From: Collibacillus ludicampi | GTDB taxonomy: Bacteria; Bacillota; Bacilli; Tumebacillales; BOQE01 | Assembly (NCBI RefSeq): GCF_023705585.1 | Contig: NZ_BOQE01000001.1 | Span: 62,001-126,000, forward strand | DNA: 64,000 bases | Reading direction: 5' to 3' | Part shown: one piece after another, positions 1-64,000 of the stretch | How the letters are laid out: each line of letters opens with the position of its first letter | How positions within the stretch are numbered: position 1 is the first letter of the stretch | Translations under genes and position numbers: made by a program | The notes under the pieces: generated by a model | Told to the model about the DNA's origin: nothing | Database searches by the model: none | Seen by the model: only the letters and a program-made list of their open reading frames with translations

Positions 1-99
1 GACGAAATCCCAGCCAACGCAAGCGCAATTTTGATTGATAAAGTGATTACTTACGTCGCCTTGGCTTTCATAAAAAGCGCCTATTCCATATACAGCCAT
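1..99 (-). CDS. Partial hypothetical protein (N-terminus only), accessory element
   Basis: Thirty-three codons on the minus strand run off the left edge without a stop. The start ATG has a purine-rich GGAAGGA about 8 bases upstream. The protein begins MAVYGIGAFYES and goes on with a cysteine-containing stretch ending CVGWDF. From memory this opening resembles short proteins that start with a Y-G-I-G-A-Y/F-Y pattern and are found on phages and mobile elements; I cannot name a function. The opposite strand is also open across this span but has no initiator in view. Confidence 0.5.
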   Translation of the reverse strand, partial: MAVYGIGAFYESQGDVSNHFINQNCACVGWDFV

Positions 100-292
100 A
101 AAATCATTCCTTCCATTGAAATTATGAGTTTATTATAATAATTACGATTTGCATTGACAATGTTCACCAATTTATCACTTGTCCATTTGCTAGGGCGTGT
201 GTCGAAGGTATTACCATGTTGGGAATACCTGTACGTGAAGTAGATGCGAAAGTTTCTGCGCAACCGTCCGAGCGGGCGGCGAACTTAGACTT

Positions 293-581
293 TTGGACAG
301 TTTTGTCCAACCTCACTCCACATTGGGCTTCGTACTTCACGCCCCCCTATCCACTACACACAATCCTATTACGCCAGCGTAACGTGTCATCTCCTATAAT
401 CCGCGCTACATCAACGATCAACGTATGCGTGTATTCTTTTACTCAATGATGAGTAAAACTCTCCTCCTTCAAGAAGGAGACTTTCTCCTATTCTCGTTCA
501 ATTGGACACTCAATCACGAAATCCCAATAGTGACGCGGTTTTTCGGGTTTTGCGCTTCGTTAAATGTCCAACGATGTCCAA
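293..581. promoter_or_regulatory. Cluster of five TTGGACA / TGTCCAA motifs
   Basis: TTGGACA at 293-299 and its inverse TGTCCAA at 304-310 form an inverted repeat with a 4-base spacer. TTGGACA recurs at 502-508, and TGTCCAA occurs twice in direct orientation at 565-571 and 575-581, ten bases apart. The stretch 100-917 otherwise holds no supportable gene. The spacing suggests sites for a dimeric DNA-binding protein, possibly one encoded on the element; which protein is unknown. Confidence 0.4.
464..479 (+). terminator. Weak hairpin, possible terminator
   Basis: Six-base stem CTCCTT/AAGGAG with a CAAG loop, followed by the T-rich stretch CTTTCTCC. It is weak and no gene clearly ends just before it. 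Confidence 0.2.
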
Positions 582-744
582 TCATATACTATTAATATAT
601 TAACTATTTACGATGATACACGCTTTATTGATTTGTAGGCGTTGCGTGTATGGGTGTATATGTATTTATATGTAGTACTTTTTTATCATAGTAAAGCATT
701 AAAGTATATCGCATATATTACCATATTGTAACATTCTCTAATGC

Positions 745-813
745 TTACTATATTGTGCATCAGATACTTACTATAGTATACTTTAGATGACTACTATAGT
801 GTGCAACGTATCC
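745..813 (+). repeat. Three iteron-like direct repeats with a 23-bp period
   Basis: Units start at 745, 768 and 791, exactly 23 bases apart, with the shared core YTACTATA followed by K-T-R-T-R-C-W. A weaker copy (TTACCATATTG) starts at 718 and an inverted TATAGTAA lies at 818-825. They sit about 100 bases upstream of a winged-helix protein gene. Direct repeats of about two helical turns next to an initiator gene are typical of iteron origins and of initiator operators. Assignment as an origin is inference. Confidence 0.5.
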
Positions 814-917
814 CTTTTATAGTAATCATAAACTATACTCATACAACTAGACTCATAACTATACGCAATTTACTATTCGTCGCGCTATCGCTCGACGTTG
901 ATAAGGAGTCGTACACA

Positions 918-1349
918 ATGTCGAATAAATCTACGATTGAAGAGTTGAAGAATGAATATGCCGAATGGAAATTTCAATCGCTGGAGCAATCGAATGAGAA
1001 AGCTAACGGTATCGGTTTTGGTGCGATATTCAACGGTTTTGCAAAATACTTACCTGATCTAACGGGCGCAGATTTAAAGGTTTTTATTACATTGTTGTTA
1101 CGTGCTCACAACAATTATGGACACACTACAGTAACCACAGAAACAATAACGGAAGATACAGGATTGAGCAAAAGCGCCGTTGACGGAGCAATTAAACATT
1201 TAACGGAACTTGGTTTGATCAAACGTTTCCGTCGTGGATTGAGTCAATCATCTATCACAATTTTACGTCCATATGATCCATCGTGGGATCGATTGAAAAA
1301 GAAAACCAATCCACCAGCAGAAATCGAAAACGATGATGAAATAAATTAA
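918..1349 (+). CDS. Winged helix-turn-helix protein, Rep/DnaD-like DNA-binding protein
   Basis: A 143-residue protein. The ATG at 918 is preceded by AAGGAG at good spacing; an open frame extends further upstream but lacks a ribosome site and runs into the repeat array. Residues about 45-115 read as a winged helix: a helical L-T-G-A-D-L-K-V-F segment, a recognition segment TEDTGLSKSAVDGAIKHLTE and a short wing. The tail is charged and low in complexity. Domains like this occur in plasmid replication initiators and DnaD-like proteins. Its position behind the 23-bp repeats suggests an initiator or autoregulator. It could also be a plain transcription factor. A terminator follows. Confidence 0.7.
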   Translation: MSNKSTIEELKNEYAEWKFQSLEQSNEKANGIGFGAIFNGFAKYLPDLTGADLKVFITLLLRAHNNYGHTTVTTETITEDTGLSKSAVDGAIKHLTELGLIKRFRRGLSQSSITILRPYDPSWDRLKKKTNPPAEIENDDEIN

Positions 1350-1352
1350 AAA

Positions 1353-1378
1353 GGTGCCATTCAATTGGCACCGGTTTT
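1353..1378 (+). terminator. Rho-independent terminator after the winged-helix gene
   Basis: Stem GGTGCCA/TGGCACC with a 6-base loop, then CGGTTTTCC, starting just after the stop codon at 1349. Confidence 0.7.
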
Positions 1379-1412
1379 CCTCGTTCCCCAAAACAATCAG
1401 CATATATCCCCT

Positions 1413-2423
1413 TTAACTCTTCTCTGATAGCTTCATGATTTCTGCTCTTATAGATTTCTTAACGATATGTTCTAGAACAATGTAAGCACCTTTACATAAT
1501 TTTATTTCATCGTTTAATTCAGAACCATGAATTATCGGGTTTCGGATCGCATACAAGCAGAACATAAAGTTTTGGGCCGTTTTTACTTTATCTACAGATT
1601 GAATGCTTTTCGAAAGCTCATCTGAGATAGGAAAATTATCCCACAGCGTTAGCTTTGAACTTATAAGATTAAATATTATGGTATCTTTCTTCTGCACAAG
1701 TGAGTCGACATAATCTACAATAAATGGATTGCGCGCAAAATTTTTAATAGTTTGTCTTTCTGTCGTCTTTTTGTATAAATTATATATCGCATTTAAAGCT
1801 GTCCATAATAAACGGTATTTAGAAATAACTTCATATATCAGAAACCCATCAGTATGCCCAACTTGCTGCGCTCCTATTAACCAAAAAAAGGAGCGTTGAA
1901 TTGCTGAAATGCGTTCGTGGTTTTTCTGTTGTAGCGTTGCACGATCAAGTTTTATCACGAGATGAATTAGATTCTTACTGAAATCGTTTAAGTCCAATTT
2001 TAATGGATTTTGTGGGTGTTCGCCGCACTTAACTTTCTTTTCTTTAAGAACTTGCACGTCAATATGATTAAGCCCTCTATAAGTAATTAAATTAATTGAA
2101 GGCTCAAAATATGGAAGAAAGGGTAATTTATCTTGGCTAGAGTTTGTTATGGCTAAAGTATTACGAATCATCGGTATTAAATGCGAGTGTATAAAAGTTT
2201 CACCGAGAAATAAATCATCAAGTTGATTTAGTTCTACGGTTACGCTCCCCTTTACATGGGTTTGATTCCGGGTGGGCATAAATTCTATATAATCAAGTTT
2301 TGCATTTTTAAAGTGAATTTGACTTACAATTTCAGGATTCAGATGCCCCTCCATCTCACATCCTGTAACATCAAATGAAAATTCTAAGGTATACGATTTC
2401 ATTGATGATATTCCCTGAGTCAT
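1413..2423 (-). CDS. HEPN-type protein (putative nuclease or toxin)
   Basis: A 336-residue protein with no clear family over its first 280 residues. Near residue 300 it has RNPIIHG, which fits the R-x4-H signature of HEPN RNases and of the Apea-like HEPN branch, within a helical C-terminus. HEPN proteins often act as RNases in toxin-antitoxin, abortive infection and restriction-linked systems. The gene lies about 100 bases downstream of a small XRE-type regulator on the same strand, a common arrangement for such modules. ATG at 2423 overlaps the TGA of a short upstream open frame; ATG at 2402 is an alternative start. Function is inference from one motif and context. Confidence 0.6.
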   Translation of the reverse strand: MTQGISSMKSYTLEFSFDVTGCEMEGHLNPEIVSQIHFKNAKLDYIEFMPTRNQTHVKGSVTVELNQLDDLFLGETFIHSHLIPMIRNTLAITNSSQDKLPFLPYFEPSINLITYRGLNHIDVQVLKEKKVKCGEHPQNPLKLDLNDFSKNLIHLVIKLDRATLQQKNHERISAIQRSFFWLIGAQQVGHTDGFLIYEVISKYRLLWTALNAIYNLYKKTTERQTIKNFARNPFIVDYVDSLVQKKDTIIFNLISSKLTLWDNFPISDELSKSIQSVDKVKTAQNFMFCLYAIRNPIIHGSELNDEIKLCKGAYIVLEHIVKKSIRAEIMKLSEKS

Positions 2424-2524
2424 TTGCTTGTCACCGCTTCCCCTCGATACATTAGCTCTTCAATATCCGTGATAACTAAACTTTTGCCTCCTGGACGAAA
2501 TGATAACGATTGATCGTATTTTCG

Positions 2525-2737
2525 TTAATTTTGTTTTCTAGCTTTTACATGCTGAATCACGTCTTGTATCTCACATTCCAGCACTGTACATATATCATCT
2601 AAGACCTTCATTGATACCGGTTCATCCTTGGCGATCTTAGCAATAGTTGCTGAAGATGCCCCTATCATCCTTTTCAATTCTGTTCGGCTTATCCCCTTTT
2701 TGTGTAATGTTGCGGCCAATGGAGCGTATGAAAACAT
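2525..2737 (-). CDS. Small XRE/YozG-like helix-turn-helix regulator
   Basis: Seventy residues, nearly all one HTH domain: helix 2-turn-recognition helix covers about residues 18-38 (RTELKRMIGASSATIAKIAK), followed by the typical EPVSMKVLDDICTVLECEIQDVI. The start has GAGGGG 8-9 bases upstream. It precedes the HEPN-type gene on the same strand and is divergent from the small-protein genes starting at 2924, so the 2738-2923 gap probably carries both promoters. Likely a repressor of its own operon or the antitoxin of the pair; which of these is not shown by sequence. Confidence 0.75.
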   Translation of the reverse strand: MFSYAPLAATLHKKGISRTELKRMIGASSATIAKIAKDEPVSMKVLDDICTVLECEIQDVIQHVKARKQN

Positions 2738-2923
2738 ATAATCAACCCCTCATTTGTCAATTTCCATCAATACAATATCATAAACATTTAGTTTAACAAA
2801 GTAAACATATGTTCGCAATAATAAACTTTTTGCTTGACTAGCATAATTAACAAGTTGTATCATATGTTTAGAAATCTAAACCAAATGTTTATAAAACTGA
2901 ACGACTTATGGGGGTGTGCGTGG

Positions 2924-3145
2924 ATGATTCGGGTGAACGACGAATGGGTCGGACAAGCAGAACCTAATCTTCGCAGAGACGACAAACTAGATCGATGTGT
3001 GGAGCTTGCATCTATTTTGGTGGACTCGTATAACACATACCTTGAACTAGCCGCTGATTGCGATGACGACGACTCTGTTTTACACGTGAAGAGACTTGTT
3101 GAGCGTATTGCGAAAACCGTAGGTCGCGCGACTACAGCCATATAA
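2924..3145 (+). CDS. Small acidic protein, paralogue 1
   Basis: Seventy-three residues from ATG 2924, which follows a GGGGGTG ribosome site; an in-frame TTG at 2834 would add 30 residues of doubtful quality. It shares a pattern with the next protein: A-[ED]-P-x-L-R-x-D near the start, then E-L-A-x-L/I-x-V, then Y-x-E-L-A-A-D, then K-x-L-V-x-x-I and a C-terminal G. It looks all-helical and is acidic. I do not recognise the family. The tandem arrangement points to a local duplication. Confidence 0.6.
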   Translation: MIRVNDEWVGQAEPNLRRDDKLDRCVELASILVDSYNTYLELAADCDDDDSVLHVKRLVERIAKTVGRATTAI

Positions 3146-3160
3146 GAAGGAGTGGTGATA

Positions 3161-3391
3161 ATGAACATTCACTACAATGACGAGCTGATTCAACCAATTA
3201 GACAAGCCGATCCTGATTTGCGTAACGATACGAGATTGCTTCATTATGCCGAATTGGCCGAACTTTTCGTCCAGACATTTGAGGTGTATTATGAACTCGC
3301 GGCAGATAGAAATGTGTCAGATACTCACATCCAAAACACAAAAAATTTGGTGCGCTTCATTGGTAATATGTTGTCAGGAATTGATATATGA
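3161..3391 (+). CDS. Small acidic protein, paralogue 2
   Basis: Seventy-six residues from ATG 3161, eight bases after AAGGAG; the gene starts 15 bases after its paralogue stops, so the two are probably co-transcribed. Shared residues with the upstream protein include QADPDLRNDTRL against QAEPNLRRDDKL and YYELAAD against YLELAAD. Predicted helical; no known catalytic motif. The TGA overlaps an ATG of the next frame (ATGATGA). Function unknown. Confidence 0.6.
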   Translation: MNIHYNDELIQPIRQADPDLRNDTRLLHYAELAELFVQTFEVYYELAADRNVSDTHIQNTKNLVRFIGNMLSGIDI

Positions 3392-3465
3392 TGAATCATT
3401 GTATTATGCACTATTCCCACCCAAAAAGTTCCCGAATTGATTCAACAACTGAGGTGATTGTCGAT

Positions 3466-3636
3466 ATGAGACAGAAGGAATGTGAGTTTATCATCCTTGT
3501 TGAAAAAAGAGAGACAAAAAACGGTGAACTTTCGCAAGAGACAAAAGAAGCTTTGGAACGTACTTATAACCTGATTACTTACTTATACAACAAATACGGA
3601 CATAAATACTCTCAAACTGGTGTTGAGGATATGTAA
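3466..3636 (+). CDS. Small protein of unknown function, third gene of the cluster
   Basis: Fifty-six residues from ATG 3466, nine bases after GAGGTG. A longer start at 3388 overlaps the previous stop and has a weaker AGGA, and would add 26 residues that look like translated spacer. The protein has a charged beta-like start (ECEFIILVEKRE) and a tyrosine-rich helical end (TYNLITYLYNKYG). It is not clearly homologous to the two genes before it. A terminator follows, so 2924-3636 is probably one short operon. Confidence 0.5.
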   Translation: MRQKECEFIILVEKRETKNGELSQETKEALERTYNLITYLYNKYGHKYSQTGVEDM

Positions 3637-3657
3637 TAATATCATGTAGGCAAAAAC

Positions 3658-3690
3658 AACCACTCGCATACCAAACGTGAGTGGTTTATT
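3658..3690 (+). terminator. Rho-independent terminator of the small-protein operon
   Basis: Stem AACCACTC/GAGTGGTT followed by TATTTG. The terminator at 5022 uses nearly the same stem, suggesting that parts of this element share a common origin. Confidence 0.65.
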
Positions 3691-3834
3691 TGTGGCTCCA
3701 ATAAAGTGTTATTATATAGAAACAACGACAATTTTTTTAAATAACAGAATGAAAAATATTGTATAATATCCATAAGTATCTAACTTATCTGTTTGTTATT
3801 TTATTTCTCTACATATTATAAGGAGATGGTTGCT

Positions 3835-4656
3835 ATGAGAAAATGGGGTAAGGTAGGAACAGGAATCGTCATTACTACAATTGTTATGAGTATGACAGGT
3901 TGCGGGGGAAGTAGCGCAACAACTAGTTCCTCAAATGTTCCAAAAGTTACGGAAACAAATAAGGCTCAATTCTTACAGGATGCGGATAAGTTTAAGGGTG
4001 CTGACGCCACATTGCAAGGCAAAGTGTTTATCGGTACTAAGAATATTGGTGATATGACCGCTTTTCAAATGCAAGTTGATAATCATAATGTCGTCGTAAA
4101 TCTTAACGGACAAAACGCGGATATCAAGGAAAATGACTTTGTAGAAGTAACTGGAAGAGTGCAGGGTGTGATGGAAGGCACTAATGCATTTGGTGCAAAA
4201 ATCTCTGCTCCGGTGATACAGCTTGAATCTGTGAAGAAGATCGATCCTTTAAGTGTATTATCACCGACAATCAAAAGTCTTCAAGTCGATAAAACGTTGG
4301 ATCAGCACGGTCTAAGTTTAACCGTTAATAAAATCGATTTTGCAAAGGATGAACAAAGAGTATATATAACAATCAAGAACGGTACCCAGAATAAAGCTTA
4401 TTTTTTCGTATTTGAAGCTAAAGCAGTTCAGGATGGACAGCAATTAGATTCGAAGATTAGTGATCATGTAATTGATGCCAAAGAAACGTACAAGGAGATT
4501 CCAAGCGATCTGCTGCCAGGCGTATCGGCAAATGGCGTAATAGTGTTTAAAGGACTTTCTCCTGATAAACCATTTAAACTAACTCTCAGCGCACATACCG
4601 ATGATTTCGAAACTAATTTTAATCCGTACACTTTTGATATACCTGTAGCGAAATAA
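3835..4656 (+). CDS. Lipoprotein with OB-fold-like and DUF4352-like regions
   Basis: A 273-residue secreted lipoprotein. ATG 3835 follows AAGGAG by nine bases; upstream in-frame codons overlap the ribosome site. A positively charged start and a hydrophobic core end in the lipobox MSMTGC, so the cysteine near residue 22 should be lipidated. Residues about 40-130 read as an OB-fold-like domain (ADATLQGKVFIG to FVEVTGRVQG). Residues about 150-270 read as an immunoglobulin-like DUF4352-type domain with the tail NFNPYTFDIPV. Cargo of the accessory element; perhaps an envelope or surface-exclusion function, but that is not shown. Confidence 0.7.
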   Translation: MRKWGKVGTGIVITTIVMSMTGCGGSSATTSSSNVPKVTETNKAQFLQDADKFKGADATLQGKVFIGTKNIGDMTAFQMQVDNHNVVVNLNGQNADIKENDFVEVTGRVQGVMEGTNAFGAKISAPVIQLESVKKIDPLSVLSPTIKSLQVDKTLDQHGLSLTVNKIDFAKDEQRVYITIKNGTQNKAYFFVFEAKAVQDGQQLDSKISDHVIDAKETYKEIPSDLLPGVSANGVIVFKGLSPDKPFKLTLSAHTDDFETNFNPYTFDIPVAK

Positions 4657-4661
4657 AAAAC

Positions 4662-4690
4662 AAACCACGTCACATTCGGCGTGGTTTTTA
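4662..4690 (+). terminator. Rho-independent terminator of the lipoprotein gene
   Basis: Stem AAACCACG/CGTGGTTT with a 10-base loop and following T residues, directly after the TAA at 4656. Confidence 0.75.
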
Positions 4691-4812
4691 ATGTTCCCGC
4701 AATGATTGTGTGTTTGTATTTTTATAAATAAACTGTTAAAGTTTTATGCTCCACAAAATTCTCCAACATTTTACAAATTCCGCATGTATCCTAAGTATTA
4801 GGAGGTGAATAT

Positions 4813-5022
4813 ATGAGAACAAAATTATGGGAAAATTATAATCTATTATTCCTTTTCACGAACGATCCTTCGCTAATGCAGAAGATAGAAACAGAATATC
4901 CAGAGTTTAAAGAATTTGCGTTGTACAAAATTAAAGGATTGATTCGTGCTCGCCAATATATTGTTCCGAAACACATGAAGGAAATAGCTGAGCAATTGGT
5001 AAATATCAACGTTATACAATGA
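4813..5022 (+). CDS. Small hypothetical protein (69 aa)
   Basis: Starts at ATG 4813 behind a strong AGGAGGTG and ends in a TGA that forms the foot of a terminator hairpin. The sequence is mixed aromatic and basic (LWENYNLLFLF at the start, KIKGLIRARQY in the middle), predicted helical, with no signal peptide. I do not recognise a family. The strong ribosome site and immediate terminator make it a real single-gene unit. Confidence 0.6.
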   Translation: MRTKLWENYNLLFLFTNDPSLMQKIETEYPEFKEFALYKIKGLIRARQYIVPKHMKEIAEQLVNINVIQ

Positions 5023-5043
5023 CCACTCTCCTGAGTGGTTTTT
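5022..5043 (+). terminator. Rho-independent terminator
   Basis: Stem ACCACTC/GAGTGGT, loop TCCT, then TTTTTG, overlapping the stop codon of the 69-aa gene. Confidence 0.8.
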
Positions 5044-5377
5044 GTTTATTTGTAAATCGGATTACATACTTATTCCGCATTTGTCATTTACACTGTACAC
5101 ATATCACCCTTACCCCATTGCACACTGGGCAACATGTTTCATTCTACCCCCTGCTGCGCGGTCATCACGACTGCGCTTTTTTTACGATAATAGGGCTGTA
5201 AATAGGTGTTAAACAGTAGAGACACGCATTTATAGCGTGCCTCTGATGATGTGAAGAGCGGAGAGAGTTGTTGTTGAACTGTCGTCGCCAAACTTATTGT
5301 AGTTGATGAATGTATAGCCTACATTGACTATCTGTTAAGAATTATTAACTGATAGATGTGAATAACAAATGTTGTGT

Positions 5378-5485
5378 AAAAAAATGGCCGCTCACATATC
5401 ATCGTGAGCGGTTGAATTGTTAAGGAGGTTGAGGCGGGGGCCGTATAGCTGTGCTTACCCGCACTTCCGTCATACCAGATTTAAT
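5378..5485 (-). ncRNA. Candidate small RNA or remnant of a type I toxin-antitoxin locus
   Basis: The gap 5044-5669 has no supportable gene. Within it, the minus strand shows a GC-rich inverted pair (GCGGG/CCCGC) and then a hairpin CCGCTCAC/GTGAGCGG (5388-5411) followed by CCATTTTTTT, a terminator-like 3' end. On the plus strand the hairpin is followed by AAGGAGG and a GAGGCGGGGGCCGTATAGC stretch. From memory this order recalls the 3' regions of holin-like type I toxin loci of Bacilli (TxpA/RatA or BsrG type). No intact toxin frame is visible upstream. Confidence 0.35.
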
Positions 5486-5669
5486 TGTAACAACTAATAA
5501 TTTAATTTATGTTAAACAAATGTGAGTTTTATATTAACTCTTGTATATCTTTCACAATCGTAATAGGCACAATCAACCCACCATCGTAACAGTTTTTGTG
5601 TCGGACATGCATTTCAAAAAGTTTATTCCATATTCTTTAACCAAAAAAACTTTAAGGGAGATGGGGGAT

Positions 5670-6014
5670 ATGGTAACATCCATTACTCTTGTAGGAGGAG
5701 CCATTTTTGGGGTAACAATCTATGGATTGGTTCGTACGTCCATACGATATCGTTTACGACAAGCTCTATTCCAATCCGGTGTATATCATGATCATAGAAA
5801 AAGGACTGGGAAAAATGAGATCAAAGAATGCTCTATTAAATCTATTTTAAAAACTCCCGATGGGTACGATGTAACTTTACTTTTCCCAGTAGGTTTATCA
5901 GTTAAAAAGCTTATCGACAAACTGGATGTAATTGAAATGGCTGTGAACGGAAGGATTGATAAAAATAAAATTACTGTGGATGGAAGATATGTACGGATAT
6001 TAATTGAATATTAA
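5670..6014 (+). CDS. Single-TM protein resembling an ATPase N-terminal module
   Basis: One hundred fourteen residues from ATG 5670, eight bases after AAGGGAG. Residues 1-22 are a likely membrane segment (VTSITLVGGAIFGVTIYG), followed by a basic stretch. Residues about 60-114 have the pattern GYDVTLLFPVGLSVKKL, a helix, then ITVDGRYVRILI. This resembles, from memory, the small alpha/beta domain before the motor of FtsK-like conjugative ATPases. It is convergent with the VirD4-like gene and may supply a membrane-anchoring part in trans. Family assignment is inference; otherwise an unknown membrane protein. Confidence 0.55.
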   Translation: MVTSITLVGGAIFGVTIYGLVRTSIRYRLRQALFQSGVYHDHRKRTGKNEIKECSIKSILKTPDGYDVTLLFPVGLSVKKLIDKLDVIEMAVNGRIDKNKITVDGRYVRILIEY

Positions 6015-6126
6015 ATTAAGTACAATTTTCTTACACGATAACTAATTTCATATAGCATATCGATCACCCTCACCGTATTGTTTTTCCTTCTTTGATATAC
6101 AAGTAAATGTGTTATCGTAAAAAAAA

Positions 6127-6145
6127 GACCCTCCTAAAGAAGGTC
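6127..6145 (-). terminator. Terminator of the ATPase operon
   Basis: On the minus strand, GACCTTC/GAGGGTC (one G-T wobble) followed by eight T residues, just downstream of the ATPase stop codon. Confidence 0.7.
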
Positions 6146-6147
6146 GT

Positions 6148-8364
6148 TCACTCTATTGCGCTTGGCGGTGGCGTCATTTTAGCCATGAACGGCGTCACTG
6201 TCACTCCGCCTGCTCTTATTACATTGATCGCATAATGTCTTGGCGTTTTCATTGCCTCTTCAACCGTGAATGGTGCAATCTCTTCAGCAAGATCACGGAG
6301 GATATTTTTACTCGTTGTATATATGTGATAATGTGGCCCCGCTGCTTTGATCGTTTCCGTTAGTTTGCGCGGTACTTGATCCCATAGGTGGAACATCCAT
6401 ATAAGTCCGAGTCGCCATTTCCTTGTCTCTACGGCCATTCGTTCCCAACGTGCCGAACAACTTTTGAATTGGTGTGGCTCATCCATGATTACGAAACATG
6501 GCGCCTGTTCTTCTTCTGGGCGTGCAAACATCGCCAATTCAATCTTAGCCATGAGGAAGTCCACGAGTATATCAACCGCTTCAGCACCAAGCCCGTCAAT
6601 GCCTCCTTTTGGCACGTGAATACGGACATGATATCCGCCCGTTAGCCATTTGCGAAAATCCAACGACTCCCCAACCTCTAAGCATTCACGTAAGTAATCG
6701 TCGCCTTGTAGCATATCCAGCCGATTCAACACAGGTTCCATAACTTTACCTTTCATGCCTGGACTTAGCTTTTCATACGTTTCCCATTCGCTCGCTATGT
6801 CGGTTCTATCTTTTTCTTTGAGTCGTTTGATCATGTCTTCTCTATACTCCTCACTACGGAACATGTCAAAAATATCACTCAATGTTCCACCGAGTACTCC
6901 TACTGTTTTACCTGCTAATCGGATATATCGTGATGTTTCGACACCTGCATCAGCGCTATGCAAGTTGAAGAAATTTAATACTTCACCCGCCAATCTGTTA
7001 GCTGCACGTTTACCTAACATCCCTTCTATCCAATCAAGTCGATATGCCTTTTCGCCGAACTTCAAGTGAATTATTTTATCATCTGGTACTCCACGACGTT
7101 TTGCTCCTATTTCAATTTCTGCACCGAGTTCGTCTTTTGCCACATCGATACTAATCACAGAGAATCCGTGTGCTATCGCTTGAGCGCCAAAATTGCCACC
7201 AAATCCGCGTGTTTTACCCGTTCCCATGCCCCCTATAACTATTCGCGGCAAACACAATTCATCATGGTCGTGGATCGGGATATACACTGACTCCGATTCG
7301 CCTCTAAATGTATGTTCACCAATTTGGATTCCACCGCTTAACACGCTTACAGGTAAATCACTTTCGCGATGCTGAACACTTGATAATCCATATTCCTCTT
7401 GTAATTGCCCGGTTGGAAGTTGCAATAATCTCGCTACTTCAGGTATGGACAAGTAATCAGCGTTTATTTTTAACCGTGGCGGTTTCCTATTCACGACTGA
7501 CAGCCACCATTTAGACATATTTTTGATCGGTTTAGCTAGGAATCCATTATCCTTATCCAAGTCACGAAACGCAGTAGATAATGCGTTTAAAATCACCTCT
7601 CGCCTGCCTGGATCGTGCGACATTGACGCGACTCGAATCGTTACATCAAATGCAGCATACTTCGTTTTTTGTAGCGTCGCAGATGAAAGCGTTCTGTCGA
7701 GGTACAATTTCGATGGTAGATCAACCGGTTCAGGTTCAATTTCTTTGCCTGTTATGATTTCGGCCACTAATGCTGAAGTGTGCAATGCGATTCCAGCGCC
7801 AAACTTAGCTATACCTTCGGCTATTGATCGTCCATCGACACCTATCCTTTTCGGCTGCCCTCCATCTTTCAACTTGTCGTATGCTGCTTTCGCTCCTTCG
7901 CTCCAATCCTTGTCTGCTTGAACGAGTATCATTTGGATTAATCCGCGTTCACCTTCTTGTAACATGCGCAATGTTTCTAAAATAGTCGATATAGGTGCCA
8001 GAGAGCGTCGATCAACATGAATGGCATACATGTAATGTTCCCGTAAATGTAAGTCTGCACCTGAAATATTCGACAACCAGTCGTTCAACGGATCATGCTC
8101 TATGTCTTCTGTTGTTACACGTGGCCAGGTCGTATTGATATGCTGCTCAACAATTGTTCTCGTGTGCGACGGAGTATGCAACATTACTTCTGCTTTATTT
8201 GGCGCTAAATGCCATTCCAATACAACATAATTCTGGGGTGCCACATCGATACGCCAACCGGTGCGATTCATACGTTCAATGAGAGGTTTATATAACGAGT
8301 GCAAGCCAGTAGCAAATGATTCAACGTCAGCATTTGTTAAACGTCTGTCCGGTATCAGTCGCAA
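6148..8364 (-). CDS. VirD4/HerA-like P-loop ATPase (coupling-protein-like)
   Basis: An open frame of 793 codons reaches up to 8529, but its first part overlaps the well-supported upstream gene, and its homologous part seems to begin near LRLIPDRRLTNADVESFATG; the first usable in-frame codon there is TTG 8364 (about 738 residues). Walker A GGMGTGKT lies in the middle and Walker B FVIMDEPHQF towards the end; W-R-L-G-L-I-W-M-F-H and a later T-T-S follow as in DNA-pumping ATPases of the VirD4/HerA class. Such proteins link DNA to a secretion channel or move DNA. No transmembrane segment is visible; the small membrane proteins next door may provide one. No relaxase is present in the window. Confidence 0.7.
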   Translation of the reverse strand: MRLIPDRRLTNADVESFATGLHSLYKPLIERMNRTGWRIDVAPQNYVVLEWHLAPNKAEVMLHTPSHTRTIVEQHINTTWPRVTTEDIEHDPLNDWLSNISGADLHLREHYMYAIHVDRRSLAPISTILETLRMLQEGERGLIQMILVQADKDWSEGAKAAYDKLKDGGQPKRIGVDGRSIAEGIAKFGAGIALHTSALVAEIITGKEIEPEPVDLPSKLYLDRTLSSATLQKTKYAAFDVTIRVASMSHDPGRREVILNALSTAFRDLDKDNGFLAKPIKNMSKWWLSVVNRKPPRLKINADYLSIPEVARLLQLPTGQLQEEYGLSSVQHRESDLPVSVLSGGIQIGEHTFRGESESVYIPIHDHDELCLPRIVIGGMGTGKTRGFGGNFGAQAIAHGFSVISIDVAKDELGAEIEIGAKRRGVPDDKIIHLKFGEKAYRLDWIEGMLGKRAANRLAGEVLNFFNLHSADAGVETSRYIRLAGKTVGVLGGTLSDIFDMFRSEEYREDMIKRLKEKDRTDIASEWETYEKLSPGMKGKVMEPVLNRLDMLQGDDYLRECLEVGESLDFRKWLTGGYHVRIHVPKGGIDGLGAEAVDILVDFLMAKIELAMFARPEEEQAPCFVIMDEPHQFKSCSARWERMAVETRKWRLGLIWMFHLWDQVPRKLTETIKAAGPHYHIYTTSKNILRDLAEEIAPFTVEEAMKTPRHYAINVIRAGGVTVTPFMAKMTPPPSAIE

Positions 8365-8369
8365 ACCAA

Positions 8370-8735
8370 TTAATTCATGCTGCGTCCTACGTCTCCCACT
8401 ATTGACATTATCCCTGGAACCAATTGCATCCCGATGTATCCGATTGCCGACCATTTGATCATGTTGATTCCTCGATGACGTTGCCCAACTGTGATCAGCA
8501 GCATTCCCCCCGCCATCGACATGAAACACACTGGATAGCTGAGGGCTTGAATGATATGAATCAGTGGATCGAAAGCGTGGATGATTCTGTCGGTCGTTAC
8601 TGCTTGTGCTGGAATCGACGGAAGCACTGTTGACGCCGCCACAGCCATAGGAAGAAGCGATGACGGCTTTTTGTACTTTGGGTGTACATCACCTACGAAG
8701 AAAGCGTTCCAGTCTAAGACTTCCATTTTTCTCAT
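8370..8735 (-). CDS. Small membrane protein of a transfer module
   Basis: One hundred twenty-one residues from ATG 8735, behind GAGGTG; GTG 8744 is a weaker choice. The N-terminus is soluble (EVLDWNAFFVGDVHPKYKK). Two hydrophobic segments follow, around LSYPVCFMSMAGGMLLITVG and WSAIGYIGMQLVPGIMSIVG. The size and two-helix hairpin recall VirB2/TrbC-like or PrgI-like small secretion-channel subunits, but I see no diagnostic motif. Its TAA at 8370-8372 meets the presumed start of the ATPase gene, so the two are one operon. Confidence 0.65.
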   Translation of the reverse strand: MRKMEVLDWNAFFVGDVHPKYKKPSSLLPMAVAASTVLPSIPAQAVTTDRIIHAFDPLIHIIQALSYPVCFMSMAGGMLLITVGQRHRGINMIKWSAIGYIGMQLVPGIMSIVGDVGRSMN

Positions 8736-8801
8736 GACATTCACCTCGCATAGTGCTTTGGAATTTGAAACATACTGGAAATGTAAAAAGGAGGAGACGA
8801 C

Positions 8802-8891
8802 ATGCCTGCACTCGTTGTAATTGGAAAAGTTATGTTCTGGGGTGGAGCTGCGTTACTCGGAGCAAAAATTTTGGTTGATGTATTAACCTGA
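8802..8891 (+). CDS. 29-residue single-span membrane peptide
   Basis: ATG 8802 follows a strong AGGAGG (8790s) at good spacing, and the frame ends in TGA at 8889-8891. The peptide is almost wholly hydrophobic: it starts MPALVVIGKVMFWGGAALLG and ends with AKILVDVLT. It is divergent from the ATPase operon. It could be a small channel subunit, a holin-like or regulatory peptide. Its shortness limits certainty, but the ribosome site and composition favour a real gene. Confidence 0.55.
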   Translation: MPALVVIGKVMFWGGAALLGAKILVDVLT

Positions 8892-8941
8892 CACGCATCT
8901 TTTCAGACTGACACGCATAGGCTGATACCATCCCATCAGCC
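8888..8941. repeat. Direct repeat plus hairpin, oriT-like
   Basis: CTGACACGCAT occurs at 8888-8898 and again at 8908-8918, exactly 20 bases apart. A perfect inverted repeat GGCTGAT/ATCAGCC (8920-8926, 8935-8941, 8-base loop) follows at once. This lies between a small membrane peptide gene and a ribbon-helix-helix-like protein gene. Repeats beside an inverted repeat and an RHH gene are the usual build of a transfer origin, but without a relaxase in view this is inference; an operator is the alternative. Confidence 0.4.
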
Positions 8942-8954
8942 ATTGAGCGATACT

Positions 8955-8983
8955 ACACCCTTCGGTTCAGAGGGGTGTTTTTA
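8955..8983 (+). terminator. Terminator after the 29-residue peptide gene
   Basis: Stem ACACCC/GGGTGT (8955-8960, 8973-8978) followed by TTTTTATTTT. Confidence 0.7.
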
Positions 8984-8985
8984 TT

Positions 8986-9213
8986 TTATTTGTTCGGTTG
9001 TTGAGGTGATTGATATGTTATTGCGTTCGATTGATTAAATGTTTGTTGTAATGACTGCTGTTGTGCTGCACGCATTCGTTGGAGTTCTGCTGCGAGGAAG
9101 CGTTTAACGAGTTTACTGAAGTTCGTCTTCGTTACGATTTGTTCGTACATGGCACGTTGCTCGGGATCATCCAGCTTAAAAATGATCGTTTTTCTTACCT
9201 CTCCGTAAGTCAT
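8986..9213 (-). CDS. Ribbon-helix-helix-like accessory protein
   Basis: Seventy-five residues with a clear AGGGGGATG ribosome site. The first 45 residues (VRKTIIFKLDD, a helix EQRAMYEQIV, then FSKLVKRFLAAEL) fit a beta-strand plus two helices, as in RHH or CopG/ParR-type DNA-binding proteins. The tail is glutamine-rich (QQQSLQQTFNQ) and probably disordered. With the repeat/hairpin at 8888-8941 close by, a relaxosome or partition accessory role is plausible. Alternatively a small regulator. Assignment rests on pattern, not on a confirmed family. Confidence 0.5.
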   Translation of the reverse strand: MTYGEVRKTIIFKLDDPEQRAMYEQIVTKTNFSKLVKRFLAAELQRMRAAQQQSLQQTFNQSNAITYQSPQQPNK

Positions 9214-9357
9214 CTAATCATCCCCCTACACGATTGTTCGATTGTGCATGCTTTAGATGGTTAAACATTTGTTATGTGTGTGCTGAAATGTTCGATTGAT
9301 TGTTTGATGGTAAATATGTATTTTCGCATAACCTAAAAATGCGTGTCCAAATAAAAA

Positions 9358-9376
9358 AATCCGCTGGTAGCGGATT
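9358..9376 (-). terminator. Terminator of the XRE regulator gene
   Basis: On the minus strand, AATCCGCT/AGCGGATT with a 3-base loop followed by TTTTTTT. It overlaps the stop codon. Confidence 0.75.
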
Positions 9377-9566
9377 ATTCTTCCTGCCAAATATCTTCAA
9401 CTTTCAAATCTAGAACTTTTGCTATTCGTATTGCCGTGGGTAAAGTAGGTAAACTTTCACCACGAACAATTTGACTCATTGCGGATGTCGATAGCCCAAC
9501 CCTTTCGCATAACCACTTTTGCTTAATTTTTCTTTCCGCAAGTATCACAGGTAATTTACACTTCAC
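9375..9566 (-). CDS. XRE-family transcriptional regulator
   Basis: Sixty-three residues from GTG 9566, eight bases after GAGGTG; a longer open frame upstream has no ribosome site. The whole protein is one Cro/C1-type HTH: LPVILAERKIKQKWLCERVG, recognition helix STSAMSQIVRGE, then LPTLPTAIRIAKVLDLKVED. Regulators of this size control prophages and integrative elements. It lies downstream of the recombinase gene, separated by a terminator, and probably controls the element's own promoters. Targets are unknown. Confidence 0.8.
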   Translation of the reverse strand: MKCKLPVILAERKIKQKWLCERVGLSTSAMSQIVRGESLPTLPTAIRIAKVLDLKVEDIWQEE

Positions 9567-9620
9567 GGTTCCCCACCTCACGAATTGATTCGCTGTAAAG
9601 GTGGGTATTATCCTGCTTGA

Positions 9621-9650
9621 AAAGCAAAAAAATACCGCCAAGACGGCGGT
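9621..9650 (-). terminator. Terminator between recombinase and XRE gene
   Basis: On the minus strand, ACCGCC/GGCGGT with a 5-base loop, then ATTTTTTT. It would end the recombinase transcript. The surrounding gap 9567-9875 otherwise holds only very short frames without convincing ribosome sites. Confidence 0.7.
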
Positions 9651-9875
9651 CATATTTGATAATTGGCGTGGATATGATCTATAGTGATTCCTGTCTTACA
9701 TGTATCACCACTCTTGCGTCAATAGAAAATGATACAACATGTGATGAGCAGAAATATATCTTTGAGCAGATTCATTAATTGAGAGCAGAGCGAGAGTCAT
9801 TCCAATATCAAAAGACATGTTTAGCATAATTAGTCATTGTCCCATATTTTTGTAAGTAGCATGGTACACACCCCT

Positions 9876-10850
9876 TTATATATCCATAAAAGCAAGTGGA
9901 CTGTGTTTTTGATACTTTTTGCCCACTTCTTCATCCGTAAAATCAAGATAAGCTTTTTGTGTAACCTCAACGGATGAATGTCCCATGATTCTTGAAAGCG
10001 TGAACCAATCTCCACCATTCAAGATATAATACTTGGCGAAATTATTCCTTAGTAAATGCGGGTGAATATCAACACCCACACTTTTCCCTGCATCCCTTAA
10101 TGCTTTCTCGTAATTTCTGATTTCCAGTTGAGTCCCTTTTGTGGTTGGAAAAAGCCACTGACTATCCGAATATCGATCTTTATATTTGAGCCATGATTTC
10201 AACTCTCTCGCCATTTTAGGTGAAAAGTACACGTAACGCTGTTGTTTATTCTTTGGATTGACAACCAAAATACTCCTATGTTCAAAGTCGATATGCTCTG
10301 GAAGGATACTCAAACATTCACTTACTCGTAATCCAGTATCTAATAGTAAACGTGTTATCTGGAAATTTCTATAACCATGAAATGTTGTCTTATCAAAAGC
10401 ATCTAACACTTTTTTAAAATCCTCTGGCGAAAGTGTTTTCTTCATCTTTCTTTCCACTTTCACATTCTCCACTTTTTCAGCAGGATTCTTTTTTATTTCT
10501 TGTTCAACATCATGCAGATAATTAAAAAATACTTTGATGTTACGGATGTAGTTTGCAATTGTCGTATCTGAAATTTTCTTGCCATAATCTGTTCTGTTTT
10601 GCGGATGATTAAATTGCTCTTTACTTGGATCAACAGAAACGCTATACTTTCCTCTTTCTTTTAGATACTTGATGTAATGTCGGATATGACCTGATTGCAC
10701 CTTTTCAACTTCCGTTATTTGGTGTTCTCGTTCTAAATAAACCGCAAACAATCTCAGTGATTGCTCATAACTTGCAAGTGTTTTTTTCGACAAATTCTTT
10801 GAAGTACAGTACAACATAAAATTTTCAATCTGAAATTCAATGTCAGTCAT
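9876..10850 (-). CDS. Tyrosine recombinase (site-specific integrase)
   Basis: Three hundred twenty-four residues from ATG 10850, nine bases after AAGGGGTG. An N-terminal SAM-like core-binding domain (about 1-100) precedes the catalytic domain. Catalytic residues visible in order: R in TGLRVSECL, K in NPKNKQQRYV, H-x-x-R in HPHLLRNNFA, H in MGHSS and the nucleophile Y in KAYLDF. Overall XerC/D-like in layout and size, though the insertion between core-binding strands and the location make it an element integrase and not the housekeeping Xer. It is the last accessory gene before spo0A, transcribed the same way. The cognate attachment core is not identified. Confidence 0.9.
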   Translation of the reverse strand: MTDIEFQIENFMLYCTSKNLSKKTLASYEQSLRLFAVYLEREHQITEVEKVQSGHIRHYIKYLKERGKYSVSVDPSKEQFNHPQNRTDYGKKISDTTIANYIRNIKVFFNYLHDVEQEIKKNPAEKVENVKVERKMKKTLSPEDFKKVLDAFDKTTFHGYRNFQITRLLLDTGLRVSECLSILPEHIDFEHRSILVVNPKNKQQRYVYFSPKMARELKSWLKYKDRYSDSQWLFPTTKGTQLEIRNYEKALRDAGKSVGVDIHPHLLRNNFAKYYILNGGDWFTLSRIMGHSSVEVTQKAYLDFTDEEVGKKYQKHSPLAFMDI

Positions 10851-10857
10851 AATAAAA

Positions 10858-10906
10858 AACACCCCTTATCAGTTGGTTTCTTTGAACCCAATGAATAAGG
10901 AGTGTT
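10858..10906 (-). terminator. Nested hairpin between spo0A and the integrase, covering the integrase ribosome site
   Basis: AACACCCCTTAT (10858-10869) and ATAAGGAGTGTT (10895-10906) match in 11 of 12 positions as an inverted repeat; inside, TTGGTTTC/GAACCCAA match in 7 of 8. On the minus strand the stem is followed by a T run, so it can act as the spo0A terminator. The same stem holds the AAGGGGTG used by the integrase. It may also be part of the recombination site. Confidence 0.55.
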
Positions 10907-11013
10907 AGTTGGTGTCTATACCAGAAATTTATGGGCATAAAAAGAAATTAGTTGGCAAAATTGTTCTGGATGTTAATTTCACCCAATCCTCAAATCCCTT
11001 GCCACGTATGGCC

Positions 11014-11790
11014 TCACGAAATCTTCGCCTCGATCCTCAACTTATCCGCCACCATGGCAATAAATTCCGAATTAGTAGGTTTGCTCTTGCCGATGTTTAC
11101 CGTGTAACCGAATACGGCACGGATGGCTTCGACATTCCCCCGGCCCCAAGCCACTTCGATTGCATGTCGAATCGCTCGTTCGACCCGAGATGGTGTTGTG
11201 TTATATTTTTCTGCGATTTTCGGATAGAGAACTTTCGTGATGGAACCAAGTATTTCAACATCCTTGTATACCATACTAATCGCTTCCCGCAGATAATGAT
11301 AACCTTTGATATGGGCGGGGACCCCGATCTCATGGATCACGTTCGTGATGGATGCATCGACGTTCTTGCCACGTGTCATAATGACCGGTTTGGGGCCTCC
11401 GGAAGAAAGGCCCGGTGTACGAACCAGCTGCCGAATTCGATTCGCGAGGATGTCCATGTCAAACGGCTTCAAGATATAATAGGCGGCTCCCAGTTCGAGG
11501 GCTTTCTTGGTGATGTTATCTTGTCCGAATGCTGTGAGCATGATCACTTTGGGTTCGGGGGTGAGATTCATGCTTTGAATCTTCTCAAGAACACCGATAC
11601 CGTCAAGTACAGGCATGATGATATCCAAAATGATGACATCAGGCTGATGATTCGTCAATTGCTCGATGACTTCGTTCCCGTTATGCGCAATACCTACGAC
11701 TTCCATGTCACGTTGTTCGACGATAAACTCCTTCAATAAATCGGTGAATTCGCGGTTATCATCCGCAATTAAAACCTTAATTTGGCGCAT
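11014..11790 (-). CDS. spo0A: Sporulation master regulator Spo0A
   Basis: A 258-residue response regulator that receives phosphate from Spo0B and switches on sporulation genes. Receiver domain residues 1-120: acidic pocket D10/D11, phospho-acceptor D56 in [14 protein letters not shown] in VIMLTAFG and K in YILKPFD. The Spo0A-C DNA-binding domain (about 150-258) has the recognition helix in [20 protein letters not shown] strong AGGAGG precedes the ATG. spoIVB and recN lie upstream, the usual Bacilli order; an integrase follows about 160 bases downstream, which is not usual. Consensus 0A boxes in its leader suggest autoregulation. Confidence 0.97.
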
Positions 11791-11843
11791 CTGACGTCCT
11801 CCTATATTTTCCGAACAGAATTCACGAAAATTCTAGAAAAGAT

Positions 11844-11940
11844 TTCGACATCAGTCTTATTTTTTCCTTCCAGATCTTACGTAAAATAATCTGACTTCTT
11901 TCTACATTCTTTGCTATATTGTTCCTCGTGATTTGTCGAA
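11844..11940. promoter_or_regulatory. Two 0A boxes in the spo0A leader
   Basis: TTTGTCGAA at 11932-11940 (plus strand) matches the Spo0A box, and TGTCGAA lies on the minus strand at 11844-11850. Both are between spoIVB and spo0A, where Spo0A-P is known to act on its own promoter in Bacillus. Confidence 0.55.
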
Positions 11941-11950
11941 TAAAATTTGA

Positions 11951-11977
11951 TAAAAAAACGCCCGTAGTGGGCGTTTT
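11951..11977 (-). terminator. Terminator of spoIVB
   Basis: On the minus strand, AAAACGCCC/GGGCGTTTT with a short loop and a run of seven T, directly after spoIVB. Confidence 0.85.
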
Positions 11978-11991
11978 GAGATGCATCTTAT

Positions 11992-13314
11992 TTACGATGC
12001 TTTCATCAGAGAGGAGGTTTTCGTTTGTATCCCTGCTTCATTTAGCATCCATTCGATAAATACACCATACCCTTGCGTAGGATCGTTCACGAAAACATGA
12101 GTCACCGCTCCGACCAGTTTTCCATCCTGAATGATTGGACTACCGCTCATCCCTTGAATGATCCCTCCTGTCTTTTCTAGAAGACGAGGGTCTGTCACTT
12201 TGATTACCATACTTTTGATCGCAGGAAACTTTTGTTTCATGACGTTTGTGATTTGAATATCGAATTCTTCAACTTTCTGCCCTTCGACCACCGTTAAGAT
12301 TTTGGCAGGTCCTTCCTTCACTTGTTCCGCCAAGGCGATCGGTAACACTTTTGTGATTCTCGCATTCTCCGGCATCTTGTTCATCTTCCCAAAGACCCCA
12401 AAATCGCTATTTTTCGTGATCGAACCGAGAACTCGGTCTTCATCCACAAATATTCCCCGTTTTTCACCCGGCTGTCCGCTTTCCCCTTTGTCGATCGATG
12501 TGACACTGGAATGGACAATCTCACCATCACTCACCCTTATGGGTTGTCCCGTATCCACATCGGTTATTACGTGACCAAGAGCCCCGAATATACGGTTTTT
12601 GGGGTCATAAAAGGTGAGAGTTCCCACTCCTGCCGCACGGTCGCGGATATAAAGACCGATACGGTACATGTCCGTTCCTTTCTCTTTGACCGGTCTGACG
12701 CGAAGGGCAATCTGTTGTTTGGAACGCATCACTTTCATTTCAAGATCACGATTATCTTTCCCCGCCTTATTAATTAATGCAGCCGCCTGCTCTGATGACT
12801 TAATCTTGATTCCATCGATTGCAGTGATGACATCTCCAATTTTGATACCGTCTTTTTCCCCTGGGGAATAACGTTGTTCCCCAACCGTCACTTGATTATA
12901 ACCCACTACCATGATTCCGTCCGATGTAAGTTTGACTCCAATGGATTGACCACCAGGGATGACTTCTAATTCGGGAACGACATCGACGTGAACAGATTTT
13001 AGAGGAATAAGGCCGAATAAATTCACTTTCACATCTGCTTGTCCTTGCGAGACCGAATCAATGAGGATCGGTTGTTTGAGATTAAACGCAACTTTCGACT
13101 GCTGAGTTCCATGTACCGTCGCAACCTGGACATTACTCGTGGTTACGGTTGCCGTAACCGGGAGCCCAAGATCGATGGCGGCGCTCTGGCCTTCGAGAAT
13201 CCTCATGTTTGCAGGAATGCTGGCTAGCTGACGAATTGGAGTAAACCACCAGATGACGAGAAACGACATCGCAATGAATAGGCCCACAAACTGTTTAAAA
13301 CGGTACTTTGTCAC
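11992..13314 (-). CDS. spoIVB: SpoIVB, sporulation checkpoint serine peptidase
   Basis: A 440-residue forespore-secreted S55 peptidase that cleaves SpoIVFA in the intermembrane space, releasing the sigma-K protease SpoIVFB; both partners are encoded at 62-63.8 kb. A membrane anchor lies at residues 7-24. A PDZ domain spans about 110-200 (GVKLTSDGIMVVGYNQV to IDGIKIKS). The peptidase domain has GALGHVITD (His) and the catalytic Ser in GMSGSPII near residue 390. GTG start behind AGGGGAG. It follows recN and precedes spo0A, the standard order. Confidence 0.95.
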   Translation of the reverse strand: MTKYRFKQFVGLFIAMSFLVIWWFTPIRQLASIPANMRILEGQSAAIDLGLPVTATVTTSNVQVATVHGTQQSKVAFNLKQPILIDSVSQGQADVKVNLFGLIPLKSVHVDVVPELEVIPGGQSIGVKLTSDGIMVVGYNQVTVGEQRYSPGEKDGIKIGDVITAIDGIKIKSSEQAAALINKAGKDNRDLEMKVMRSKQQIALRVRPVKEKGTDMYRIGLYIRDRAAGVGTLTFYDPKNRIFGALGHVITDVDTGQPIRVSDGEIVHSSVTSIDKGESGQPGEKRGIFVDEDRVLGSITKNSDFGVFGKMNKMPENARITKVLPIALAEQVKEGPAKILTVVEGQKVEEFDIQITNVMKQKFPAIKSMVIKVTDPRLLEKTGGIIQGMSGSPIIQDGKLVGAVTHVFVNDPTQGYGVFIEWMLNEAGIQTKTSSLMKAS

Positions 13315-13452
13315 GTGTGCGCTCCCCTTTCCCGTTCTACACCTCCGTAAGGCGATTTACGTTCAGGTACTACAGAGACTCGTGTTAGTAATGTGACCTC
13401 AAATTTGCGCTTTTATGCTGTATAAAAAAGCCTTCCATCGAAATCGTTCGTT

Positions 13453-13476
13453 AAAAAAAGGACCTTGGCAAGGTCC
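13453..13476 (-). terminator. Terminator of recN
   Basis: On the minus strand, GGACCTT/AAGGTCC with a 3-base loop, then TTTTTTT. Confidence 0.85.
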
Positions 13477-13505
13477 CGTCCCTGTCTCTATTTAGCATTT
13501 TATCC

Positions 13506-15251
13506 TTATCCCGTCTTCACTAACCGTGCAAGACGAAGCATTTCTTCAGCCGCTTTTCGAGTGGTGTCTGTCAGTTCCGGACCGGATAACATGCGCGCTA
13601 ACTCTTCGATCCGCTCCTCTTCACTCAAGCAGGTAACTTCGGTATACGTTCTCTGTCCTGTCTGATGTTTAACGATTTGATAATGTGTGTCGGCCATACA
13701 AGCGACCTGCGGCAAATGGGTCACGCAGATCACCTGTTTGGTTTCGGATACGATCGATAATTTTTCCGCGACCGCTTGTGCCGCCCGTCCAGAAATACCG
13801 GTATCCACTTCATCAAAAACAAGCGTCTGGACGCCAGCCACATCGGACAGAAGGGTTGTAAGGGCGAGCATCGTTCGGGAGAGCTCTCCGCCAGAAGCAA
13901 TCTTTGCGAGGGGACGCAGGGGTTCACCAATATTGGGGGAAAATAAAAATTCGATCCGGTCAATACCCGTCTCCGAAACATGCACCCAACGGTTGCCCAC
14001 ACAAATGCCATCTGCATCTGAAAATTCCTGAAAGTGTATGGCAAATTGGGTTTTTGGCATCATCAGATTTGTCAATTCGCCCATGACAAGCTCGGATAGG
14101 TCTTCCGCAACCTCTTTCCGTTTTTCCGACAATAACAGCGCTTTCTCCGCCAACTGTTTCCCGATCTTCTCCAATTCCTGCTGAAGCTTGACGATATGCT
14201 CTTCATGGTTTTCGAGCTCATAGAGTTCCGTTCGAATCTTTTCGGCGTATTGTAAGATCGCTTCCACGTTTTCCCCGTATTTTTTCTGCAAGCGGGAAAG
14301 TAGAGCAATCCGTTCTTCCAATTCTCTTAAACGTGCTGGGTTACTCTCCACCGTATCGCGATAGGAACGCAGGTCGTGCGCTGCCTCTTCTAATTGGTAA
14401 CCGGCTGTTTTAATCAGTTCGACGATCGGAGCCAAGGATGCATCATATCGTTCGGCAGTCTCCAAATCTTGCAGGACTCGGTACAACAGATCCAGGATTG
14501 AATGTTGCCGTTCGCTTCCTTGATACAATACAGCGTAAGCATTTGCTGCGGAAGCATACAGTTTCTCGGCATGGGCTAACATTCGCCTTTCTTCTTCTAA
14601 CCGTACATCTTCCCCCGGTGTAAACCCCGCTGCATCGATTTCATCCATTTGAAAGCGGAGAATGTCGATGCGTTGCATCCGTTCCTTCTCACCGAGTTGG
14701 GCATCGCGTAAAACGCGGCGGGCATCGTTAAATCTGTGGTATAAGTCACTGACTTCTCGCCGAAGTGCCGAGATTTCGGAACCGCCGAACGCATCCAGCA
14801 AATCCAATTGATCTTCTACACGCAATAGAGACTGGTTTTCATGCTGACCGACGATATCCAAAAGCCGCTTTCCTATTTGGCGCAACATCTGTACGGTAAC
14901 GATGCGTCCGTTGACCCGACAGACATTTTTCCCTGACGCGCTCACTTCACGCGTAACAACTAAAGTATCGTCTTCATTCCACTCGAAACCCATATCGTTG
15001 AATAATTGCAACCATGCGTCCCGATTTTGGTCAATGATGAAAAGAGCCTCAATGATCGCTTTTTCCGCGCCTTGCCTTACCATCTCGGAAGAGGCTCGTC
15101 CACCCACAATCAATCCTAATGCGTCCAGGATGATCGATTTACCCGCTCCCGTTTCTCCCGTCAGAATCGTGAGTCCACTGTCAAACGTCAGACGGACTTC
15201 TTCAATCAAAGCGAAATTACGGATGAATAACTCCTGTAACAAAGTCACCAC
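13506..15251 (-). CDS. recN: DNA repair protein RecN
   Basis: A 581-residue SMC-like ATPase that acts early in double-strand break repair. Walker A GETGAGKS at 32-39, a long coiled coil from about 150 to 370, the ABC signature in KIASGGELSRTMLAL, and Walker B in TLVFDEVDTGISG near residue 480. Length is normal for the family. The start is one of two adjacent GTG codons or the TTG four codons in; the ribosome site does not decide. It lies between argR and spoIVB as in other Bacilli. Confidence 0.96.
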   Translation of the reverse strand: MVTLLQELFIRNFALIEEVRLTFDSGLTILTGETGAGKSIILDALGLIVGGRASSEMVRQGAEKAIIEALFIIDQNRDAWLQLFNDMGFEWNEDDTLVVTREVSASGKNVCRVNGRIVTVQMLRQIGKRLLDIVGQHENQSLLRVEDQLDLLDAFGGSEISALRREVSDLYHRFNDARRVLRDAQLGEKERMQRIDILRFQMDEIDAAGFTPGEDVRLEEERRMLAHAEKLYASAANAYAVLYQGSERQHSILDLLYRVLQDLETAERYDASLAPIVELIKTAGYQLEEAAHDLRSYRDTVESNPARLRELEERIALLSRLQKKYGENVEAILQYAEKIRTELYELENHEEHIVKLQQELEKIGKQLAEKALLLSEKRKEVAEDLSELVMGELTNLMMPKTQFAIHFQEFSDADGICVGNRWVHVSETGIDRIEFLFSPNIGEPLRPLAKIASGGELSRTMLALTTLLSDVAGVQTLVFDEVDTGISGRAAQAVAEKLSIVSETKQVICVTHLPQVACMADTHYQIVKHQTGQRTYTEVTCLSEEERIEELARMLSGPELTDTTRKAAEEMLRLARLVKTG

Positions 15252-15269
15252 CCCGCTTTTTGTCTCCCC

Positions 15270-15716
15270 TCAAATAAAAGACAAAAAACGATTCACAATA
15301 TCAGACGCCCGCTCGGATGAACGACTAATAATGAGAATCGTATCATCTCCACAAATGGTACCTAGTATATCGTTCCAATCCATTGCGTCGATCAATGCAC
15401 CGACTGCATGAGCGTTTCCGGGAAGTGTCTTCATTACGATCAGATTCTCAGCACGGTCGATCGATACGAAGCTATCAATCAGCAATCTTCTTAATTTCGC
15501 TTCCGGGTTATAGGTTGGTTCTGCGGGCAGCGCATACTTATAACGACCGTCTGTTGTAGGCACTTTAACGAGATGCAATTCTTTGATATCACGCGAGATC
15601 GTCGCTTGTGTCACTTGAAATCCTGCTTCGCGTAGCAACTCCACCAGTTCCTCTTGTGTTTCAATGTCACGCGTGGAAACAAGTTCCCGGATTTTGAGCA
15701 ACCGTTGTCCTTTCAT
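15270..15716 (-). CDS. argR: Arginine repressor ArgR
   Basis: One hundred forty-eight residues: an N-terminal winged helix (1-70) with the Ser-Arg recognition pair in [15 protein letters not shown], and a C-terminal hexamerisation and arginine-binding domain with [12 protein letters not shown]. It represses arginine biosynthesis and activates catabolism with arginine as corepressor. It sits between nadK and recN, a conserved link in Bacilli. Length is typical. Confidence 0.95.
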
Positions 15717-15728
15717 TCTGCACCTTCC

Positions 15729-16589
15729 TTACATATCAAGTGGCTCACGTAATTTTTTGCGGAGAACGTCAAAGAATTCCCGTTCCTTCCATTTGATGAG
15801 AGTCGTTTCGTACTTAGCTTTTTTGACAATAACCGTATCATTACGCGATAGTGTGAATCCGATCTGTCCGTCAACAGACACTCCTATATCGTGATGGGAA
15901 GCGGATACTTCAACGCGCACCACCTGCTCACCCGAAATCACGATCGGTCGCGTACTTAGGCGATGCGGACAAATAGGCGTCAACAAAATCACTTGCATAT
16001 GCGGAGAAACGATCGGCCCGCCGCAAGAAAGCGAATATGCGGTAGAACCGGTAGGAGATGAAATGATTAAGCCATCGCCCGAATAGGTTTCCACATACAT
16101 ATCATCGACGAAAATACGCAATGTCACCATTCGTCCGAATGAGCGTTTGGCGATGCCGATATCATTTAAACCAATGGCCGATTGAATGATGCGACCTTCT
16201 CTCTCTATGCTTGTTTCCAACATCATGCGTTTCTCCAACGCAAAATCCCCATTAAGAACACGGCAAACAGCTTTTTTCAAATCATCAGGTTCGGCTTCAG
16301 AAAGAAAACCGAGATTTCCTACATTAATCCCCAACATAGGCAAACCGAAAGGTGCCAAGCGGCGAGCCATACCGAGCAATGTTCCATCGCCACCGAGCAC
16401 GAATACAAGATCTACTTTACCCGGGAATTGCTCAATATGTAAAGCGCGGTCCTTCCGATCAACGAGGTCAGCTACATCCGCATCCACATAGACGCTCGCC
16501 CCTTGTTCTTCAATCAAGCGTATCAATTCCTTCGTGACAGGGATCGCCTTCGGTTTTGCTTGGTTCACTGCCAATCCGATCGTCTTCAT
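15729..16589 (-). CDS. nadK: NAD kinase
   Basis: A 286-residue enzyme that phosphorylates NAD to NADP. The GGDGTLLG motif lies at 66-73, and GSTAYSLSCGGPIVSP marks the second conserved site. The usual N-E of the adenosine pocket appears as ALND-like GLNDIGI, a mild change. The gene sits 12 bases upstream of argR and 23 bases downstream of tlyA on the same strand, so it is part of the dxs-recN run. Confidence 0.95.
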   Translation of the reverse strand: MKTIGLAVNQAKPKAIPVTKELIRLIEEQGASVYVDADVADLVDRKDRALHIEQFPGKVDLVFVLGGDGTLLGMARRLAPFGLPMLGINVGNLGFLSEAEPDDLKKAVCRVLNGDFALEKRMMLETSIEREGRIIQSAIGLNDIGIAKRSFGRMVTLRIFVDDMYVETYSGDGLIISSPTGSTAYSLSCGGPIVSPHMQVILLTPICPHRLSTRPIVISGEQVVRVEVSASHHDIGVSVDGQIGFTLSRNDTVIVKKAKYETTLIKWKEREFFDVLRKKLREPLDM

Positions 16590-16612
16590 GATGACCCCTT
16601 CCCATTATCCTC

Positions 16613-17464
16613 TTACCCTTCCGATTCACATGAAAGCGTTTGTTCGTTTCTCAAGCTTTGATGCGAAACAGTAACCGTCCGCTCGATTTGTTCCCGTAGT
16701 GATTCTCCTTGAAATCCCGATGTCGCCGATCCTTCCAGATGAGCGAGAAATTCGATATTCCCATCTCCGCCGGTAATCGGGGAATATGTGATGCCGCGCA
16801 CTTGAAATCCTTCCCGGATGGCCGCTTCCAATACGGATTGCAGGACTTCTTTGTGCACTTCCGGGTCACGCACGATCCCGTTCTTACCCACTTTCTCTCG
16901 CCCCGCTTCAAATTGGGGTTTAATCAAAGTAATCAATATCCCATCAGGCTTTAAAATCTCACGAATCACGGGGAAAAGGATACGTACAGAGATAAAAGAT
17001 ACGTCCATCACGGCGGCATCCGGTCGTTCACCTTTGAGATCCTCCACTTTCAAGTAGCGAAAATTCGTGCGTTCCATGACAACCACGCGAGGATCTTGAC
17101 GCAATTTCCATGCGAGTTGGCCATAACCCACATCGACTGCATACACGAGTTTGGCTCCGTTCTGTAATGCGCAATCGGTGAATCCGCCTGTGGAAGCACC
17201 GATGTCGATAACCACTTTCTCTCGAAGTGTAATGGGAAACGTGTTGAGCGCCTTCTCGAGTTTGAGCCCTCCCCGCGAGACGTAAGGATGCACCTCGCCT
17301 TTCACTTCGATATTCGCATCCACATGGAATTTCGTACCCGCTTTATCGACTCGTTCGCCATTCACTCGAACCAGTCCAGCCATGACAGCCGCTTTCGCCC
17401 GTTCACGTGAAGTAAAAAATCCTTTCTCGACTAACAAGACATCCAAACGTTCTTTTGTGCGCAT
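16613..17464 (-). CDS. tlyA: TlyA-family rRNA 2'-O-methyltransferase
   Basis: About 283 residues from ATG 17464, five bases after GGAG; an upstream in-frame ATG at 17485 lacks a ribosome site. The S4 RNA-binding domain covers residues 1-65 (RLDVLLVEKGFFTSRERAKA). The FtsJ-like methyltransferase domain starts at VVIDIGASTGGFTDCAL and contains the D of AVMDVSFIS and the K-P-Q-F-E-A motif. Family members methylate ribosomal RNA; the old name hemolysin is misleading. Same place as yqxC in Bacillus subtilis. Confidence 0.9.
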   Translation of the reverse strand: MRTKERLDVLLVEKGFFTSRERAKAAVMAGLVRVNGERVDKAGTKFHVDANIEVKGEVHPYVSRGGLKLEKALNTFPITLREKVVIDIGASTGGFTDCALQNGAKLVYAVDVGYGQLAWKLRQDPRVVVMERTNFRYLKVEDLKGERPDAAVMDVSFISVRILFPVIREILKPDGILITLIKPQFEAGREKVGKNGIVRDPEVHKEVLQSVLEAAIREGFQVRGITYSPITGGDGNIEFLAHLEGSATSGFQGESLREQIERTVTVSHQSLRNEQTLSCESEG

Positions 17465-17551
17465 ATGCTCTCCTGCTCTTATCATTTGGTACTGGTTGAA
17501 CGTATGCTTTCCGTTCTCGCAGCGCGGTGATCGTCTCGCCTCACGGAGAGT

Positions 17552-19444
17552 TCACGCCCGCTGTCGTTTACGAGGGGTGATCATTTTTACCTCTTCAACA
17601 ATGCGCTCCGCCGTTACGCCTACCGACTCCAACAATTGATTGACGGAGCCGTGTTCAATAAACCGATCCGGCAATCCGATGGGACAGAGATCGATCCCGT
17701 GAATTCCGTTTTGCGCATAAAATTCAAGGATGGCTCCCCCCATGCCTCCTGATACAACCGCTTCTTCGACAGTGACGATCCGATAGCCGCGAGCAGCGAT
17801 CTCCAGAAGTAATTCAGAATCTAACGGTTTAACAAAGCGCATGTTCACGAGCATGGGACGTATCCCTTCGGCCGCCAGAAGATCGATTGCACGTTCCGAC
17901 AGTTCGATCATACCCGGTCCCAATGCAAGTATGGCGACCGGGTCATTTCCTTCACGAAGAATCTCTGCTTTACCAATCGGAATGGTTCGAAATGCTTCAT
18001 CCATAGAAACGCCTCGCCCTTCACCGCGCGGATATCTGACCGCTACTGGTCCCGGTTGTTGAAGGGCCGTATATATCATATGTCTCAATTCGTTTTCGTC
18101 CTTGGGCATCATAATCGTCATATTCGGAACTGCGCGCAAGAACGAAATATCAAACACACCTTGATGTGTCTCACCATCCGCCCCCACAAGTCCCGCACGG
18201 TCGATAGCAAATACAACAGGCAAATTCTGGATGCAAATATCGTGAATGACCTGATCGTATGCGCGTTGCAAAAACGTCGAATAGACCGCGAAGACAGGAC
18301 GCATGCCCGCACAAGCTAATCCCGCCGCAAATGTGGCTGCATGCTGTTCCGCTATTCCCACATCAAAGAATCGGTCGGGAAATTCCACAGCAAATTTACT
18401 CAGACCGGTACCGCTTGGCATAGCCGCAGTGATCGCAACGATTCGCTCATCTTCTTTCGCGAGTGTTCTCAGCGTGTCGCCGAACACATTGCTGTATTGA
18501 GGAGCTTTAGCCACTACTTTCGGTGCTTGTCCCGTCTCAATATTGAACGGATTCACCCCGTGAAATTTATCCGGCGCCTCTTCGGCAACAGCGTAACCTT
18601 TACCTTTTTTCGTGATCACATGCAACAAAACAGGTCCTTTAACCTGTTTCGCTTGTTCAAGCATCTCAAGCAATAACGGAATGTTGTGTCCGTCGATCGG
18701 TCCGAGATAAGTAAAACCGATCTCTTCAAAGAGCATCCCGGGTACCATCAGATATTTGACCGAATCTTTCACGCGTTCCAATGCTTTCGCCACTCGGTCT
18801 CCGATGGAAGGAACCTTGTGCAAAAGATTCGCCACTTCCGATTTTACGCTCTTATAGTGAGAATGGTTTCTCAGTTTCGCCAAGTAATTCGACATCGCAC
18901 CCACATTGGGTGCGATCGACATTTCATTATCGTTCAGGACGACGATGACATCGGTTCCCATATGACCGATATGGTTCATCGCTTCAAAAGCCATACCGCC
19001 AGTCATGGCCCCATCGCCAATGACCGCGACAACATGATATTGTTCCCCTTTGAGGTCACGCGCCATCGCATATCCTGCCGCCGCAGAAATCGAGGTAGCC
19101 GCGTGACCGACATCAAACATATCATGCTCGCTTTCTTTTCGTTTTGGGAAACCGGATAATCCTTTGTATTTGCGCAAAGTGGGAAAAAGTTCCTTACGTC
19201 CCGTTAATATTTTGTGTACATACGCCTGATGGCCCACATCCCAGATCAATTTGTCTTTCGGAGAATCAAACACGTGATGGAGTGCGATCGTCAGCTCCAC
19301 GACACCCAGATTTGGGCCAAAATGACCGCCTGTTACCGAGATCGTCTCGATCAAAAACTGACGAATCTCATCAGCCAGTCGTTTTAACTCTTGGACCGAC
19401 ATCCTTTTGATATCAGAGGGGCTATTGACATTTTCCAGCAACAT
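17552..19444 (-). CDS. dxs: 1-deoxy-D-xylulose-5-phosphate synthase
   Basis: A 630-residue thiamine-diphosphate enzyme that joins pyruvate and glyceraldehyde 3-phosphate, the first step of the MEP isoprenoid pathway. The diphosphate-binding motif [18 protein letters not shown] is near residue 150, H-x-x-Y-x-H in the substrate site near [10 protein letters not shown], and the pyrimidine-binding domain has the [19 protein letters not shown] segment with its catalytic Glu. ispA lies upstream, so the isoprenoid genes are grouped. Length is normal. Confidence 0.96.
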
Positions 19445-19643
19445 GCATGTACCGCCTCTTTCAAGTTTTTAGTTATATTAACCAGATACTATATGTGTCC
19501 ATTCATTATGTAATCGCCCTTCCCTTAAAGGGCGTCCACCGTTGAATACGCTGAACATGTCACAAGGACGTTATACTATATGATATCACAGTGTTCGACA
19601 AGATCCAATGTTTGACTAACGATTTGGATGGACCGGAAATAAA

Positions 19644-19668
19644 AGAGTACCTGAAAATCAGGTACTCT
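19644..19668 (-). terminator. Terminator after the DUF1657 gene
   Basis: AGAGTACCTGA/TCAGGTACTCT, 11-bp perfect stem with a 3-base loop, then TTTTATTT on the minus strand. It separates the DUF1657 gene from dxs. Confidence 0.85.
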
Positions 19669-19682
19669 CGGTTGAGGGATCC

Positions 19683-19889
19683 TTACTGCTGCCGATATTG
19701 CGGCTCTTGTTGTTGGATGTAATTCAATCTTGCTTTCAGTGTCATCACGGTGTTCTCCATCGTTTGTGCCAACTGATTATACATTTGCTTGGCTTGCGGA
19801 TCGACCGTATCCAGTGCAAATGATTTGAGATTTGCCATGACACTTTCCGCAGAAGCAATCGTTTGCTGCATCTTGGTTCCAACTGTCAT
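19683..19889 (-). CDS. DUF1657 domain protein
   Basis: Sixty-eight residues, all helical, with the family signature of regularly spaced glutamines: VGTKMQQTIASAESVMANLK, then QAKQMYNQLAQTMENTV and a C-terminal PQYRQQ. DUF1657 proteins occur in spore formers, often near spoVA-type genes, with no defined function. The start follows AGGTGATC on the minus strand. It lies between ispA and dxs and is closed by its own terminator. Likely a sporulation-linked structural protein; that is inference. Confidence 0.8.
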   Translation of the reverse strand: MTVGTKMQQTIASAESVMANLKSFALDTVDPQAKQMYNQLAQTMENTVMTLKARLNYIQQQEPQYRQQ

Positions 19890-19951
19890 AGGATCACCTC
19901 CATATATAGTTTGTACAGGAGGTATACGCTCACGCCTGTTAAATTATGGGC

Positions 19952-20845
19952 TCAGGATTCCCGGCCCATCAAATAATCAGCGATCGAATGAAGGATGGTC
20001 GTATCGTAGGGCAATGTCTTAAGTGCCTCATGTGCCTCATCTGTCAATTGGTTAACCTTTTGTTGCGATTCGCTCAACCCAAACAAGCTCACATACGTCG
20101 ATTTGTCATGTGCGAGATCAGAACCCACCTTTTTTCCCAGCTTTTCCGTATCTCCCACGATATCCAGGATGTCGTCACGAATCTGGAACGCCAGACCCAT
20201 GCGCCATGCATAGCGACTGAGAGCAGATAGCGTCTCTTCTGTCGCACCGGCAAAAAGCCCACCCATGCGCACTGCCGCATGGATTAAGGCGCCTGTTTTA
20301 TGCTTATGGATAAAAGCCAGCATGTTTTCATCCGCTTTTTTCCCTTCATGCAGCAGATCGGCCACCTGACCGCCGACCATGCCATAGACGCCGGCACCGT
20401 AAGCCAATTCACGGATGATCTGGAGCAGACGCGTTTCGCCGCCCGCAGGCATCTTGGTTTCCGCCAATACTTGGAAAGCGAGCGTCAATAATCCATCCCC
20501 GGCCAAAATCGCGATCGCATCCCCGTAAATCTTGTGATTGGTCGGTTTTCCACGACGAAAATCGTCATTGTCCATCGCCGGGAGATCATCATGGATCAAC
20601 GAATAGGTATGAATGAGCTCAGTGGCGCAAGCGACAGGAAGACCGTCGTGGATATCTCCACCCAATGTCTCGATCACGGCGAGGGTGAGAATCGGCCGCA
20701 ATCGTTTTCCACCGGCGAATACACTATATCGCATGGACTCGAACAGGATATCCGGATATTGGCCGGATGCAGGCAGATAACGTTCGAGAGCCTGTTCTAC
20801 CAACTGCGCACGCGTTTTCATGTATTCCCTGCAATCAAATGTCAT
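19952..20845 (-). CDS. ispA: Farnesyl (polyprenyl) diphosphate synthase
   Basis: A 297-residue trans-prenyltransferase that condenses IPP with DMAPP and geranyl diphosphate. First aspartate-rich motif in LIHDDLPAMDND (with the DDxxxxD spacing of bacterial FPP synthases), second in FQIRDDILD; K in GGKRLRP binds IPP. Its start overlaps the xseB stop by four bases. Upstream of dxs and in the same run as xseA/xseB, as in other Bacilli. Confidence 0.93.
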   Translation of the reverse strand: MTFDCREYMKTRAQLVEQALERYLPASGQYPDILFESMRYSVFAGGKRLRPILTLAVIETLGGDIHDGLPVACATELIHTYSLIHDDLPAMDNDDFRRGKPTNHKIYGDAIAILAGDGLLTLAFQVLAETKMPAGGETRLLQIIRELAYGAGVYGMVGGQVADLLHEGKKADENMLAFIHKHKTGALIHAAVRMGGLFAGATEETLSALSRYAWRMGLAFQIRDDILDIVGDTEKLGKKVGSDLAHDKSTYVSLFGLSESQQKVNQLTDEAHEALKTLPYDTTILHSIADYLMGRES

Positions 20846-21090
20846 CTTTCGTCCTCCGGATTGAATGGTTTTTTCAGAAACTCTCCATTCTCCTTTACGA
20901 GCATCTCGATTTTCTGCTCTGCCTGATCGAGCTTATCGCGGCAGATTTTTGCCATTTTCATGCCTTCTTGAAAATTTTCGATCGCCTTCTCAAGAGGCAG
21001 TTCACCTGACTCAAGATCGCGAACGATCTGCTCTAAGCGTTCGAGCGCACTTTCAAACGTTACATCTTCTTGTTCATTTCTCAGAGTCAT
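20842..21090 (-). CDS. xseB: Exodeoxyribonuclease VII small subunit
   Basis: Eighty-two residues of helical coiled-coil type with the family core FESALERLEQIVRDLESGEL and EGMKMAKICRDKLDQAEQKI. It binds several copies per large subunit. The gene overlaps xseA by 17 bases upstream and ispA by 4 bases downstream, so the three are translationally linked. Confidence 0.93.
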   Translation of the reverse strand: MTLRNEQEDVTFESALERLEQIVRDLESGELPLEKAIENFQEGMKMAKICRDKLDQAEQKIEMLVKENGEFLKKPFNPEDER

Positions 21091-22444
21091 TCACTGCTTC
21101 CTCCAATCCCCAAACATGACAATCCACATGACCATCATGAAGTCTGACCTGAACCAAGTCTCCCAATTGTACATCATGCAAACTGCGAATCAATTTTCGT
21201 TCCTTTCCGTCCTGCCGATAAACAAGTGCATATCCACGCTTCATGACGAGAAGCGGGCTGTAGGCTTGCATTTTATCCAATAAACGCTCATAGCAGTGAT
21301 TTTCTTTTTCCAATTGCGCTGCCATAACGGTTTGTAAGCGGCCGGCTGCAAACTGCAGTTGTTGTTCCATCCGTTTCAGCCGTTCTACAGGTGAGACTGC
21401 TTGCAAACGTCCCGTCCATTCTGCGAGTTTGCGTGCGCGTGAGCCTGTGAGCCTTGTGAGTCTGAGTTCTAACTCATTTTCCAAATGATCGACCCACTGT
21501 CTCTTTTGAGCGATCGTTTGTTTCGGCCGCAAGAATACGGTCGACTGTTCGATTCTTTCCAAGCGTCTCTTGGATTCGCGAATGGTTCCGATCATTGCGT
21601 TCGTCAAACGTTCTTCCAATTGATATACATGGCGTGTCAATTCACCCAAATGAGGAACAGCCAGTTCAGCGGCGGCAGTAGGGGTTGCAGCACGAACGTC
21701 CGCCACGAAATCGGCGATCGTAAAATCCGTTTCATGACCGACGGCAGAGATAACAGGGATTTTCGAGGCAAATATGGCCCGTGCGACAACCTCTTCGTTA
21801 AACGCCCAGAGTTCTTCAAGTGAACCCCCTCCGCGGCCAACGATAAGGACATCCACCTCTGCCAAAGCGTTCATTGTTTGAATGGCGAGCGCGATTGACG
21901 GTGCCGCTTCCGGTCCTTGTACCAGCACGGGATGAAGAATTACGTGAGCCACAGGATACCGCCTACGGATCGTCGTAATAATATCACGGACGGCCGCCCC
22001 CGTCGGCGAGGTAATGACACCGATCGTTCGCGGAAACGCAGGGAGCGGTCGCTTGCGTTCGGGCGCAAACAATCCTTCCTGTTCAAGCCGCTCTTTCAGC
22101 TGCTGAAACGCCAGATACAGGGCTCCCAAACCGTCGGGTTGCATTTCCTCCACGTAAAATTGATACTGCCCGTCTCTTTCGAACACCGACACATAACCTC
22201 TGACAATGACTTTCATCCCGTCTTTGGGAAGAAAAGTAAGGGAACGATTCGCGCTTTTGAACATGATCGATTTCAAACGGCTGCCGCTATCCTTTAATGT
22301 GAAATACATATGTCCGCTCGAATGATGAGTGAAATTCGAAATCTCACCGCGCACCCAACAATCCCGCAATCGATCATCTTGATCAAACATCATTTTGATA
22401 TAACGAGTAACGTCAGATACCGTCAGAATCGTTTGCTGCTCCAT
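21074..22444 (-). CDS. xseA: Exodeoxyribonuclease VII large subunit
   Basis: A 456-residue nuclease subunit that degrades single-stranded DNA. N-terminal OB-fold at 1-105 (VRGEISNFTHHSSGHMYFTL), catalytic domain at about 125-310 with GVITSPTGAAVRDI, the GRGGGS segment and ISAVGHETDFTIADFVAD, then a long helical region that binds XseB. Length is normal. Confidence 0.96.
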   Translation of the reverse strand: MEQQTILTVSDVTRYIKMMFDQDDRLRDCWVRGEISNFTHHSSGHMYFTLKDSGSRLKSIMFKSANRSLTFLPKDGMKVIVRGYVSVFERDGQYQFYVEEMQPDGLGALYLAFQQLKERLEQEGLFAPERKRPLPAFPRTIGVITSPTGAAVRDIITTIRRRYPVAHVILHPVLVQGPEAAPSIALAIQTMNALAEVDVLIVGRGGGSLEELWAFNEEVVARAIFASKIPVISAVGHETDFTIADFVADVRAATPTAAAELAVPHLGELTRHVYQLEERLTNAMIGTIRESKRRLERIEQSTVFLRPKQTIAQKRQWVDHLENELELRLTRLTGSRARKLAEWTGRLQAVSPVERLKRMEQQLQFAAGRLQTVMAAQLEKENHCYERLLDKMQAYSPLLVMKRGYALVYRQDGKERKLIRSLHDVQLGDLVQVRLHDGHVDCHVWGLEEAVNDSEK

Positions 22445-22477
22445 GATCTACCTCCCGCCTGCCTCCTGTAGAAACGG

Positions 22478-22510
22478 CAAAAAGTTCACGCCAATCGATT
22501 GACGTGAACT
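22478..22510 (-). terminator. Terminator of the reductase gene
   Basis: AGTTCACG/CGTGAACT with a further near-palindromic centre (CAATCGATTG), then TTTTTG on the minus strand. Confidence 0.8.
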
Positions 22511-22523
22511 CCGTCCCCACGCA

Positions 22524-23546
22524 TTAATGCTTGCCGCCAAACCCTGAGGAACTGTGTCCCGGATGCAGCTTCGAATTGGGATCCAAGTAAATCTTCGCGT
22601 TGTTAATGGCGGTAGGCGCTTCACCAAATCCGGTAGCGATCAGTTTCAGTTTGCCCGGATACGTGACGATATCTCCTGCAGCATAGACGCCGGGAATATT
22701 CGTTTCCATCTTTGTATTCACAACGATGGAATTATTTTCGATTTCCAATCCCCATTCGAGAATAGGTCCCAAGGATGCGGAGAATCCGAGCGCACCGATT
22801 ACGGCATCCACCTCGATCCATTCCTCCGTTTTTTCCTTCGAGTTGACCAACAATCCCTTTTGGAGCTTACCTTCTCCTTCGACTGCTTTCAATTCCGTGA
22901 AGACTTTCACATCAACAGTCGAAGCCAAAATTTTGTTCACGCTGTCTTCGTGTGCGCGAAAACGGTCGCTGCGGTGGATCAATGTCACTTTTTTCGCGAT
23001 TCCTTCAAGCATCATCGCATAGTCGAACGCGGAATCCCCACCGCCGACGATCAAGACGTGTTTTCCTGCATAATTTTCTTTATTTTCAATAAAATACGCG
23101 ATGCCTTTGCCGTCTTCAAACAATTCCGCACCGGCAGCTGGCAATCGGCGAGGGGTAAACGCCCCGATTCCCGCTGTGATGAGTACCGCGCGAGAATAAT
23201 GTACGGTCGTGTTTGTCGTCAGGCGAAAGGTACCATCCTCCTGTTTGACCAACCCCGACACTTTTTCATTCAAACATACGGTGGGATTATATTGCAGGGC
23301 TTGTTCCTTCAGTCCTGCCACAAGATCCTTTGCAAGAACCTTCGGAAAACCTGCCACGTCGTAAATGTATTTCTCGGGATACAATTCAGCCAGTTGCCCT
23401 CCCAACTGAGGCAAGCTATCGATCAATTTTACCGACATGTTTCGTACACCCGCATAGAATGTCGCGAACAATCCCGCCGGTCCTCCACCGATAATCGTAA
23501 TGTCGTATACGTTCTCGTCACGTTTCAATGCAAGCTCATCGGCCAT
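22524..23546 (-). CDS. Ferredoxin/flavodoxin-NADP reductase, thioredoxin-reductase type
   Basis: Three hundred forty residues from ATG 23546, behind GAAAGGAG. The FAD-binding GGGPAGLFATFYAG motif is near residue 20 and the NADP-binding GGGDSAFDYA near 165; the redox CxxC of thioredoxin reductase is absent, which is the mark of the YumC-type ferredoxin-NADP reductases. C-terminal PGVYAAGDIVTYPGKLKLIATGFGEA is typical. It reduces ferredoxin or flavodoxin with NADPH. Single-gene unit with its own terminator between xseA and the TsaD-like gene. Confidence 0.9.
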   Translation of the reverse strand: MADELALKRDENVYDITIIGGGPAGLFATFYAGVRNMSVKLIDSLPQLGGQLAELYPEKYIYDVAGFPKVLAKDLVAGLKEQALQYNPTVCLNEKVSGLVKQEDGTFRLTTNTTVHYSRAVLITAGIGAFTPRRLPAAGAELFEDGKGIAYFIENKENYAGKHVLIVGGGDSAFDYAMMLEGIAKKVTLIHRSDRFRAHEDSVNKILASTVDVKVFTELKAVEGEGKLQKGLLVNSKEKTEEWIEVDAVIGALGFSASLGPILEWGLEIENNSIVVNTKMETNIPGVYAAGDIVTYPGKLKLIATGFGEAPTAINNAKIYLDPNSKLHPGHSSSGFGGKH

Positions 23547-23613
23547 GGAACGGTCTCCTTTCTCCAACCCTTTGCAGAAAACTCATACTCTGCTCCATTA
23601 TACTATAGCCCAG

Positions 23614-24594
23614 TTAATCTACCAAATCTTTTATAGAGTTTGAACATACTCTTAGAGACAAAAGCCCCAACCTGGCGACCCCGAAAGCATTATCCGTCGA
23701 ATATTGCGGTTCGGCAAAATAGAGCTTCGCTTTAACTGCCGGGTGTTCCATTCTCTGGCGGAGACGAGCACGAATAAAACCGTTAGCGGCAACCCCACCG
23801 ACAATGAGGATATGGTTCAATCTCGTTTCCGACATAGCGCGGAGCAGAACTTTTTCCAAAGCCTTCGCTATACATTTCTCTACCGCACGCGCGATCGACG
23901 CTCGATCCACTCCTTGTTCGATGAGACGCAGGGCAGCAGAAGCCGGCCCGGAAAAGGAGAGATCGTATCCGCGGACAGACACAGGCAGAGACACGGATGC
24001 ACTTTCTTTCCCTTGATGAGCGAGCATCGCCAATTTCTCTAGGTGAGGTCCCGAAGGGAACGGAAGCCCGAGAGCCACTCCCACACGATCAACGAATTGA
24101 CCCGCGTGCAGATCGCTCGATGATCCCAGTTCTTCGATGATATAACCGGAAACCAGGCGTTTCACACGCAGCAGGTCAGTGGTTCCCCCTGAGATGTGGA
24201 CAGCCAGAAACTCATTCGCCTCAACGTTTCCCGCCGAGCCTTCTCCTGCAGATATATGTCCTTCTTGATGAGTCGTGCGGAAAAGAGGTACATCACGGGA
24301 AGCGGCGATCGCACGGGCTACACTTTCACCCGCCAAGAAGACAGGCATATAGGAACCCTCAAGCGGACGCGGCTTTACGGAGACCGCAACTCCGGACAAA
24401 TGGTTGATCGGCCCAATCTCTTCGAGAAGTTTCGGTAAATTTTTTATATGTTGAAACAATGCGGCCGATTGTTGCAGTCCTCTCCCCCCTTCTTTCACGG
24501 ACAACAACATTCGACCTTCTTTGCGAATGGAACCTTCCGAATCTATGAGACAAACTGAGGTCGTATAATTGCTCGTATCGATACCCAAGATCAT
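23614..24594 (-). CDS. TsaD/Kae1-like paralogue (peptidase M22 family fold)
   Basis: Three hundred twenty-six residues of the ASKHA fold found in TsaD, the threonylcarbamoyl-adenosine tRNA enzyme. Visible are LGIDTSNYTTSVCLI at the start, the metal-binding HQEGH (usual form HIEGH), HISGGTTDLLRV, and GGVAANGFIRARL. It is shorter than the main TsaD and lacks parts of its pattern, so it is likely the divergent second copy seen in several Firmicutes. Its role is unknown. It overlaps the nusB stop by four bases, so the two genes are translationally linked. Confidence 0.8.
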   Translation of the reverse strand: MILGIDTSNYTTSVCLIDSEGSIRKEGRMLLSVKEGGRGLQQSAALFQHIKNLPKLLEEIGPINHLSGVAVSVKPRPLEGSYMPVFLAGESVARAIAASRDVPLFRTTHQEGHISAGEGSAGNVEANEFLAVHISGGTTDLLRVKRLVSGYIIEELGSSSDLHAGQFVDRVGVALGLPFPSGPHLEKLAMLAHQGKESASVSLPVSVRGYDLSFSGPASAALRLIEQGVDRASIARAVEKCIAKALEKVLLRAMSETRLNHILIVGGVAANGFIRARLRQRMEHPAVKAKLYFAEPQYSTDNAFGVARLGLLSLRVCSNSIKDLVD

Positions 24595-25022
24595 TCGTTC
24601 GTTTGACTCCCTTTCAAGATATCGAGATCACGAATGATTTTCCCCAATACACCATTTACGAATTTACCCGATTCGGGGGTAGAGAACGCTTTGGCTAATT
24701 CAACCGCTTCGTTGATCACTACACTGACTGGAACATCCGTTTCATGCAGCAACTCATATACGGCTAAGCGTAAAACGTTCCGGTCAACGGAAGCCATTCT
24801 GTCCAATTCCCACCCTGAAGCATACTGCCCGATGACCGCATCGATCCGCTTCAAATTTGCCTCCGTACCCATAACAAGTTTACGCAGAAATGAAAGATCT
24901 TTTAATCCACCGTCTTCCGTCACGTGTCTGATAGCCTCTTCCACCGGCACATCTGCCATGTCGATCTGATATAAACTCTGTAACGCTTTCTCCCTAGCAA
25001 CTCTTCGACTCACACAATCCAC
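24591..25022 (-). CDS. nusB: Transcription antitermination factor NusB
   Basis: One hundred forty-three residues, all helical: REKALQSLYQIDM at the start, ERIDAVIGQYASGWELDRMA-like core and LAVYELLHETDVPVSVVINEAVELAK in the second half. NusB binds boxA RNA with S10 in rRNA antitermination. Upstream lies the Asp23 cluster, after a terminator. Confidence 0.93.
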   Translation of the reverse strand: MDCVSRRVAREKALQSLYQIDMADVPVEEAIRHVTEDGGLKDLSFLRKLVMGTEANLKRIDAVIGQYASGWELDRMASVDRNVLRLAVYELLHETDVPVSVVINEAVELAKAFSTPESGKFVNGVLGKIIRDLDILKGSQTNE

Positions 25023-25118
25023 TCCTTTTCAGAGGTTCTTAAAAAGAAATCATTTCAAATCATCTCATGAATACTCATCCGTTTGGCAAGATTGATTGAC
25101 ATTAGTCTACCCTCATCG

Positions 25119-25145
25119 CAAAAGAAACCACCGTTCCGGTGGTTT
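25119..25145 (-). terminator. Terminator of the amaP/DUF2273 cluster
   Basis: AAACCACC/GGTGGTTT with a 5-base loop, then CTTTTG on the minus strand. The stem overlaps the stop codon of the DUF2273 gene. Confidence 0.75.
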
Positions 25146-25377
25146 AATCACGCGATTTATTTGGCATGATTCGATCGATGACATCCCGCCAATCTTCATT
25201 CACTTCGAACATGCGTCCCAATGAATAACCGAGCAAAACAAATCCCAAGAATACAATCGTCTTCCAAAAGCCAACGATCAAATATAAAAGTCCAAACACT
25301 CCTCCGAGAAGTGCGCCCAGAAACCGTCGATCCGCCGATAGCAGCCATAAACCGATCTTCCCCAACGTCTCTTTCAT
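25144..25377 (-). CDS. DUF2273 small membrane protein
   Basis: Seventy-seven residues with two membrane segments (FLGALLGGVFGLLYLIVGFW and KTIVFLGFVLLGYSLG) and a soluble tail ending in NKSRD. DUF2273 proteins accompany AmaP and Asp23 in the alkaline-shock envelope clusters of Bacillota. It starts 2 bases from the end of the amaP gene. Confidence 0.85.
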   Translation of the reverse strand: MKETLGKIGLWLLSADRRFLGALLGGVFGLLYLIVGFWKTIVFLGFVLLGYSLGRMFEVNEDWRDVIDRIMPNKSRD

Positions 25378-25378
25378 G

Positions 25379-25924
25379 CTACTCCAACCTCGACTGCCGC
25401 GTTCCCTGAGCGACAGGTCTCTTTGCTATATCCTCAACATATACGCGCACTTCTTCCACATTCGTGCCGGAAGTTTCTTCAACATAATGTTTCACTTTCG
25501 TTTGTAACGTCTCCGTCAAAACGGGAATATCCAGATCGGGATCACATGCCATTTTCATAGCGACGCGTATGCCATGCTCCGTTTTATGTACCTTCGTTTT
25601 CAGATCGTGAACGCCACGAATTCCGCGAGCAGCCCGTACAGCCAGACTTTCAAGCGTTGTCAGCGAGATGCGGATGTCTCCGCAATCGGTCGTACGTATG
25701 ATCGCTTCCGGTTCACGCCGTCTTCTCCGCCCGCTGCGTATCAGCAAGAAACGCACGGAAATAAGGAACAGCAAAAGGGAGACCCCTATGGCTATTGCCG
25801 TGCCATCAGCGCCGAAAACCAGAGGAAAGACGTTAAAACCGATCGCTTGTATAAAGACGAGTAGCGAGATAAACGCGACGATACACGCATAAAAGAAAAG
25901 TAAGATTCGGTCCGGGATCGTCAC
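25379..25924 (-). CDS. amaP: Alkaline shock response membrane anchor AmaP
   Basis: One hundred eighty-one residues: two membrane helices (about 5-25 and 42-62), a basic turn SGRRRRREPE, then an Asp23-like alpha/beta domain (ISLTTLESLAVRAARGIRGV and VKHYVEETSGTNVEEVRVYV). AmaP anchors Asp23 to the cytoplasmic membrane. It lies between the asp23 and DUF2273 genes. A small GC hairpin (25951-25968) in the gap to asp23 may trim transcription. Confidence 0.85.
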   Translation of the reverse strand: MTIPDRILLFFYACIVAFISLLVFIQAIGFNVFPLVFGADGTAIAIGVSLLLFLISVRFLLIRSGRRRRREPEAIIRTTDCGDIRISLTTLESLAVRAARGIRGVHDLKTKVHKTEHGIRVAMKMACDPDLDIPVLTETLQTKVKHYVEETSGTNVEEVRVYVEDIAKRPVAQGTRQSRLE

Positions 25925-25975
25925 TGCTTGTCCCCCCTAAGTAGACTATACCCCCTGCTCTGAGGGGGAGAAAAG

Positions 25976-26386
25976 TCACCGTACGCGTGTAGGCGTTTGA
26001 TTATGTTCTTCTTCCTTTTCTTCATTCTTGAAAGTGACACCCAAAATATGCACGTTCACTTCCACGACTTCGAGACCCGTCATGCTCTCAATCGCTTTTT
26101 TCACATTCTCCTGGATCTCCGTGGCTACGTCGGGGATTCTTACGCCATACTCAACGACGATGGAAACATCCACAGCACACTGTTTTTGTCCAACTTCCAC
26201 TTTGACCCCTTTGGAAAGGTTCTTTCTGCCTAAGAGTTCAGCGATCCCGCCAACGACTCCACCGCTCATTCCCGCAACCCCCCGTACCTCGGTCGCCGCG
26301 AGACCGGCTATAATCTCGATAACCTCGTTTGCAATGCGAACTTGCCCAATTTCCGTCATATCCATGTCCATATCCATATTATTCAT
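25976..26386 (-). CDS. Asp23/Gls24 envelope stress protein
   Basis: About 136 residues from ATG 26386, nine bases after AAGGAGG; a longer frame upstream lacks a site. The family core is intact: VRIANEVIEIIAGLAATEVRGVAGM, then KNLSKGVKVEVGQKQCAVDV and VNVHILGVTF. The start is aspartate/methionine rich (MDMDMDM). Asp23 proteins form a layer tied to the membrane by AmaP and respond to cell-wall stress. Confidence 0.88.
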   Translation of the reverse strand: MNNMDMDMDMTEIGQVRIANEVIEIIAGLAATEVRGVAGMSGGVVGGIAELLGRKNLSKGVKVEVGQKQCAVDVSIVVEYGVRIPDVATEIQENVKKAIESMTGLEVVEVNVHILGVTFKNEEKEEEHNQTPTRVR

Positions 26387-26472
26387 AATTGCCAGCCTCC
26401 TTGTCTCTACGCACTGGTACCATGAGTATACCAAAATCATGGTTTTATGACAAATTTAACAGACTACTTCCT

Positions 26473-26510
26473 AAAAAAAAGGGTGACCTATTTTACAGAT
26501 CACCCTTTTT
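26473..26510 (-). terminator. Terminator of accC
   Basis: AAAGGGTGA/TCACCCTTT with a 13-base loop and T runs on both sides, so it could work in both directions. Confidence 0.85.
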
Positions 26511-26514
26511 CATG

Positions 26515-27855
26515 CTAGATCTTATAGATTTCAAGGAATTTCGTATTGACATCCCCAGATACAAATGCAGGATGTTCCAACACTTTCAGATGAAATGGAA
26601 TGGTCGTTTTAATTCCTTCTATTTGAAATTCGGATAATGCCCGCTTCATCCTTGCGATCGCTTCTTCGCGGGTTGCTCCCCAAACGATCAATTTCGCGAT
26701 CATGGAATCATAGAAAGGTGTAACCTTATAACCAGGGTATGCGGCAGAGTCAACACGTACCCCAAATCCTCCTGGAGGTAAATAAGACGTGATTGTTCCG
26801 GGAGATGGCATGAAATTCTTTTCAGGATCTTCCGCATTAATACGGCATTCGATCGCCCATCCGTTCAACTTCACGTCCTCTTGTGTAAACGATAATTTCT
26901 CTCCGGCGGCGACACGGATCTGCTCTTGTATGAGATCAAAACCGGTTACCCATTCGGTAACAGGATGTTCGACCTGAATCCGGGTATTCATCTCCATAAA
27001 ATAAAAATTCCCGTGCTTATCATAGAGAAACTCGACTGTACCCGCACCGGAATAGCCAACGGCACGTGCAGCCGCGACAGCCGCTTCCCCCATCTGTTTA
27101 CGTTTCTCAGGTGTCAGAGCCGGCGAAGGCGCCTCTTCAATCAACTTCTGGTGACGGCGCTGGACGGAACAATCCCGCTCTCCCAAATATACCACATTGC
27201 CGTAATTGTCCGCCATGATCTGAATTTCAACATGGCGAGGTTCCTCGACGTACTTCTCCAGGTAAACGCCCGCGTTACCGAAATTGGCTTCTGCTTCCAC
27301 TTGCGCGATTTGAATCGACTTTTCCAATTCTTCCGGATTATTTGCGACGCGCATCCCTTTTCCGCCGCCGCCAGCCGTCGCTTTGATGATCACCGGATAG
27401 CCGATCGTCTCAGCAACGCTTAGTGCCTCTCCCACGTCATCGATAAGACCTTCCGTTCCCGGTACGATCGGCACATTCGCTTTGCGCATCGTCTCCTTGG
27501 CAACAGACTTGTCCCCCATTTTCTCGATTGCTTCTGGCGAAGGACCGATGAAGGTGATTCCGCAGGAAGCGCAAATATCGGCGAAGTCGGAATTTTCGGC
27601 AAGAAACCCATATCCAGGGTGGATTGCTTCCGCACCTGTGAGCATGGCGGTCGAGATGATGTTGGGGATATTCAAATAACTTTGTTTTCCGGCAGTCGGT
27701 CCCACACAATAGGCCTCATCTGCAAGTTTTACATGTAATGCCTCACGATCCGCCTCAGAGTAAATCGCTACGGTTTGAATGCCCAATTCCTTGCACGCGC
27801 GAATCACACGCACAGCTATCTCGCCGCGGTTCGCAATGAGTATTTTCTTAAACAC
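26515..27855 (-). CDS. accC: Acetyl-CoA carboxylase, biotin carboxylase subunit
   Basis: A 446-residue ATP-grasp enzyme that carboxylates the biotin of AccB, first step of fatty-acid synthesis. Preserved motifs: [17 protein letters not shown] at the start, the ATP-binding [12 protein letters not shown], catalytic E-M-N-x-R as [16 protein letters not shown]. Length is normal. accB lies 18 bases upstream on the same strand, the usual accBC pair. Confidence 0.97.
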
Positions 27856-27873
27856 CTTTTGTCCCCCGTTTCC

Positions 27874-28401
27874 TTACTCTGGTTTCACCAGGAACATCGG
27901 CTGTCCATATTCGACAAGTTGGCCATTCTCCACAAGAATGTCAACGATCTCTCCGCGAACTTCAGCTTCAATTTCGTTCATCAGTTTCATTGCCTCGACG
28001 ATGCATACCACGGTTCTCTCAGTAACTTTATCACCCACTTGAACGTAGGGAGGTGCATCGGGTGCTGGAGCACGATAAAAAGTTCCTACCATAGGAGAAA
28101 CGATTTTTACAAAGCTCGAGTCTTCCACATCACCTTTTTTGACAGGTGCCTTCTCCGGCGTCCCCTCTTTTTTGACTTCTGGCGCTTCATACTGCACCGG
28201 TGCAGGAGCGGGTGCAGCAGGAACTGGAGTCATCGTTGCTACTGCCGGCTGCTGGATCGCGGGTGATGAAACCGCTTGCAGACCTGCGACTTCTGATTTT
28301 CTTATGGTCAACTTTGTGCCTGCCGATTCCACGTTCAATTCCGCGATGCTTGTTTCATCAAGTAAGCGGATCAACTCTCGAATCTCGTTCAATTTGAACA
28401 T
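27874..28401 (-). CDS. accB: Biotin carboxyl carrier protein of acetyl-CoA carboxylase
   Basis: One hundred seventy-five residues: a helical N-terminus ([20 protein letters not shown]), a proline/alanine-rich linker (about 50-90, [16 protein letters not shown]), and a biotinyl domain with the attachment lysine in [13 protein letters not shown]. It carries the carboxybiotin between AccC and the transferase. Directly upstream of accC. Confidence 0.96.
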
Positions 28402-28552
28402 AATCTATATGTACCTCCTTTACTCGCTAAAAAAACATTATAACATTGTAAGTATACCATACCTTTTCTTTATTTCCACTCGCATCCCATTTTAAAAGTA
28501 CGTGTGCAATAAGAAAAAACAAACAGAGACAAGCCGTTCTATGAAAAAACAG

Positions 28553-28583
28553 ACATAAAAAATAAAGTGGCCCGTACGGGCCG
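28553..28583 (-). terminator. Terminator of the spoIIIA operon
   Basis: GGCCC/GGGCC around a GTAC loop (28569-28582), then ACTTTATTTTTT on the minus strand, just after spoIIIAH. Confidence 0.75.
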
Positions 28584-28589
28584 GTATTT

Positions 28590-29183
28590 TTAAGGATGAT
28601 AGGAGACGATCACATTGGAATTGGGAACATTTAATTGCGATTTGACGATCGACATAATTTTCACGACTTGATTGGGATTCAGATCTTGCGCTTGCACTGT
28701 CACTTTGTAGATGCCGGTATCCTCTTTCGAAACAATCGCATCCGGGAATCCTTCCGCCTTGATCTGTTCGACGATCGCATCTTGTTTGTCGGAGAGGGTC
28801 TGCAGTTCTTCCATTTGTTTCTGCGCTTTTGCCGCCTCTTCCGCAGACGTTTTGTTATTGGCAATCTTATCTTGTAACTCGGCGATCTGTTCCGATAGAC
28901 GCTTCTTCTCTTGCAATTCGGCAGACGCAAAGTAATCGGAAGGCGCGTTCGTTTGTTCCTGATTATCCTTTGCGGATGGTTCCTCTTTTTTGCCCGCGTT
29001 CGTGTTGTCTGTACTCTTTTTCGCTACATCATCTTTTTTCATATCAGGTTTATCTGTCTGTGTGACCGTATCTTTCGCGGTTGTCGGTACAGGTTGAATA
29101 TTTTGCCCCACCGTGTAATAACCGATCAACATCAGGGAAAGAATCATCATGGTAGAAAGCCATACCGTTTGTCTGTTCGCCAT
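28590..29183 (-). CDS. spoIIIAH: Stage III sporulation protein AH
   Basis: About 197 residues from ATG 29183, behind AAGGAGG. One N-terminal membrane helix (WLSTMMILSLMLIGYYTVG), a disordered acidic/lysine linker, a coiled coil (about 95-150) and a C-terminal YscJ/FliF-like ring-building domain ending in NPNQVVKIMSIVKSQLN. SpoIIIAH forms the mother-cell ring of the feeding channel with forespore SpoIIQ. Last gene of the spoIIIA operon. Confidence 0.92.
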   Translation of the reverse strand: MANRQTVWLSTMMILSLMLIGYYTVGQNIQPVPTTAKDTVTQTDKPDMKKDDVAKKSTDNTNAGKKEEPSAKDNQEQTNAPSDYFASAELQEKKRLSEQIAELQDKIANNKTSAEEAAKAQKQMEELQTLSDKQDAIVEQIKAEGFPDAIVSKEDTGIYKVTVQAQDLNPNQVVKIMSIVKSQLNVPNSNVIVSYHP

Positions 29184-29212
29184 ACGAATACCTCCTTGAT
29201 TTTTTAAAACAT

Positions 29213-29782
29213 TCATTTCTTAGGCTGGATCGAGATTTTAAATGCGGGAACATCGAGGACACGCTGTATGGCATCCAAGATCGCCAATTGCACGCGTGGA
29301 TTCTCGGCTCCTTTGGCCATTACAAGCACACCGCGAACATGCGGCTTGACCCTTTTCACGACGACTGGATGGTCTCCATCCCCATCTTTAGTGATAAGAA
29401 TCTGGTTATTTTCATTCATTTGTGTGGTGACTCGCGTTCCCCCTTGCTTATCTGTCTCATTCGTGGTTGTTTTGTTGTTCTGATCATTCGTCGCATACAG
29501 TACCTCCTCTGTTGAGTCGAGATTCACCATAACACTGACATCGGATACTCCCTGCAACTGGTTAAGCATTTCAGTGAGTCGGGTTTCATACATCTTTTCA
29601 AAATCATGAGTCGAAGGTTGATCAGTGCTGACTGTTGGGTGGGCAGGGTCTACAGCTTGAGGAGATGTTTTATTCTGGTTCGTTGGAAACAGCGATCCTC
29701 CAAATAGCAGGAACACTCCTAATAGACCGAGTACCCACAGCCATTTCGGCTTCCTGGAAAGAGACTTCCAATCGAAAGGCAT
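29213..29782 (-). CDS. spoIIIAG: Stage III sporulation protein AG
   Basis: A 189-residue protein with a membrane helix at about 14-30 (WVLGLLGVFLLFGGSLF), a linker, and a ring-building domain with MLNQLQGVSDVSVMVNLDST and GVLVMAKGAENPRVQLAI. SpoIIIAG assembles a large oligomeric ring in the outer forespore membrane. A 4-base overlap joins it with the longest open frame of spoIIIAH. Confidence 0.93.
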   Translation of the reverse strand: MPFDWKSLSRKPKWLWVLGLLGVFLLFGGSLFPTNQNKTSPQAVDPAHPTVSTDQPSTHDFEKMYETRLTEMLNQLQGVSDVSVMVNLDSTEEVLYATNDQNNKTTTNETDKQGGTRVTTQMNENNQILITKDGDGDHPVVVKRVKPHVRGVLVMAKGAENPRVQLAILDAIQRVLDVPAFKISIQPKK

Positions 29783-29801
29783 CTCGTATTCATCCCCTCT
29801 A

Positions 29802-30446
29802 TTACGCCTGCTCCCAATGGATCTCTATGCTTGATTTCGGGATTTGTAAATCGGCGGATATTTCTGATAGGATTTGATTGTTCCATTCCATCATCTCCGG
29901 AGTGATACTCGTCTCATTCTCTTGCCGTTTGTTCTCACCGACTTCGACATGAACCGGATCGATCGGTTTAACGGCAGAAACGCTGTCTGAATCTTTCTTC
30001 GTACGGATCACAAGTTTCACACCTTGAATCTCAGGAACATGTTCAGGGTCCCCTTGTTTCTGAGCGACTTTCAAGGAAACGTCTGTGACCGTTACGGCAT
30101 ACTGTTTCTCGACTTGCTCTTTGATCGATGTGCAGATGTGGTTTTTCCACTCTTCTTCGGCTAAAGTTCGTTGTTCCTGTTGTAAAGAATTTCCCTCCTG
30201 AAGAATCTTCTCTAAATTTAGATTTTGTGTTCCATGCTTCGACGAAGGAAATTCGAGCGCATCCAGCGAAAACGAACGGGAAAACAAGGCGGTAATCGGT
30301 GAAAGCATCGTAAGGATGATCAAGAATCCCATGACCATTTTGACATAACGTTGCATCGTCCCGTTCGGCAGAAGCAAATCGAGTAATACGGCGAGTAAAA
30401 CCACGAGTATAACTTTCTTTAACCAGAGACTGATCATCGCCACCAT
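29802..30446 (-). CDS. spoIIIAF: Stage III sporulation protein AF
   Basis: Two hundred fourteen residues: two membrane helices near the N-terminus (ILVVLLAVLLDLLLPNG and MVMGFLIILTMLSPITALF) and a periplasm-like C-terminal domain of ring-building type. The start is ATG 30446 behind GAGGTGA, or ATG 30437. Part of the channel built by the spoIIIA operon; its precise role is less clear than for AG and AH. Confidence 0.9.
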   Translation of the reverse strand: MVAMISLWLKKVILVVLLAVLLDLLLPNGTMQRYVKMVMGFLIILTMLSPITALFSRSFSLDALEFPSSKHGTQNLNLEKILQEGNSLQQEQRTLAEEEWKNHICTSIKEQVEKQYAVTVTDVSLKVAQKQGDPEHVPEIQGVKLVIRTKKDSDSVSAVKPIDPVHVEVGENKRQENETSITPEMMEWNNQILSEISADLQIPKSSIEIHWEQA

Positions 30447-30450
30447 GCGC

Positions 30451-31626
30451 TCACCTCATCATGACCGTCAAGTTGCCTGAAATAATGATGATCGTCACGG
30501 CCAGGAAGAACATCAAACCTACAGTAGCCAAAGCGGCGAATACCAGAATCAGTGTCTTTCCGATCGTGGAAAGACAAGAGATGATCGGCGAATGACCGAG
30601 CGGCTGCATGACCGCTGCTGATAGATTAAAAATCATCGCAAGAGAGATGATTTTAATCGCCGGGAAAGCGGCCATGAGCAACAAAATCACCATCCCAGCG
30701 ATCCCCACTGAATTTTTGATAAGCAAGCTCGCACCAACGACCGTATCTGCCGCATCGGCAAACATTTTTCCAACGACGGGAATGAATGTGGAAGAAGCGT
30801 ATTTTGCTGCACGTATAGAAACACCGTCAGCAATCGCACCTGCAGCCCCTTGAACGGACATCACCCCCAAAAAGACAGAGAAAAACAGCCCCAAGAGTCC
30901 AATGGCAGTGGTTCGCAGGAAACCTGCCAATTCTGTCACTTTGTAGCGTTCCGACAAGGTCGAGACGATCGTTAATACAGCGGAAAAAAAGACGAGTGGA
31001 AAGATGAAATAGTAGATAAGATCGGCAATGGAGTCGACCGTAAAAACAATCAATGGGTGCATCATCGCCACCGCATGAAACGATCCGAGACTTGCGAGCA
31101 ATGCCAGTACCATAGGAATACTTGCCATCATAAAATCGACCATGTTCCCGATTGCGTTCTTGGCATATCCAGTAGCCGTCAAAAAAGATTGTACCGCCAA
31201 GACGATCAAAACCATGTAGATCACCGCATAAGCGATTTTGGACACGTTCTGTCGTTCGAATGCGCTGTGTATGGTTTCCAGAATGGCCGCCAATACAGTC
31301 AACACGAGAATCGTGCCGAGAAGCTTTGAGTTTACAAACACCTCGTGGAAAAAAAATTTGATCAAACCTGTAAGAACCCCCTGCAGTGTAAATCCTTCCG
31401 CTTTGATCGCATCGATCAAACGAGGAGTATCATGTACTGGCATAAATGTTCCATATTGTTCCACGAGATCCCGCCAAAACTTATCCAAACCGCTGGTATC
31501 CAGATTCTGGACAGCTTTATCAACAAGCCCTTGGCTCGTCCCTCCCCCCTCCGCATAAACAGGAAAGGAAACCGTGAAGAGGAACATGAACAAGAGAAAG
31601 AAGGAGAAGATCCATCGTTGCTTCAA
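30451..31626 (-). CDS. spoIIIAE: Stage III sporulation protein AE
   Basis: About 391 residues. The best start is TTG 31626, eight bases after AGGAGG; a longer frame upstream would overlap the end of spoIIIAD. A signal peptide (FFLLFMFLFTVSFPVYAEGG) is followed by a polytopic membrane region of about seven helices, with SLGSFHAVAMMHPLIVFTVD and the typical ARLIK-like GMVILLLMAAFPAIKIISLA. It is the largest membrane part of the feeding channel. Confidence 0.92.
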   Translation of the reverse strand: MKQRWIFSFFLLFMFLFTVSFPVYAEGGGTSQGLVDKAVQNLDTSGLDKFWRDLVEQYGTFMPVHDTPRLIDAIKAEGFTLQGVLTGLIKFFFHEVFVNSKLLGTILVLTVLAAILETIHSAFERQNVSKIAYAVIYMVLIVLAVQSFLTATGYAKNAIGNMVDFMMASIPMVLALLASLGSFHAVAMMHPLIVFTVDSIADLIYYFIFPLVFFSAVLTIVSTLSERYKVTELAGFLRTTAIGLLGLFFSVFLGVMSVQGAAGAIADGVSIRAAKYASSTFIPVVGKMFADAADTVVGASLLIKNSVGIAGMVILLLMAAFPAIKIISLAMIFNLSAAVMQPLGHSPIISCLSTIGKTLILVFAALATVGLMFFLAVTIIIISGNLTVMMR

Positions 31627-31642
31627 AAAATTCGTCCTCCTC

Positions 31643-32029
31643 TCACGGCAGTACCCGCAAAATGGTCTCAATAATCACCTGGATGATCGGTATGGCCAGT
31701 ACAAGAATGAGAATTTTTCCCGCAAGTTCGATCTTTGCGGCGATCGCACCTTCTCCCGCGTCGCGCACGACCTGTGAACCGAACTCTGTGATATACGCAA
31801 TACCTATGATCTTGAGAATTATGGAGAGGTACAACACATCGACATTCGCTTGTATGGCTAACTTTTGGATCACACTTAGAATCGCCTGTATTTTATCGAG
31901 CAGGAGAAGAAAGATGACCGCCCCCACCAAGATCGAGATGGTAAATGCGATTTGGGGCGTTTTCTGTTTGATTACGATGATGAGAATCGTGGCGATGAGC
32001 CCGAATCCCACAATCTGGACGATTTCCAC
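31643..32029 (-). CDS. spoIIIAD: Stage III sporulation protein AD
   Basis: One hundred twenty-eight residues with three to four membrane helices: IVQIVGFGLIATILIIVIK, IAFTISILVGAVIFLLLL and IELAGKILILVLAIPIIQVI. Member of the AC/AD pair, which resembles small export-apparatus membrane proteins. Sits between AC and AE. Confidence 0.92.
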   Translation of the reverse strand: MEIVQIVGFGLIATILIIVIKQKTPQIAFTISILVGAVIFLLLLDKIQAILSVIQKLAIQANVDVLYLSIILKIIGIAYITEFGSQVVRDAGEGAIAAKIELAGKILILVLAIPIIQVIIETILRVLP

Positions 32030-32054
32030 GACTGATCACTTCCTGTTCCAACCG

Positions 32055-32261
32055 CTATTGAATTAAAAAGACGGATCGTATCTTCGTGAATAGGTCATCC
32101 AGATAGGAAACCACCATGATTAAAATCACGATAAATCCTGTTAATGTCGCCAATTGAGCAAATTCTTCTTTGCCGTAGTGTTTGAACAGTGTTGTAAGCA
32201 CGGCTGCAATGATTCCCACGCCTGCGATTTGAAAAATGGCATGAATTCCGTTTATGCCCAT
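32055..32261 (-). CDS. spoIIIAC: Stage III sporulation protein AC
   Basis: Sixty-eight residues from ATG 32261, behind GGAGG; an open frame further upstream overlaps spoIIIAB. Two membrane helices (IHAIFQIAGVGIIAAVLTTL and TLTGFIVILIMVVSYL). Small integral part of the SpoIIIA channel. Confidence 0.92.
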   Translation of the reverse strand: MGINGIHAIFQIAGVGIIAAVLTTLFKHYGKEEFAQLATLTGFIVILIMVVSYLDDLFTKIRSVFLIQ

Positions 32262-32272
32262 TCCGCTTCCTC

Positions 32273-32791
32273 CTAATACAACAGGATCACGACAGCGATT
32301 CCAAGAAGGGCTCCCATGTAACGCCACATGCGTCCAAGGCGCATGCTCTCGTCTCTCGCTTCCTCTTCTTCGGCAGATAAACTACTACACGCGAGCGCGA
32401 TATGTTTGATCTGATCTTCCCTGTCGGAGATGCCGAGCGTCTCTCCGAATTGAATCAATATCTCGATATCCTGTTTACGGAGATGAAGCCGTGGCATCCA
32501 TTCATGAAGCACATCACGAAAAACCTCGGAGACTGGCCTACCGTCACCCTCCGTGATGTGCCGGGATAGAGCGAGAAACATCAAACGCATTTCTCCCGTA
32601 AACCTATCAGCGATCCGCCTGAACGCTTGGGGCAGTGGCGTTGCCCCATACAGGATTTCCGTCTCTAACATGCGCAGGGCAGTGATCAGTTGATGCAATT
32701 CGCGCGGCCGTTCATGATAGCGGTGAGCCTGACGCAGACCCATACCCGTCGCCGCGAGAATGACCAGAATCGCACCTACTGCTTTGATCAT
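32273..32791 (-). CDS. spoIIIAB: Stage III sporulation protein AB
   Basis: One hundred seventy-two residues with a membrane helix at each end (VGAILVILAATGMGLRQAH and MGALLGIAVVILLY) and a helical cytoplasmic domain resembling the GspF/T2SS cytoplasmic domain (ELHQLITALRMLETEILYGA). Overlaps spoIIIAA by four bases (ATGA), so the two are translationally coupled. Confidence 0.92.
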   Translation of the reverse strand: MIKAVGAILVILAATGMGLRQAHRYHERPRELHQLITALRMLETEILYGATPLPQAFRRIADRFTGEMRLMFLALSRHITEGDGRPVSEVFRDVLHEWMPRLHLRKQDIEILIQFGETLGISDREDQIKHIALACSSLSAEEEEARDESMRLGRMWRYMGALLGIAVVILLY

Positions 32792-33780
32792 GAAGGTACG
32801 GCCTCCCGTACGTGAATACGCCCGCCTTGTCCGTCGTAAACGGCTTCAATGGTTCCAGGACCGGATCGTCTCGACAAAACGATATAACGGGAAAAGGCGC
32901 CGGCTTGAAACAATTCCCGTATGGCCGGGCGTTTGCGCACCTCTTGCAGCCCAAATCCGTGTGCGGTCGTAATGACGTGAACACCCGCATGGACCGCTTC
33001 GAGGATCGCTTCGCAGTCTTCCATGCGCCCGATTTCATCGGTGATCAGCAGTTGAGGTGACATCGAGCGAATCATCATTAACATCCCTTCTGCCTTTGGA
33101 CAGGCATCCAGTACATCAGTACGAGAACCCACATCATGCTGCGGTACACCGTGAACACATCCTGCCAATTCCGAGCGTTCATCCACGATTCCAACTTTCA
33201 TACCCTTCATGTTCGCATGCAGTGTCCCGTTGGAAATCTGCCGTGCAAGATCGCGTAACAACGTGGTTTTCCCACATTGAGGAGGCGAAATCAATAAGGT
33301 ATTAAAAACGCGAGAAGTGGTCGGATCAATGACAAATTCCTTCAATCGGTTGGCAGCGCCGATGATTTCCCTTGCAATACGGATGTTAAAAGCGGCAATC
33401 TCTTTTAAGGTTCGTACTTGTCCTTCTTTTGAAAGCACCGCCCTTCCCGTGATGCCGATGCGATGACCACCCGTCACTGTGATATAGCCGCGACGCAATT
33501 CCTCCTCCAACGCATACAATGAAGAGCGAGTCACCAAATGAAGCGTTTGACGGATATCTTCTTCGTGCACGATTACGCTTCGTGCAGCATCCTTTTGCAA
33601 ACCGCCCCGCTCATCCAGATATGCATCTTGTGAAGCATAATAGATTTGCAGAGCCTTCCCTTGCCGTAAGCGAATCTCCTCAAGCGATGAAAGCACACGC
33701 GTGGGAGCGCGTGTAACAACCTCCCTCAGGCGGGGAGACAAGAGCGGGTAAATCTGTTCCTCCAGTCTCCGATCCGGCAT
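32788..33780 (-). CDS. spoIIIAA: Stage III sporulation protein AA (ATPase)
   Basis: About 330 residues from ATG 33780, behind GAGGGGGG; an upstream open stretch has no ribosome site. A RecA/secretion-type ATPase: Walker A in SPPQCGKTTLLRD, Walker B-like region LLITDEIGRMED, and GGHRIGITGRAVL before it. It energises the SpoIIIA channel. A -10-like TATAAT with a TG extension lies at about 33840-33848 on the minus strand. First gene of the operon. Confidence 0.94.
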   Translation of the reverse strand: MPDRRLEEQIYPLLSPRLREVVTRAPTRVLSSLEEIRLRQGKALQIYYASQDAYLDERGGLQKDAARSVIVHEEDIRQTLHLVTRSSLYALEEELRRGYITVTGGHRIGITGRAVLSKEGQVRTLKEIAAFNIRIAREIIGAANRLKEFVIDPTTSRVFNTLLISPPQCGKTTLLRDLARQISNGTLHANMKGMKVGIVDERSELAGCVHGVPQHDVGSRTDVLDACPKAEGMLMMIRSMSPQLLITDEIGRMEDCEAILEAVHAGVHVITTAHGFGLQEVRKRPAIRELFQAGAFSRYIVLSRRSGPGTIEAVYDGQGGRIHVREAVPS

Positions 33781-33835
33781 GTAAAACCCCCCTCGTGTTC
33801 CTCCAATCGTTACTCCATACATATGGGACAGGGGT

Positions 33836-33849
33836 GGGTATTATACCAA
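33836..33849 (-). promoter_or_regulatory. Extended -10-like element before spoIIIAA
   Basis: On the minus strand TTGGTATAATACC carries TGnTATAAT about 60 bases before the spoIIIAA start. Known spoIIIA promoters depend on sigma-E; this one fits the housekeeping form better, and no matching -35 is obvious. Confidence 0.3.
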
Positions 33850-34001
33850 TTTCTCCGCAAAAAAGAGAGTTCTTTATGTGTTCATGTTGTTGCTAGATTT
33901 CCGATGCGAATTTTTATCTCAGGTGACGGAAACAAGGTGAACTCTTTTTTGTGTACGTGCATGTAATAAAGTGTGGGAAAGGTTTTAAAGGAGGGGAATT
34001 T

Positions 34002-34145
34002 ATGGAAAGAGGAGTTCATCCGATCATCAAATGGCTTGTCGTGTTTCTCATTCTTTTCCTTCTGGTGATGCTTCTGGTATTTTCATTTTCCCGATCAAAG
34101 CAACCAGTCGCGAAGCCTGCTCTAAGACCGGTCTATTATTACTAG
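34002..34145 (+). CDS. Small single-span membrane protein
   Basis: Forty-seven residues from ATG 34002, behind AAAGGAGGGG; an upstream in-frame ATG at 33951 lacks a site. One strong membrane helix (WLVVFLILFLLVMLLVFSF) is followed by a basic-proline tail ending RPVYYY. Divergent from spoIIIAA and closed by a terminator. It may be a small sporulation membrane protein; family unknown. Confidence 0.6.
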   Translation: MERGVHPIIKWLVVFLILFLLVMLLVFSFSRSKQPVAKPALRPVYYY

Positions 34146-34149
34146 ATGA

Positions 34150-34194
34150 AAAGAGGGCAGAACCCTTGGAAACATAGGAGATGCCCTCTTTCTG
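34150..34194 (+). terminator. Terminator after the small membrane protein
   Basis: AAAGAGGGCA/TGCCCTCTTT, a perfect 10-bp stem with a 22-base loop, then TCTGTCC; it can serve genes from both sides. Confidence 0.65.
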
Positions 34195-34199
34195 TCCTA

Positions 34200-34649
34200 T
34201 CATTCTTCGCCTACAACTGCGGGTGAGGAGTCGTTCACAAGAATCGTCTCATGGCATTCGGGACATAACACTTCCACGACGTCTTCATCGGCAAAAATGT
34301 CTTTATCCACATATACGCTCTCTTTACAATTAGGACAAGTCATATCGACACAATCGATGGCGCTATATTCATCCGTGTGATCATTCCAGCCGTCATGCTC
34401 TGCAAAATCATCATCTTCATCATAATCATCATAAAAATCGTCTTCCAGATCGCTCAGATCCTCATCCACCGCAGCCACATATTCTTCAAGATCGTCTTGT
34501 GAGCTGTGCAGCCGTTCCATCGCCATGACCATTTCATCTAATATTTCAAGCATCCCATGAATGATACGTCCTTCTGGCGATGCTTGGCTCACATTAAGCC
34601 CTTCAGAAAGGCCCCGTAAATAGGCAAGGCGTTCCTTGATGCGATTCAT
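34200..34649 (-). CDS. CD1247-type protein with zinc ribbon
   Basis: One hundred forty-nine residues. The N-terminal CD1247-type domain (MNRIKERLAYLRGLSEGLN) is a helical hairpin, followed by a very acidic stretch (DFYDDYDEDDDFAEHD) and a zinc ribbon with two pairs, CPNC and CPEC. Found in spore formers; function not established. Start follows GGAGGAG on the minus strand. Confidence 0.75.
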   Translation of the reverse strand: MNRIKERLAYLRGLSEGLNVSQASPEGRIIHGMLEILDEMVMAMERLHSSQDDLEEYVAAVDEDLSDLEDDFYDDYDEDDDFAEHDGWNDHTDEYSAIDCVDMTCPNCKESVYVDKDIFADEDVVEVLCPECHETILVNDSSPAVVGEE

Positions 34650-34718
34650 GCAAATTCTCCTCCTTCATTCTGGGAACATTCTGTAGTATGTTCCAGAGAG
34701 GAGGTTCACATTCCATCC

Positions 34719-34994
34719 CTATCCTCGTACTCCCCACAAAATCAAACCTACCCCCGCCATCACGAGCACCCTTCGCCATAATTCTAGCTTTTCTGCGAGC
34801 CCGATGAGTCCCAGGGTTGTGACCAGGATTAAAACGGTGGGCCCTACGAGCGATAGAACCGCATTGACCATTAACGCCCGTTCCACAGTACCAAAATAGA
34901 GCATGAGAAAGGCCGCCAACACTTCGATCGTACCCGATAAGAAACGTAGGCCCGCCATCCCCCACACGACGTGATCCACCATATTTCGAAACAT
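34719..34994 (-). CDS. YqhV-like DUF2619 membrane protein
   Basis: Ninety-one residues with about three membrane helices (LSGTIEVLAAFLMLYFG, NAVLSLVGPTVLILVTTLG and VLVMAGVGLILWG). A gene of this type lies between spoIIIAA and efp in Bacillus subtilis (yqhV), and the position here is the same. Good AGGAGG ribosome site. Function unknown. Confidence 0.75.
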   Translation of the reverse strand: MFRNMVDHVVWGMAGLRFLSGTIEVLAAFLMLYFGTVERALMVNAVLSLVGPTVLILVTTLGLIGLAEKLELWRRVLVMAGVGLILWGVRG

Positions 34995-35088
34995 CGTAAG
35001 TCCTCCTTGTCCCGAGTCTCCTTTTACAAGCTATGCAGGAAACGCGGGAGGTAGTCCCCTATTCATCGTCTTCATGTAGACAGACAGT

Positions 35089-35216
35089 GCTTGGGTGGAT
35101 GTATCGCTTTGCGCTTGGGTTCGATGAAGGTCGTCCCGCCCGGATTCTAAACATAGGTTGCGGAACGACCTTCAACTCACCTCTGCGCTGCAAAGCGATA
35201 TCATCCACCCAAAAGC
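35089..35216. repeat. Nested palindromic repeat element, copy A
   Basis: Outer arms GGGTGGATG-TATCGCTTTGC (35093-35112) and GCAAAGCGAT... (35190-35210) pair over about 20 bases with one bulge; inner arms GAAGGTCGTCCCGC (35126-35139) and GCGGAACGACCTTC (35160-35173) pair with one mismatch. Tail AAAAGCCACTCAGTT follows. The gap 34995-35417 otherwise holds only the efp terminator. Related copies lie near 45.5 and 50.6-51.0 kb. Confidence 0.75.
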
Positions 35217-35370
35217 CACTCAGTTTATTGTGTAAGCCTCAAACTTCTCTTCCCGTTCGAGAAACTTTACATCCTCTGTTGGCGCTGCTCACGGTATGTG
35301 TGCCTGTAAAGTATTTACCCCTTAACGACCAATGATGGCACCGCTTGCTGCAGGGGGCACCTAATAAAAA

Positions 35371-35401
35371 GAAACCCTGTCGCACTTGGCAACAGGGTTT
35401 C
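35371..35401 (-). terminator. Terminator of efp
   Basis: GAAACCCTGT/ACAGGGTTTC with an 11-base loop and TTTTTATT on the minus strand. Confidence 0.85.
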
Positions 35402-35417
35402 ATGATGGCATCCATCC

Positions 35418-35975
35418 TTATGCACGGGAGACATATTCACCTGAACGCGTATCGATGATCAGACGGTCACCCACATTGATAAACAAGGGAACCTGAACGA
35501 CATAACCCGTTTCGAGTGTGGCCGGTTTGGAACCGCCCGTCGCTGTGTCGCCGCGAATCCCCGGATCGGTTTCTACCACTTCGAGTTCAACGGTATTCGG
35601 AAGTTCGACACCGATCGCTGCTCCTTCATACATGACAACAAAACAGTTCATGTTCTCTTTCAAAAACTGCAGTTCATACTCCAATTGCGCTTTGGGAACA
35701 TTGATTTGTTCAAACGTCTCCGTATCCATAAACGTGTACATTTCGCCGTCATTGTAGAGATACTGCATCTCACGGGTTTCCACGCGTGCACGCGGAACTT
35801 TCTCGCCTGCACGGAATGTCATTTCTTTCACGACACCGGTTTTTACATTCTTCAATTTGGTGCGAACAAACGCGGCTCCTTTTCCGGGTTTTACATGCAG
35901 GAATTCAACCACGCGCCAAATCTCACCATCGTATTCAATCGTTACGCCCGGACGAAAATCGTTACTTGAAATCAT
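35418..35975 (-). CDS. efp: Elongation factor P
   Basis: One hundred eighty-five residues in three beta-barrel domains: KOW-like N-terminus with the tip loop [18 protein letters not shown] (the modified lysine position is K32-like in KPGKG), central OB and C-terminal OB with [23 protein letters not shown] relieves ribosome stalling at polyproline. Between yqhV-like and pepQ as in Bacillus. Length is normal. Confidence 0.96.
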
Positions 35976-36044
35976 GAAATTTTTTCCTCCTCATACAATC
36001 TCGTGAATCTTACTTCTTAGTAGCTTCGGACAGGAAAGTGAATC

Positions 36045-37118
36045 CTATTCGAGAATCAACAGTTCCTTTGGTGAATGTGTCAGCAATTCGATTCCGTTTT
36101 CTGTGATGACGACATCATCTTCGATTCGGACGCCGCCTACATTCGGGATGTAGATTCCCGGTTCGACGGTTACCACCATTCCGGGTTCCAGCGGATCTTC
36201 AGAGAGTTTAGACAAGCGCGGCTCTTCATGAATAGCCAAGCCGATCCCATGACCCAAACTATGCCCGAAATGATCACCATATCCTTTAGCCTCAATCAAA
36301 TCGCGCGAAAGTGCATCCGCTTCCTTGCCACTCATCCCCGGTTTGATATGGGCGAGCGCATGTTTTTGCGACTCCAGCACGATCTCATAGATCTCTTTCA
36401 AGCGTTCATCACGAGGATTTCCCAATGATACGGTGCGAGTGAGATCCGAACAATACCCTTTGTAGTAAGCCCCAAAGTCTAGCGTGACGAAGTCACCTTT
36501 TTCCAGAACCTTGTCGCTGGCTACCCCATGAGGTAAGCTCGAACTAACGCCTGATGCAACGATCGTATCAAAAGAGGAACCAGTCGCCCCGTTTTTGCGC
36601 ATGAATATTTCCATTTCCAACGCGACTTCACGTTCCGTAACTCCTGGCAGCTAATAATGAAGAATGTGCGAAAACGTCGCATCCGCGATTTTGGCAGCTT
36701 CCCGTATGATCTCAATTTCGGAAGGGTCTTTCAAGCGGCGCAACCGTTCCACAAGTCCGGACGTTGGCACGAATTGCACGTGTTCCAAAAGATCCAGTAC
36801 CTGTTTGTAGGTTGAAAATGTCACTTGGTCCTGTTCAAAGCCGAGTGATTGTACCCCCAACTCATGAACGAGTTTGACGATATCATCAAATGGCTTAGAG
36901 CCATGTTTCACGATGCGAAAATCAGGCGCTTGTGTGCCCGCTTGCTCCATATAACGAAAATCAGTGAATAAAACCGCTTCCTCACGTGTGATGACCAAAT
37001 ATCCGGAAGAACCCGTGAACCCGCTGAGGTAACGCCGATTTTCCGGAGAACATACGAGCAACGCATCAATCCCCGCTTCATCCAATCGATTTCGCAGGCG
37101 CGAAAGCCGCTGTTCCAT
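36045..37118 (-). pseudogene. Xaa-Pro peptidase (PepQ-like), interrupted by an in-frame amber codon
   Basis: One reading frame of 358 codons holds a complete M24 peptidase, except that codon 156 is TAG (36651-36653), between SHILHY and LPGVTEREV. Before it lies the creatinase-like N-terminal domain (RLSRLRNRLDEAGIDALLVC). After it all metal and catalytic residues are kept: TLDFGAYYKGYCSDLTRTV, HSLGHGIG, VTVEPGIY and GVRIEDDVV. A single T-to-A change in TTG (Leu) would create it, since family members have L/I there. The downstream part has no own ribosome site. Either a recent pseudogene, readthrough or an assembly error. Confidence 0.8.
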
Positions 37119-37142
37119 ACCCTCACCCTTCTTCCAGCAAGT

Positions 37143-37598
37143 TTATGTATGCAAGATGTTTTTTTCTCGAAAATGAGCGACGAGTGCTTGAAGAGCCAGT
37201 TGGTAACCGATTACGCCAAGGCCGACAATCTGTCCGAGAACGACAGGAGCGATGAATGATCTGTGCCGGAATTCCTCGCGTGCGTGGATATTTGAAAGAT
37301 GCACTTCGATTGCTGGAATACAAACAGACGATAACGCATCCCGAATGGCGATGCTGTAATGGGTATATGCACCGGGATTGATGATGATTCCGTCGATTTC
37401 GCCCATCGCTTGATGAATACGATCGATGATCGCACCTTCATGATTGGATTGGAAACACTCGATTTCAACCCCAAACTTTTTCGCTTGTTCGGCCAACTCC
37501 TGATGGATGTCATCCAATGTTGCGCTTCCATAAATTTCAGGTTCGCGCATCCCCAGGAGATTAAGATTCGGGCCCTGTATTACTAACACTTTCGCCAA
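37143..37598 (-). CDS. aroQ: 3-dehydroquinate dehydratase, type II
   Basis: One hundred fifty-one residues of the flavodoxin-like dodecameric enzyme of the shikimate pathway. Motifs: QGPNLNLLGMREPEIYG (Tyr of the lid), SNHEGAIID (His) and INPGAYTHYSIAIRDAL (second active-site histidine). Sits upstream of pepQ; aroK is at 51 kb. Length typical. Confidence 0.95.
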   Translation of the reverse strand: MAKVLVIQGPNLNLLGMREPEIYGSATLDDIHQELAEQAKKFGVEIECFQSNHEGAIIDRIHQAMGEIDGIIINPGAYTHYSIAIRDALSSVCIPAIEVHLSNIHAREEFRHRSFIAPVVLGQIVGLGVIGYQLALQALVAHFREKNILHT

Positions 37599-37678
37599 AG
37601 GAATTCATTCCTTCCCAGAAAAATTCCTTTGACATTGTAACATATCCGCAAGGCGTTGAGTAGGGTTATCGCACAGAA

Positions 37679-37711
37679 TATGACACCTACACACAGCGGG
37701 CGTGCTATAAT
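37679..37711 (+). promoter_or_regulatory. Promoter of the histidine phosphatase gene
   Basis: TGCTATAAT (37703-37711) is a perfect extended -10. ATGACA upstream is a possible -35 but the spacing of about 20 is long, so the extended -10 probably drives it. Confidence 0.5.
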
Positions 37712-37746
37712 ACCTTTAATAGGAATCGTTTGATAGAGGTGAAAAG

Positions 37747-38370
37747 ATGCAAAAGACGGAAATTTGTCTTGTTCGACACGGCGAAACCCCATGGAACAAG
37801 GAAACACGCCTGCAAGGTTCGCAGGATATCGCGCTTTCCCCTCTCGGTATTTTGCAAGCGAAAACGGTGGCCGAGCGTCTCCGAAACGAATCATGGCACG
37901 CCATTTATTCCAGTGATCTCACCCGTGCGTATGATACCGCTAAATATATTCGCAGCGCCGTTGGTCTTTCGATCCCACATCACGTGGATAAGCGATTGAG
38001 AGAAAGGCACTACGGCACTCTTGAGGGTATGACGCGTGCAGAAATCCTGCAGCTATACCCTGATTTTCATTTACCTGACGATGAAGTCGTCATACCGGGT
38101 GTAGAAACACACGCAGATTTGCGTCAACGAGTATACCAAGCCATTCATGAGGTCGCAACCTTGCATCGGGGCAAAAGGATCATCATCGTCTCACACGGCG
38201 GTTCGATCCATGCATTTCTGTATAAAATAACAGGCCGACTTCCGGAACGCATCGGCAATACAGCGATCACAAGAATTACATGGGAAGACGGAAAATGGTA
38301 TACGCACAGTATCAATGATACTTCGCATTTAGAAAATATGGAAATTCCTTCAACACAAAGAGATCGTTGA
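37747..38370 (+). CDS. Histidine phosphatase family protein (phosphoglycerate mutase-like)
   Basis: Two hundred seven residues. The catalytic phosphohistidine sits in LVRHGETPWN; the acid site and second histidine lie in LRERHYGTLEGM and IVSHGGSIHAFL. The family includes cofactor-dependent phosphoglycerate mutases, alpha-ribazole and other phosphatases; substrate cannot be read off. AGAGGTG precedes the ATG. It is an isolated plus-strand gene among minus-strand genes. Confidence 0.85.
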   Translation: MQKTEICLVRHGETPWNKETRLQGSQDIALSPLGILQAKTVAERLRNESWHAIYSSDLTRAYDTAKYIRSAVGLSIPHHVDKRLRERHYGTLEGMTRAEILQLYPDFHLPDDEVVIPGVETHADLRQRVYQAIHEVATLHRGKRIIIVSHGGSIHAFLYKITGRLPERIGNTAITRITWEDGKWYTHSINDTSHLENMEIPSTQRDR

Positions 38371-38438
38371 TAAAAAATCCGAAAGAGTCTTCCGGTCGAG
38401 AATCGTTCATGGATACATGCATATCATTCAAGTTTGAA

Positions 38439-38472
38439 TGGGGGTACCATCTGGTATTAAAAGGTACCCCCA
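38439..38472. terminator. Terminator between the phosphatase gene and gcvPB
   Basis: TGGGGGTACC/GGTACCCCCA with a 14-base loop, then TTTTCAT on the plus strand. It lies between convergent genes and can serve both. Confidence 0.7.
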
Positions 38473-38492
38473 TTTTCATACCCTTTCCTAAA

Positions 38493-39959
38493 TTACTCTT
38501 CCGATTTACGATAACGCAGGATCGGATTTCTTGCAGCGGAAGTTTCATCCAAACGATTAACCACCGTATGATATGGCGCATGTTTCACTTTCTCCGGTTC
38601 GCGTTCCGCTTCTTCCGCAATTTGAATCATCGCTTGTATGAAAGCTTCAAGAGTTTCTACATTCTCCGTTTCTGTCGGTTCGATCATGATTGCCTCTTCT
38701 ACGGACAGCGGGAAATAGATGGTTGGCGGATGAAAACCGAAATCCAGCAAACGCTTCGCAATATCAAGCGTCTTGACACCGTTTTGTTTCTGCCGTTTGC
38801 CGGAAAGAACAAACTCATGTTTGCACACGCGATCATACGGAAGATCGTAATAGGGTTGCAGTCTGCGCATCATGTAGTTTGCATTCAAGACCGCATCTTC
38901 CGCCACTCGTTTCAATCCGTCGGGTCCCATCGTGCGAATATAGGCGTACGCACGTACAAGAATCCCGAAATTGCCGTAGAATCCTTTTACCTTTCCGATC
39001 GTTTGCGGCCGATCATAATTAAGCACGTATTTACCGTCTCTGTATTCGATGATCGGTACGGGCAAGAAAGGAACCAAATTGCTTTTCACACCCACAGGCC
39101 CTGCCCCCGGTCCTCCACCGCCATGTGGCGTGGAAAACGTCTTATGCAAGTTTAAGTGAACCACATCGAATCCCATGTCCCCCGGACGCGCATGACCTAA
39201 AATCGCATTCGCGTTCGCACCGTCGTAGTAGAGAAGGCCCCCTGCATCATGCACAATTCGTGCGATCTCTTCGATATTTTCTTCAAACAAACCTAGTGTC
39301 GAAGGATTGGTGAGCATGAGAGCTGCCGTATCCGGACCTACCGCACGCCGCAGAGCCTCAAGGTCAACACCACCTTGCTCGTTCGACTTGATCGTAACCG
39401 TTTTGAATCCGGCGATCGCAGCCGAAGCCGGATTGGTTCCGTGCGCCGAATCGGGCACGATCACCGTTGTCCGCTTCTCTCCTCGTGACTCATGGTAAGC
39501 CCGAATCATCAGAAGCCCCGTCCATTCCCCGTGCGCACCGGCTGCCGGTTGCAAGGATACTTGATCCATTCCCGTGATCTCTTCGAGTTCCTTTTGCAGA
39601 TGATACATCAGTTCGAGCGCACCTTGGATGGTCTCTACATCTTGATAGGGGTGTATGGAAGCGAACCCGCTCAAACGAGCCATCTTTTCGTTCCGCTTCG
39701 GATTATATTTCATCGTACAGGATCCGAGAGGATAGAAACCCGAATCAACCCCATGATTACGCGTGGACAATTCCGTGTAATGGCGAATCAGATCAATCTC
39801 GCTGACTTCCGGAAGTTCCGCTTTTTTCTCACGCAAACATGACCCAGGTATCAGTGCAGACAGATCTTCTTCCGGAACGTCACACGCGGGCAGGCTGTAC
39901 GCGGCCCGGTTTGGTCGCGAAAGTTCAAAGATCAACGCTTGGTCTTTTTCCTGTCTCAT
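38493..39959 (-). CDS. gcvPB: Glycine dehydrogenase (decarboxylating) subunit 2
   Basis: Four hundred eighty-eight residues, the PLP-binding half of the split P-protein. The PLP lysine is in [20 protein letters not shown]; other marks are [13 protein letters not shown] and [16 protein letters not shown]. With GcvPA it decarboxylates glycine and passes the aminomethyl group to GcvH. Overlaps gcvPA by four bases. The operon is under a glycine riboswitch. Confidence 0.97.
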
Positions 39960-41305
39960 ATCATTTCCTCCAGTCGTTCCGCCAGCATGTCGATATCGTC
40001 TTTCGTGCGAACCTCCGTTACGGCAAACAGCATCGCATCTTTATATTCAGGGTAGTCCCGTCCAAGATCATACCCGCCGATAATACCCGCAGCGAGCAAT
40101 TCCTTATTCACCGTCTTCGGTTCCACTGGCAACTTGAGGGCAAACTCGTTAAAGAACGGTGCTGAAAACAAAGGTTCCACTCCTTTGACGGAGGCCAGGC
40201 GTTTTTGCGCGTAGTGCGCTTTTTGCAGATTCAATTTTGCGACTTCCTGGAACCCTTCTTTGCCCATATACGCCATATAGACTGTCGCCGCGATCGCATT
40301 AAGCGCCTGGTTTGAGCAGATATTGGAGGATGCCTTCTCGCGGCGGATGTGTTGTTCCCTTGCCTGCAATGTGAGTACGAACGCGCGTCGTCCATCCAAG
40401 TCTCTCGTTTGACCGACAACCCTGCCGGGGATGCGTCTCACATGTTCCGTCCTCGTTGCGAGGAAACCGAGATATGGGCCGCCAAATGAAAGGGGATTGC
40501 CCAGGCTCTGTCCTTCTCCGACCACGATGTCCGCACCGAGCGCGCCTGGAGCTTCAAGGATCCCCAAAGCGATCGGGTTCACCACCGCGATGAACAAAGC
40601 TTTCTTTGCATGCGCGAGTTCGGCGTACGTTTGGATGTCCTCGATGGAACCGAAGAAGTTCGGATATTGTACGATGACGCCGGCTACATCATCGCTTAAT
40701 TTCGCTTCAAAATCTTTTGTATCCGTAAGTCCGTTCTCGATATCCACTTCAACCACTTCGATTTTTTGTCCGTATGCGTACGTGTTTAGAACCGCTCGGT
40801 ATTCGGGATGAACGGCACGGGAAACGAGCAACTTCGTACGTCTCGTAGCGGAGCAAGCCATAATGCCCGCTTCCGCCATCGCCGTCGGGCCGTCATACAT
40901 AGATGCATTGGAAACATCCATTCCGGTCAATTCACATATCATCGTTTGGAATTCAAAGATGGCTTGCAGATTTCCTTGGGAAATCTCCGGTTGATAAGGG
41001 GTATAGGCCGTGTAAAATTCCGAACGGCTGATGATCGCATCCACGACCGCAGGGATATGATGCTGATAAGCACCCGCACCCAGGAAACTGATATACTCAT
41101 CCACGTTTGCGTTTTTTCCCGCAAGCCTTGCCATGTTGCGATTCAGTTCGACTTCAGACCACGCAGCAGGAATGTTTAATTCGCGGTTGAAGCGGATGGA
41201 AGAGGGGATATCCGCGAATAACTCATCCACTGATTCGATCCCCAAAAAATCCAGCATCCGTTTACGATCTTGTTCCGTATTGGGAATATAGCTGAACGAT
41301 TTCAC
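39956..41305 (-). CDS. gcvPA: Glycine dehydrogenase (decarboxylating) subunit 1
   Basis: Four hundred forty-nine residues, the N-terminal half of the split P-protein. Visible are [20 protein letters not shown], the [20 protein letters not shown] segment, and [10 protein letters not shown]. It forms a heterotetramer with GcvPB. gcvT is 24 bases upstream. Confidence 0.97.
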
Positions 41306-41329
41306 CTGATAACCTCCCGATAGTTCCGT

Positions 41330-42427
41330 CTATTTCTTCCGTTTGTAAAAAGGTGTGGGAACAATGACCGCTTTCACCTTTTTATTACGGATGAGAATAT
41401 CAATCTCATTGCCGATTTGCGCATGTTCGGCCGCAACGATAGCCAAACCAATATTCTTTTTGAGGGTGGGTGAGAACGTCCCCGAGGTGACCTCACCGAT
41501 ACGTTTTCCTTCGACCTGTACTTCATAATGAGTGCGGGGAATTCCGCGTTCGATCATTTCAAAACCGACCAGTTTTCGCGGAGCTCCTTCCTCTTTTTGC
41601 TTGGCCAACACATCCCGGCCAATGAAATCTCCCTTATCCAATTTCACAAAGAATCCTAATCCTGCCTCGATAGGTGTGATCGTCTCATTAATTTCCTGGC
41701 CATAAAGAGGCAACCGCGCTTCAAACCGTAAGGTATCGCGTGCCCCTAGTCCTACGGGAACGATGCCTTCCTCCTTGCCTGCTTCTAATATCTTTTGCCA
41801 AAGGTCGATCGCCAAGTCTTTATCCACATATAGTTCAAAGCCGTCTTCTCCCGTATATCCGGTGCGCGATACGAGAGCGGGGATCCCGGCGACAGGAACG
41901 TTCTGCCTGAACCAGTAATATTTGATGTCCGTTAAATGGATATCGGTCAGTTTTTGCAAAATTTTCTCGGCCAATGGGCCTTGTAAAGCCAGTTGTGCCA
42001 CTTGAGAAGAAATGTTGCTGATTTCTACATCTCCAAACGAATGCTTCAGCATCCAATCGTAATCTTTCTCGATATTTGCTGCATTGACGACGATCAAATA
42101 ATCGTTTTCGTCCCGTTTGTAAACAAGCAGGTCGTCTACGCAACCACCGTTGTCATAGCACATGGGAGAGTAGAGCGCTTGATTGACGGAAAGCTTCGAT
42201 GCGTCGTTCGTGATCCACTTCTGGATATTCGCGAGCGCATCATTCCCCTTAACCGTGATTTCCCCCATATGGGAAACATCAAATAAACCGGCACGAGTAC
42301 GAACCGCTTCGTGCTCTTCTAAAATACTGGTGTATTGTACGGGCAGTTCCCATCCCCCAAAATCAATCGTCTTTCCCCCATACTCTTTGTAAACAGGAAA
42401 TAGGGGAGTACGTTTCAGTTCTGCCAT
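41330..42427 (-). CDS. gcvT: Glycine cleavage system T protein (aminomethyltransferase)
   Basis: Three hundred sixty-five residues. It moves the aminomethyl carbon to tetrahydrofolate and releases ammonia. Marks are [18 protein letters not shown] and the folate-site [15 protein letters not shown]. First gene of gcvT-gcvPA-gcvPB, about 110 bases after the riboswitch terminator. Confidence 0.97.
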
Positions 42428-42535
42428 GGTGTTACCTCCTTTTCTTTACTTTCGGGCTTTGCGGCCAAATTTTTTCTCTTTCATTCCCGGTCTGATTGAT
42501 CCCCTTTTTAACACGCTCTAGTATCACCAAAGAAC

Positions 42536-42575
42536 AAAAAAAAGAGACAATCAGGGTATATTCCCTAATTGTCTC
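42536..42575 (-). terminator. Riboswitch expression platform, terminator hairpin
   Basis: GAGACAATTAGGG/CCCTGATTGTCTC (with a wobble) followed by eight T on the minus strand, directly after the second glycine aptamer. Its 5' arm adjoins the aptamer P1, so glycine binding can prevent its formation. Confidence 0.85.
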
Positions 42576-42576
42576 C

Positions 42577-42785
42577 TCTGTCCTGTAACCTGAGAGTTCT
42601 CCTTCCTACATACGCTAACAGAAGTTGATCATCTTCGTAGGAAGGTTGCCCCTTTGGTGGCTGTAACAGCGCTCTCCAGAGTTACGTCCCATCACGGTAC
42701 TTTTGCCTGAGAGATTCGTGAAAGTTGGGTGGCTTCCACTTGCTCCTTCGGCGTCGCAAACGCGCTCTCTCCCGTGATGATCATC
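42577..42785 (-). ncRNA. Tandem glycine riboswitch upstream of gcvT
   Basis: Two aptamers in a row on the minus strand. Aptamer 1: GGGAGAGAGCGC, GCCGAAGGAGCAAG and AATCTCTCAGGCAAAAGTACC. Aptamer 2: TCTGGAGAGCGC, GCCACCAAAGGGGCAACC and AACTCTCAGGTTACAGGACAG. These are the conserved parts of the glycine-responsive element, which turns on the cleavage operon when glycine is high. Together with the terminator it fills most of the gap 42428-42880. Confidence 0.95.
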
Positions 42786-42880
42786 CGCACATGTATGTAT
42801 TCATGAATTTTGCAAATACTAATTCGACACGTTAAGACAGGATTCCTCCTTTTCTTGCAAAAATTTTGAGGTGAGTAACG

Positions 42881-44644
42881 ATGATGACTTCTTCTACAAA
42901 TTCTATGCAGTCAGAACGTCTTACGCGCCTGATCGGAGATATTCCTTGGATATGGGACGAAAACCTATTTCATCGATTTCTAGAACGGGCAGAAACAAAA
43001 ACATGGGATCACTGGGAGCTGTTCAAATTGGCATATGAGGCGGAACTGACACAAGTATCCCCCAGTTTCGATGAATTGTTATGCCTGGAACACCTCCCCG
43101 CAATCATTCCCTACCCTCATCAGATTGCAACAGCCAAACAAGTACTGAATGAACTCCACGGACGCGCCATTCTCGCCGATGAAGTGGGTTTAGGCAAAAC
43201 GATTGAAGCGGGTCTCATTTTAAAAGAATACATGATTCGCGGTCTTGTAAAAAAAGCGTTGATCCTGACCCCAGCATCCCTCGTCTTGCAATGGACACGC
43301 GAGTTGAATGAAAAATTTAATATTCGTGCATTCGCACAACGTAACGAATGGTCATGGAATACATACGATGTGGTCGTCGCATCGATCGATACGACCAAAC
43401 GGGAGCCCCATCGAAAACATGTGCTTGAACAAAACTGGGATATGCTCATCGTCGATGAAGCGCATAAACTTAAAAATCGCAAGTCGAAAAATTGGGAGAT
43501 CGTAAACCAGATCCACAAGAAATATTTGCTATTGTTAACAGCCACCCCCGTGCAAAACGACCTGAAAGAACTGTACAATCTGATCAATTTGCTAAAACCT
43601 GGCCAACTTGGATCCGTTCAACAGTTCAAATCATCTTTTGTGGAGGAAAAGCGGAAACCTAAAAATTCACAAGCATTTAAGCAAGCACTTTCCGAAGTGA
43701 TGATTCGCAACAAACGATCCGAAGGCGGGGTTTTCTTCACGAAACGGCATGTGCAAGCGATTCCGCTGGAATTGTCTGAACAAGAGCGACAACTCTATGA
43801 AAAAGTTTCCCGCTTTGTGAAAGAAGAATATGTAAAGCGCCGAACAGCACGCGGGAACGTACTTCCTCTGATCACCTTGCAGAGGGAAATTTGCTCTTCA
43901 CCTTACGCGGCTCTAAACACGTTAGAAAAAATGTATAAGGACGAGTTGACAACTATTGAGCTTAAACGGGAAATCGAAGAACTCTACAGCCTATGCGAAT
44001 CAATCCCCTTGGATCAATATACGAAAGGACAATACGCTGTTGAACTGGTCAAAAAACTCGGTGACAAAGTCATCATTTTCACCGAGTACCGTGCAACTCA
44101 GGATTATCTGATGTATATGCTCGACCAATCGGGAATTGGCGCAACCCCTTTTCGCGGCGGATTCAAACGCGGGAAAAAGGACTGGATGAAAGACCTCTTC
44201 CAAAAGAGAACCCAAGTCCTCGTGGCTACAGAAGCGGGTGGTGAAGGGATCAACCTTCAATTTTGCAACCAGATTATCAATTTTGATCTCCCCTGGAACC
44301 CGATGCGGGTGGAACAACGCATCGGACGCGTTCACCGGCTCGGGCAAACGCGCGACGTGTTTGTATATAATTTCGCTACGAAAGGAACGATTGAAGAGTA
44401 TATCGTCGATTTGTTACAGGAAAAAATTCGTATGTTCGAGCTCGTCATCGGCGAGCTGGATATGATCATAGGAAAAACGAAAACAGCAAAAACACTGGAG
44501 ATGGACATTATGGATTTACTGGTCAATGCTCGTTCGAGCGACGAATTACAAAGTAAATTCGACTCCCTGGGTCAAACATTGTTGGCGGCGCATCAACGAT
44601 TGATCCACGAAAAGATACAGGGGGAGGACATATCGATAACATGA
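42881..44644 (+). CDS. SNF2-family DEAD/DEAH helicase (YqhH-like)
   Basis: Five hundred eighty-seven residues. Motif I is DEVGLGKTIEAGLI, motif II DEAHKLKN, motif III TATPVQND, motif V AGGEGINLQFC and motif VI MRVEQRIGRVHRLGQTRDV, so an intact SF2 ATPase of the Swi2/Snf2 class. It starts behind GAGGTG. The neighbour yqhG-like gene follows by a 4-base overlap; this pair next to gcv is also seen in Bacillus subtilis (yqhH-yqhG). Role unknown; probably protein-DNA remodelling. Confidence 0.88.
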   Translation: MMTSSTNSMQSERLTRLIGDIPWIWDENLFHRFLERAETKTWDHWELFKLAYEAELTQVSPSFDELLCLEHLPAIIPYPHQIATAKQVLNELHGRAILADEVGLGKTIEAGLILKEYMIRGLVKKALILTPASLVLQWTRELNEKFNIRAFAQRNEWSWNTYDVVVASIDTTKREPHRKHVLEQNWDMLIVDEAHKLKNRKSKNWEIVNQIHKKYLLLLTATPVQNDLKELYNLINLLKPGQLGSVQQFKSSFVEEKRKPKNSQAFKQALSEVMIRNKRSEGGVFFTKRHVQAIPLELSEQERQLYEKVSRFVKEEYVKRRTARGNVLPLITLQREICSSPYAALNTLEKMYKDELTTIELKREIEELYSLCESIPLDQYTKGQYAVELVKKLGDKVIIFTEYRATQDYLMYMLDQSGIGATPFRGGFKRGKKDWMKDLFQKRTQVLVATEAGGEGINLQFCNQIINFDLPWNPMRVEQRIGRVHRLGQTRDVFVYNFATKGTIEEYIVDLLQEKIRMFELVIGELDMIIGKTKTAKTLEMDIMDLLVNARSSDELQSKFDSLGQTLLAAHQRLIHEKIQGEDISIT

Positions 44645-45453
44645 ACAAACAGCAACTTCAGGATTTCTGTCATCGTTACTTTGCCGCGACCGGGTGCAAC
44701 ATCCTCCATGAAGAGCCGGAGTTTATCCAGGTCGAGCTCACCATCGATATCGACAAGGAACTGACGGATCGCCCTTATTATTGGCTGTGGGTCGAAGCAA
44801 CAGGCGAAGAAGTAAAACCTACCGTACTCAATCTTGCGTTTTCTTCCAACAAACAAGTGGAGGGAATCGAATCGGCCGAACTGGTTGTCCTTGGTTCTTA
44901 CCGCTTGAATCAATTATTCGAATCGGCAAAAAAACGGGGACAGTTCACCTTGCAATACCATTCGGTTCGGGATGGTGAACTCGAACCCTACTTCGTCATC
45001 AGCGGAAAACTTTCGTTTCTGGCTGACCGTCGCTGTGATGAAATCATCTCTTACGGAATCAATATGATAAACGGCGAGCGAGTTCCTCGTTTCTTTCCGT
45101 CCATCATGCATCTCCCCATGTCGCCGCAACCACCTGAAGGATGCCACATAAAAGAGGTTCGTTTATCCTTTCGGGAGGCATGGGAAAAGTTCCTCGAAGC
45201 AACCGCAGAGAAACTCGGTGCGCATAACCATGAATGGGCGGAAGAAGCGGAAGAACATCTGAAGCAGGAGATCGAACAACTGGAAACGTATTACGGATCC
45301 TTGCTGATCGACAATGAAGAAGAGGCGACCGTCATTACTGCGGAAAAAGAGCTACGCCTGGCTGAGTTAAAATGGCGGTACCAGCCGCGCGTCGAATTCG
45401 TTCCTTTTCATATTGGGTTGATATATTTGCGAAAGCAAGATGTTATAGCTTGA
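44641..45453 (+). CDS. YqhG-like protein
   Basis: Two hundred seventy residues, with the YqhG pattern: MNKQQLQDFCHRYFAATGC at the start, the central HDRPYYWLWVE-like TDRPYYWLWVEATGEE, and a coiled C-terminus rich in glutamate. It is coupled to the helicase by the ATGA overlap and probably works with it. Function unknown. Confidence 0.82.
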   Translation: MNKQQLQDFCHRYFAATGCNILHEEPEFIQVELTIDIDKELTDRPYYWLWVEATGEEVKPTVLNLAFSSNKQVEGIESAELVVLGSYRLNQLFESAKKRGQFTLQYHSVRDGELEPYFVISGKLSFLADRRCDEIISYGINMINGERVPRFFPSIMHLPMSPQPPEGCHIKEVRLSFREAWEKFLEATAEKLGAHNHEWAEEAEEHLKQEIEQLETYYGSLLIDNEEEATVITAEKELRLAELKWRYQPRVEFVPFHIGLIYLRKQDVIA

Positions 45454-45751
45454 AAATTAGTGCTTGGGTGGGTGTATCGCTTTGCAACTTGGGTTCGGCA
45501 TAAGTATCTTGAAAACAAGTGCTTGGGTGGGTGTATCGCTTTGCGTTTGGGTTCGATGAAGGTCGTCCCGCTCGGATTCTCAACAGAAGTTGCGGAACGA
45601 CCTTCAACTCACCTCTGCGCCGCAAAGCGATTACACCCACCCAATAGCTACTTAGTTGCTTGTGGTAGCCTTAAAGCACTCTTTTCGTAAAAGAAACTAA
45701 TCATTAACTGATGGTACCTCTTGATACATGGCACTATTTTGAAAATTAGCG
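45450..45751. repeat. Nested palindromic repeat element, copy B, with a duplicated left arm
   Basis: TTGAAAATTAG lies at both ends of this gap (about 45450 and 45741). Inside, an extra copy of the left arm (TGCTTGGGTGGGTGTATCG, 45460s) precedes the full element: outer arms 45525-45544 and 45622-45642, inner arms GAAGGTCGTCCCGC/GCGGAACGACCTTC. Copy B has GGGTGGGTG/CACCCACCC where copy A has GGGTGGATG/CATCCACCC, a matched change. Confidence 0.75.
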
Positions 45752-45767
45752 CGAAATTTTTCTTCCC

Positions 45768-46670
45768 TTATGAATGCAGTACTTGTGCTCCGTTCTTTTC
45801 CGGGAAGAGTTGAAGCACGCGTGCCGTCACTCCCGCGTTTTGAAAAGCTGCGCGCATGGCGTGTCCTACATGTTCATATCCGCTTGTACAGAACGCGATC
45901 AATGAGGGACCCGATCCTGACAAAGCCACCGATAAGGCACCCGCTCCTTTCGCGGCGGCAAAAGCCTCTTCCATACCCGGTATGAGCTTCCTCCGATAAG
46001 GTTCGTGTAGCCGATCCTGCATCACCGAACTGAAGAGCGTTAAATCCCCTTCTGCAAGTGCAGATACCAGGAGTGCCACACAATTCACATTGTGAACCGC
46101 ATCTTTGAAAGCAACACTGGCAGGAAGGGCTCGGCGACTCGCGAGTGTAGATAGTTGAAAATCAGGGGTCACAACTACACAGCGAAGGCCTTCTGGAGGA
46201 TTAAACCTTTTCACATATGTTTTTCCTCCCACGACTCCGGAGACTACAACCCCCCCCAACAAAGCGGGGGCTACGTTGTCCGGATGGCCCTCCAGTTGAA
46301 CAGCCATCTCTATCAACTGAGATTCTGTCAACAAGTTTCCACACAACGCATTGGCTCCCAGCAATCCTCCCACGATAGCCGTAGCGGAACTGCCCAGTCC
46401 GCGCGTTACAGGAATTTCATTGTGAATATGAATGCGTACGCCGCGCATACGAATACCAATCCGTTCATACACCATCTGGATCGCTTGATATACCGAGTTA
46501 TTCGTGGCACGGGGAACAAGATCTTTTCCTTCCCCGGACACTTCGATTTTTACACCGCCTGTCCAAGGTTCCACTTCGATTTCGTTATAAAGGGATAACG
46601 CCATCCCTAGCGTATCGAAACCAGGCCCCAGATTGGCAGTCGTCGCCGGTACTTTCACTCGTACCCGCAT
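45768..46670 (-). CDS. thrB: Homoserine kinase
   Basis: Three hundred residues from ATG 46670, behind AAGGGGAG; a further open stretch upstream lacks a site, and 300 residues is the family length. GHMP-kinase marks: VKVPATTANLGPGFDTLGMA, PVTRGLGSSATAIVGG and ALSGSGPSLIAF. It makes O-phosphohomoserine for threonine synthase next door. Confidence 0.95.
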   Translation of the reverse strand: MRVRVKVPATTANLGPGFDTLGMALSLYNEIEVEPWTGGVKIEVSGEGKDLVPRATNNSVYQAIQMVYERIGIRMRGVRIHIHNEIPVTRGLGSSATAIVGGLLGANALCGNLLTESQLIEMAVQLEGHPDNVAPALLGGVVVSGVVGGKTYVKRFNPPEGLRCVVVTPDFQLSTLASRRALPASVAFKDAVHNVNCVALLVSALAEGDLTLFSSVMQDRLHEPYRRKLIPGMEEAFAAAKGAGALSVALSGSGPSLIAFCTSGYEHVGHAMRAAFQNAGVTARVLQLFPEKNGAQVLHS

Positions 46671-46864
46671 GGTATCTCCCCTTCTTTGTTTACTCCGGCA
46701 TTTGCTACAACTTTGAACTTTAGCGATTGGATGAAATGCCTCTTTTTGAGAAAGCGAGAGATCCTTCAATCTTGCTTTCCTCATCACTTGATGCATACGT
46801 CAGATCTCTCACACTTCCATGAGGAATTCGTTCTCTGCTGGCATCGCACACTCGGTAAAGGGAA

Positions 46865-47914
46865 TTACCCAAAAATCGCTTTGACGACAGACTGCCCGTC
46901 CGCAGAGACTCGTTTTGGCTCCACTTTCATTCCATACGTGAGCGCATTGTCAGGATCTTTCAGTCCGTTGCCTGTCAAAATACAAACGACTTGATCGTTT
47001 TCACTGAAATAGCCGCTTTTTGCCAACTTTAACATTCCAGCGACCGATGCGGCGGAACCCGGTTCACAGAAAACACCTTCTTGTGCGATCAAACGATAAG
47101 CATGTAAAATCTCTTCATCCGAAACCATATCAATGGTTCCGCCTGATTCTTCGGCAGCGGTAACCGCTCCCTGCCAGCTTGCAGGGTTACCGATCCGGAT
47201 CGCAGTCGCTACCGTTTCAGGATGGGGAATCGGCTTTCCTTTAACGATCGCCGCCGCACCTTCCGCCTCGAAGCCGAGCATCTTGGGTAATTTACCGGCA
47301 CGACGACGCTGTCTGTATTCCTTAAATCCTTTCCAGTATGCAGTGATATTCCCCGCATTTCCGACAGGGATCGCCAAATACGCCGGCGCCTCGCCAAGGG
47401 CGTCAATCACTTCGTACGCACCTGTTTTCTGACCTTCGATTCGATATGGGTTCACGGAATTTACAAGGGTAACGGGATGAGTCTTGGAAATTTCTCTCAC
47501 AATGTGTAATGCTTCGTCAAAATTCCCATCTATCTGAATAATCTCCGCACCATACATCACCGCTTGCGCCAATTTGCCTGCTGCAACTTTACCGTGCGGA
47601 ATGACGACGATCGCCTTCATCCCTGCCCTCGCGGCATAAGCGGCAGCAGCAGCCGACGTATTGCCTGTTGAGGCACAAATCAGAACCTCCGCTCCCTCTT
47701 CTTTCGCTTTGGAAACAGCCATTGCCATGCCCCGATCCTTAAAAGAACCGGTCGGGTTTAAACCTTCGTATTTGAGATAGACTTCGACACCTGCTTCTTT
47801 ACTGAGTCGCGGAGCGTGATACAGGGGCGTGTTCCCTTCGAACAATGTAACGATTGGCGTCTCCGGACCAATCGGCAAAAATTCACGATATTCTTCCAAA
47901 ATTCCTCTCCACAT
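46865..47914 (-). CDS. thrC: Threonine synthase
   Basis: Three hundred forty-nine residues, PLP type II. The PLP lysine is in [14 protein letters not shown], the phosphate-binding loop in [12 protein letters not shown], and [17 protein letters not shown] is the substrate part. It turns O-phosphohomoserine into threonine. thrB lies downstream, pheB-like upstream on the same strand. Confidence 0.96.
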
Positions 47915-47943
47915 ATTATCTTCTCTCCTTTTATCTTAAAAAG

Positions 47944-48390
47944 TTAGCTGTAACCCACAACCTCCGCTTTGCGCACTCCAACAATCGATTGCAATCGATC
48001 CAACATTTCGTCGACAGATCCTTCCATGTGAAAAACATCCACAGTTGCTGTTACATGTGCTGCATGGCTCATCGGTATTCCTTGGTTGATCGTAATAATG
48101 TTGCAACCCATTTTTGCCATTTCATTAAGAACGGTTGATAAGATTCCTTGCCGGTGTTCAAGGATCAACGACAGTGTCAACAAACGTTCCCGTCCTGTTT
48201 CTTCATACAAATATACGAGATCTCTGTATTTATAAAACGCACTGCGTGAAAGCCCGACGAGATTGACCGCATCGTAGATGGTTTGCACCTCTCCACGTGC
48301 AAGCATATCTTTGACTTGAACCGTTTTGACCATCGCTTCCGGCATAATCTCTTCCGCAACAAGGTAAAACCGTCGACGACGTTTTGTCAT
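47944..48390 (-). CDS. ACT domain protein, PheB-like
   Basis: One hundred forty-eight residues: an HTH-like N-terminus (IPEAMVKTVQVKDML to YDAVNLVGLSRSAFYKYRD) and a C-terminal ACT domain (LSLILEHRQGILSTVLNEMA). It is the UPF0735/PheB type, an amino-acid-responding regulator found beside pheA or the thr genes. ACT domain ligand is not fixed by sequence. Confidence 0.85.
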   Translation of the reverse strand: MTKRRRRFYLVAEEIMPEAMVKTVQVKDMLARGEVQTIYDAVNLVGLSRSAFYKYRDLVYLYEETGRERLLTLSLILEHRQGILSTVLNEMAKMGCNIITINQGIPMSHAAHVTATVDVFHMEGSVDEMLDRLQSIVGVRKAEVVGYS

Positions 48391-48595
48391 AAAAATATCT
48401 CACCTTTGTGTTCACTGAATACGGATTTGCATCTCTATTTAGGAGACAGTATAACATGCTGTCCCATCGATGACAATAAAGAAAACTTACGTTCATTCAC
48501 GTTTGAAAATAACATTGTATTTTCGAGCTTCCAACTGTATTTCTTGAACAGTTTGATTTGATAAAGAAAAACCGCTCATCTTAAGGGAAAAGAAA

Positions 48596-48620
48596 CCCCT
48601 CTATGTCTCACACAGAGGGG
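48596..48620 (-). terminator. Terminator of asnB
   Basis: CCCCTCT/AGAGGGG with an 11-base loop, then TTTCTTTTCC on the minus strand. Confidence 0.75.
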
Positions 48621-48628
48621 AAAACTTG

Positions 48629-50557
48629 TTACGCACGCACAGCGAGCGCTTCATTGTTTCTTTTTCGTCTCAATTCCACGTTGGGACTTACCTCCGCCGG
48701 GAACGTCAAAGCTTGTTCCACGTAGATCCGGTGCCACAACATAAACACTAAAATCGTCCAAACTTTGCGTGCATTGTCACGGACACCCATCTTATGATCA
48801 TCAAGCAATTGCAAGATGTACGATTTATTGAGAAGGTGATCCACAGGGCTCTCTTGAATCAATTCTTTCGCCCACTGATAATGCTCGTTCCGCAACCAAT
48901 GGCGTGTAGGCACTGGAAATCCGAGTTTCGGACGTTCCGCTACAGCCTTGGGTAAAATGTCTTTCACAGCTTCACGCAATACATACTTGGTCGTACCGTT
49001 CATCATCCGGTAAGCCATCGGGATTTTCGATGCGAACGCAAAAACCTCTTTGTCGAGAAAGGGGACACGTAATTCCAATGAATTGGCCATGGTCATTTTG
49101 TCCGCTTTCATCAAGATGTCTCCGGTCAACCACGTATGGAAATCGATATACTGCATTTTTGTCACATCATCATAATGAGAAACTCTGTCATAATAGGGTT
49201 TCGTGATGTCCATCGGTCTGCGAATACCGAGCGCTTCCGGGTTAAATTTCACGAATTCCTCTTTCATTGCCTCACCGAAAATGAACGCATTCCCGACGTG
49301 TCGCTCTTGCACGGTCTTCGAGCCGCGAATGAGAAAGGAACGTCCTTTCATCCCCTCCGGAAGGTGCTCAGCCAACATTCCTAAGGATCGTCTGATCGAA
49401 GGAGGAATGTAATCAAACATCCTCAAGGATAAAGGCTCTCGATAGATCGTATATCCTCCAAACACTTCATCCGCACCTTCACCTGAAAGTACCACCGTGA
49501 CATAGCGGCTCGCAAGTTCCGCCACAAAATATAAGGCGATAGCCGATGGATCAGCCACTGGTTCATCCTGTAAGTAAATTAACCGCGGTACAGCATCTAA
49601 ATACTCCTTGGCTGTAACGATCGTGTCCCGATGCTCCGTTCCCAGGAGTCTGGCTGTCTCCCGCGCGTATTCAATCTCGCTTTGTCCACCTGCACCTTCA
49701 AAGCCGACGGTGAACGTCTTCACTTGTTCCAATTCTTTCAAAAGGGCCACGATCGTTGAAGAATCAACACCCGATGAGAGAAAAGCGCCGCGGGGAACAT
49801 CGGAATTCATATGCATCTTCACAGAATTCCGCAGAATTTCCTTCGTACCTTCAATATAGTATTCGAGAGAATGTTCCTCAGGGACAAACTGTACTTCCCA
49901 GTACCGCTGCAAGGAAATCTTACCGTCCTTAATGATCGCATAATGAGCGGCGGGCACTTTATAAATATTCTTAAACATCGTTAACGGATCGGGCGCATAT
50001 TGGAATGTTAAGTAATTCCAAAATGCTTCCAACCCAACTTCGCGCTCCACACCGGGAACCACAAGCAAACTTTTGATTTCCGATCCAAAAGCGATCGCAT
50101 CCGCCGTTTCCGTGTAATAAAGAGGTTTGATTCCGAAGTGATCCCTTGCGACGTACACGAGATTTTTTCGCTTATCATGGATCGCAAAGGCGAACATACC
50201 ACGCAAATCTTTGACACAATCTACCCCTTTTTCCTCATACAGATGCACGATCACTTCTGTGTCGCTTTCCGTGGCAAATTTGTGTCCCCGTTCGATCAGC
50301 CACTTGCGAATTTCCTTATAATTATAAATTTCTCCATTGAAAACGATCCAAACTGAACCATCTTCATTGCTTAACGGCTGATGTCCCCCATCCAAATCGA
50401 TGATCGACAAGCGGCGGAATCCTAGGCCTACGTTCGCATCAAAATGAAGACCGCTGTCATCCGGACCGCGGTGTATGATCATGTCGGTCATCCGTTCCAA
50501 CGTCATTTGTTCAACAGGATGACCGTTCTTCATCACTATTCCTGCTATTCCGCACAT
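48629..50557 (-). CDS. asnB: Asparagine synthase (glutamine-hydrolysing)
   Basis: Six hundred forty-two residues. The N-terminal nucleophile Cys2 in MCGIAGIV, glutaminase domain to about 210, then the synthetase domain with the PP-loop LSSGVDSSTIVALL and SGEGADEVFGGY. It forms asparagine from aspartate. It is set apart from thr genes by a terminator and from aroK by palindromic repeats. Confidence 0.93.
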   Translation of the reverse strand: MCGIAGIVMKNGHPVEQMTLERMTDMIIHRGPDDSGLHFDANVGLGFRRLSIIDLDGGHQPLSNEDGSVWIVFNGEIYNYKEIRKWLIERGHKFATESDTEVIVHLYEEKGVDCVKDLRGMFAFAIHDKRKNLVYVARDHFGIKPLYYTETADAIAFGSEIKSLLVVPGVEREVGLEAFWNYLTFQYAPDPLTMFKNIYKVPAAHYAIIKDGKISLQRYWEVQFVPEEHSLEYYIEGTKEILRNSVKMHMNSDVPRGAFLSSGVDSSTIVALLKELEQVKTFTVGFEGAGGQSEIEYARETARLLGTEHRDTIVTAKEYLDAVPRLIYLQDEPVADPSAIALYFVAELASRYVTVVLSGEGADEVFGGYTIYREPLSLRMFDYIPPSIRRSLGMLAEHLPEGMKGRSFLIRGSKTVQERHVGNAFIFGEAMKEEFVKFNPEALGIRRPMDITKPYYDRVSHYDDVTKMQYIDFHTWLTGDILMKADKMTMANSLELRVPFLDKEVFAFASKIPMAYRMMNGTTKYVLREAVKDILPKAVAERPKLGFPVPTRHWLRNEHYQWAKELIQESPVDHLLNKSYILQLLDDHKMGVRDNARKVWTILVFMLWHRIYVEQALTFPAEVSPNVELRRKRNNEALAVRA

Positions 50558-50597
50558 CTATGAAAAACCTCTTTTCTACGTTGAAAATGTGTAGTTT

Positions 50598-50818
50598 GGC
50601 GGGCGTATGCTTTGCGTTCGCGCTCCGTGGAGGTCGTTTCAGCGGGTATATGCATTGCGCTTATGCTCCGTGAAGGTCGTCTCGCATGGAATCATAATCA
50701 GATGTTGCGAGACGACCTTCAAAGTCGCTATTACGCGCAATGCATATACCCTTTTACATCCGAAAGGAAGCGAGACGACCTCCAAAGTCGCTGTCTCACG
50801 CAAAGCAGTACGCCCACC
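50598..50818. repeat. Nested palindromic repeat element, copy C (one element inside another)
   Basis: Outer arms GGCGGGCGTATGCTTTGCG (50598-50616) and CGCAAAGCAGTACGCCC (50799-50815) and GGAGGTCGT/ACGACCTCC (50629-50637, 50775-50783). Inside is a second element: GGGTATATGCATTGCGC/GCGCAATGCATATACCC (50644-50660, 50735-50751), perfect over 17 bases, around GAAGGTCGTCTCGC/GCGAGACGACCTTC (50672-50685, 50707-50720), perfect over 14. Confidence 0.75.
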
Positions 50819-50872
50819 CAATGTCACTTTTCATCTTCTGATGGCGCCGTCGCTAGCGGCATGGAGGGCTAC

Positions 50873-51060
50873 GTTGAAAATTAGTTGCTTGGGTGGATGT
50901 ATCGCTTTGCGCTTGGGTTCGCTGCGCCACAAAGCGATACACCTACCCAAAAGCCACTCCGTTGCTTGTGCCAGACTTCATCCTCTTCTCCACACAAGAA
51001 ACTTTTCATTCTCAGATTCCGATTGCGGCATGAGTGGCTATCTCGAGAATATGGTGTCAA
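50873..51060. repeat. Nested palindromic repeat element, copy D (inner part deleted)
   Basis: TTGAAAATTAG leads into GGGTGGATGTATCGCTTTG (50891-50909) and its partner CAAAGCGATACACCTACCC (50930-50948) with only about 20 bases between; the inner GGTCGT hairpin is missing. The tail AAAAGCCACTCCGTTGCTTG resembles that of copies A and B. The gap 50558-51160 contains only these repeats. Confidence 0.65.
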
Positions 51061-51160
51061 GCAAACAACCGTTATGATGCAACGGTGCCTCGAAAACGGA
51101 ATGGGCGATTCCTTTTTCAGAACGCAACACTCTTCAGTGTAGCGGGTTCATTGGTGCTCG

Positions 51161-51673
51161 TCAACGAAGAGGAACATTAGGTGCGCGAAGAATTTGCTCG
51201 ACAATCTCTCTAACGGTAAGCGTAGTCGTATCTATAATCAGATCTGCTTGATCATAAAGCCCTGCCCGTTCCCGCAAAAGCCTATGTACTTGCTCAGTCA
51301 ATTCCCCTTGTTGCAAGAGAGGACGATCCGATTGATTCCTGACCCGTTCAATGATCGCTTCAGGGGTTGCATGCAAAGAAATGATGAACCCGTTTTTCCG
51401 CATATGACACAGATTCTCCCGGCGCAGGACGGCCCCACCGCCAGTTGTTACCACTTGATTGTCATTCCTGGCAACATCTGCGATCACCTGACTTTCGAGT
51501 TCACGGTAGTAAGCTTCTCCTTGACTCGCAAAAATTTCCGGAATCGAACGTTTTTCTCTTCTTACAATCTCCTGATCTGTATCGATAAACTTCCAACCGA
51601 TTCGTTCTGTGAGCGCTCTTCCCACTGTGGATTTTCCTGTTCCCATAAAACCGATGAAAAAAATATTGGCCAC
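51161..51673 (-). CDS. aroK: Shikimate kinase
   Basis: About 170 residues from GTG 51673 (two TTG codons just upstream are alternatives behind the same AAGGGGG). Walker A in GFMGTGKSTVGRAL, shikimate-binding D-T-D in KFIDTDQEI, GGGAVLRRENL, and the lid arginine in QSDRPLL. Fifth step of the shikimate pathway. It stands alone between the repeats and a plus-strand gene. Confidence 0.93.
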   Translation of the reverse strand: MANIFFIGFMGTGKSTVGRALTERIGWKFIDTDQEIVRREKRSIPEIFASQGEAYYRELESQVIADVARNDNQVVTTGGGAVLRRENLCHMRKNGFIISLHATPEAIIERVRNQSDRPLLQQGELTEQVHRLLRERAGLYDQADLIIDTTTLTVREIVEQILRAPNVPLR

Positions 51674-51789
51674 GCCCAACAAGGCCCCCTTCCTATATAT
51701 CATCGTAACACACGCGAGAAGTTTGTCCAACGTGAGATGAATAACAGTGTTATTACGTATGAAAAATAATACAAGAAATGGAGTGATTG

Positions 51790-52134
51790 ATGATGAACGG
51801 ATGGATCAAAATCTTCTCCTTTTCCCTTTTTCTCTGGATGGCCGATAGAGTAAGTCCGCAGATTACATATCCCTCCTATTTGCCCTTACTCGCAACCGCA
51901 TTCGTCCTCACTTGTACAGGATTGATCGCTGATCGCCTAATTGTTCCCGCCTTGGGAAATATCCCTTCTACCCTCTTAGGGCTTGTCGGAATCTCCCTAA
52001 TCATATGGGGTGTCGCATGGCTTTGGCCCGGCGTACATGTTCCACTTCTGTACGCTTTTTTGATTTCACTTCCGATGGGGATCATAGAATTCATCCTTCA
52101 TCGTTATGTGTCCCCGAAGACAGTAAAGATGTGA
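51790..52134 (+). CDS. DUF2512 membrane protein (YndM-like)
   Basis: About 114 residues with four membrane helices (KIFSFSLFLWMADRVSP, LPLLATAFVLTCTGLIADR, TLLGLVGISLIIWGVAWLW, LLYAFLISLPMGIIEFIL). ATG 51790 or 51793 behind GGAG. Found in spore formers; unknown function. Convergent with the com-type operon. Confidence 0.75.
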   Translation: MMNGWIKIFSFSLFLWMADRVSPQITYPSYLPLLATAFVLTCTGLIADRLIVPALGNIPSTLLGLVGISLIIWGVAWLWPGVHVPLLYAFLISLPMGIIEFILHRYVSPKTVKM

Positions 52135-52241
52135 GAGGCCTGAAACCATGCGGTTTGATACCTCTATCGCTTCGTGCACCGAATAGGTGTTCTGCGACCA
52201 TCGCTTGCAAGATGGGAATTTTACAAGAAAAGAGGGATCTC

Positions 52242-52688
52242 TCATCCCTCTTTCCAACTCAGTACCTTTTTCGTGTTCGTATCATAAATGACTTCAATCG
52301 TACGTCGGACTTTCACACCGATACGTCCTTCGGCTGACAGTTTCATCAGTTGCTTGTCTAAAGCCTGAACCGTTAACGAATAGGTTCCACCACCAAAAGG
52401 GATATTGGTAAAACCGGCCCTCCAAGCAGCATTCCTATTTAATTCTCCGATCGCCCGCATGATCGCGGCTTCCGCGAGCCAATTTCCCTGGCTAATTTGC
52501 CGGTGGGCCAAAGCAGTCCGGTATTGACTCGTCGCAGAAATGAACATCGTCGAGGCAATCCAAACGCCAAGCATTGTGAGAAACAGTGTGAGTAAAAGAA
52601 CGGAACCTCTTTCTCTTTCATTTCGGGGAAATCTTCTGTTCGCGATTTCCGTTGACTTGCTGTTCATTCTTATACGCTCACAATCCAT
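52242..52688 (-). CDS. Minor pilin-like protein (PilX/ComGG-like)
   Basis: One hundred forty-eight residues. A basic start is followed by a pilin-type hydrophobic helix with N-terminal E-R-G (RERGSVLLLTLFLTMLGVWI) and then a soluble domain with ISQGNWLAEAAIMRAIGEL, the PilX-type signature. It is the last gene of a comG-like pilus operon. The ATG at 52688 is close to its AGGAG; ATG 52667 is another choice. Confidence 0.65.
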   Translation of the reverse strand: MDCERIRMNSKSTEIANRRFPRNERERGSVLLLTLFLTMLGVWIASTMFISATSQYRTALAHRQISQGNWLAEAAIMRAIGELNRNAAWRAGFTNIPFGGGTYSLTVQALDKQLMKLSAEGRIGVKVRRTIEVIYDTNTKKVLSWKEG

Positions 52689-52694
52689 CTCTCC

Positions 52695-53174
52695 TCAATA
52701 TCCCCCCCTTCCTGCCACGAATCCATGCCATGTGAGCGTCACACCGCCTACACTCGTTTGCATCAAGATGGTAACTCCCTTCCTGCTAGAATCTACTGTG
52801 AAGCTAAGTGATACCACGTCATTAGCGATAACGGAAGCCCCCACGCCGTTTACTTGACGCAAGATCTGATTCGATGCGTTACACCGATAGGTGATCTGAT
52901 CACCCGTTCCGTTATAAAAATTGAGTTCCTTTCCGTTCGACGAAACGGTGAAAAGTTTTCCGTCGTGGATTTCACTGCGCATAAAATAAAACCCTTGCCA
53001 CGCCTGTACATCTGTTTCCGTCCGTGCAAATTGCATCGATGCGAGATGGGCGAAGTGTCGGTTCCAAATGAGGACAGATGGTACGAGAATGGACATGACT
53101 ACGAGCGCGATCAACGTTTCGATAAGCGTTAATCCGCTCTCATCGTGCAGACAACGTATAGAGGCTGACTTCAT
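52695..53174 (-). CDS. Prepilin-type minor pilin (ComGF-like)
   Basis: One hundred fifty-nine residues with the class III signal GLTLIETLIALVVMSILVPS: cleavage before a Leu/Thr, Glu at +5 and a hydrophobic helix. The C-terminal part (SLSFTVDSSRKGVTILMQTS) is beta-rich. Gene overlaps the upstream pilin by 35 bases. Same place as comGF in a comG operon. Confidence 0.7.
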   Translation of the reverse strand: MKSASIRCLHDESGLTLIETLIALVVMSILVPSVLIWNRHFAHLASMQFARTETDVQAWQGFYFMRSEIHDGKLFTVSSNGKELNFYNGTGDQITYRCNASNQILRQVNGVGASVIANDVVSLSFTVDSSRKGVTILMQTSVGGVTLTWHGFVAGRGGY

Positions 53175-53484
53175 GGTTCGTTCCCCTCTCCGTCCAGGTA
53201 ACGGTCACCACTACTTGTGTTCCTAAGTCCTGGAGCTTCAACTCAACTTTCCCGTGATAGATAATACCTGAATCCGATACGTCAAACTCTTGCGGAGTAA
53301 GTGACGTGATGCGGTATCTTTCCAATATCTCATCGGCTATAGCTGTTGCTCTCTCAATCTGACCAGCCATTCGGTTCATCCTGTAAATGGAGCTTAAGAG
53401 CATCACGCCTCCTCCTAAAAAAGATCCCATAACGACAAGTGCCAGCATGCACTCGAGTAAACTGAATCCACAATCCCCTCTCAT
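53140..53484 (-). CDS. Prepilin-type minor pilin (ComGE-like)
   Basis: One hundred fourteen residues. The signal is GFSLLECMLALVVMGSFLGG, with Glu +5, and a helical start. A small beta domain (YHGKVELKLQDLGTQVVVTV) follows. Placed between the GspH-like pilin and the ComGF-like pilin; start overlaps the previous stop by four bases. Confidence 0.7.
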   Translation of the reverse strand: MRGDCGFSLLECMLALVVMGSFLGGGVMLLSSIYRMNRMAGQIERATAIADEILERYRITSLTPQEFDVSDSGIIYHGKVELKLQDLGTQVVVTVTWTERGTNHEVSLYTLSAR

Positions 53485-53933
53485 TTCTTTGCTACCCCCG
53501 TTACAGCTACTCTTCCCGTATGCATGTAGATTACGATCGTGGTTCGATCCCCGTACGCATTCACAAGCGGAATCGTTCCACTGGTCGTCACATGACCCGT
53601 ACCATCAAAACGAACGTGATTGTACGGTAACTGCGAGTACCCGTATGGATAGAAAATCCCTTTCGGATATTCCACACTGCGTACACGTGTGACTCCTTCA
53701 TAGACCGCATAACGGGGATCAAAAATGGCAAAGCGTATCTCATGATAATCGCTGTGTGCCATCGCGAAAGCTTGTGATTCACGAAGATCTGCAACAATCC
53801 TCTGAGTGACCGATTGCAACTGCCAGTACGCCTCGATACGACGAATCCCGGGGAGTGCGATTGTAAGTATGCTTGAAAAGATCACGAGTACAAGCAACAT
53901 TTCAAGCAATGTAAATCCTTTTTCACTCTTCAT
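53481..53933 (-). CDS. Prepilin-type minor pilin (ComGD/GspH-like)
   Basis: One hundred fifty residues with the signal KGFTLLEMLLVLVIFSSILT and a GspH-like beta domain (EIRFAIFDPRYAVYEGVTRV, then FDGTGHVTTSGTIPLVNAYG). It probably primes or caps the competence pilus. Follows comGC by three bases. Confidence 0.75.
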   Translation of the reverse strand: MKSEKGFTLLEMLLVLVIFSSILTIALPGIRRIEAYWQLQSVTQRIVADLRESQAFAMAHSDYHEIRFAIFDPRYAVYEGVTRVRSVEYPKGIFYPYGYSQLPYNHVRFDGTGHVTTSGTIPLVNAYGDRTTIVIYMHTGRVAVTGVAKK

Positions 53934-53936
53934 TTT

Positions 53937-54335
53937 CTAGTCACCGAGTTCGCCATGAACACTGCACTTCACAGTCACACTGGATCCGTCGTCCGATGTC
54001 GTAATTTCATACGTTCCCCCTGCAGGTTCAGTGGGGATCGATTGCAAATAATGCTTGTTTTTTAATTCTGTCAATATTTCTGCAGAACTGCCGGATGGAT
54101 AATGTCCATGCTCTAGATAATAATCTTCGAGTACGGCACGAATAAGACGTTGGTTCGCTTCACAGGATGTCTTCTGCGCTCGTTCGCCCGAACCCCGCAG
54201 ATGGGGCATCGCAACCGCCGAGATTACAGAAATGATAAAAAGTGAAATCAACAATTCAATGAGCGTAAATCCCGATGCACGAAGCGGTTTTTTATTCATC
54301 TTGTTCGATTTCATCATTTTTCTCATTCCTTTCAT
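53937..54335 (-). CDS. comGC: Major competence pilin ComGC-like
   Basis: One hundred thirty-two residues. Prepilin signal ASGFTLIELLISLFIISVIS, then the long N-terminal helix and a C-terminal domain with ALPAEPAGG-like SIPTEPAGGTYEI. ComGC is the main subunit of the DNA-uptake pilus. Start ATG may lie at 54335 or at ATG codons within ten residues. Confidence 0.8.
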   Translation of the reverse strand: MKGMRKMMKSNKMNKKPLRASGFTLIELLISLFIISVISAVAMPHLRGSGERAQKTSCEANQRLIRAVLEDYYLEHGHYPSGSSAEILTELKNKHYLQSIPTEPAGGTYEITTSDDGSSVTVKCSVHGELGD

Positions 54336-55381
54336 CGAATCGATTGAACCAATTCAACCATTGGCAGTATCATGGCGAGTGTGATCACCCCGATCACACC
54401 CCCGAGAAACAAAAGCATGCTTGGCTCCAGCAACTGTATGAACCGCTTGCTTTTGTTACGCAATTCTTGCGATAACTCCCCGGCTACATATTCACAGGCT
54501 GCGGACAAATCGCCGGTGGCTTCGGCAATCTCAATCGCCAGCAAGACTCTGATATCAACCCATGGTTGTGCCGATAGCGCTTCGGACAGTGTACTTCCCG
54601 CAAGTATTTTCGCCCGTATATGTTCGACCGTTTGACGCTCATAAGGTAACAAAGAGACATCGGCCATTCGTTGCAAAACGTCTAAGATTGGCAATCCTGA
54701 CGAAAGCAGCAGAGACAGGTTTTCAACCAAACGATAAGAAAATACAACCCGGTAGATGTCTTTGATAAACGGAAGAAAAAGGATTTTTGCGATTGTTTGT
54801 TTCATCATGCGAGGAAGTTTTCGGCGAGAAAAGAATAACAGCAGAAGAACGGTGAACGATGAGAATACAAACCATGGAAGTATGGCGCGAATTGAACCCG
54901 CCCACCGAAACAGTCGCTGTGTATCTTCCGGCAGCGGAAAACCCATTTGCAAATAGAGGACTTCAAATTGAGGCAGTATCACATACAGCAGAAAGAACGC
55001 TGTCACAATCGAGGCAATACATACGAGCAATGGATAGAAGGAAGCATTCCAAACATCCCGTCGAAAGGAAAGTTTCGCTTCATAATGATCGCTCAATCGA
55101 TAAAAGCTTTTCGCTAAATCTCCATTCGCCTCCCCTACAACGACCAGTGAATAGACAAGTAAAGGAAAGCCTTCAGCCAAAAAAAGTTGGGATAGCGGAC
55201 TCCCCCTTTCAATCCCCAGAATCAATTTGTCGAATAATTTCCGTTCCGCTTTGCCACATTGTTTCTTCATTAAACGAAGACCGGCAGTCAACGGATACCC
55301 ACAGCTCGTTAGTCCAGCCATCCGCGAACAAAAGCGCGCGAGCCAACGCTCGTTCCTCCATCGTTGACGTAACTGTGCCAT
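54332..55381 (-). CDS. comGB: Competence pilus inner-membrane protein ComGB
   Basis: About 349 residues from ATG 55381, behind GGGGGAG; an upstream in-frame extension has no site. T2SS F-type layout: two GspF repeats with RFCSRMAGLTSCGYPLTAGL and LSLLLSSGLPILDVLQRMAD, and three membrane helices (SIVTAFFLLYVILPQF, WFVFSSFTVLLLLFF, LLFLGGVIGVITLAMILPM). It overlaps comGA by about 173 bases in another frame. Confidence 0.85.
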   Translation of the reverse strand: MAQLRQRWRNERWLARFCSRMAGLTSCGYPLTAGLRLMKKQCGKAERKLFDKLILGIERGSPLSQLFLAEGFPLLVYSLVVVGEANGDLAKSFYRLSDHYEAKLSFRRDVWNASFYPLLVCIASIVTAFFLLYVILPQFEVLYLQMGFPLPEDTQRLFRWAGSIRAILPWFVFSSFTVLLLLFFSRRKLPRMMKQTIAKILFLPFIKDIYRVVFSYRLVENLSLLLSSGLPILDVLQRMADVSLLPYERQTVEHIRAKILAGSTLSEALSAQPWVDIRVLLAIEIAEATGDLSAACEYVAGELSQELRNKSKRFIQLLEPSMLLFLGGVIGVITLAMILPMVELVQSIR

Positions 55382-56411
55382 GTTCGTCTCCCCCGTATAA
55401 CCATTCGGGCGATTCAAACGAAAAATTCATGCTTCTTTCACGTTTGAGTCCCTCAACAAACTGGGTGCTGAGTTCATCATTCATGACAGTTAAATGAAAA
55501 ACTCCGCGTCTTCCCTGTAGACCTGTTCCATGACAAGTGGAACATAGACGTTCATTGCCCGATCCCTTACAGTATTCACATCGAACGCCCACCAATTTTT
55601 GTGAAAGAATACCGATTACACCGGCACTGACTAATTTGGGAGAAATGCCAAATTCGACAAGCCGGAGAAAAGCCCCTCTTGCGTCCATCGTATGTAATGT
55701 GCTTAATACCAAGTGACCTGTCAGCGATGCACGCACAGCAATTTCTGCCGTCTCTTCATCCCTTATTTCACCGACCATAATCACATTCGGATCTTGTCTG
55801 AGCACGGCACGCAACCCTCGTGCGAATGTCAAGCCCGCTCTGTCATTGATCTGTACTTGCGAAACACCGGGCACTCGCGATTCGATTGGATCCTCCAAAC
55901 TGGTCACACTGACCCGGGTTTTCACGAGATGGCGAAGCATCGCATATAATGTTGTCGTTTTGCCGGAACCGGTCGCCCCAGTGACTAAGAGTAGTCCTTG
56001 TGGAGCTTCGAGTAGCCAAAGGAGCCTTTCAAGATCTTTCTCTTCCATTCCCAGTTCTCCTAGTTCATGAATCTGTGACTGATATCGCAGGAGGCGCATC
56101 ACGACTTTCTCCCCGTACAATGTAGGCAATGTGGATACGCGTATATCCACATCCATGCCACCCGCTCCTAGATGAAAGCTTCCATCTTGCGGCAGTCTTC
56201 GCTCCGCAATATCAATCCCTGCCAATACTTTGATTCTTTGAACCACCCCCGTATCACAAGATGGAATGTCAGCCATAAAGACTAATTGTCCATCAATGCG
56301 AAACCTGACCTGATAGCCTTCCTCAAAAGGTTCCATGTGAATATCACTGGCATTTTTCGCAAGTGCAAGTTGTAGGGTTTGCTCCACCCACTCGGCAGCA
56401 TTCATCGTCAC
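55209..56411 (-). CDS. comGA: Competence pilus ATPase ComGA
   Basis: Four hundred residues, GspE/PilB type. N-terminal domain with ALAKNASDIHMEPFEEGYQV, Walker A GATGSGKTTTLYAML, Asp box LEDPIESRVPGVSQVQIND, Walker B IMVGEIRDEETAEIA, His box HLVLSTLHTMDA, and a zinc site CEYCKGSG/CSTCHGTG. The last 57 or so codons overlap the start of comGB in a different frame and look less conserved. First gene of the comG operon. Confidence 0.88.
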   Translation of the reverse strand: MTMNAAEWVEQTLQLALAKNASDIHMEPFEEGYQVRFRIDGQLVFMADIPSCDTGVVQRIKVLAGIDIAERRLPQDGSFHLGAGGMDVDIRVSTLPTLYGEKVVMRLLRYQSQIHELGELGMEEKDLERLLWLLEAPQGLLLVTGATGSGKTTTLYAMLRHLVKTRVSVTSLEDPIESRVPGVSQVQINDRAGLTFARGLRAVLRQDPNVIMVGEIRDEETAEIAVRASLTGHLVLSTLHTMDARGAFLRLVEFGISPKLVSAGVIGILSQKLVGVRCEYCKGSGNERLCSTCHGTGLQGRRGVFHLTVMNDELSTQFVEGLKRERSMNFSFESPEWLYGGDEHGTVTSTMEERALARALLFADGWTNELWVSVDCRSSFNEETMWQSGTEIIRQIDSGD

Positions 56412-56461
56412 ATCTCTCCTTCCTCTGAAAGCATTTGTGTATAGAATTGAGATTCTCGGTT

Positions 56462-56560
56462 TAATAAAAAAATCCTTCTTAAAAATATAAAAAATAAGTT
56501 GTTAATATATATTTTTTATTTTTAAAATAAATTTCCTCTTAACAAGAAGGTCTAAAAACT
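56462..56560. promoter_or_regulatory. AT-rich leader with long imperfect inverted repeat before comGA
   Basis: CCTTCTT near 56472 and AAGAAGG near 56545 frame an almost pure A/T stretch whose halves are themselves near mirror images. It lies between the obg terminator and the comGA start. ComK acts through AT boxes upstream of comG in Bacillus; no perfect AAAA-N5-TTTT is seen. Confidence 0.35.
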
Positions 56561-56597
56561 CTGATCGTTCCACAGTTCATCTTATCTTTAAAAATCT

Positions 56598-56644
56598 ATG
56601 AAAAAAGGCGTGAAAGAGCTTTACTCGCACGCTCTTCCGACGCC
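56598..56644 (-). terminator. Terminator of obg
   Basis: GGCGT...AGAGC/GCTCT...ACGCC with an internal bulge, then TTTTTT on the minus strand. Confidence 0.7.
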
Positions 56645-56650
56645 TTCTGC

Positions 56651-57940
56651 CTATTCGACAAAATCAAATTCATAATCACCGATGCGAATCGTATCACCGT
56701 CTTCTGCCCCGCGTTTACGCAGTTCATCATCGACCCCCATCGCTTTCATAATCCGTTGGAAACGTTTGACCGCATCATATTGTTCGAAGTTTGTCATTTT
56801 CACAAGCTTTTCAATTTTTGCCGAATGAATGACAAACACGTCATTGTCTCTTGTGATCGTGAACGAATCATCTTCGTCTTCGAGACGATACACTTTTCGT
56901 TCCTGTTGTTCCTCCACTTCGGTGAGCGCATCCTCCTGTACAAGAGGGATTGTATCAAGCAAATCGGCCACTGCATACATCAGTTCTTGTACTCCTTGAC
57001 GCGTAACACCGGAAATCGGATAAATCGGGATATCTTCCTTTAATTTTTCCCGGAATTCACGAAGATTTTCTTCGGCACCAGGTACATCCATTTTATTTGC
57101 CGCAATGATCACCGGAAGTTTTCCCAATCTCTCGTTATATTGGGTTAACTCGTTCGTGATCGTGACGAAATCTTCATATGGATCACGCCCTTCTGTAGCG
57201 GCTATGTCGACCACATGGACGATCACTCTTGTTCGTTCCGCGTGACGCAAGAACTGATGGCCAAGACCATGGCCTTCATGCGCCCCCTCAATCAATCCAG
57301 GGAGATCGGCCATAACAAAGCTGCGTCCGTCACCAACATCCACGACACCGAGATTTGGAGTTAAAGTTGTAAAATGGTAAGCTCCGATTTTCGGGCGGGC
57401 CGAAGAAACAACGGAGAGCAACGTGGATTTTCCGACGCTCGGGAAACCAACTAATCCAACATCCGCCAAAACTTTCAATTCCAACTGAATCCATCGTTCT
57501 TCTCCCGGCTCTCCTTTTTCCGCAATTTCCGGAGCCTTATTGGCCGGGGTAGCAAACCGCGTGTTGCCGCGACCCCCGCGACCGCCATGAGCGACAACTA
57601 AACGTTGTCCGTGACGAACCAAATCACCGAGAAACTCTCCGCTTTCCGCATCGATTACCGTAGTGCCTGGGGGAACGCGCACAACGAGATCTTCAGCGTT
57701 TCTCCCATGTTGATTCTTGGGCTTTCCGTGCTCACCGCGATCCGCTTTAAAATGGCGTTGATACTTAAAATCAAGCAGTGTTCGTAATCCTTCATCAACG
57801 ACGAGAACGACGTCTCCTCCGCAACCACCGTCTCCTCCCGCCGGTCCTCCTTCCGGAACATATTTCTCGCGGCGAAACGATACGATGCCGTTTCCGCCGT
57901 CTCCACCTTTCACATACACTCTAGCTGTATCGACAAACAT
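56651..57940 (-). CDS. obg: Obg GTPase (ObgE/CgtA)
   Basis: Four hundred twenty-nine residues. Glycine-rich Obg fold at 1-158 ([20 protein letters not shown]), G domain with Walker [32 protein letters not shown], and the C-terminal OCT domain. Essential GTPase linked with ribosome assembly and sporulation start. spo0B lies three bases upstream, the usual Bacilli pair. Confidence 0.97.
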
Positions 57941-57943
57941 TCC

Positions 57944-58813
57944 TCATGTTCCTTTCCTATATGTCTCTCTTGATATTGTGAGGTCTTCGAGCTTATTCTT
58001 TCCGTTCAAGCGATCTGCAGTATTTTCCTTGATCCATTTGGGAAGACGCAATCCCTTCTTGCTATAGGAGAGATGAAAGGTCAACTGATAACCGTCTGCT
58101 ACCGGATCCGAAGCTTCAAAGACCAATCCCTGTCCCGTGACGATCGATATGACTTCATCGACATATTCGTCAGTTATAGATTCTCCAGAAACATGAAGTC
58201 CTATTGAAAATCCTTCCACACCCCGTTGAAGAATCGAGAAGCTCCAATTGACAGGTTTGCCTCGCCGATTCGCCAATTCCCCACCTCCGGCACAGATCTC
58301 AAAAAATGTATCGGCTAACTCTGACTCGACGACAAAGGGGAGGTCTTCACCTGTGAATCCGAGTGCTTGCACGTCGATCTGCAGCAGCGGATAGCGCAAT
58401 GTGGCCTCCATTACACGATAGGCAACCAGTGGGCTCGGGAGACTTCCGATTTTGGCATGTTTGCGCGCTTCTTCTACACATGTGCGTATCGGGTCGGCCA
58501 TCCGTTCATATTTTTTCATTTGCATATAACCTTGTACCAATTGGATGTGGTTTAACCAATCATGGCGGTATTGCGACATCATTCGCAACGTCTCTTCCCG
58601 TTGTTCACGCAATTCCATTTCCCTCATCGCCGCTTGCCGCAATGGCAACCACCAGCAACAATAGACTCCTTGTATGAGAACAAATGCACAAGGAATGGCC
58701 ATTACCCAAAACGGGAGTGCATATGTGAACCCAATGGCTATTATGCTGAAAAGGATCATGCAAGTCAAAGCAAGCAAAACTTTCCTATCGGTTGATCGTT
58801 GAGACATCTTCAT
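57944..58813 (-). CDS. spo0B: Spo0B-like phosphotransferase with membrane anchor
   Basis: About 289 residues from ATG 58813, behind GGAAGTG. Two N-terminal membrane helices (LLALTCMILFSIIAIGFTYA and VMAIPCAFVLIQGVYCCWWL), a helix, then the Spo0B dimerisation hairpin with the phospho-accepting histidine in SQYRHDWLNHIQLVQGYMQM, and a degenerate kinase-like C-terminal domain. It passes phosphate from Spo0F to Spo0A. In Bacillus subtilis Spo0B is cytoplasmic and shorter, so the anchor is unusual. Next to obg as in other Bacilli. Confidence 0.85.
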   Translation of the reverse strand: MKMSQRSTDRKVLLALTCMILFSIIAIGFTYALPFWVMAIPCAFVLIQGVYCCWWLPLRQAAMREMELREQREETLRMMSQYRHDWLNHIQLVQGYMQMKKYERMADPIRTCVEEARKHAKIGSLPSPLVAYRVMEATLRYPLLQIDVQALGFTGEDLPFVVESELADTFFEICAGGGELANRRGKPVNWSFSILQRGVEGFSIGLHVSGESITDEYVDEVISIVTGQGLVFEASDPVADGYQLTFHLSYSKKGLRLPKWIKENTADRLNGKNKLEDLTISRETYRKGT

Positions 58814-58910
58814 GTACGAATTCACTTCCGTTACCTAAATTACTCCAATAAATTCCTTTCGACAACTCCATAGAAGATTCCTTTTTACAAATCTCAATTT
58901 TGATACCCGG

Positions 58911-58955
58911 AAAGTATAAATTGTGGTTTGTTCTTTTAACCACAATTTATACTTT
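58911..58955. repeat. 18-bp perfect inverted repeat between rpmA and spo0B
   Basis: AAAGTATAAATTGTGGTT (58911-58928) and its exact reverse complement (58938-58955) with a 9-base loop. It is AT-rich and has no T run, so it is not a usual terminator. It may be an operator or an RNA-stabilising hairpin for spo0B-obg. Confidence 0.6.
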
Positions 58956-58965
58956 ACTAGTTGCA

Positions 58966-58999
58966 AAAAAAAGCAGTCCAGCCCCATCGCTGAACTGCT
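58966..58999 (-). terminator. Terminator of the rplU-prp-rpmA operon
   Basis: AGCAGTTCAGC/GCTGGACTGCT (one wobble) with a 6-base loop, then eight T on the minus strand. Confidence 0.85.
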
Positions 59000-59017
59000 C
59001 TCGTGTCATTCCTACAC

Positions 59018-59323
59018 TTACGCTTGGACCGCCGCTTCTTGTACCTCTACAGGATAAACGGAAACGCGCTTCTTGTCACGTCCCATTCGTTCAAAAGCGA
59101 CACGGCCAGCAACTTTGGCAAAGAGAGTGTCATCACCGCCCTTGCCAACGTTCAAACCGGGATAGATCTTCGTTCCACGCTGACGAACCAAAATCGACCC
59201 AGCCGTTACGATTTGACCGTCTTGGCGCTTCACACCAAGGCGCTTCGAAATCGAATCACGTCCGTTCTTTGTAGAACCTACCCCTTTTTTCGATGCGAAC
59301 TGTTGAAGGTTTAATTGGATCAT
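59018..59323 (-). CDS. rpmA: Ribosomal protein L27 with cleavable N-terminal extension
   Basis: One hundred one residues. The first nine residues (MIQLNLQQF) precede the conserved mature start [15 protein letters not shown]; this is the extension typical of Bacillota L27, removed by the protease Prp encoded just upstream. Usual site is LNLQFF before the Ala; here the second-last F is Q. Core [21 protein letters not shown] is normal. Confidence 0.96.
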
Positions 59324-59670
59324 GTATCTCCACCTCCTTTGTTCGGAAACTTATCGATGACACGAAGATGCTTCGGAAATTCTTCCGCCCAAGAACGAAT
59401 ACCATAAATCATGCTCTCAAGCAATAATTGCACCTTGTCATCCAGATCCCCAGACAATTCAGGGACATCCGATTCTATAAGCCCGTCCTTGCTGATCGCA
59501 GGCAAACGAACACCGAGCAACGCCTCAGGAGCATTCACTCCGTTTTGGACAAGACTCGATATCGCCGCACACAATAGATCCTGTCCGTGCTGAGCGAAAT
59601 CGGCATGTCCACGAACGGAAAAATGACGAATTCGCCCCCTGTGATCACGACGCACATGTACCTGAATCAT
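59320..59670 (-). CDS. prp: Ribosomal-processing cysteine protease Prp
   Basis: One hundred sixteen residues. The catalytic pair is His near residue 22 ([16 protein letters not shown]) and Cys near 34 in [11 protein letters not shown]. It trims the L27 N-terminal extension. It lies between rplU and rpmA with four-base overlaps of starts and stops, the standard order (ysxB). Confidence 0.93.
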
Positions 59671-59981
59671 TACGCGTTAATCTTTTCGATCTGAACTTTG
59701 GTGTACGGTTGACGATGACCTTGCTTTTTGCGGGAATTCTTTTTCGCTTTATATTTGAAGACAATGATCTTCTTCGCTTTCCCGTGGCCAACCACTTTCG
59801 CAGAAACGGAAGCGCCCGCGATTGTCGGCGAACCAACGATCACACCGTCTTCCTTAGCAACAAGCAAAACTTTGTCGAAGTTAACGCTTGCGCCTTCTTC
59901 CGCAGCGAGTTTCTCAATAACAAGAACGTCGCCTTCTTGTACTTTGTACTGTTTACCACCGGTTTCAAGAATTGCGTACAC
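59670..59981 (-). CDS. rplU: Ribosomal protein L21
   Basis: One hundred three residues from GTG 59981, nine bases after GGAGG, giving the usual start [18 protein letters not shown]. Core motifs [20 protein letters not shown] and [15 protein letters not shown] are intact. First gene of the rplU-prp-rpmA operon. Confidence 0.97.
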
Positions 59982-60004
59982 AGATCGCACCTCCTTCACC
60001 CAAA

Positions 60005-60135
60005 CTCGCTAGCACCAGGTACCTTAAACGGATTTCCAGACCCGTGCCAAGCGGTTACAGCAAGCGATCGTTCGCATACTACAATGAATGGCGAACATTC
60101 TTTACCTAATGCCTAAAAATACGCTTACCTACGAT
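60005..60135 (-). promoter_or_regulatory. Ribosomal protein L21 leader
   Basis: The 160 bases between rng and rplU hold paired segments on the minus strand, such as GCGAACGATCGC-like and TACCTGGTGCTAGCG pieces, ahead of the rplU ribosome site. An L21 leader RNA is known at this place in Bacilli; I see the location and several stems, not the full consensus. Confidence 0.4.
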
Positions 60136-60161
60136 ATCCTAACATAGCAAGATAAAAGTTG

Positions 60162-61859
60162 TCAATGTATGTTTTCTTCGTCCACGAGGGTTGCTTTCGC
60201 GTATGTACGAAAAACTTGCCTCACTTTGACAATCACTTTTTGACCTACGTACCTTCCTCCGTTGCTAACGTTTAGTATAAAACCTTCGATCCGAGCAATG
60301 CCGTCTCGCGGGGTGTGTTCATGTGGCTCTTCCACATAGACACGCAGGACTTGACCCGGGTAAACAGGAGTTGCCCATTTTTCAATTTCTCCAAGCGAAT
60401 CTTCCAAAATGCGATAGTCAATAAGAGACAACTCGCTTCTGCCTTTCACATAAATCTTCTTCCCGACTGCCTTCTCCAACTGTATCAGGTTGTCTCCCCC
60501 GGGGCCAATCAATTTCGCGGCTACCGATGGATGCGCTTCGATCAAGAAGGCTGCTTTGTCGTTTTGACCGGATATTTCTTTCAACTCGCGTTCAATGCGA
60601 ATCGCGATCGTTTCTTCTGTGTACGTTTTACCCGTACCTTCACAACTTGGACACGGTTTTCTCAAGATTTCGTCCAAGCTCTGGCGATTTTTCTTTCGGG
60701 TCATTTCCAAAAGCCCGAGTTGTGTCCATCCAAAAAGCTGAGTACGTGTGCGATCCCGTTTTAGTTGAAATTCCAATTCCGCGAGAACTTGTTTTCGATG
60801 CTCTTCTTGCGGCATATCGATGAAATCGATGATGATCATCCCTCCGATATCCCGCAAGCGGATTTGGCGCGCAATCTCGCGAGCAGCTTCCAGATTGATC
60901 TTCAGTACCGTTTCTTCAAGAGAAGTCGTTCCAACAAACTTCCCGGTATTCACATCGATCGCTGTCAACGCCTCCATTGCGTCGATCACAATATAGCCAC
61001 CCGATTTCAGCCATACCTTGCGTCTGAGGGATCGTTCAATCTCTCCCTCAATCTGGTAACGTTTAAAAATCGGTTCACTTCCTTCATACAATTGCACACG
61101 TTCTTTTAGATGTGGCGCCACATGGGTGAGCAGATCGCATACGGAATCGTAACAGGCTTTCCTGTCGACAATGAAGGAGTCCGTGTCTTCCGTAAATAAA
61201 TCCCGAACCGATCGCGCAAGAAGGTTAAGATCTTGATACAGCAAACAAGGAGCCGTCAGTGTTTGACTTTGTCGCAACACATGCTGCCACACCCCTTTCA
61301 GGAACTTGTAGTCCTGTTCTATTTGTTCCACGGATACGTCTTGTGCCGCCGTCCTCACGATGATCCCGGCTTCCGAAAGACGAATCTTGTCGACGATTCT
61401 CTTCAGTCTCTCTCGCTCCGTCTCATCCACAATCCTTCTGGACACCCCTACGTAATCGGAATAAGGCATAACAACAGTGTATCGTCCGGCAAGAGCGATC
61501 TGTGTAGTCACTCGTGCCCCCTTCGTTCCCGTGGGTTCTTTTTCAATCTGAACGATGATCTCCTGTCCTTTCCGCAAGATATCAGTGATCTCCTTTTTTT
61601 GATCCACCTCTTTTTCGCTGGACAGAAGGAATCCTGGTAGTGCATCATCCCTGTACAAAAACGCGTTTTTCCCCGTTCCTATATCGATAAATGCCGCTTG
61701 CATCCCAGGCAGCACATTTTCCACTCGTCCCTTGTAAATGTTACCAAGAAAACGATGACAGACGGATCTTTGGACATAAAGTTCCATCAATCGTCCCTCT
61801 TCCAGAAGGGCCACTCTCATTTCTTTCGCATCATCATTCACAATGATTTTTCGCTGCAT
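60162..61859 (-). CDS. rng: Ribonuclease G/E family protein
   Basis: About 565 residues from ATG 61859, behind AAGGAGG. S1 domain near the start (LGNIYKGRVENVLPGMQAAF), the RNase E/G catalytic core with the metal-binding D in AIDVNTGKFVG and D in IIIDFIDM, and the zinc-link CPSCEGTG. An endoribonuclease for rRNA or mRNA processing. It lies between spoIVFB and rplU, as usual for Bacilli with RNase G. Confidence 0.93.
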   Translation of the reverse strand: MQRKIIVNDDAKEMRVALLEEGRLMELYVQRSVCHRFLGNIYKGRVENVLPGMQAAFIDIGTGKNAFLYRDDALPGFLLSSEKEVDQKKEITDILRKGQEIIVQIEKEPTGTKGARVTTQIALAGRYTVVMPYSDYVGVSRRIVDETERERLKRIVDKIRLSEAGIIVRTAAQDVSVEQIEQDYKFLKGVWQHVLRQSQTLTAPCLLYQDLNLLARSVRDLFTEDTDSFIVDRKACYDSVCDLLTHVAPHLKERVQLYEGSEPIFKRYQIEGEIERSLRRKVWLKSGGYIVIDAMEALTAIDVNTGKFVGTTSLEETVLKINLEAAREIARQIRLRDIGGMIIIDFIDMPQEEHRKQVLAELEFQLKRDRTRTQLFGWTQLGLLEMTRKKNRQSLDEILRKPCPSCEGTGKTYTEETIAIRIERELKEISGQNDKAAFLIEAHPSVAAKLIGPGGDNLIQLEKAVGKKIYVKGRSELSLIDYRILEDSLGEIEKWATPVYPGQVLRVYVEEPHEHTPRDGIARIEGFILNVSNGGRYVGQKVIVKVRQVFRTYAKATLVDEENIH

Positions 61860-62016
61860 CTTTCCACCTCCTTCCACCGGCCAGTCATGTCGTAACGCGA
61901 CTCTCGTACGGATACCTTCCCGTCAGTATCTCTTTCGTTCGCTTGCTTCCACTCCCCAACCATTTCGACAAAGAATCTTGATTCCCTTTTTCAAGCGATC
62001 GGACGCTTTCCACTCC

Positions 62017-62910
62017 TTATTTCACCCGATACGATAAATGATCACGAATTGTGCTCATAACACCGCCACCGACCATAAAATCGTTTAACAATTCTTCTTC
62101 CGCAATCACATCGATCACCCGCTTCTCACCATCTACCACATACAGCATATGATAGGCGTCAGGTGTAAACTCATCCAGCACTTGTCTTACAGACATATCA
62201 GGATTGACGACGAGACTTCGCACCGGCAGGGGATTTCGAATCATACTCCTTCGCTTGGTATCGAGAAATCGAACCGTATCGTAACGCAATTGCCTTTTCA
62301 ACTGCCATGCGGAGAAAAATAAAAAAACCCCGAGAGTTATCAAACCTACATTCACTTGGCCGATCCAAAGCGAAGCGACCCCAAGAATCATCAAGAACAG
62401 CGAAATTACGAACGCCATACGAAGCGCCACCTCCGAAGCCATTCTGAATCCGAGATTCCGCGACAGAGCGGCCCGTAAAATCCGCCCTCCATCGAGTGGA
62501 AATGCTGGTAACATGTTAAAGAAAGCAAGCACGAGATTTCCTTTTACAATGGAAGACGTAAAATTCTCCGAAAACACACCGGCATGTAATAAGAGTATAG
62601 CGAAACCGATCATTAAAAAATTGAATAACGGTCCAGCCACCGCAATGGACGCTTCGTGACGCGGATTCCATCCCATTCTTCCATGTTCCAACTTTGCTAC
62701 CCCACCGAATGGGAGAATTTCCATCTCTTTAATTTTATATCCATAAGCGTTCGCAACAAACACATGTCCCAGTTCGTGAACGATGATAATGGAAAACAAC
62801 AGGAGCAGGTCGGCCCACATGCCTGTGAGAACTGCCGCGATGAGAAGGAGAACAAAAAGGGGATGAATGCGAATCTTCATCCCTTTTGGTTTCCACTTGA
62901 CATATTTCAT
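62017..62910 (-). CDS. spoIVFB: SpoIVFB, sigma-K processing site-2 protease
   Basis: Two hundred ninety-seven residues, five to six membrane helices. Zinc site HELGH (H45, E46, H49) in the second helix and the third ligand D in LPAFPLDGGRILRAAL. The C-terminal part is CBS-like (YDTVRFLDTKRRSMIRN on). It cuts pro-sigma-K in the mother cell when SpoIVFA is cleaved. Overlaps spoIVFA by four bases. Confidence 0.93.
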   Translation of the reverse strand: MKYVKWKPKGMKIRIHPLFVLLLIAAVLTGMWADLLLLFSIIIVHELGHVFVANAYGYKIKEMEILPFGGVAKLEHGRMGWNPRHEASIAVAGPLFNFLMIGFAILLLHAGVFSENFTSSIVKGNLVLAFFNMLPAFPLDGGRILRAALSRNLGFRMASEVALRMAFVISLFLMILGVASLWIGQVNVGLITLGVFLFFSAWQLKRQLRYDTVRFLDTKRRSMIRNPLPVRSLVVNPDMSVRQVLDEFTPDAYHMLYVVDGEKRVIDVIAEEELLNDFMVGGGVMSTIRDHLSYRVK

Positions 62911-63815
62911 TGGGATCCACCTCGTGAAGAAGCGTCGAGAATCTGCTTAGGATCGACAAATTGTTGATCCTTCATATACCCGAAAAGCAAACCGGCCTCT
63001 TCTTTTTTTTCAAGTTGTCCGATCACTTGTCCCGCGTCTACCCATTCATTCTGTTTCACAGTCACTTGTCCCAAATGACCGTATAACGTCTTTCCAGTTT
63101 GCTCCCCGTGATTGATGATCACATACTGGCCATACTCGTTGTTTTTATCCACTTTTTCTACAATTCCCTGTGCGGATGCTTTGACGTTCTCATTCGCTTT
63201 ACCTGCCAACTCAATGACGGGACGTTGCCTTGCATCAAACACATTCTTGGCTTTCGCATCGGGGAGAGGCATCACAAACGTCACATTGGAGGTCGTCGAT
63301 TTTGACGAATTGAAAACAGGGAGAGCAATTTTATCGGCGACGTGTTCCCGATACCAAGCACCTAGCGAAGAGATCATATAGTCTTTTTGTAAGGAAGCAG
63401 TGATCACCTGTTTCGTCCGATCCGCAAACGGATGATCCGTTTTGAAAGCAACCACGACCAACAAGAGGAGCAGAAGCGCCCCAGCCGTTTGCCAGAATAT
63501 CACGGGCGTTTGCTCTTCCTCTTCCTCCTCTTCATAGCGATAGGGAGTGCGGCGGTACCCGAATCGATCATTTCTACCTCCGTAAGCAGGTCTTACGTAA
63601 GGAGATCCCCATCTCCTTTCCACCTCAAACGGACGAGGCGGAAAATACGGACGAAAGGGCTGTTGTGTCTCTGCCTCTTCTTCATGCTCACGAAATCCGT
63701 TGAATATAGAAGAAGGTTCATCTTCCTCCATTCGATCGGGTTTTGGCCAAGATTCCACAACAATCTTGTCTTCTTTCGATTTGAACCTCCAAGGTTTCTT
63801 AAATTCCATCGTCAA
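62907..63815 (-). CDS. spoIVFA: SpoIVFA, regulator of SpoIVFB
   Basis: Three hundred two residues: charged cytoplasmic N-terminus with EEEEEE near 95, a membrane helix at about 107-125 (FWQTAGALLLLLLVVVAF), and a degenerate M23/LytM-type domain at 195-290 (GQYVIINHGEQTGKTLYGHL). It holds SpoIVFB inactive until SpoIVB cuts it. SpoIVB lies at 12-13 kb. Start near ATG 63815 or 63809. Confidence 0.9.
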   Translation of the reverse strand: MTMEFKKPWRFKSKEDKIVVESWPKPDRMEEDEPSSIFNGFREHEEEAETQQPFRPYFPPRPFEVERRWGSPYVRPAYGGRNDRFGYRRTPYRYEEEEEEEQTPVIFWQTAGALLLLLLVVVAFKTDHPFADRTKQVITASLQKDYMISSLGAWYREHVADKIALPVFNSSKSTTSNVTFVMPLPDAKAKNVFDARQRPVIELAGKANENVKASAQGIVEKVDKNNEYGQYVIINHGEQTGKTLYGHLGQVTVKQNEWVDAGQVIGQLEKKEEAGLLFGYMKDQQFVDPKQILDASSRGGSQ

Positions 63816-63893
63816 GATCCCCCTTGTCCCCTCTCATGCTACATACCTATGTAAACAGGGACGGGCTTATGACTCTTCACGGAAAGCAAAAAA

Positions 63894-63913
63894 GCGAGGG
63901 CATAATCCCTCGC
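63894..63913 (-). terminator. Terminator of minD
   Basis: GCGAGGG/CCCTCGC with a 6-base loop, then TTTTTT on the minus strand. Confidence 0.85.
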
Positions 63914-63931
63914 ATCGCTCTCCCATTCCAC

Positions 63932-64000
63932 TTATTTCCCGAAACCGATGAGACGCTTGATCCGACTGAAAAATCCTCGCTCTTCCTGAAGAACCATCAA
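63932..64000 (-). CDS. minD: MinD C-terminus (partial)
   Basis: Only the last 22 codons are in view, ending in TAA at 63932. They read LMVLQEERGFFSRIKRLIG and then FGK. That is an amphipathic helix like the MinD membrane-targeting tail. The expected gene before spoIVFA in Bacilli is minD, so the assignment is likely. Confidence 0.75.
   Translation of the reverse strand: MMVLQEERGFFSRIKRLIGFGK

Follow-up and report, generated by a model that had tools for sequence, protein, structure and literature searches.

An element at the 3' end of spo0A with a terminator-like hairpin before its integrase gene: a possible RNA switch whose halves are joined by excision

Transcripts entering IS10 and IS200 from outside reportedly fold in such a way that the ribosome site is hidden, which gives protection from impinging transcription, and in the circular form of ICEclc the promoter Pcirc is said to reach the integrase gene. 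We know of no hairpin in ICEclc which combines a terminator with a ribosome site and has a matching far-end RNA. For intB13 of ICEclc, Pcirc is given as lying at the far end (PMC2892462). In Tn916, terminator T1 shields the genes of the element from transcription that comes from the host, its stem abuts the first start codon, and the promoter Porf7 and the cis RNA antiterminator canT lie at the other end and are active only after excision (PMC11658703). In that element orf24 lies behind T1, canT is 341-452 nt long and processive, with direct pairing being no explanation of its action, and insertion is bound to no single site (PMC11658703). The skin element is located in the sporulation gene sigK and carries a large serine recombinase; it interrupts sigK and its excision restores the gene (PMC5025042). 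In open-licence PMC full text no report was found of spo0A as an attachment site, hence this absence is weak. The same literature gave no report for 'Pcirc' together with 'circular form' and nothing useful on transposase ribosome-site hairpins.

The window, that is the whole stretch of DNA analysed here, comprises 64,000 nucleotides (C1:62001-126000) of the 4.09 Mb genome of Collibacillus ludicampi (G000). The host gene spo0A is located at 11790-11014 on the minus strand; its product matched the Pfam families Spo0A_C (E 1e-44) and Response_reg, and both its reading frame and its stop are intact. The integrase gene int (10850-9876, minus) encodes 324 aa with a Phage_integrase catalytic domain (PF00589, E 1.4e-30, 106.8 bits against a cut-off of 27.1) and N-terminal SAM-like domains, the N-terminal matches being to Phage_int_SAM families only. 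Alignment with relatives revealed R175, K200, H265, R268, H291 and Y301 as the catalytic set, invariant across the four aligned members, in the R, K, H, R, H, Y pattern of tyrosine recombinases. The protein is a tyrosine recombinase of the phage integrase family. The program-made list of open reading frames begins int at an in-frame GTG (10862) within the Shine-Dalgarno region, and the start at ATG 10850 agrees with the aligned relatives. The leader from spo0A to int (10851-11013, minus) contains repeats of a CCRATAAA-like motif with a hairpin after them. An earlier note on this DNA had placed the integrase about 160 bases downstream of spo0A on the same strand, as part of an integrated element. 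The gap from the spo0A stop to the int ATG was found to be 163 nt with both genes on the minus strand, and the element was borne out by a second copy of the spo0A 3' end, which marks its far end. Two tandem glycine riboswitch aptamers were also observed elsewhere in the window (42576-42784, minus).

The second copy was obtained by searching the own genome with the junction; it is on one strand with the first and gives an element size of 35.8 kb. The direct repeat is exact over 99 bp and extends to 107 bp including one mismatch, its near copy (the attachment block) being at 11011-11117 on the minus strand and its far copy at C1:37251-37357, outside the window. Positions 1-11010 of the window belong to the element, and the remainder (C1:37251-62000) is on the same contig. 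Right behind the spo0A stop lies CAAGGGATTT (10992-11001, minus), and its inverted match AAATCCCTTG adjoins the far repeat (C1:37371-37380). The sequence beyond the far repeat is unlike that of the leader and carries another hairpin with a T run, probably the displaced spo0A terminator. These target direct repeats at both ends point to a site-specific integrated element, whose integrase would take the 3' end of the spo0A coding sequence for its attB; the explanation of which this forms a part is, as a whole, believed slightly more than it is doubted.

The cargo of the element includes a large serine recombinase, an ATP-dependent DNA ligase, a Ku protein, an Mrr-type nuclease and regulators, along with a phage tail tape-measure protein. 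A pilin-like match was below the cut-off, a VirD4-like ATPase was recognised by eye without a Pfam hit, and a Pfam scan of 19 element proteins gave no relaxase. The element does not clearly belong with conjugative elements or with prophages. The serine recombinase gene (C1:37929-39605; L003:17929-19605) is located about 0.6 kb inside the far end and represents a second recombination system. The ligase gene adjoins the divergent Ku gene (L004:904-2842; C1:40904-42842), as in bacterial end joining. A 23-nt repeat occurs three times head-to-tail at 741-809 of the window, just before and into the ORF of an HTH_36 protein (801-1349); these repeats are iteron-like and possibly mark a replication origin of the element.

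The association of this integrase with spo0A was analysed in other genomes. In all five named relatives (Paenibacillaceae bacterium ZCTH02-B3, Paenibacillus thermotolerans, P. albidus, Desulforamulus aquiferis and Cohnella laeviribosi) spo0A is directly upstream of the integrase, and the integrase stands behind spo0A at 8/8 loci L066-L073. Upstream of int, spo0A or a spo0A 3' fragment was found at 41 of 42 loci, and likewise at the 42nd, L037, in a separate look. Every close relative found of the window integrase adjoins spo0A or a 3' fragment of it; the distant integrases (about 26-29%) at L038, L039, L040 and L043 had no spo0A upstream. At E 1e-60 the integrase was present in 9 of 398 genomes of the class and 2 of 398 genomes of the phylum, the own genome being counted in each, and in 25 of 392 genomes in the order of G309, a set which overlaps in genomes with the class set. 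A pattern search for the spo0A 3' end in 32 genomes, own included, found it at least twice on one strand and contig in 21, with a second copy on another contig in 2 and as a single copy in 9; the reversed control pattern had no match in the 32 genomes, and the spacing of the copies is about 4 to 36 kb. G063, G064 and G009 are further genomes with two copies on one strand and contig. In Paenibacillus albidus the repeats are separated by 12.6 kb. Several elements can occupy one site, as in G1073, where at least three additional 3' fragments come after the full spo0A, each with an integrase behind it. This array corresponds to L133-L135, L153 and L154 (G1073:C51:262001-362000), and related integrases (29-31%) were seen on the opposite strand beside two of its 3' fragments. 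At L062 (G062:C64:5444-5601) two spo0A 3'-end copies lie 113 bp apart at the far end, a minimal tandem of attachment sites. Two draft genomes, those of Desulforamulus aquiferis and Paenibacillus thermotolerans, seem to have a broken spo0A frame (L047:5560-5600 and L045:5630-5650), which could be sequencing error. Phage, plasmid and viral collections held no close integrase, all matches being below 60% identity and those listed at most about 31%, and viral contigs gave no integrase match. When an empty site was searched by DNA flank in 100 genomes of the G1105 genus, the flank was found in G1105 alone and no cross-species empty site was obtained.

The hairpin before int extends from about 10906 to 10858 on the minus strand. 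Its 5' arm is AACACTCCTTAT (10906-10895, minus) and its 3' arm, GATAAGGGGTGTT (10870-10858, minus), runs into the T run and holds the Shine-Dalgarno sequence AAGGGGTG (10867-10860), which is followed by TTTTTTATT and then by the ATG (10850-10848). This confirmed what had been noted before, a terminator-like hairpin with a T run and a ribosome site in its 3' arm. The leader set was made from 42 loci by removing 7 and adding L013, giving 36; left out were L072, L091, L094, L095 and L097 (int start lost or a repeat) and L074 and L075, taken as the same species as L045 and L046. Setting aside the near-identical L079, L083 and L088 and 7 type-2 leaders gave 26 type-1 leaders. The fold of the window leader compared with shuffles showed z of -2.6 over 181 nt and -5.4 over the last 63 nt, and over the last 63 nt the type-1 leaders ranged from -3.3 to -9.1 with a median of -5.8 (n=26, the window's L036 included). 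In these 26 leaders the Shine-Dalgarno region is within the 3' arm; at the 7 loci of the second type, the ribosome site is separate from the terminator-like hairpin and further on. Covariation was calculated on an alignment of 28 matches that was fitted to the hairpin model, and 16 of 20 pairs were altered on both sides with 91.7% of cells pairing; none of 500 shuffles reached any of the measures and slid versions were far lower. A simple terminator scan, which needs a single stem with a loop of 3-8, gave nothing at the window hairpin, whose stem carries an internal loop. Both features of an intrinsic terminator, a stable hairpin and a T run, are present before int, so the hairpin is described as intrinsic-terminator-like and termination in the cell is predicted.

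The covariance model of the hairpin matched 48 of 149 genomes at E 0.001. All 30 loci listed from this search adjoin spo0A or its 3' fragment, as do 10 of the 15 weaker places fetched, the other 5 of 15 lying elsewhere. Many of the hairpins behind spo0A have no integrase, and behind 11 of 34 such hairpins remnants of a window-type integrase were found. A strong ribosome site was present in 26/26 hairpins with an int start, 7/11 with int remnants and 10/23 with nothing, the retention differing between int-bearing hairpins and int-less ones without remnants (p=0.0002). As the ribosome-site counts fall with int loss, terminator and ribosome site part company. Since the hairpin outlasts the integrase, it seems to owe some of its value to ending spo0A transcripts and to stay as the spo0A terminator. 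These scars suggest a mobile-element origin for the spo0A terminators in many Paenibacillus-like bacteria.

Promoter-like sites were compared between the gap and the far end. Between spo0A and int neither a consistent sigma-A-like site nor any notable promoter-like site was present, the best promoter score of the leaders being 6.37 against 7.91 for shuffles (sd of means 0.44). The lack of a consistent site and the scores below those of shuffles led to the rejection of an IS10-like int promoter within the gap or hairpin. At the far end of the own element an outward promoter-like site, TTGACA-17-TATATT, is located at C1:37501-37473, with 11/12 matches in an independent scan, and similar sites occur at the far ends of other elements. 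Of the 28 far ends available, the promoter test used 24 and the pairing test 20 (type 1); two near-duplicates (G818 and G933) were omitted, and G953 and G1073e1 had no leader. With generic hexamer weights, 14 of 28 far ends had a score that no more than 3 of 100 shuffles attained. The outward score exceeded the inward one at 22 of 24 far ends (12.2 vs 8.5, p=3e-5), and 2 of 24 had no better outward promoter. The predicted promoters point out of the integrated element and, in the circle, would point across the joint at int.

Downstream of the far-end promoter-like site lies a segment, D (C1:37438-37407), which is complementary to the hairpin 5' arm. The 5' arm with its flanks (H5, 10908-10880, minus) can have either of two partners, the 3' arm or D. 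For the own element the pairing energy of AUUUGAACCCAAUGAAAUAAGGAAGAAUUAGG with CUAACACUCCUUAUUCAUUGGGUUCAAAG is -31.0 kcal/mol, compared with -24.9 for the best among 588 other segments of that element. Over the 20 type-1 elements the mean D:H5 energy was -24.3 for cognate and -17.4 for swapped pairs (p=5e-5); the own D was top-ranked for 11 and among the top two for 14, and at most 1 of 100 shuffles paired as well in 13 of 20. The cognate signal stayed when the shared motif was masked, in 17 elements and in 13 non-redundant ones (each p=5e-5). In this test L083 was reused as the G1006 leader, and for G1071 the far copy at 90943 was used, the nearer, decayed one at 89817 being set aside. Four of the 20 elements (G219, G327, G1006 and G1071) gave no convincing cognate pairing; the G1006 far end suits the hairpins of other elements better and may be the end of a tandem neighbour. 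Among G000, G063 and G064, D is the best partner within the element for G000 alone; G063 and G064 each contain other segments that pair equally well or better. In folds of nascent RNA, with the 3' arm unmade, pairing of the 5' arm with the far end had a mean of 0.66 compared with 0.23 for a shuffled far end (20 elements, 240 shuffles). In the full circle RNA at equilibrium, again with all 20 elements, the terminator was clearly lost in 6/20, G000 among them, and a run with a shorter RNA start on the 16 well-pairing elements gave a clear loss in 4/16. Since the terminator is favoured at equilibrium in most elements, kinetics, that is folding during transcription, would be needed for the rest. 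Attenuation by upstream motif copies pairing with the 5' arm was also considered; these copies are better read as repeated DNA motifs.

The following mechanism is proposed. Because a copy of the spo0A 3' end comes with the element, insertion would preserve Spo0A as a whole protein, and the old downstream DNA of spo0A with its terminator-like hairpin would be shifted to the far side. The element's own hairpin would then end the spo0A transcripts and, in any read-through RNA, would hide the int ribosome site. In an integrated copy, where spo0A would be the source of any RNA arriving at the hairpin, that RNA meets a terminator-like hairpin as well as a hidden ribosome site, which gives the arrangement the shape of an insulator. 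This lock would open solely in the circle, where the far-end promoter would face int over the joined ends and the integrase would be put to use. There D, the start of the far-end RNA, would pair with the hairpin 5' arm ahead of the synthesis of the 3' arm, preventing the terminator and freeing the int ribosome site; integration would part promoter and D from int and switch it off again. That a terminator and ribosome-site lock against spo0A is opened in the circle by a far-end promoter and antiterminator is considered to stand just past an even chance. An RNA sensor of the circle, with the halves of the switch at element ends tens of kb apart, joined by excision, and with a relic left as spo0A terminator, is proposed more tentatively and is somewhat more doubted than believed. 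The RNA step on its own is placed a little short of an even chance, and the insulator function is held with higher confidence.

A serious rival, although on balance an unlikely one, is that the complementarities of the ends are inverted integrase sites on attP and that int is controlled by the integrase itself; the RNA hairpin may then be partly a by-product of an inverted site pair by int, with which termination of spo0A transcripts is compatible. The CCRATAAA-like motif does recur in the leaders as well as at the far ends, the inner stem of the hairpin consists of two inverted copies of it, and CAAGGGATTT and AAATCCCTTG are inverted around the repeats. The D:H5 mismatches of the 16 well-pairing elements had no G-U excess over A-C (22/250 vs 22/218, p=0.64), which fits DNA sites and gives no help to the RNA reading, as RNA selection might predict an excess. 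However, the outer stem covaries as RNA, has the ribosome site and ends in the T run; the cognate matching extends past the motif, the hairpin outlives the loss of int, and an outward promoter-like site is located ahead of D.

The earlier note had suggested that the element could sense spo0A expression; on this reading, sporulation-raised read-through from spo0A would yield integrase and tie excision to sporulation. The constant position of int in line behind spo0A, the gap with no consistent promoter-like site and the fact that terminators are never perfect are in its favour. It is nevertheless given little credence, since the conserved hairpin blocks the read-through route twice and is retained behind spo0A where the integrase has been lost, and the promoter-like site and the candidate opener are at the far end; moreover, the orientation of int is set by the attachment site, so that no regulatory reason is needed for it. 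The sensing idea gives way to insulation together with a likely int switch confined to the circle. Least probable of all is a native spo0A terminator that predates the element and was used by integrases by chance, for although a like hairpin lies behind spo0A in many int-less genomes and 40 of 45 places examined adjoin spo0A, int-bearing ones included, the integrase remnants behind int-less hairpins, the other sequence found at that place in some relatives of the window's order and the different hairpin after the own genome's far copy speak against it.

To our knowledge spo0A is close to universal in endospore formers, and it would therefore offer a docking site over a very wide host range, here Bacilli and Desulforamulus. 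The proposed circle-only switch, if true, would explain the silence of an integrase gene standing in line with a regulated host gene, and would permit a direct test of how such a gene senses that it resides in a circle. As with skin, a mobile element is found at a sporulation gene; unlike skin, the recombinase at the junction is a tyrosine recombinase, spo0A is intact, and the serine recombinase is inside the element (C1:37929-39605), so that a skin-type serine recombinase element breaking the frame of its target was not what was found. The locus differs from IS10 and IS200 in that the hairpin is also terminator-like and the candidate opener is at the other end of the element. As in ICEclc, the integrase would be driven from a far-end promoter, here a predicted one; ICEclc uses a tRNA site and occurs in proteobacteria, from which the spo0A element differs. 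A Tn916-type gene order with a transfer module behind the terminator was not seen, the integrase being there instead; further differences from Tn916 are the candidate opener, which measures about 30 nt and matches the 5' arm by complementarity, and the site in spo0A. The closest likeness is with T1 and canT of Tn916: a terminator at the element end, here a probable one, insulates, and a promoter and an opener, here predicted, are placed at the opposite end.

Follow-up and report, generated by a model that had tools for sequence, protein, structure and literature searches.

In our reading, to which we assign a probability of about 0.55, the palindromes described here belong to one large family of mobile hairpins, which are short, non-coding and MITE-like, are inserted strand-specifically, probably in single-stranded form at replication forks, and also enter the loops of resident copies. 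The host bacterium was placed in the order of Tumebacillus, and its genome comprises 4.09 Mb in seven contigs. The window, i.e., the whole stretch of 64,000 nucleotides that was analyzed, corresponds to C1:62001–126000, and a protein encoded in it had Tumebacillus species as its closest named relatives (74–78% identity), with one MAG at 80%. The earlier note had reported palindromic copies at 35.1, 45.5 and 50.6–51.0 kb of the window; all of them were found there, and each folded as single-stranded DNA far better than shuffled sequences (z = −8.3, −8.4, −9.3 and −5.0; −11.1 for composite C). The following features were delimited in the window:

35087–35219 (+): copy A, type I hairpin with outer stem, asymmetric internal loop, inner stem and 20-nt loop
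35220–35307 (+): 3' tail of copy A, a degenerate T module (T at C1:97307)
45449–45508 (+): type I left-end fragment (TTGAAAATTAG and left outer arm only), directly 5' of copy B
45509–45518 (+): left terminal motif of copy B (CTTGAAAACA)
45519–45651 (+): copy B, type I hairpin
45652–45736 (+): 3' tail of copy B, with the end GGCACTA and then another TTTGAAAATTAG
50581–50873 (+): outer C, a complete type III element with left end TTGAAAATG, hairpin at 50591–50827 and tail end GGGCTAC
50644–50751 (+): inner C, type II hairpin inside the loop of outer C, in the polarity of its host
50752–50769 (+): 3' linker TTTTACATCCGAAAGGAA separating the inner and outer right arms, common to many nested copies
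50874–51041 (+): copy D, a short type I element with hairpin at 50885–50957, its inner part missing, followed by a tail

Copy D stands in a head-to-tail tandem with outer C, and the arm of the left-arm-only fragment ahead of copy B lies at 45461–45500. Upstream of the minus-strand ORF at 41330–42427, the window also contained glycine riboswitch aptamers in tandem (42576–42784, minus strand), which matched Rfam RF00504 with 70.9 and 38.3 bits.

The copies had been thought to follow one shared plan. The plan is indeed common to them, but the elements fall into three types, with copies A and B belonging to type I, inner C to type II and outer C to type III. The outer elements (types I and III) consist of the left end CTAYC/TTGAAAA, an outer stem, an asymmetric internal loop, a 14-bp inner stem, a loop of ~20 nt and a 3' tail ending in GGCTAY. 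In type I (copies A, B and D), the left end CTAYC-TTGAAAANNAG is followed by the stem GTGCTTGGGTGGRTGTATCGCTTTGCGC, the inner stem GAAGGTCGTYCCGC / GCGGAACGACCTTC and the ~20-nt loop, and the tail of ~90 nt has the terminus GGCATGGNGGNCTAY. Type III has the stem GTAGTTTGGYGGGCGTATGCTTTGCG and shares its left end and tail end with type I, and type II has the stem GGGYATATGCTTTGCGC, the same inner plan as the others, no tail and a 3' linker of the form TTTTAACGTCCGAAAGGAA. The hairpins were thus as previously described, but the outer elements reach past them on both sides, through the left end and, in type I, through the long right tail. The ends TTGAAAA and GGCTAY of types I and III are not mutual inverted repeats, and the stem lies within the tailed element; the arms of type II are terminal and inverted, apart from the 3' linker. 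The extra base in the outer right arm, which had been noticed as a recurrent bulge, was present in ~37 of the 44 simple type I copies and also in type III, and was absent from type II. Truncated copies with the left arm only were seen at C1:577069, 751725, 857954 and 720431, and right-arm-only copies were apparently rarer (one noted, at 859816).

The elements are multi-copy and dispersed, as had been proposed from the copies in the window. The left arm of type I, with up to three mismatches allowed, gave 234 matches in the genome, compared with 1 for a reversed control pattern, so that the case in which the genome held no further copies, named in the earlier note as a refutation, clearly does not apply. 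In the part of the chromosome that was read as stretches (1.47 Mb, ~37%), 133 clusters were annotated, and extrapolation from random 20-kb stretches gave an estimate of 166–186 clusters per genome. Only 4 of the 88 counted clusters overlapped a predicted gene, though 75% of the DNA was called coding (by a gene predictor scripted by us). The original observation is therefore correct, and the family is larger than described.

Identical copies in unrelated surroundings indicate that the family has moved: the copies at 719.0 and 2229.4 kb agree in 191 of 191 nt and have unrelated flanks, which demonstrates recent spread, and several other pairs are 97–99% identical. In copies with unique flanks, conservation extended to CTAYC on the left and to approximately TTGAAA on the right, past which only background remained. 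Target-site duplication was not detected, the flanks of the same element agreeing at 7.0 of 12 positions vs. 6.85 for random pairs (p = 0.19); insertion took place next to a short fixed motif, the 5-nt CTAYC ahead of the left end. A free-standing attachment motif was not found beyond chance in the stretches read. The motif CTAYCTTGAAAA occurred 39 times near elements and 0 times elsewhere in these stretches; sites resembling its own tandem junction thus appear to be where the element enters. An autonomous partner with these ends was not noticed in the 1.47 Mb read, and no horizontal carrier was matched among plasmids, phages or IMG/VR. Two candidate sources of the family were rejected: IS110-type elements, three copies of which are present with ends not shared with the family, and an origin from RAYT/Y1, which is ruled against by the absence of the Y1 (IS200/IS605-type) transposase PF01797 from this genome (positive controls were detected in five genomes).

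Other repeats were met in the same stretches. A repeated segment of ~125 bp (MAQYQINLNDEILHGLF) was located ahead of the start of an apparent transposase gene at L144:12806–12931, L160:18757–18882, L181:10867–10988 and L167:4681–4821 and 19349–19471. Two CRISPR arrays with a common repeat (GTAACATTSATGACCCGAGTAACTAGGGGACTGAAAG) were found at L160:17001–17629 and L165:3589–3848, and a long tandem array with a unit of the GGCGTCCTGTAC type, which could encode a repetitive protein, at L149:3425–4042.

Nesting, which had been noted for copy C, proved to be general and to reach a depth of five. Type II elements were located almost exclusively within the loops of type I, III or II elements, and the outer units comprised 87 that were one deep, 49 two deep, 25 three deep, 3 four deep and 2 five deep; the order at C1:3627686, for example, was I< II< II< II< II< II> III> I> T. 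Nested copies shared the polarity of their host, and a single opposite-strand arm was seen within an element. The left junctions varied by copy group (TTTGA, ATTGC, TTCAGC, AAGC and others) and the right junction was constant, so that nesting must have occurred more than once; many composites were clearly copied whole, and hence the nesting events were fewer than the nested copies. Head-to-tail tandems had the junction GGCTAYC/TTGAAAA, and in 16 of the 25 tandems type III preceded type I, as in the pair formed by outer C and copy D. At C1:618300–618734, a type I composite has inserted into a type II copy, in its right arm; this is a natural occupied site for which the uninterrupted sequence is known, and the junction fits entry at CTT.

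The orientation of the clusters was assessed relative to an origin at ~1.49 Mb and a terminus at ~3.6 Mb, both inferred from GC skew, with counts taken from random stretches and from a BLAST list that was neutral to strand. In the random stretches, 42 clusters were oriented opposite to the leading strand vs. 16 with it (p = 0.0009). The ratio was 33:8 where the neighboring genes lay on the leading strand and 3 vs. 4 where they lay on the lagging strand, the latter counts being too few to decide. Between convergent genes, it was 14:3 (random stretches and BLAST list) or 9:1 (random stretches alone). The bias persists between convergent genes, where no gene sets a direction, and the direction of replication therefore explains it at least as well as transcription. 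Strand bias can alternatively result from selection relative to transcription, and sliding-clamp-binding transposases can also produce it, according to work cited in PMC6006769. The density of clusters differed between the replichores as well, with 37 clusters per 584 kb in the left and 21 per 660 kb in the right one (p = 0.012, random 20-kb stretches).

The matched changes in the two stem arms, from which the earlier note had argued that folding, as RNA or as a cruciform, is under selection, went beyond chance in both alignments, and covariation exceeded that obtained by shuffling as well as by sliding. Covariation was found in 10 of the 33 pairs of type II (59 cells, shuffled mean 15.7) and in 5 of the 38 pairs of type I (22 cells, shuffled mean 8.1), and in neither type was it reached in any of 500 shuffles. 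Single-step intermediates were G.U in 8 and A.C in 21 cases in type I, and in 12 and 17 cases, respectively, in type II (11 vs. 10 when the end pair is left out). Of these two mismatches, only G.U pairs in RNA. The fact that G.U was not commoner than A.C therefore limits the claim of a selected RNA fold, and so does template switching at imperfect palindromes, by which the arms are made to match in one step (PMC7202029). On the tree of copies, paired-change events were placed for 12 pairs on the best tree and for 1 on supported branches, and the poor resolution of this tree makes the number of independent compensatory events uncountable. The excess of A.C over G.U among the stem mismatches of type I (alignment A1) had p = 0.02, with a strand-specific deamination bias as one possible reason. 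In both types, the internal loop and inner stem were the least variable parts and the terminal loop the most variable one (mean minority fractions in type I of 0.015, 0.011 and 0.127, respectively). If template switching acted alone, one would expect an unpaired internal loop to be lost. Selection is pointed to by the conservation of the internal loop and inner stem, together with the recurrence of the plan in a distant relative with other outer-stem letters. Thus, the paired stem changes are real, selection on folding, and particularly on folding as RNA, goes beyond what they establish, and the earlier interpretation is partly supported.

That relative was revealed by the covariance-model search of related genomes that had been proposed as a check and was run with the type II model: among 199 other genomes, one was matched, from another family of the same order (E-values 6 × 10−8 and 2 × 10−6). 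It carries about six copies, mostly decayed, with the same plan; the better ones have a left flank of the form AGTGCNNGGGGTGG, and the best ones scored on one strand only. Their outer-stem letters differ (GCACGAGTACACATGC), the inner stem is GATCRTCTTGC / GCAAGACGATC, and the right strand of the internal loop is CAAACTCGC compared with CAAAGTCGC in the genome studied here. These copies are probably homologous to the family, a judgement that stops short of proof, since long hairpins will always have part of such a score in common. A third, cross-lineage model was not built, the outer arms being misaligned in MAFFT alignments A3–A5. In Rfam, which had likewise been suggested as a check, nothing was found at the gathering threshold, and relaxing the E-value to 1 brought up nothing but noise from eukaryotic hairpins and snoRNAs. 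The libraries searched, including the plasmid, phage and IMG/VR collections, thus gave no match, in agreement with the earlier note, which knew of no described family with this layout. No description of such a family was found in the open-access literature either, which is weak evidence, as most subscription papers lie outside its scope.

Ordinary MITEs, i.e., deletion derivatives of DDE-type IS elements that move in double-stranded form through a transposase still resident in the genome or since lost, would fit the elements in size, in copy number, in their palindromic form and in being intergenic. The long stems would then be terminal inverted repeats, and nesting would reflect older copies being hit by chance. 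In pithoviruses, too, intergenic regions are invaded by palindromic repeats that are MITE-like and similar in size (PMC10664404). We nevertheless consider this origin unlikely, given the undetected target-site duplication, the TTGAAAA and GGCTAY ends that are not inverted repeats, the 3' tail outside the hairpin, the single polarity of nested copies, the strand bias and the fact that no matching IS was noticed in the 1.47 Mb read, the three IS110-type copies being without these ends. On two counts, duplication and true terminal inverted repeats, the family fails to qualify as MITEs. The nested forms could instead have been produced by replication template switching and internal duplication within one locus, with no mobile insertion, and such an origin would agree with the frequent left-arm/right-arm chimeras and interior deletions and with the variable 5' and constant 3' junctions. 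It is made quite improbable by the closely similar inner elements found across different hosts and loci, and by the type II stem, which differs from the host hairpins and brings its own 3' linker in type I, II and III hosts.

We regard it as very doubtful that the family is a structured or cis-acting RNA selected for its fold and copied around the genome. The strong covariation, the conserved internal loop and inner stem and the repetition of the plan in a second lineage would be in line with this, whereas G.U intermediates were not preferred to A.C, Rfam gave no match, no constant position by gene class was seen, and the strand bias was present between convergent genes, where the element is in neither transcript. 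REP-like extragenic palindromes kept as terminators or as protectors of mRNA 3' ends would likewise be intergenic and often located shortly after gene ends, with convergent gaps over-represented, as observed; however, the TnpA-REP (Y1) gene is absent, the stem is not directly followed by a T-run, and the size and nesting far exceed those of REPs of 20–40 bp (PMC3733652), so that this explanation appears highly improbable.

Under strand-specific insertion of mobile hairpins, which we prefer, a recognition factor would read the internal loop and inner stem, and the folded single strand would, most likely, insert strand-specifically into the single-stranded lagging-strand template. CTAYC/TTGAAA-like sites and the exposed loops of resident copies would serve as landing sites, and repeated rounds of insertion would build up the nested forms. 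Arm-to-arm template switching during replication, combined with some constraint, would keep the arms matched, and the moving enzyme may have been lost from the genome. More tentatively, and with the odds against it, there may exist a class of mobile hairpins in at least two families of the order, moving as folded single-stranded DNA at forks by means of a non-Y1 enzyme, with a recognized internal loop, resident loops as landing sites and inward growth in one polarity.

Elements of the IS200/IS605 group insert beside a short preferred motif without duplication. The undetected duplications, the 5-nt motif, the strand bias, the single polarity and the landing in loops together resemble single-strand transposition of this kind, and the family thus appears to work like an IS200/IS605-type element; the resemblance is one of likeness rather than membership, the family being unclassifiable as IS200/IS605 because the genome contains no Y1 transposase. 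ERIC/IRU-type repeats have, to our knowledge, no sequence relation to this family, and we know of no multi-level self-nesting among them. They and other enterobacterial small mobile repeats are similar to it as intergenic non-autonomous repeats of ~100–170 bp that have been likened to MITEs (PMC2759123, PMC2229807). IS200/IS605 and REP/REPIN elements share hairpin DNA and a single-strand and lagging-strand logic with the family (PMC6006769, PMC3116915), whereas here the Y1 transposase is absent and the whole element forms one long stem and is nested in loops. The closest precedent for nesting is provided by the organelle palindromes of Volvox carteri, which are presumed selfish, mostly intergenic and often mutually inserted (PMC2670323). 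The Volvox units, however, average 50 nt, have loops of 3–5 nt and occur in both directions, whereas the units described here are bacterial, measure at least 110 nt and have a conserved asymmetric internal loop, defined ends, a tail and same-polarity nesting. The closest precedent for invasion at this size is that of the pithovirus M1/M2 palindromic MITEs, which are clustered palindromes of ~140 nt that invaded intergenic regions en masse (PMC10664404); they differ in having a putative TA site duplication and in alternating side by side, whereas in our case duplication was undetected and the elements lie inside loops. Quasipalindrome template switching is a known process that matches both palindrome arms in one step (PMC7202029); unlike the family, it is a mutation mechanism and no set of elements, and alone it would not keep the internal loop unpaired.

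Palindromic selfish repeats are already known, and the unusual part is their multi-level, one-polarity self-nesting in a bacterium. Algal-organelle palindromes inserting into one another were described earlier, with the mechanism unsettled. The case also carries a warning that paired changes in a repeat family alone are no proof of a selected RNA fold. A bacterial genome in which many copies can be read to their ends, the strand bias can be measured and nesting goes up to five levels offers a testable system for the spread of hairpin DNA, and one that is also suited to asking how long palindromes persist in chromosomes.
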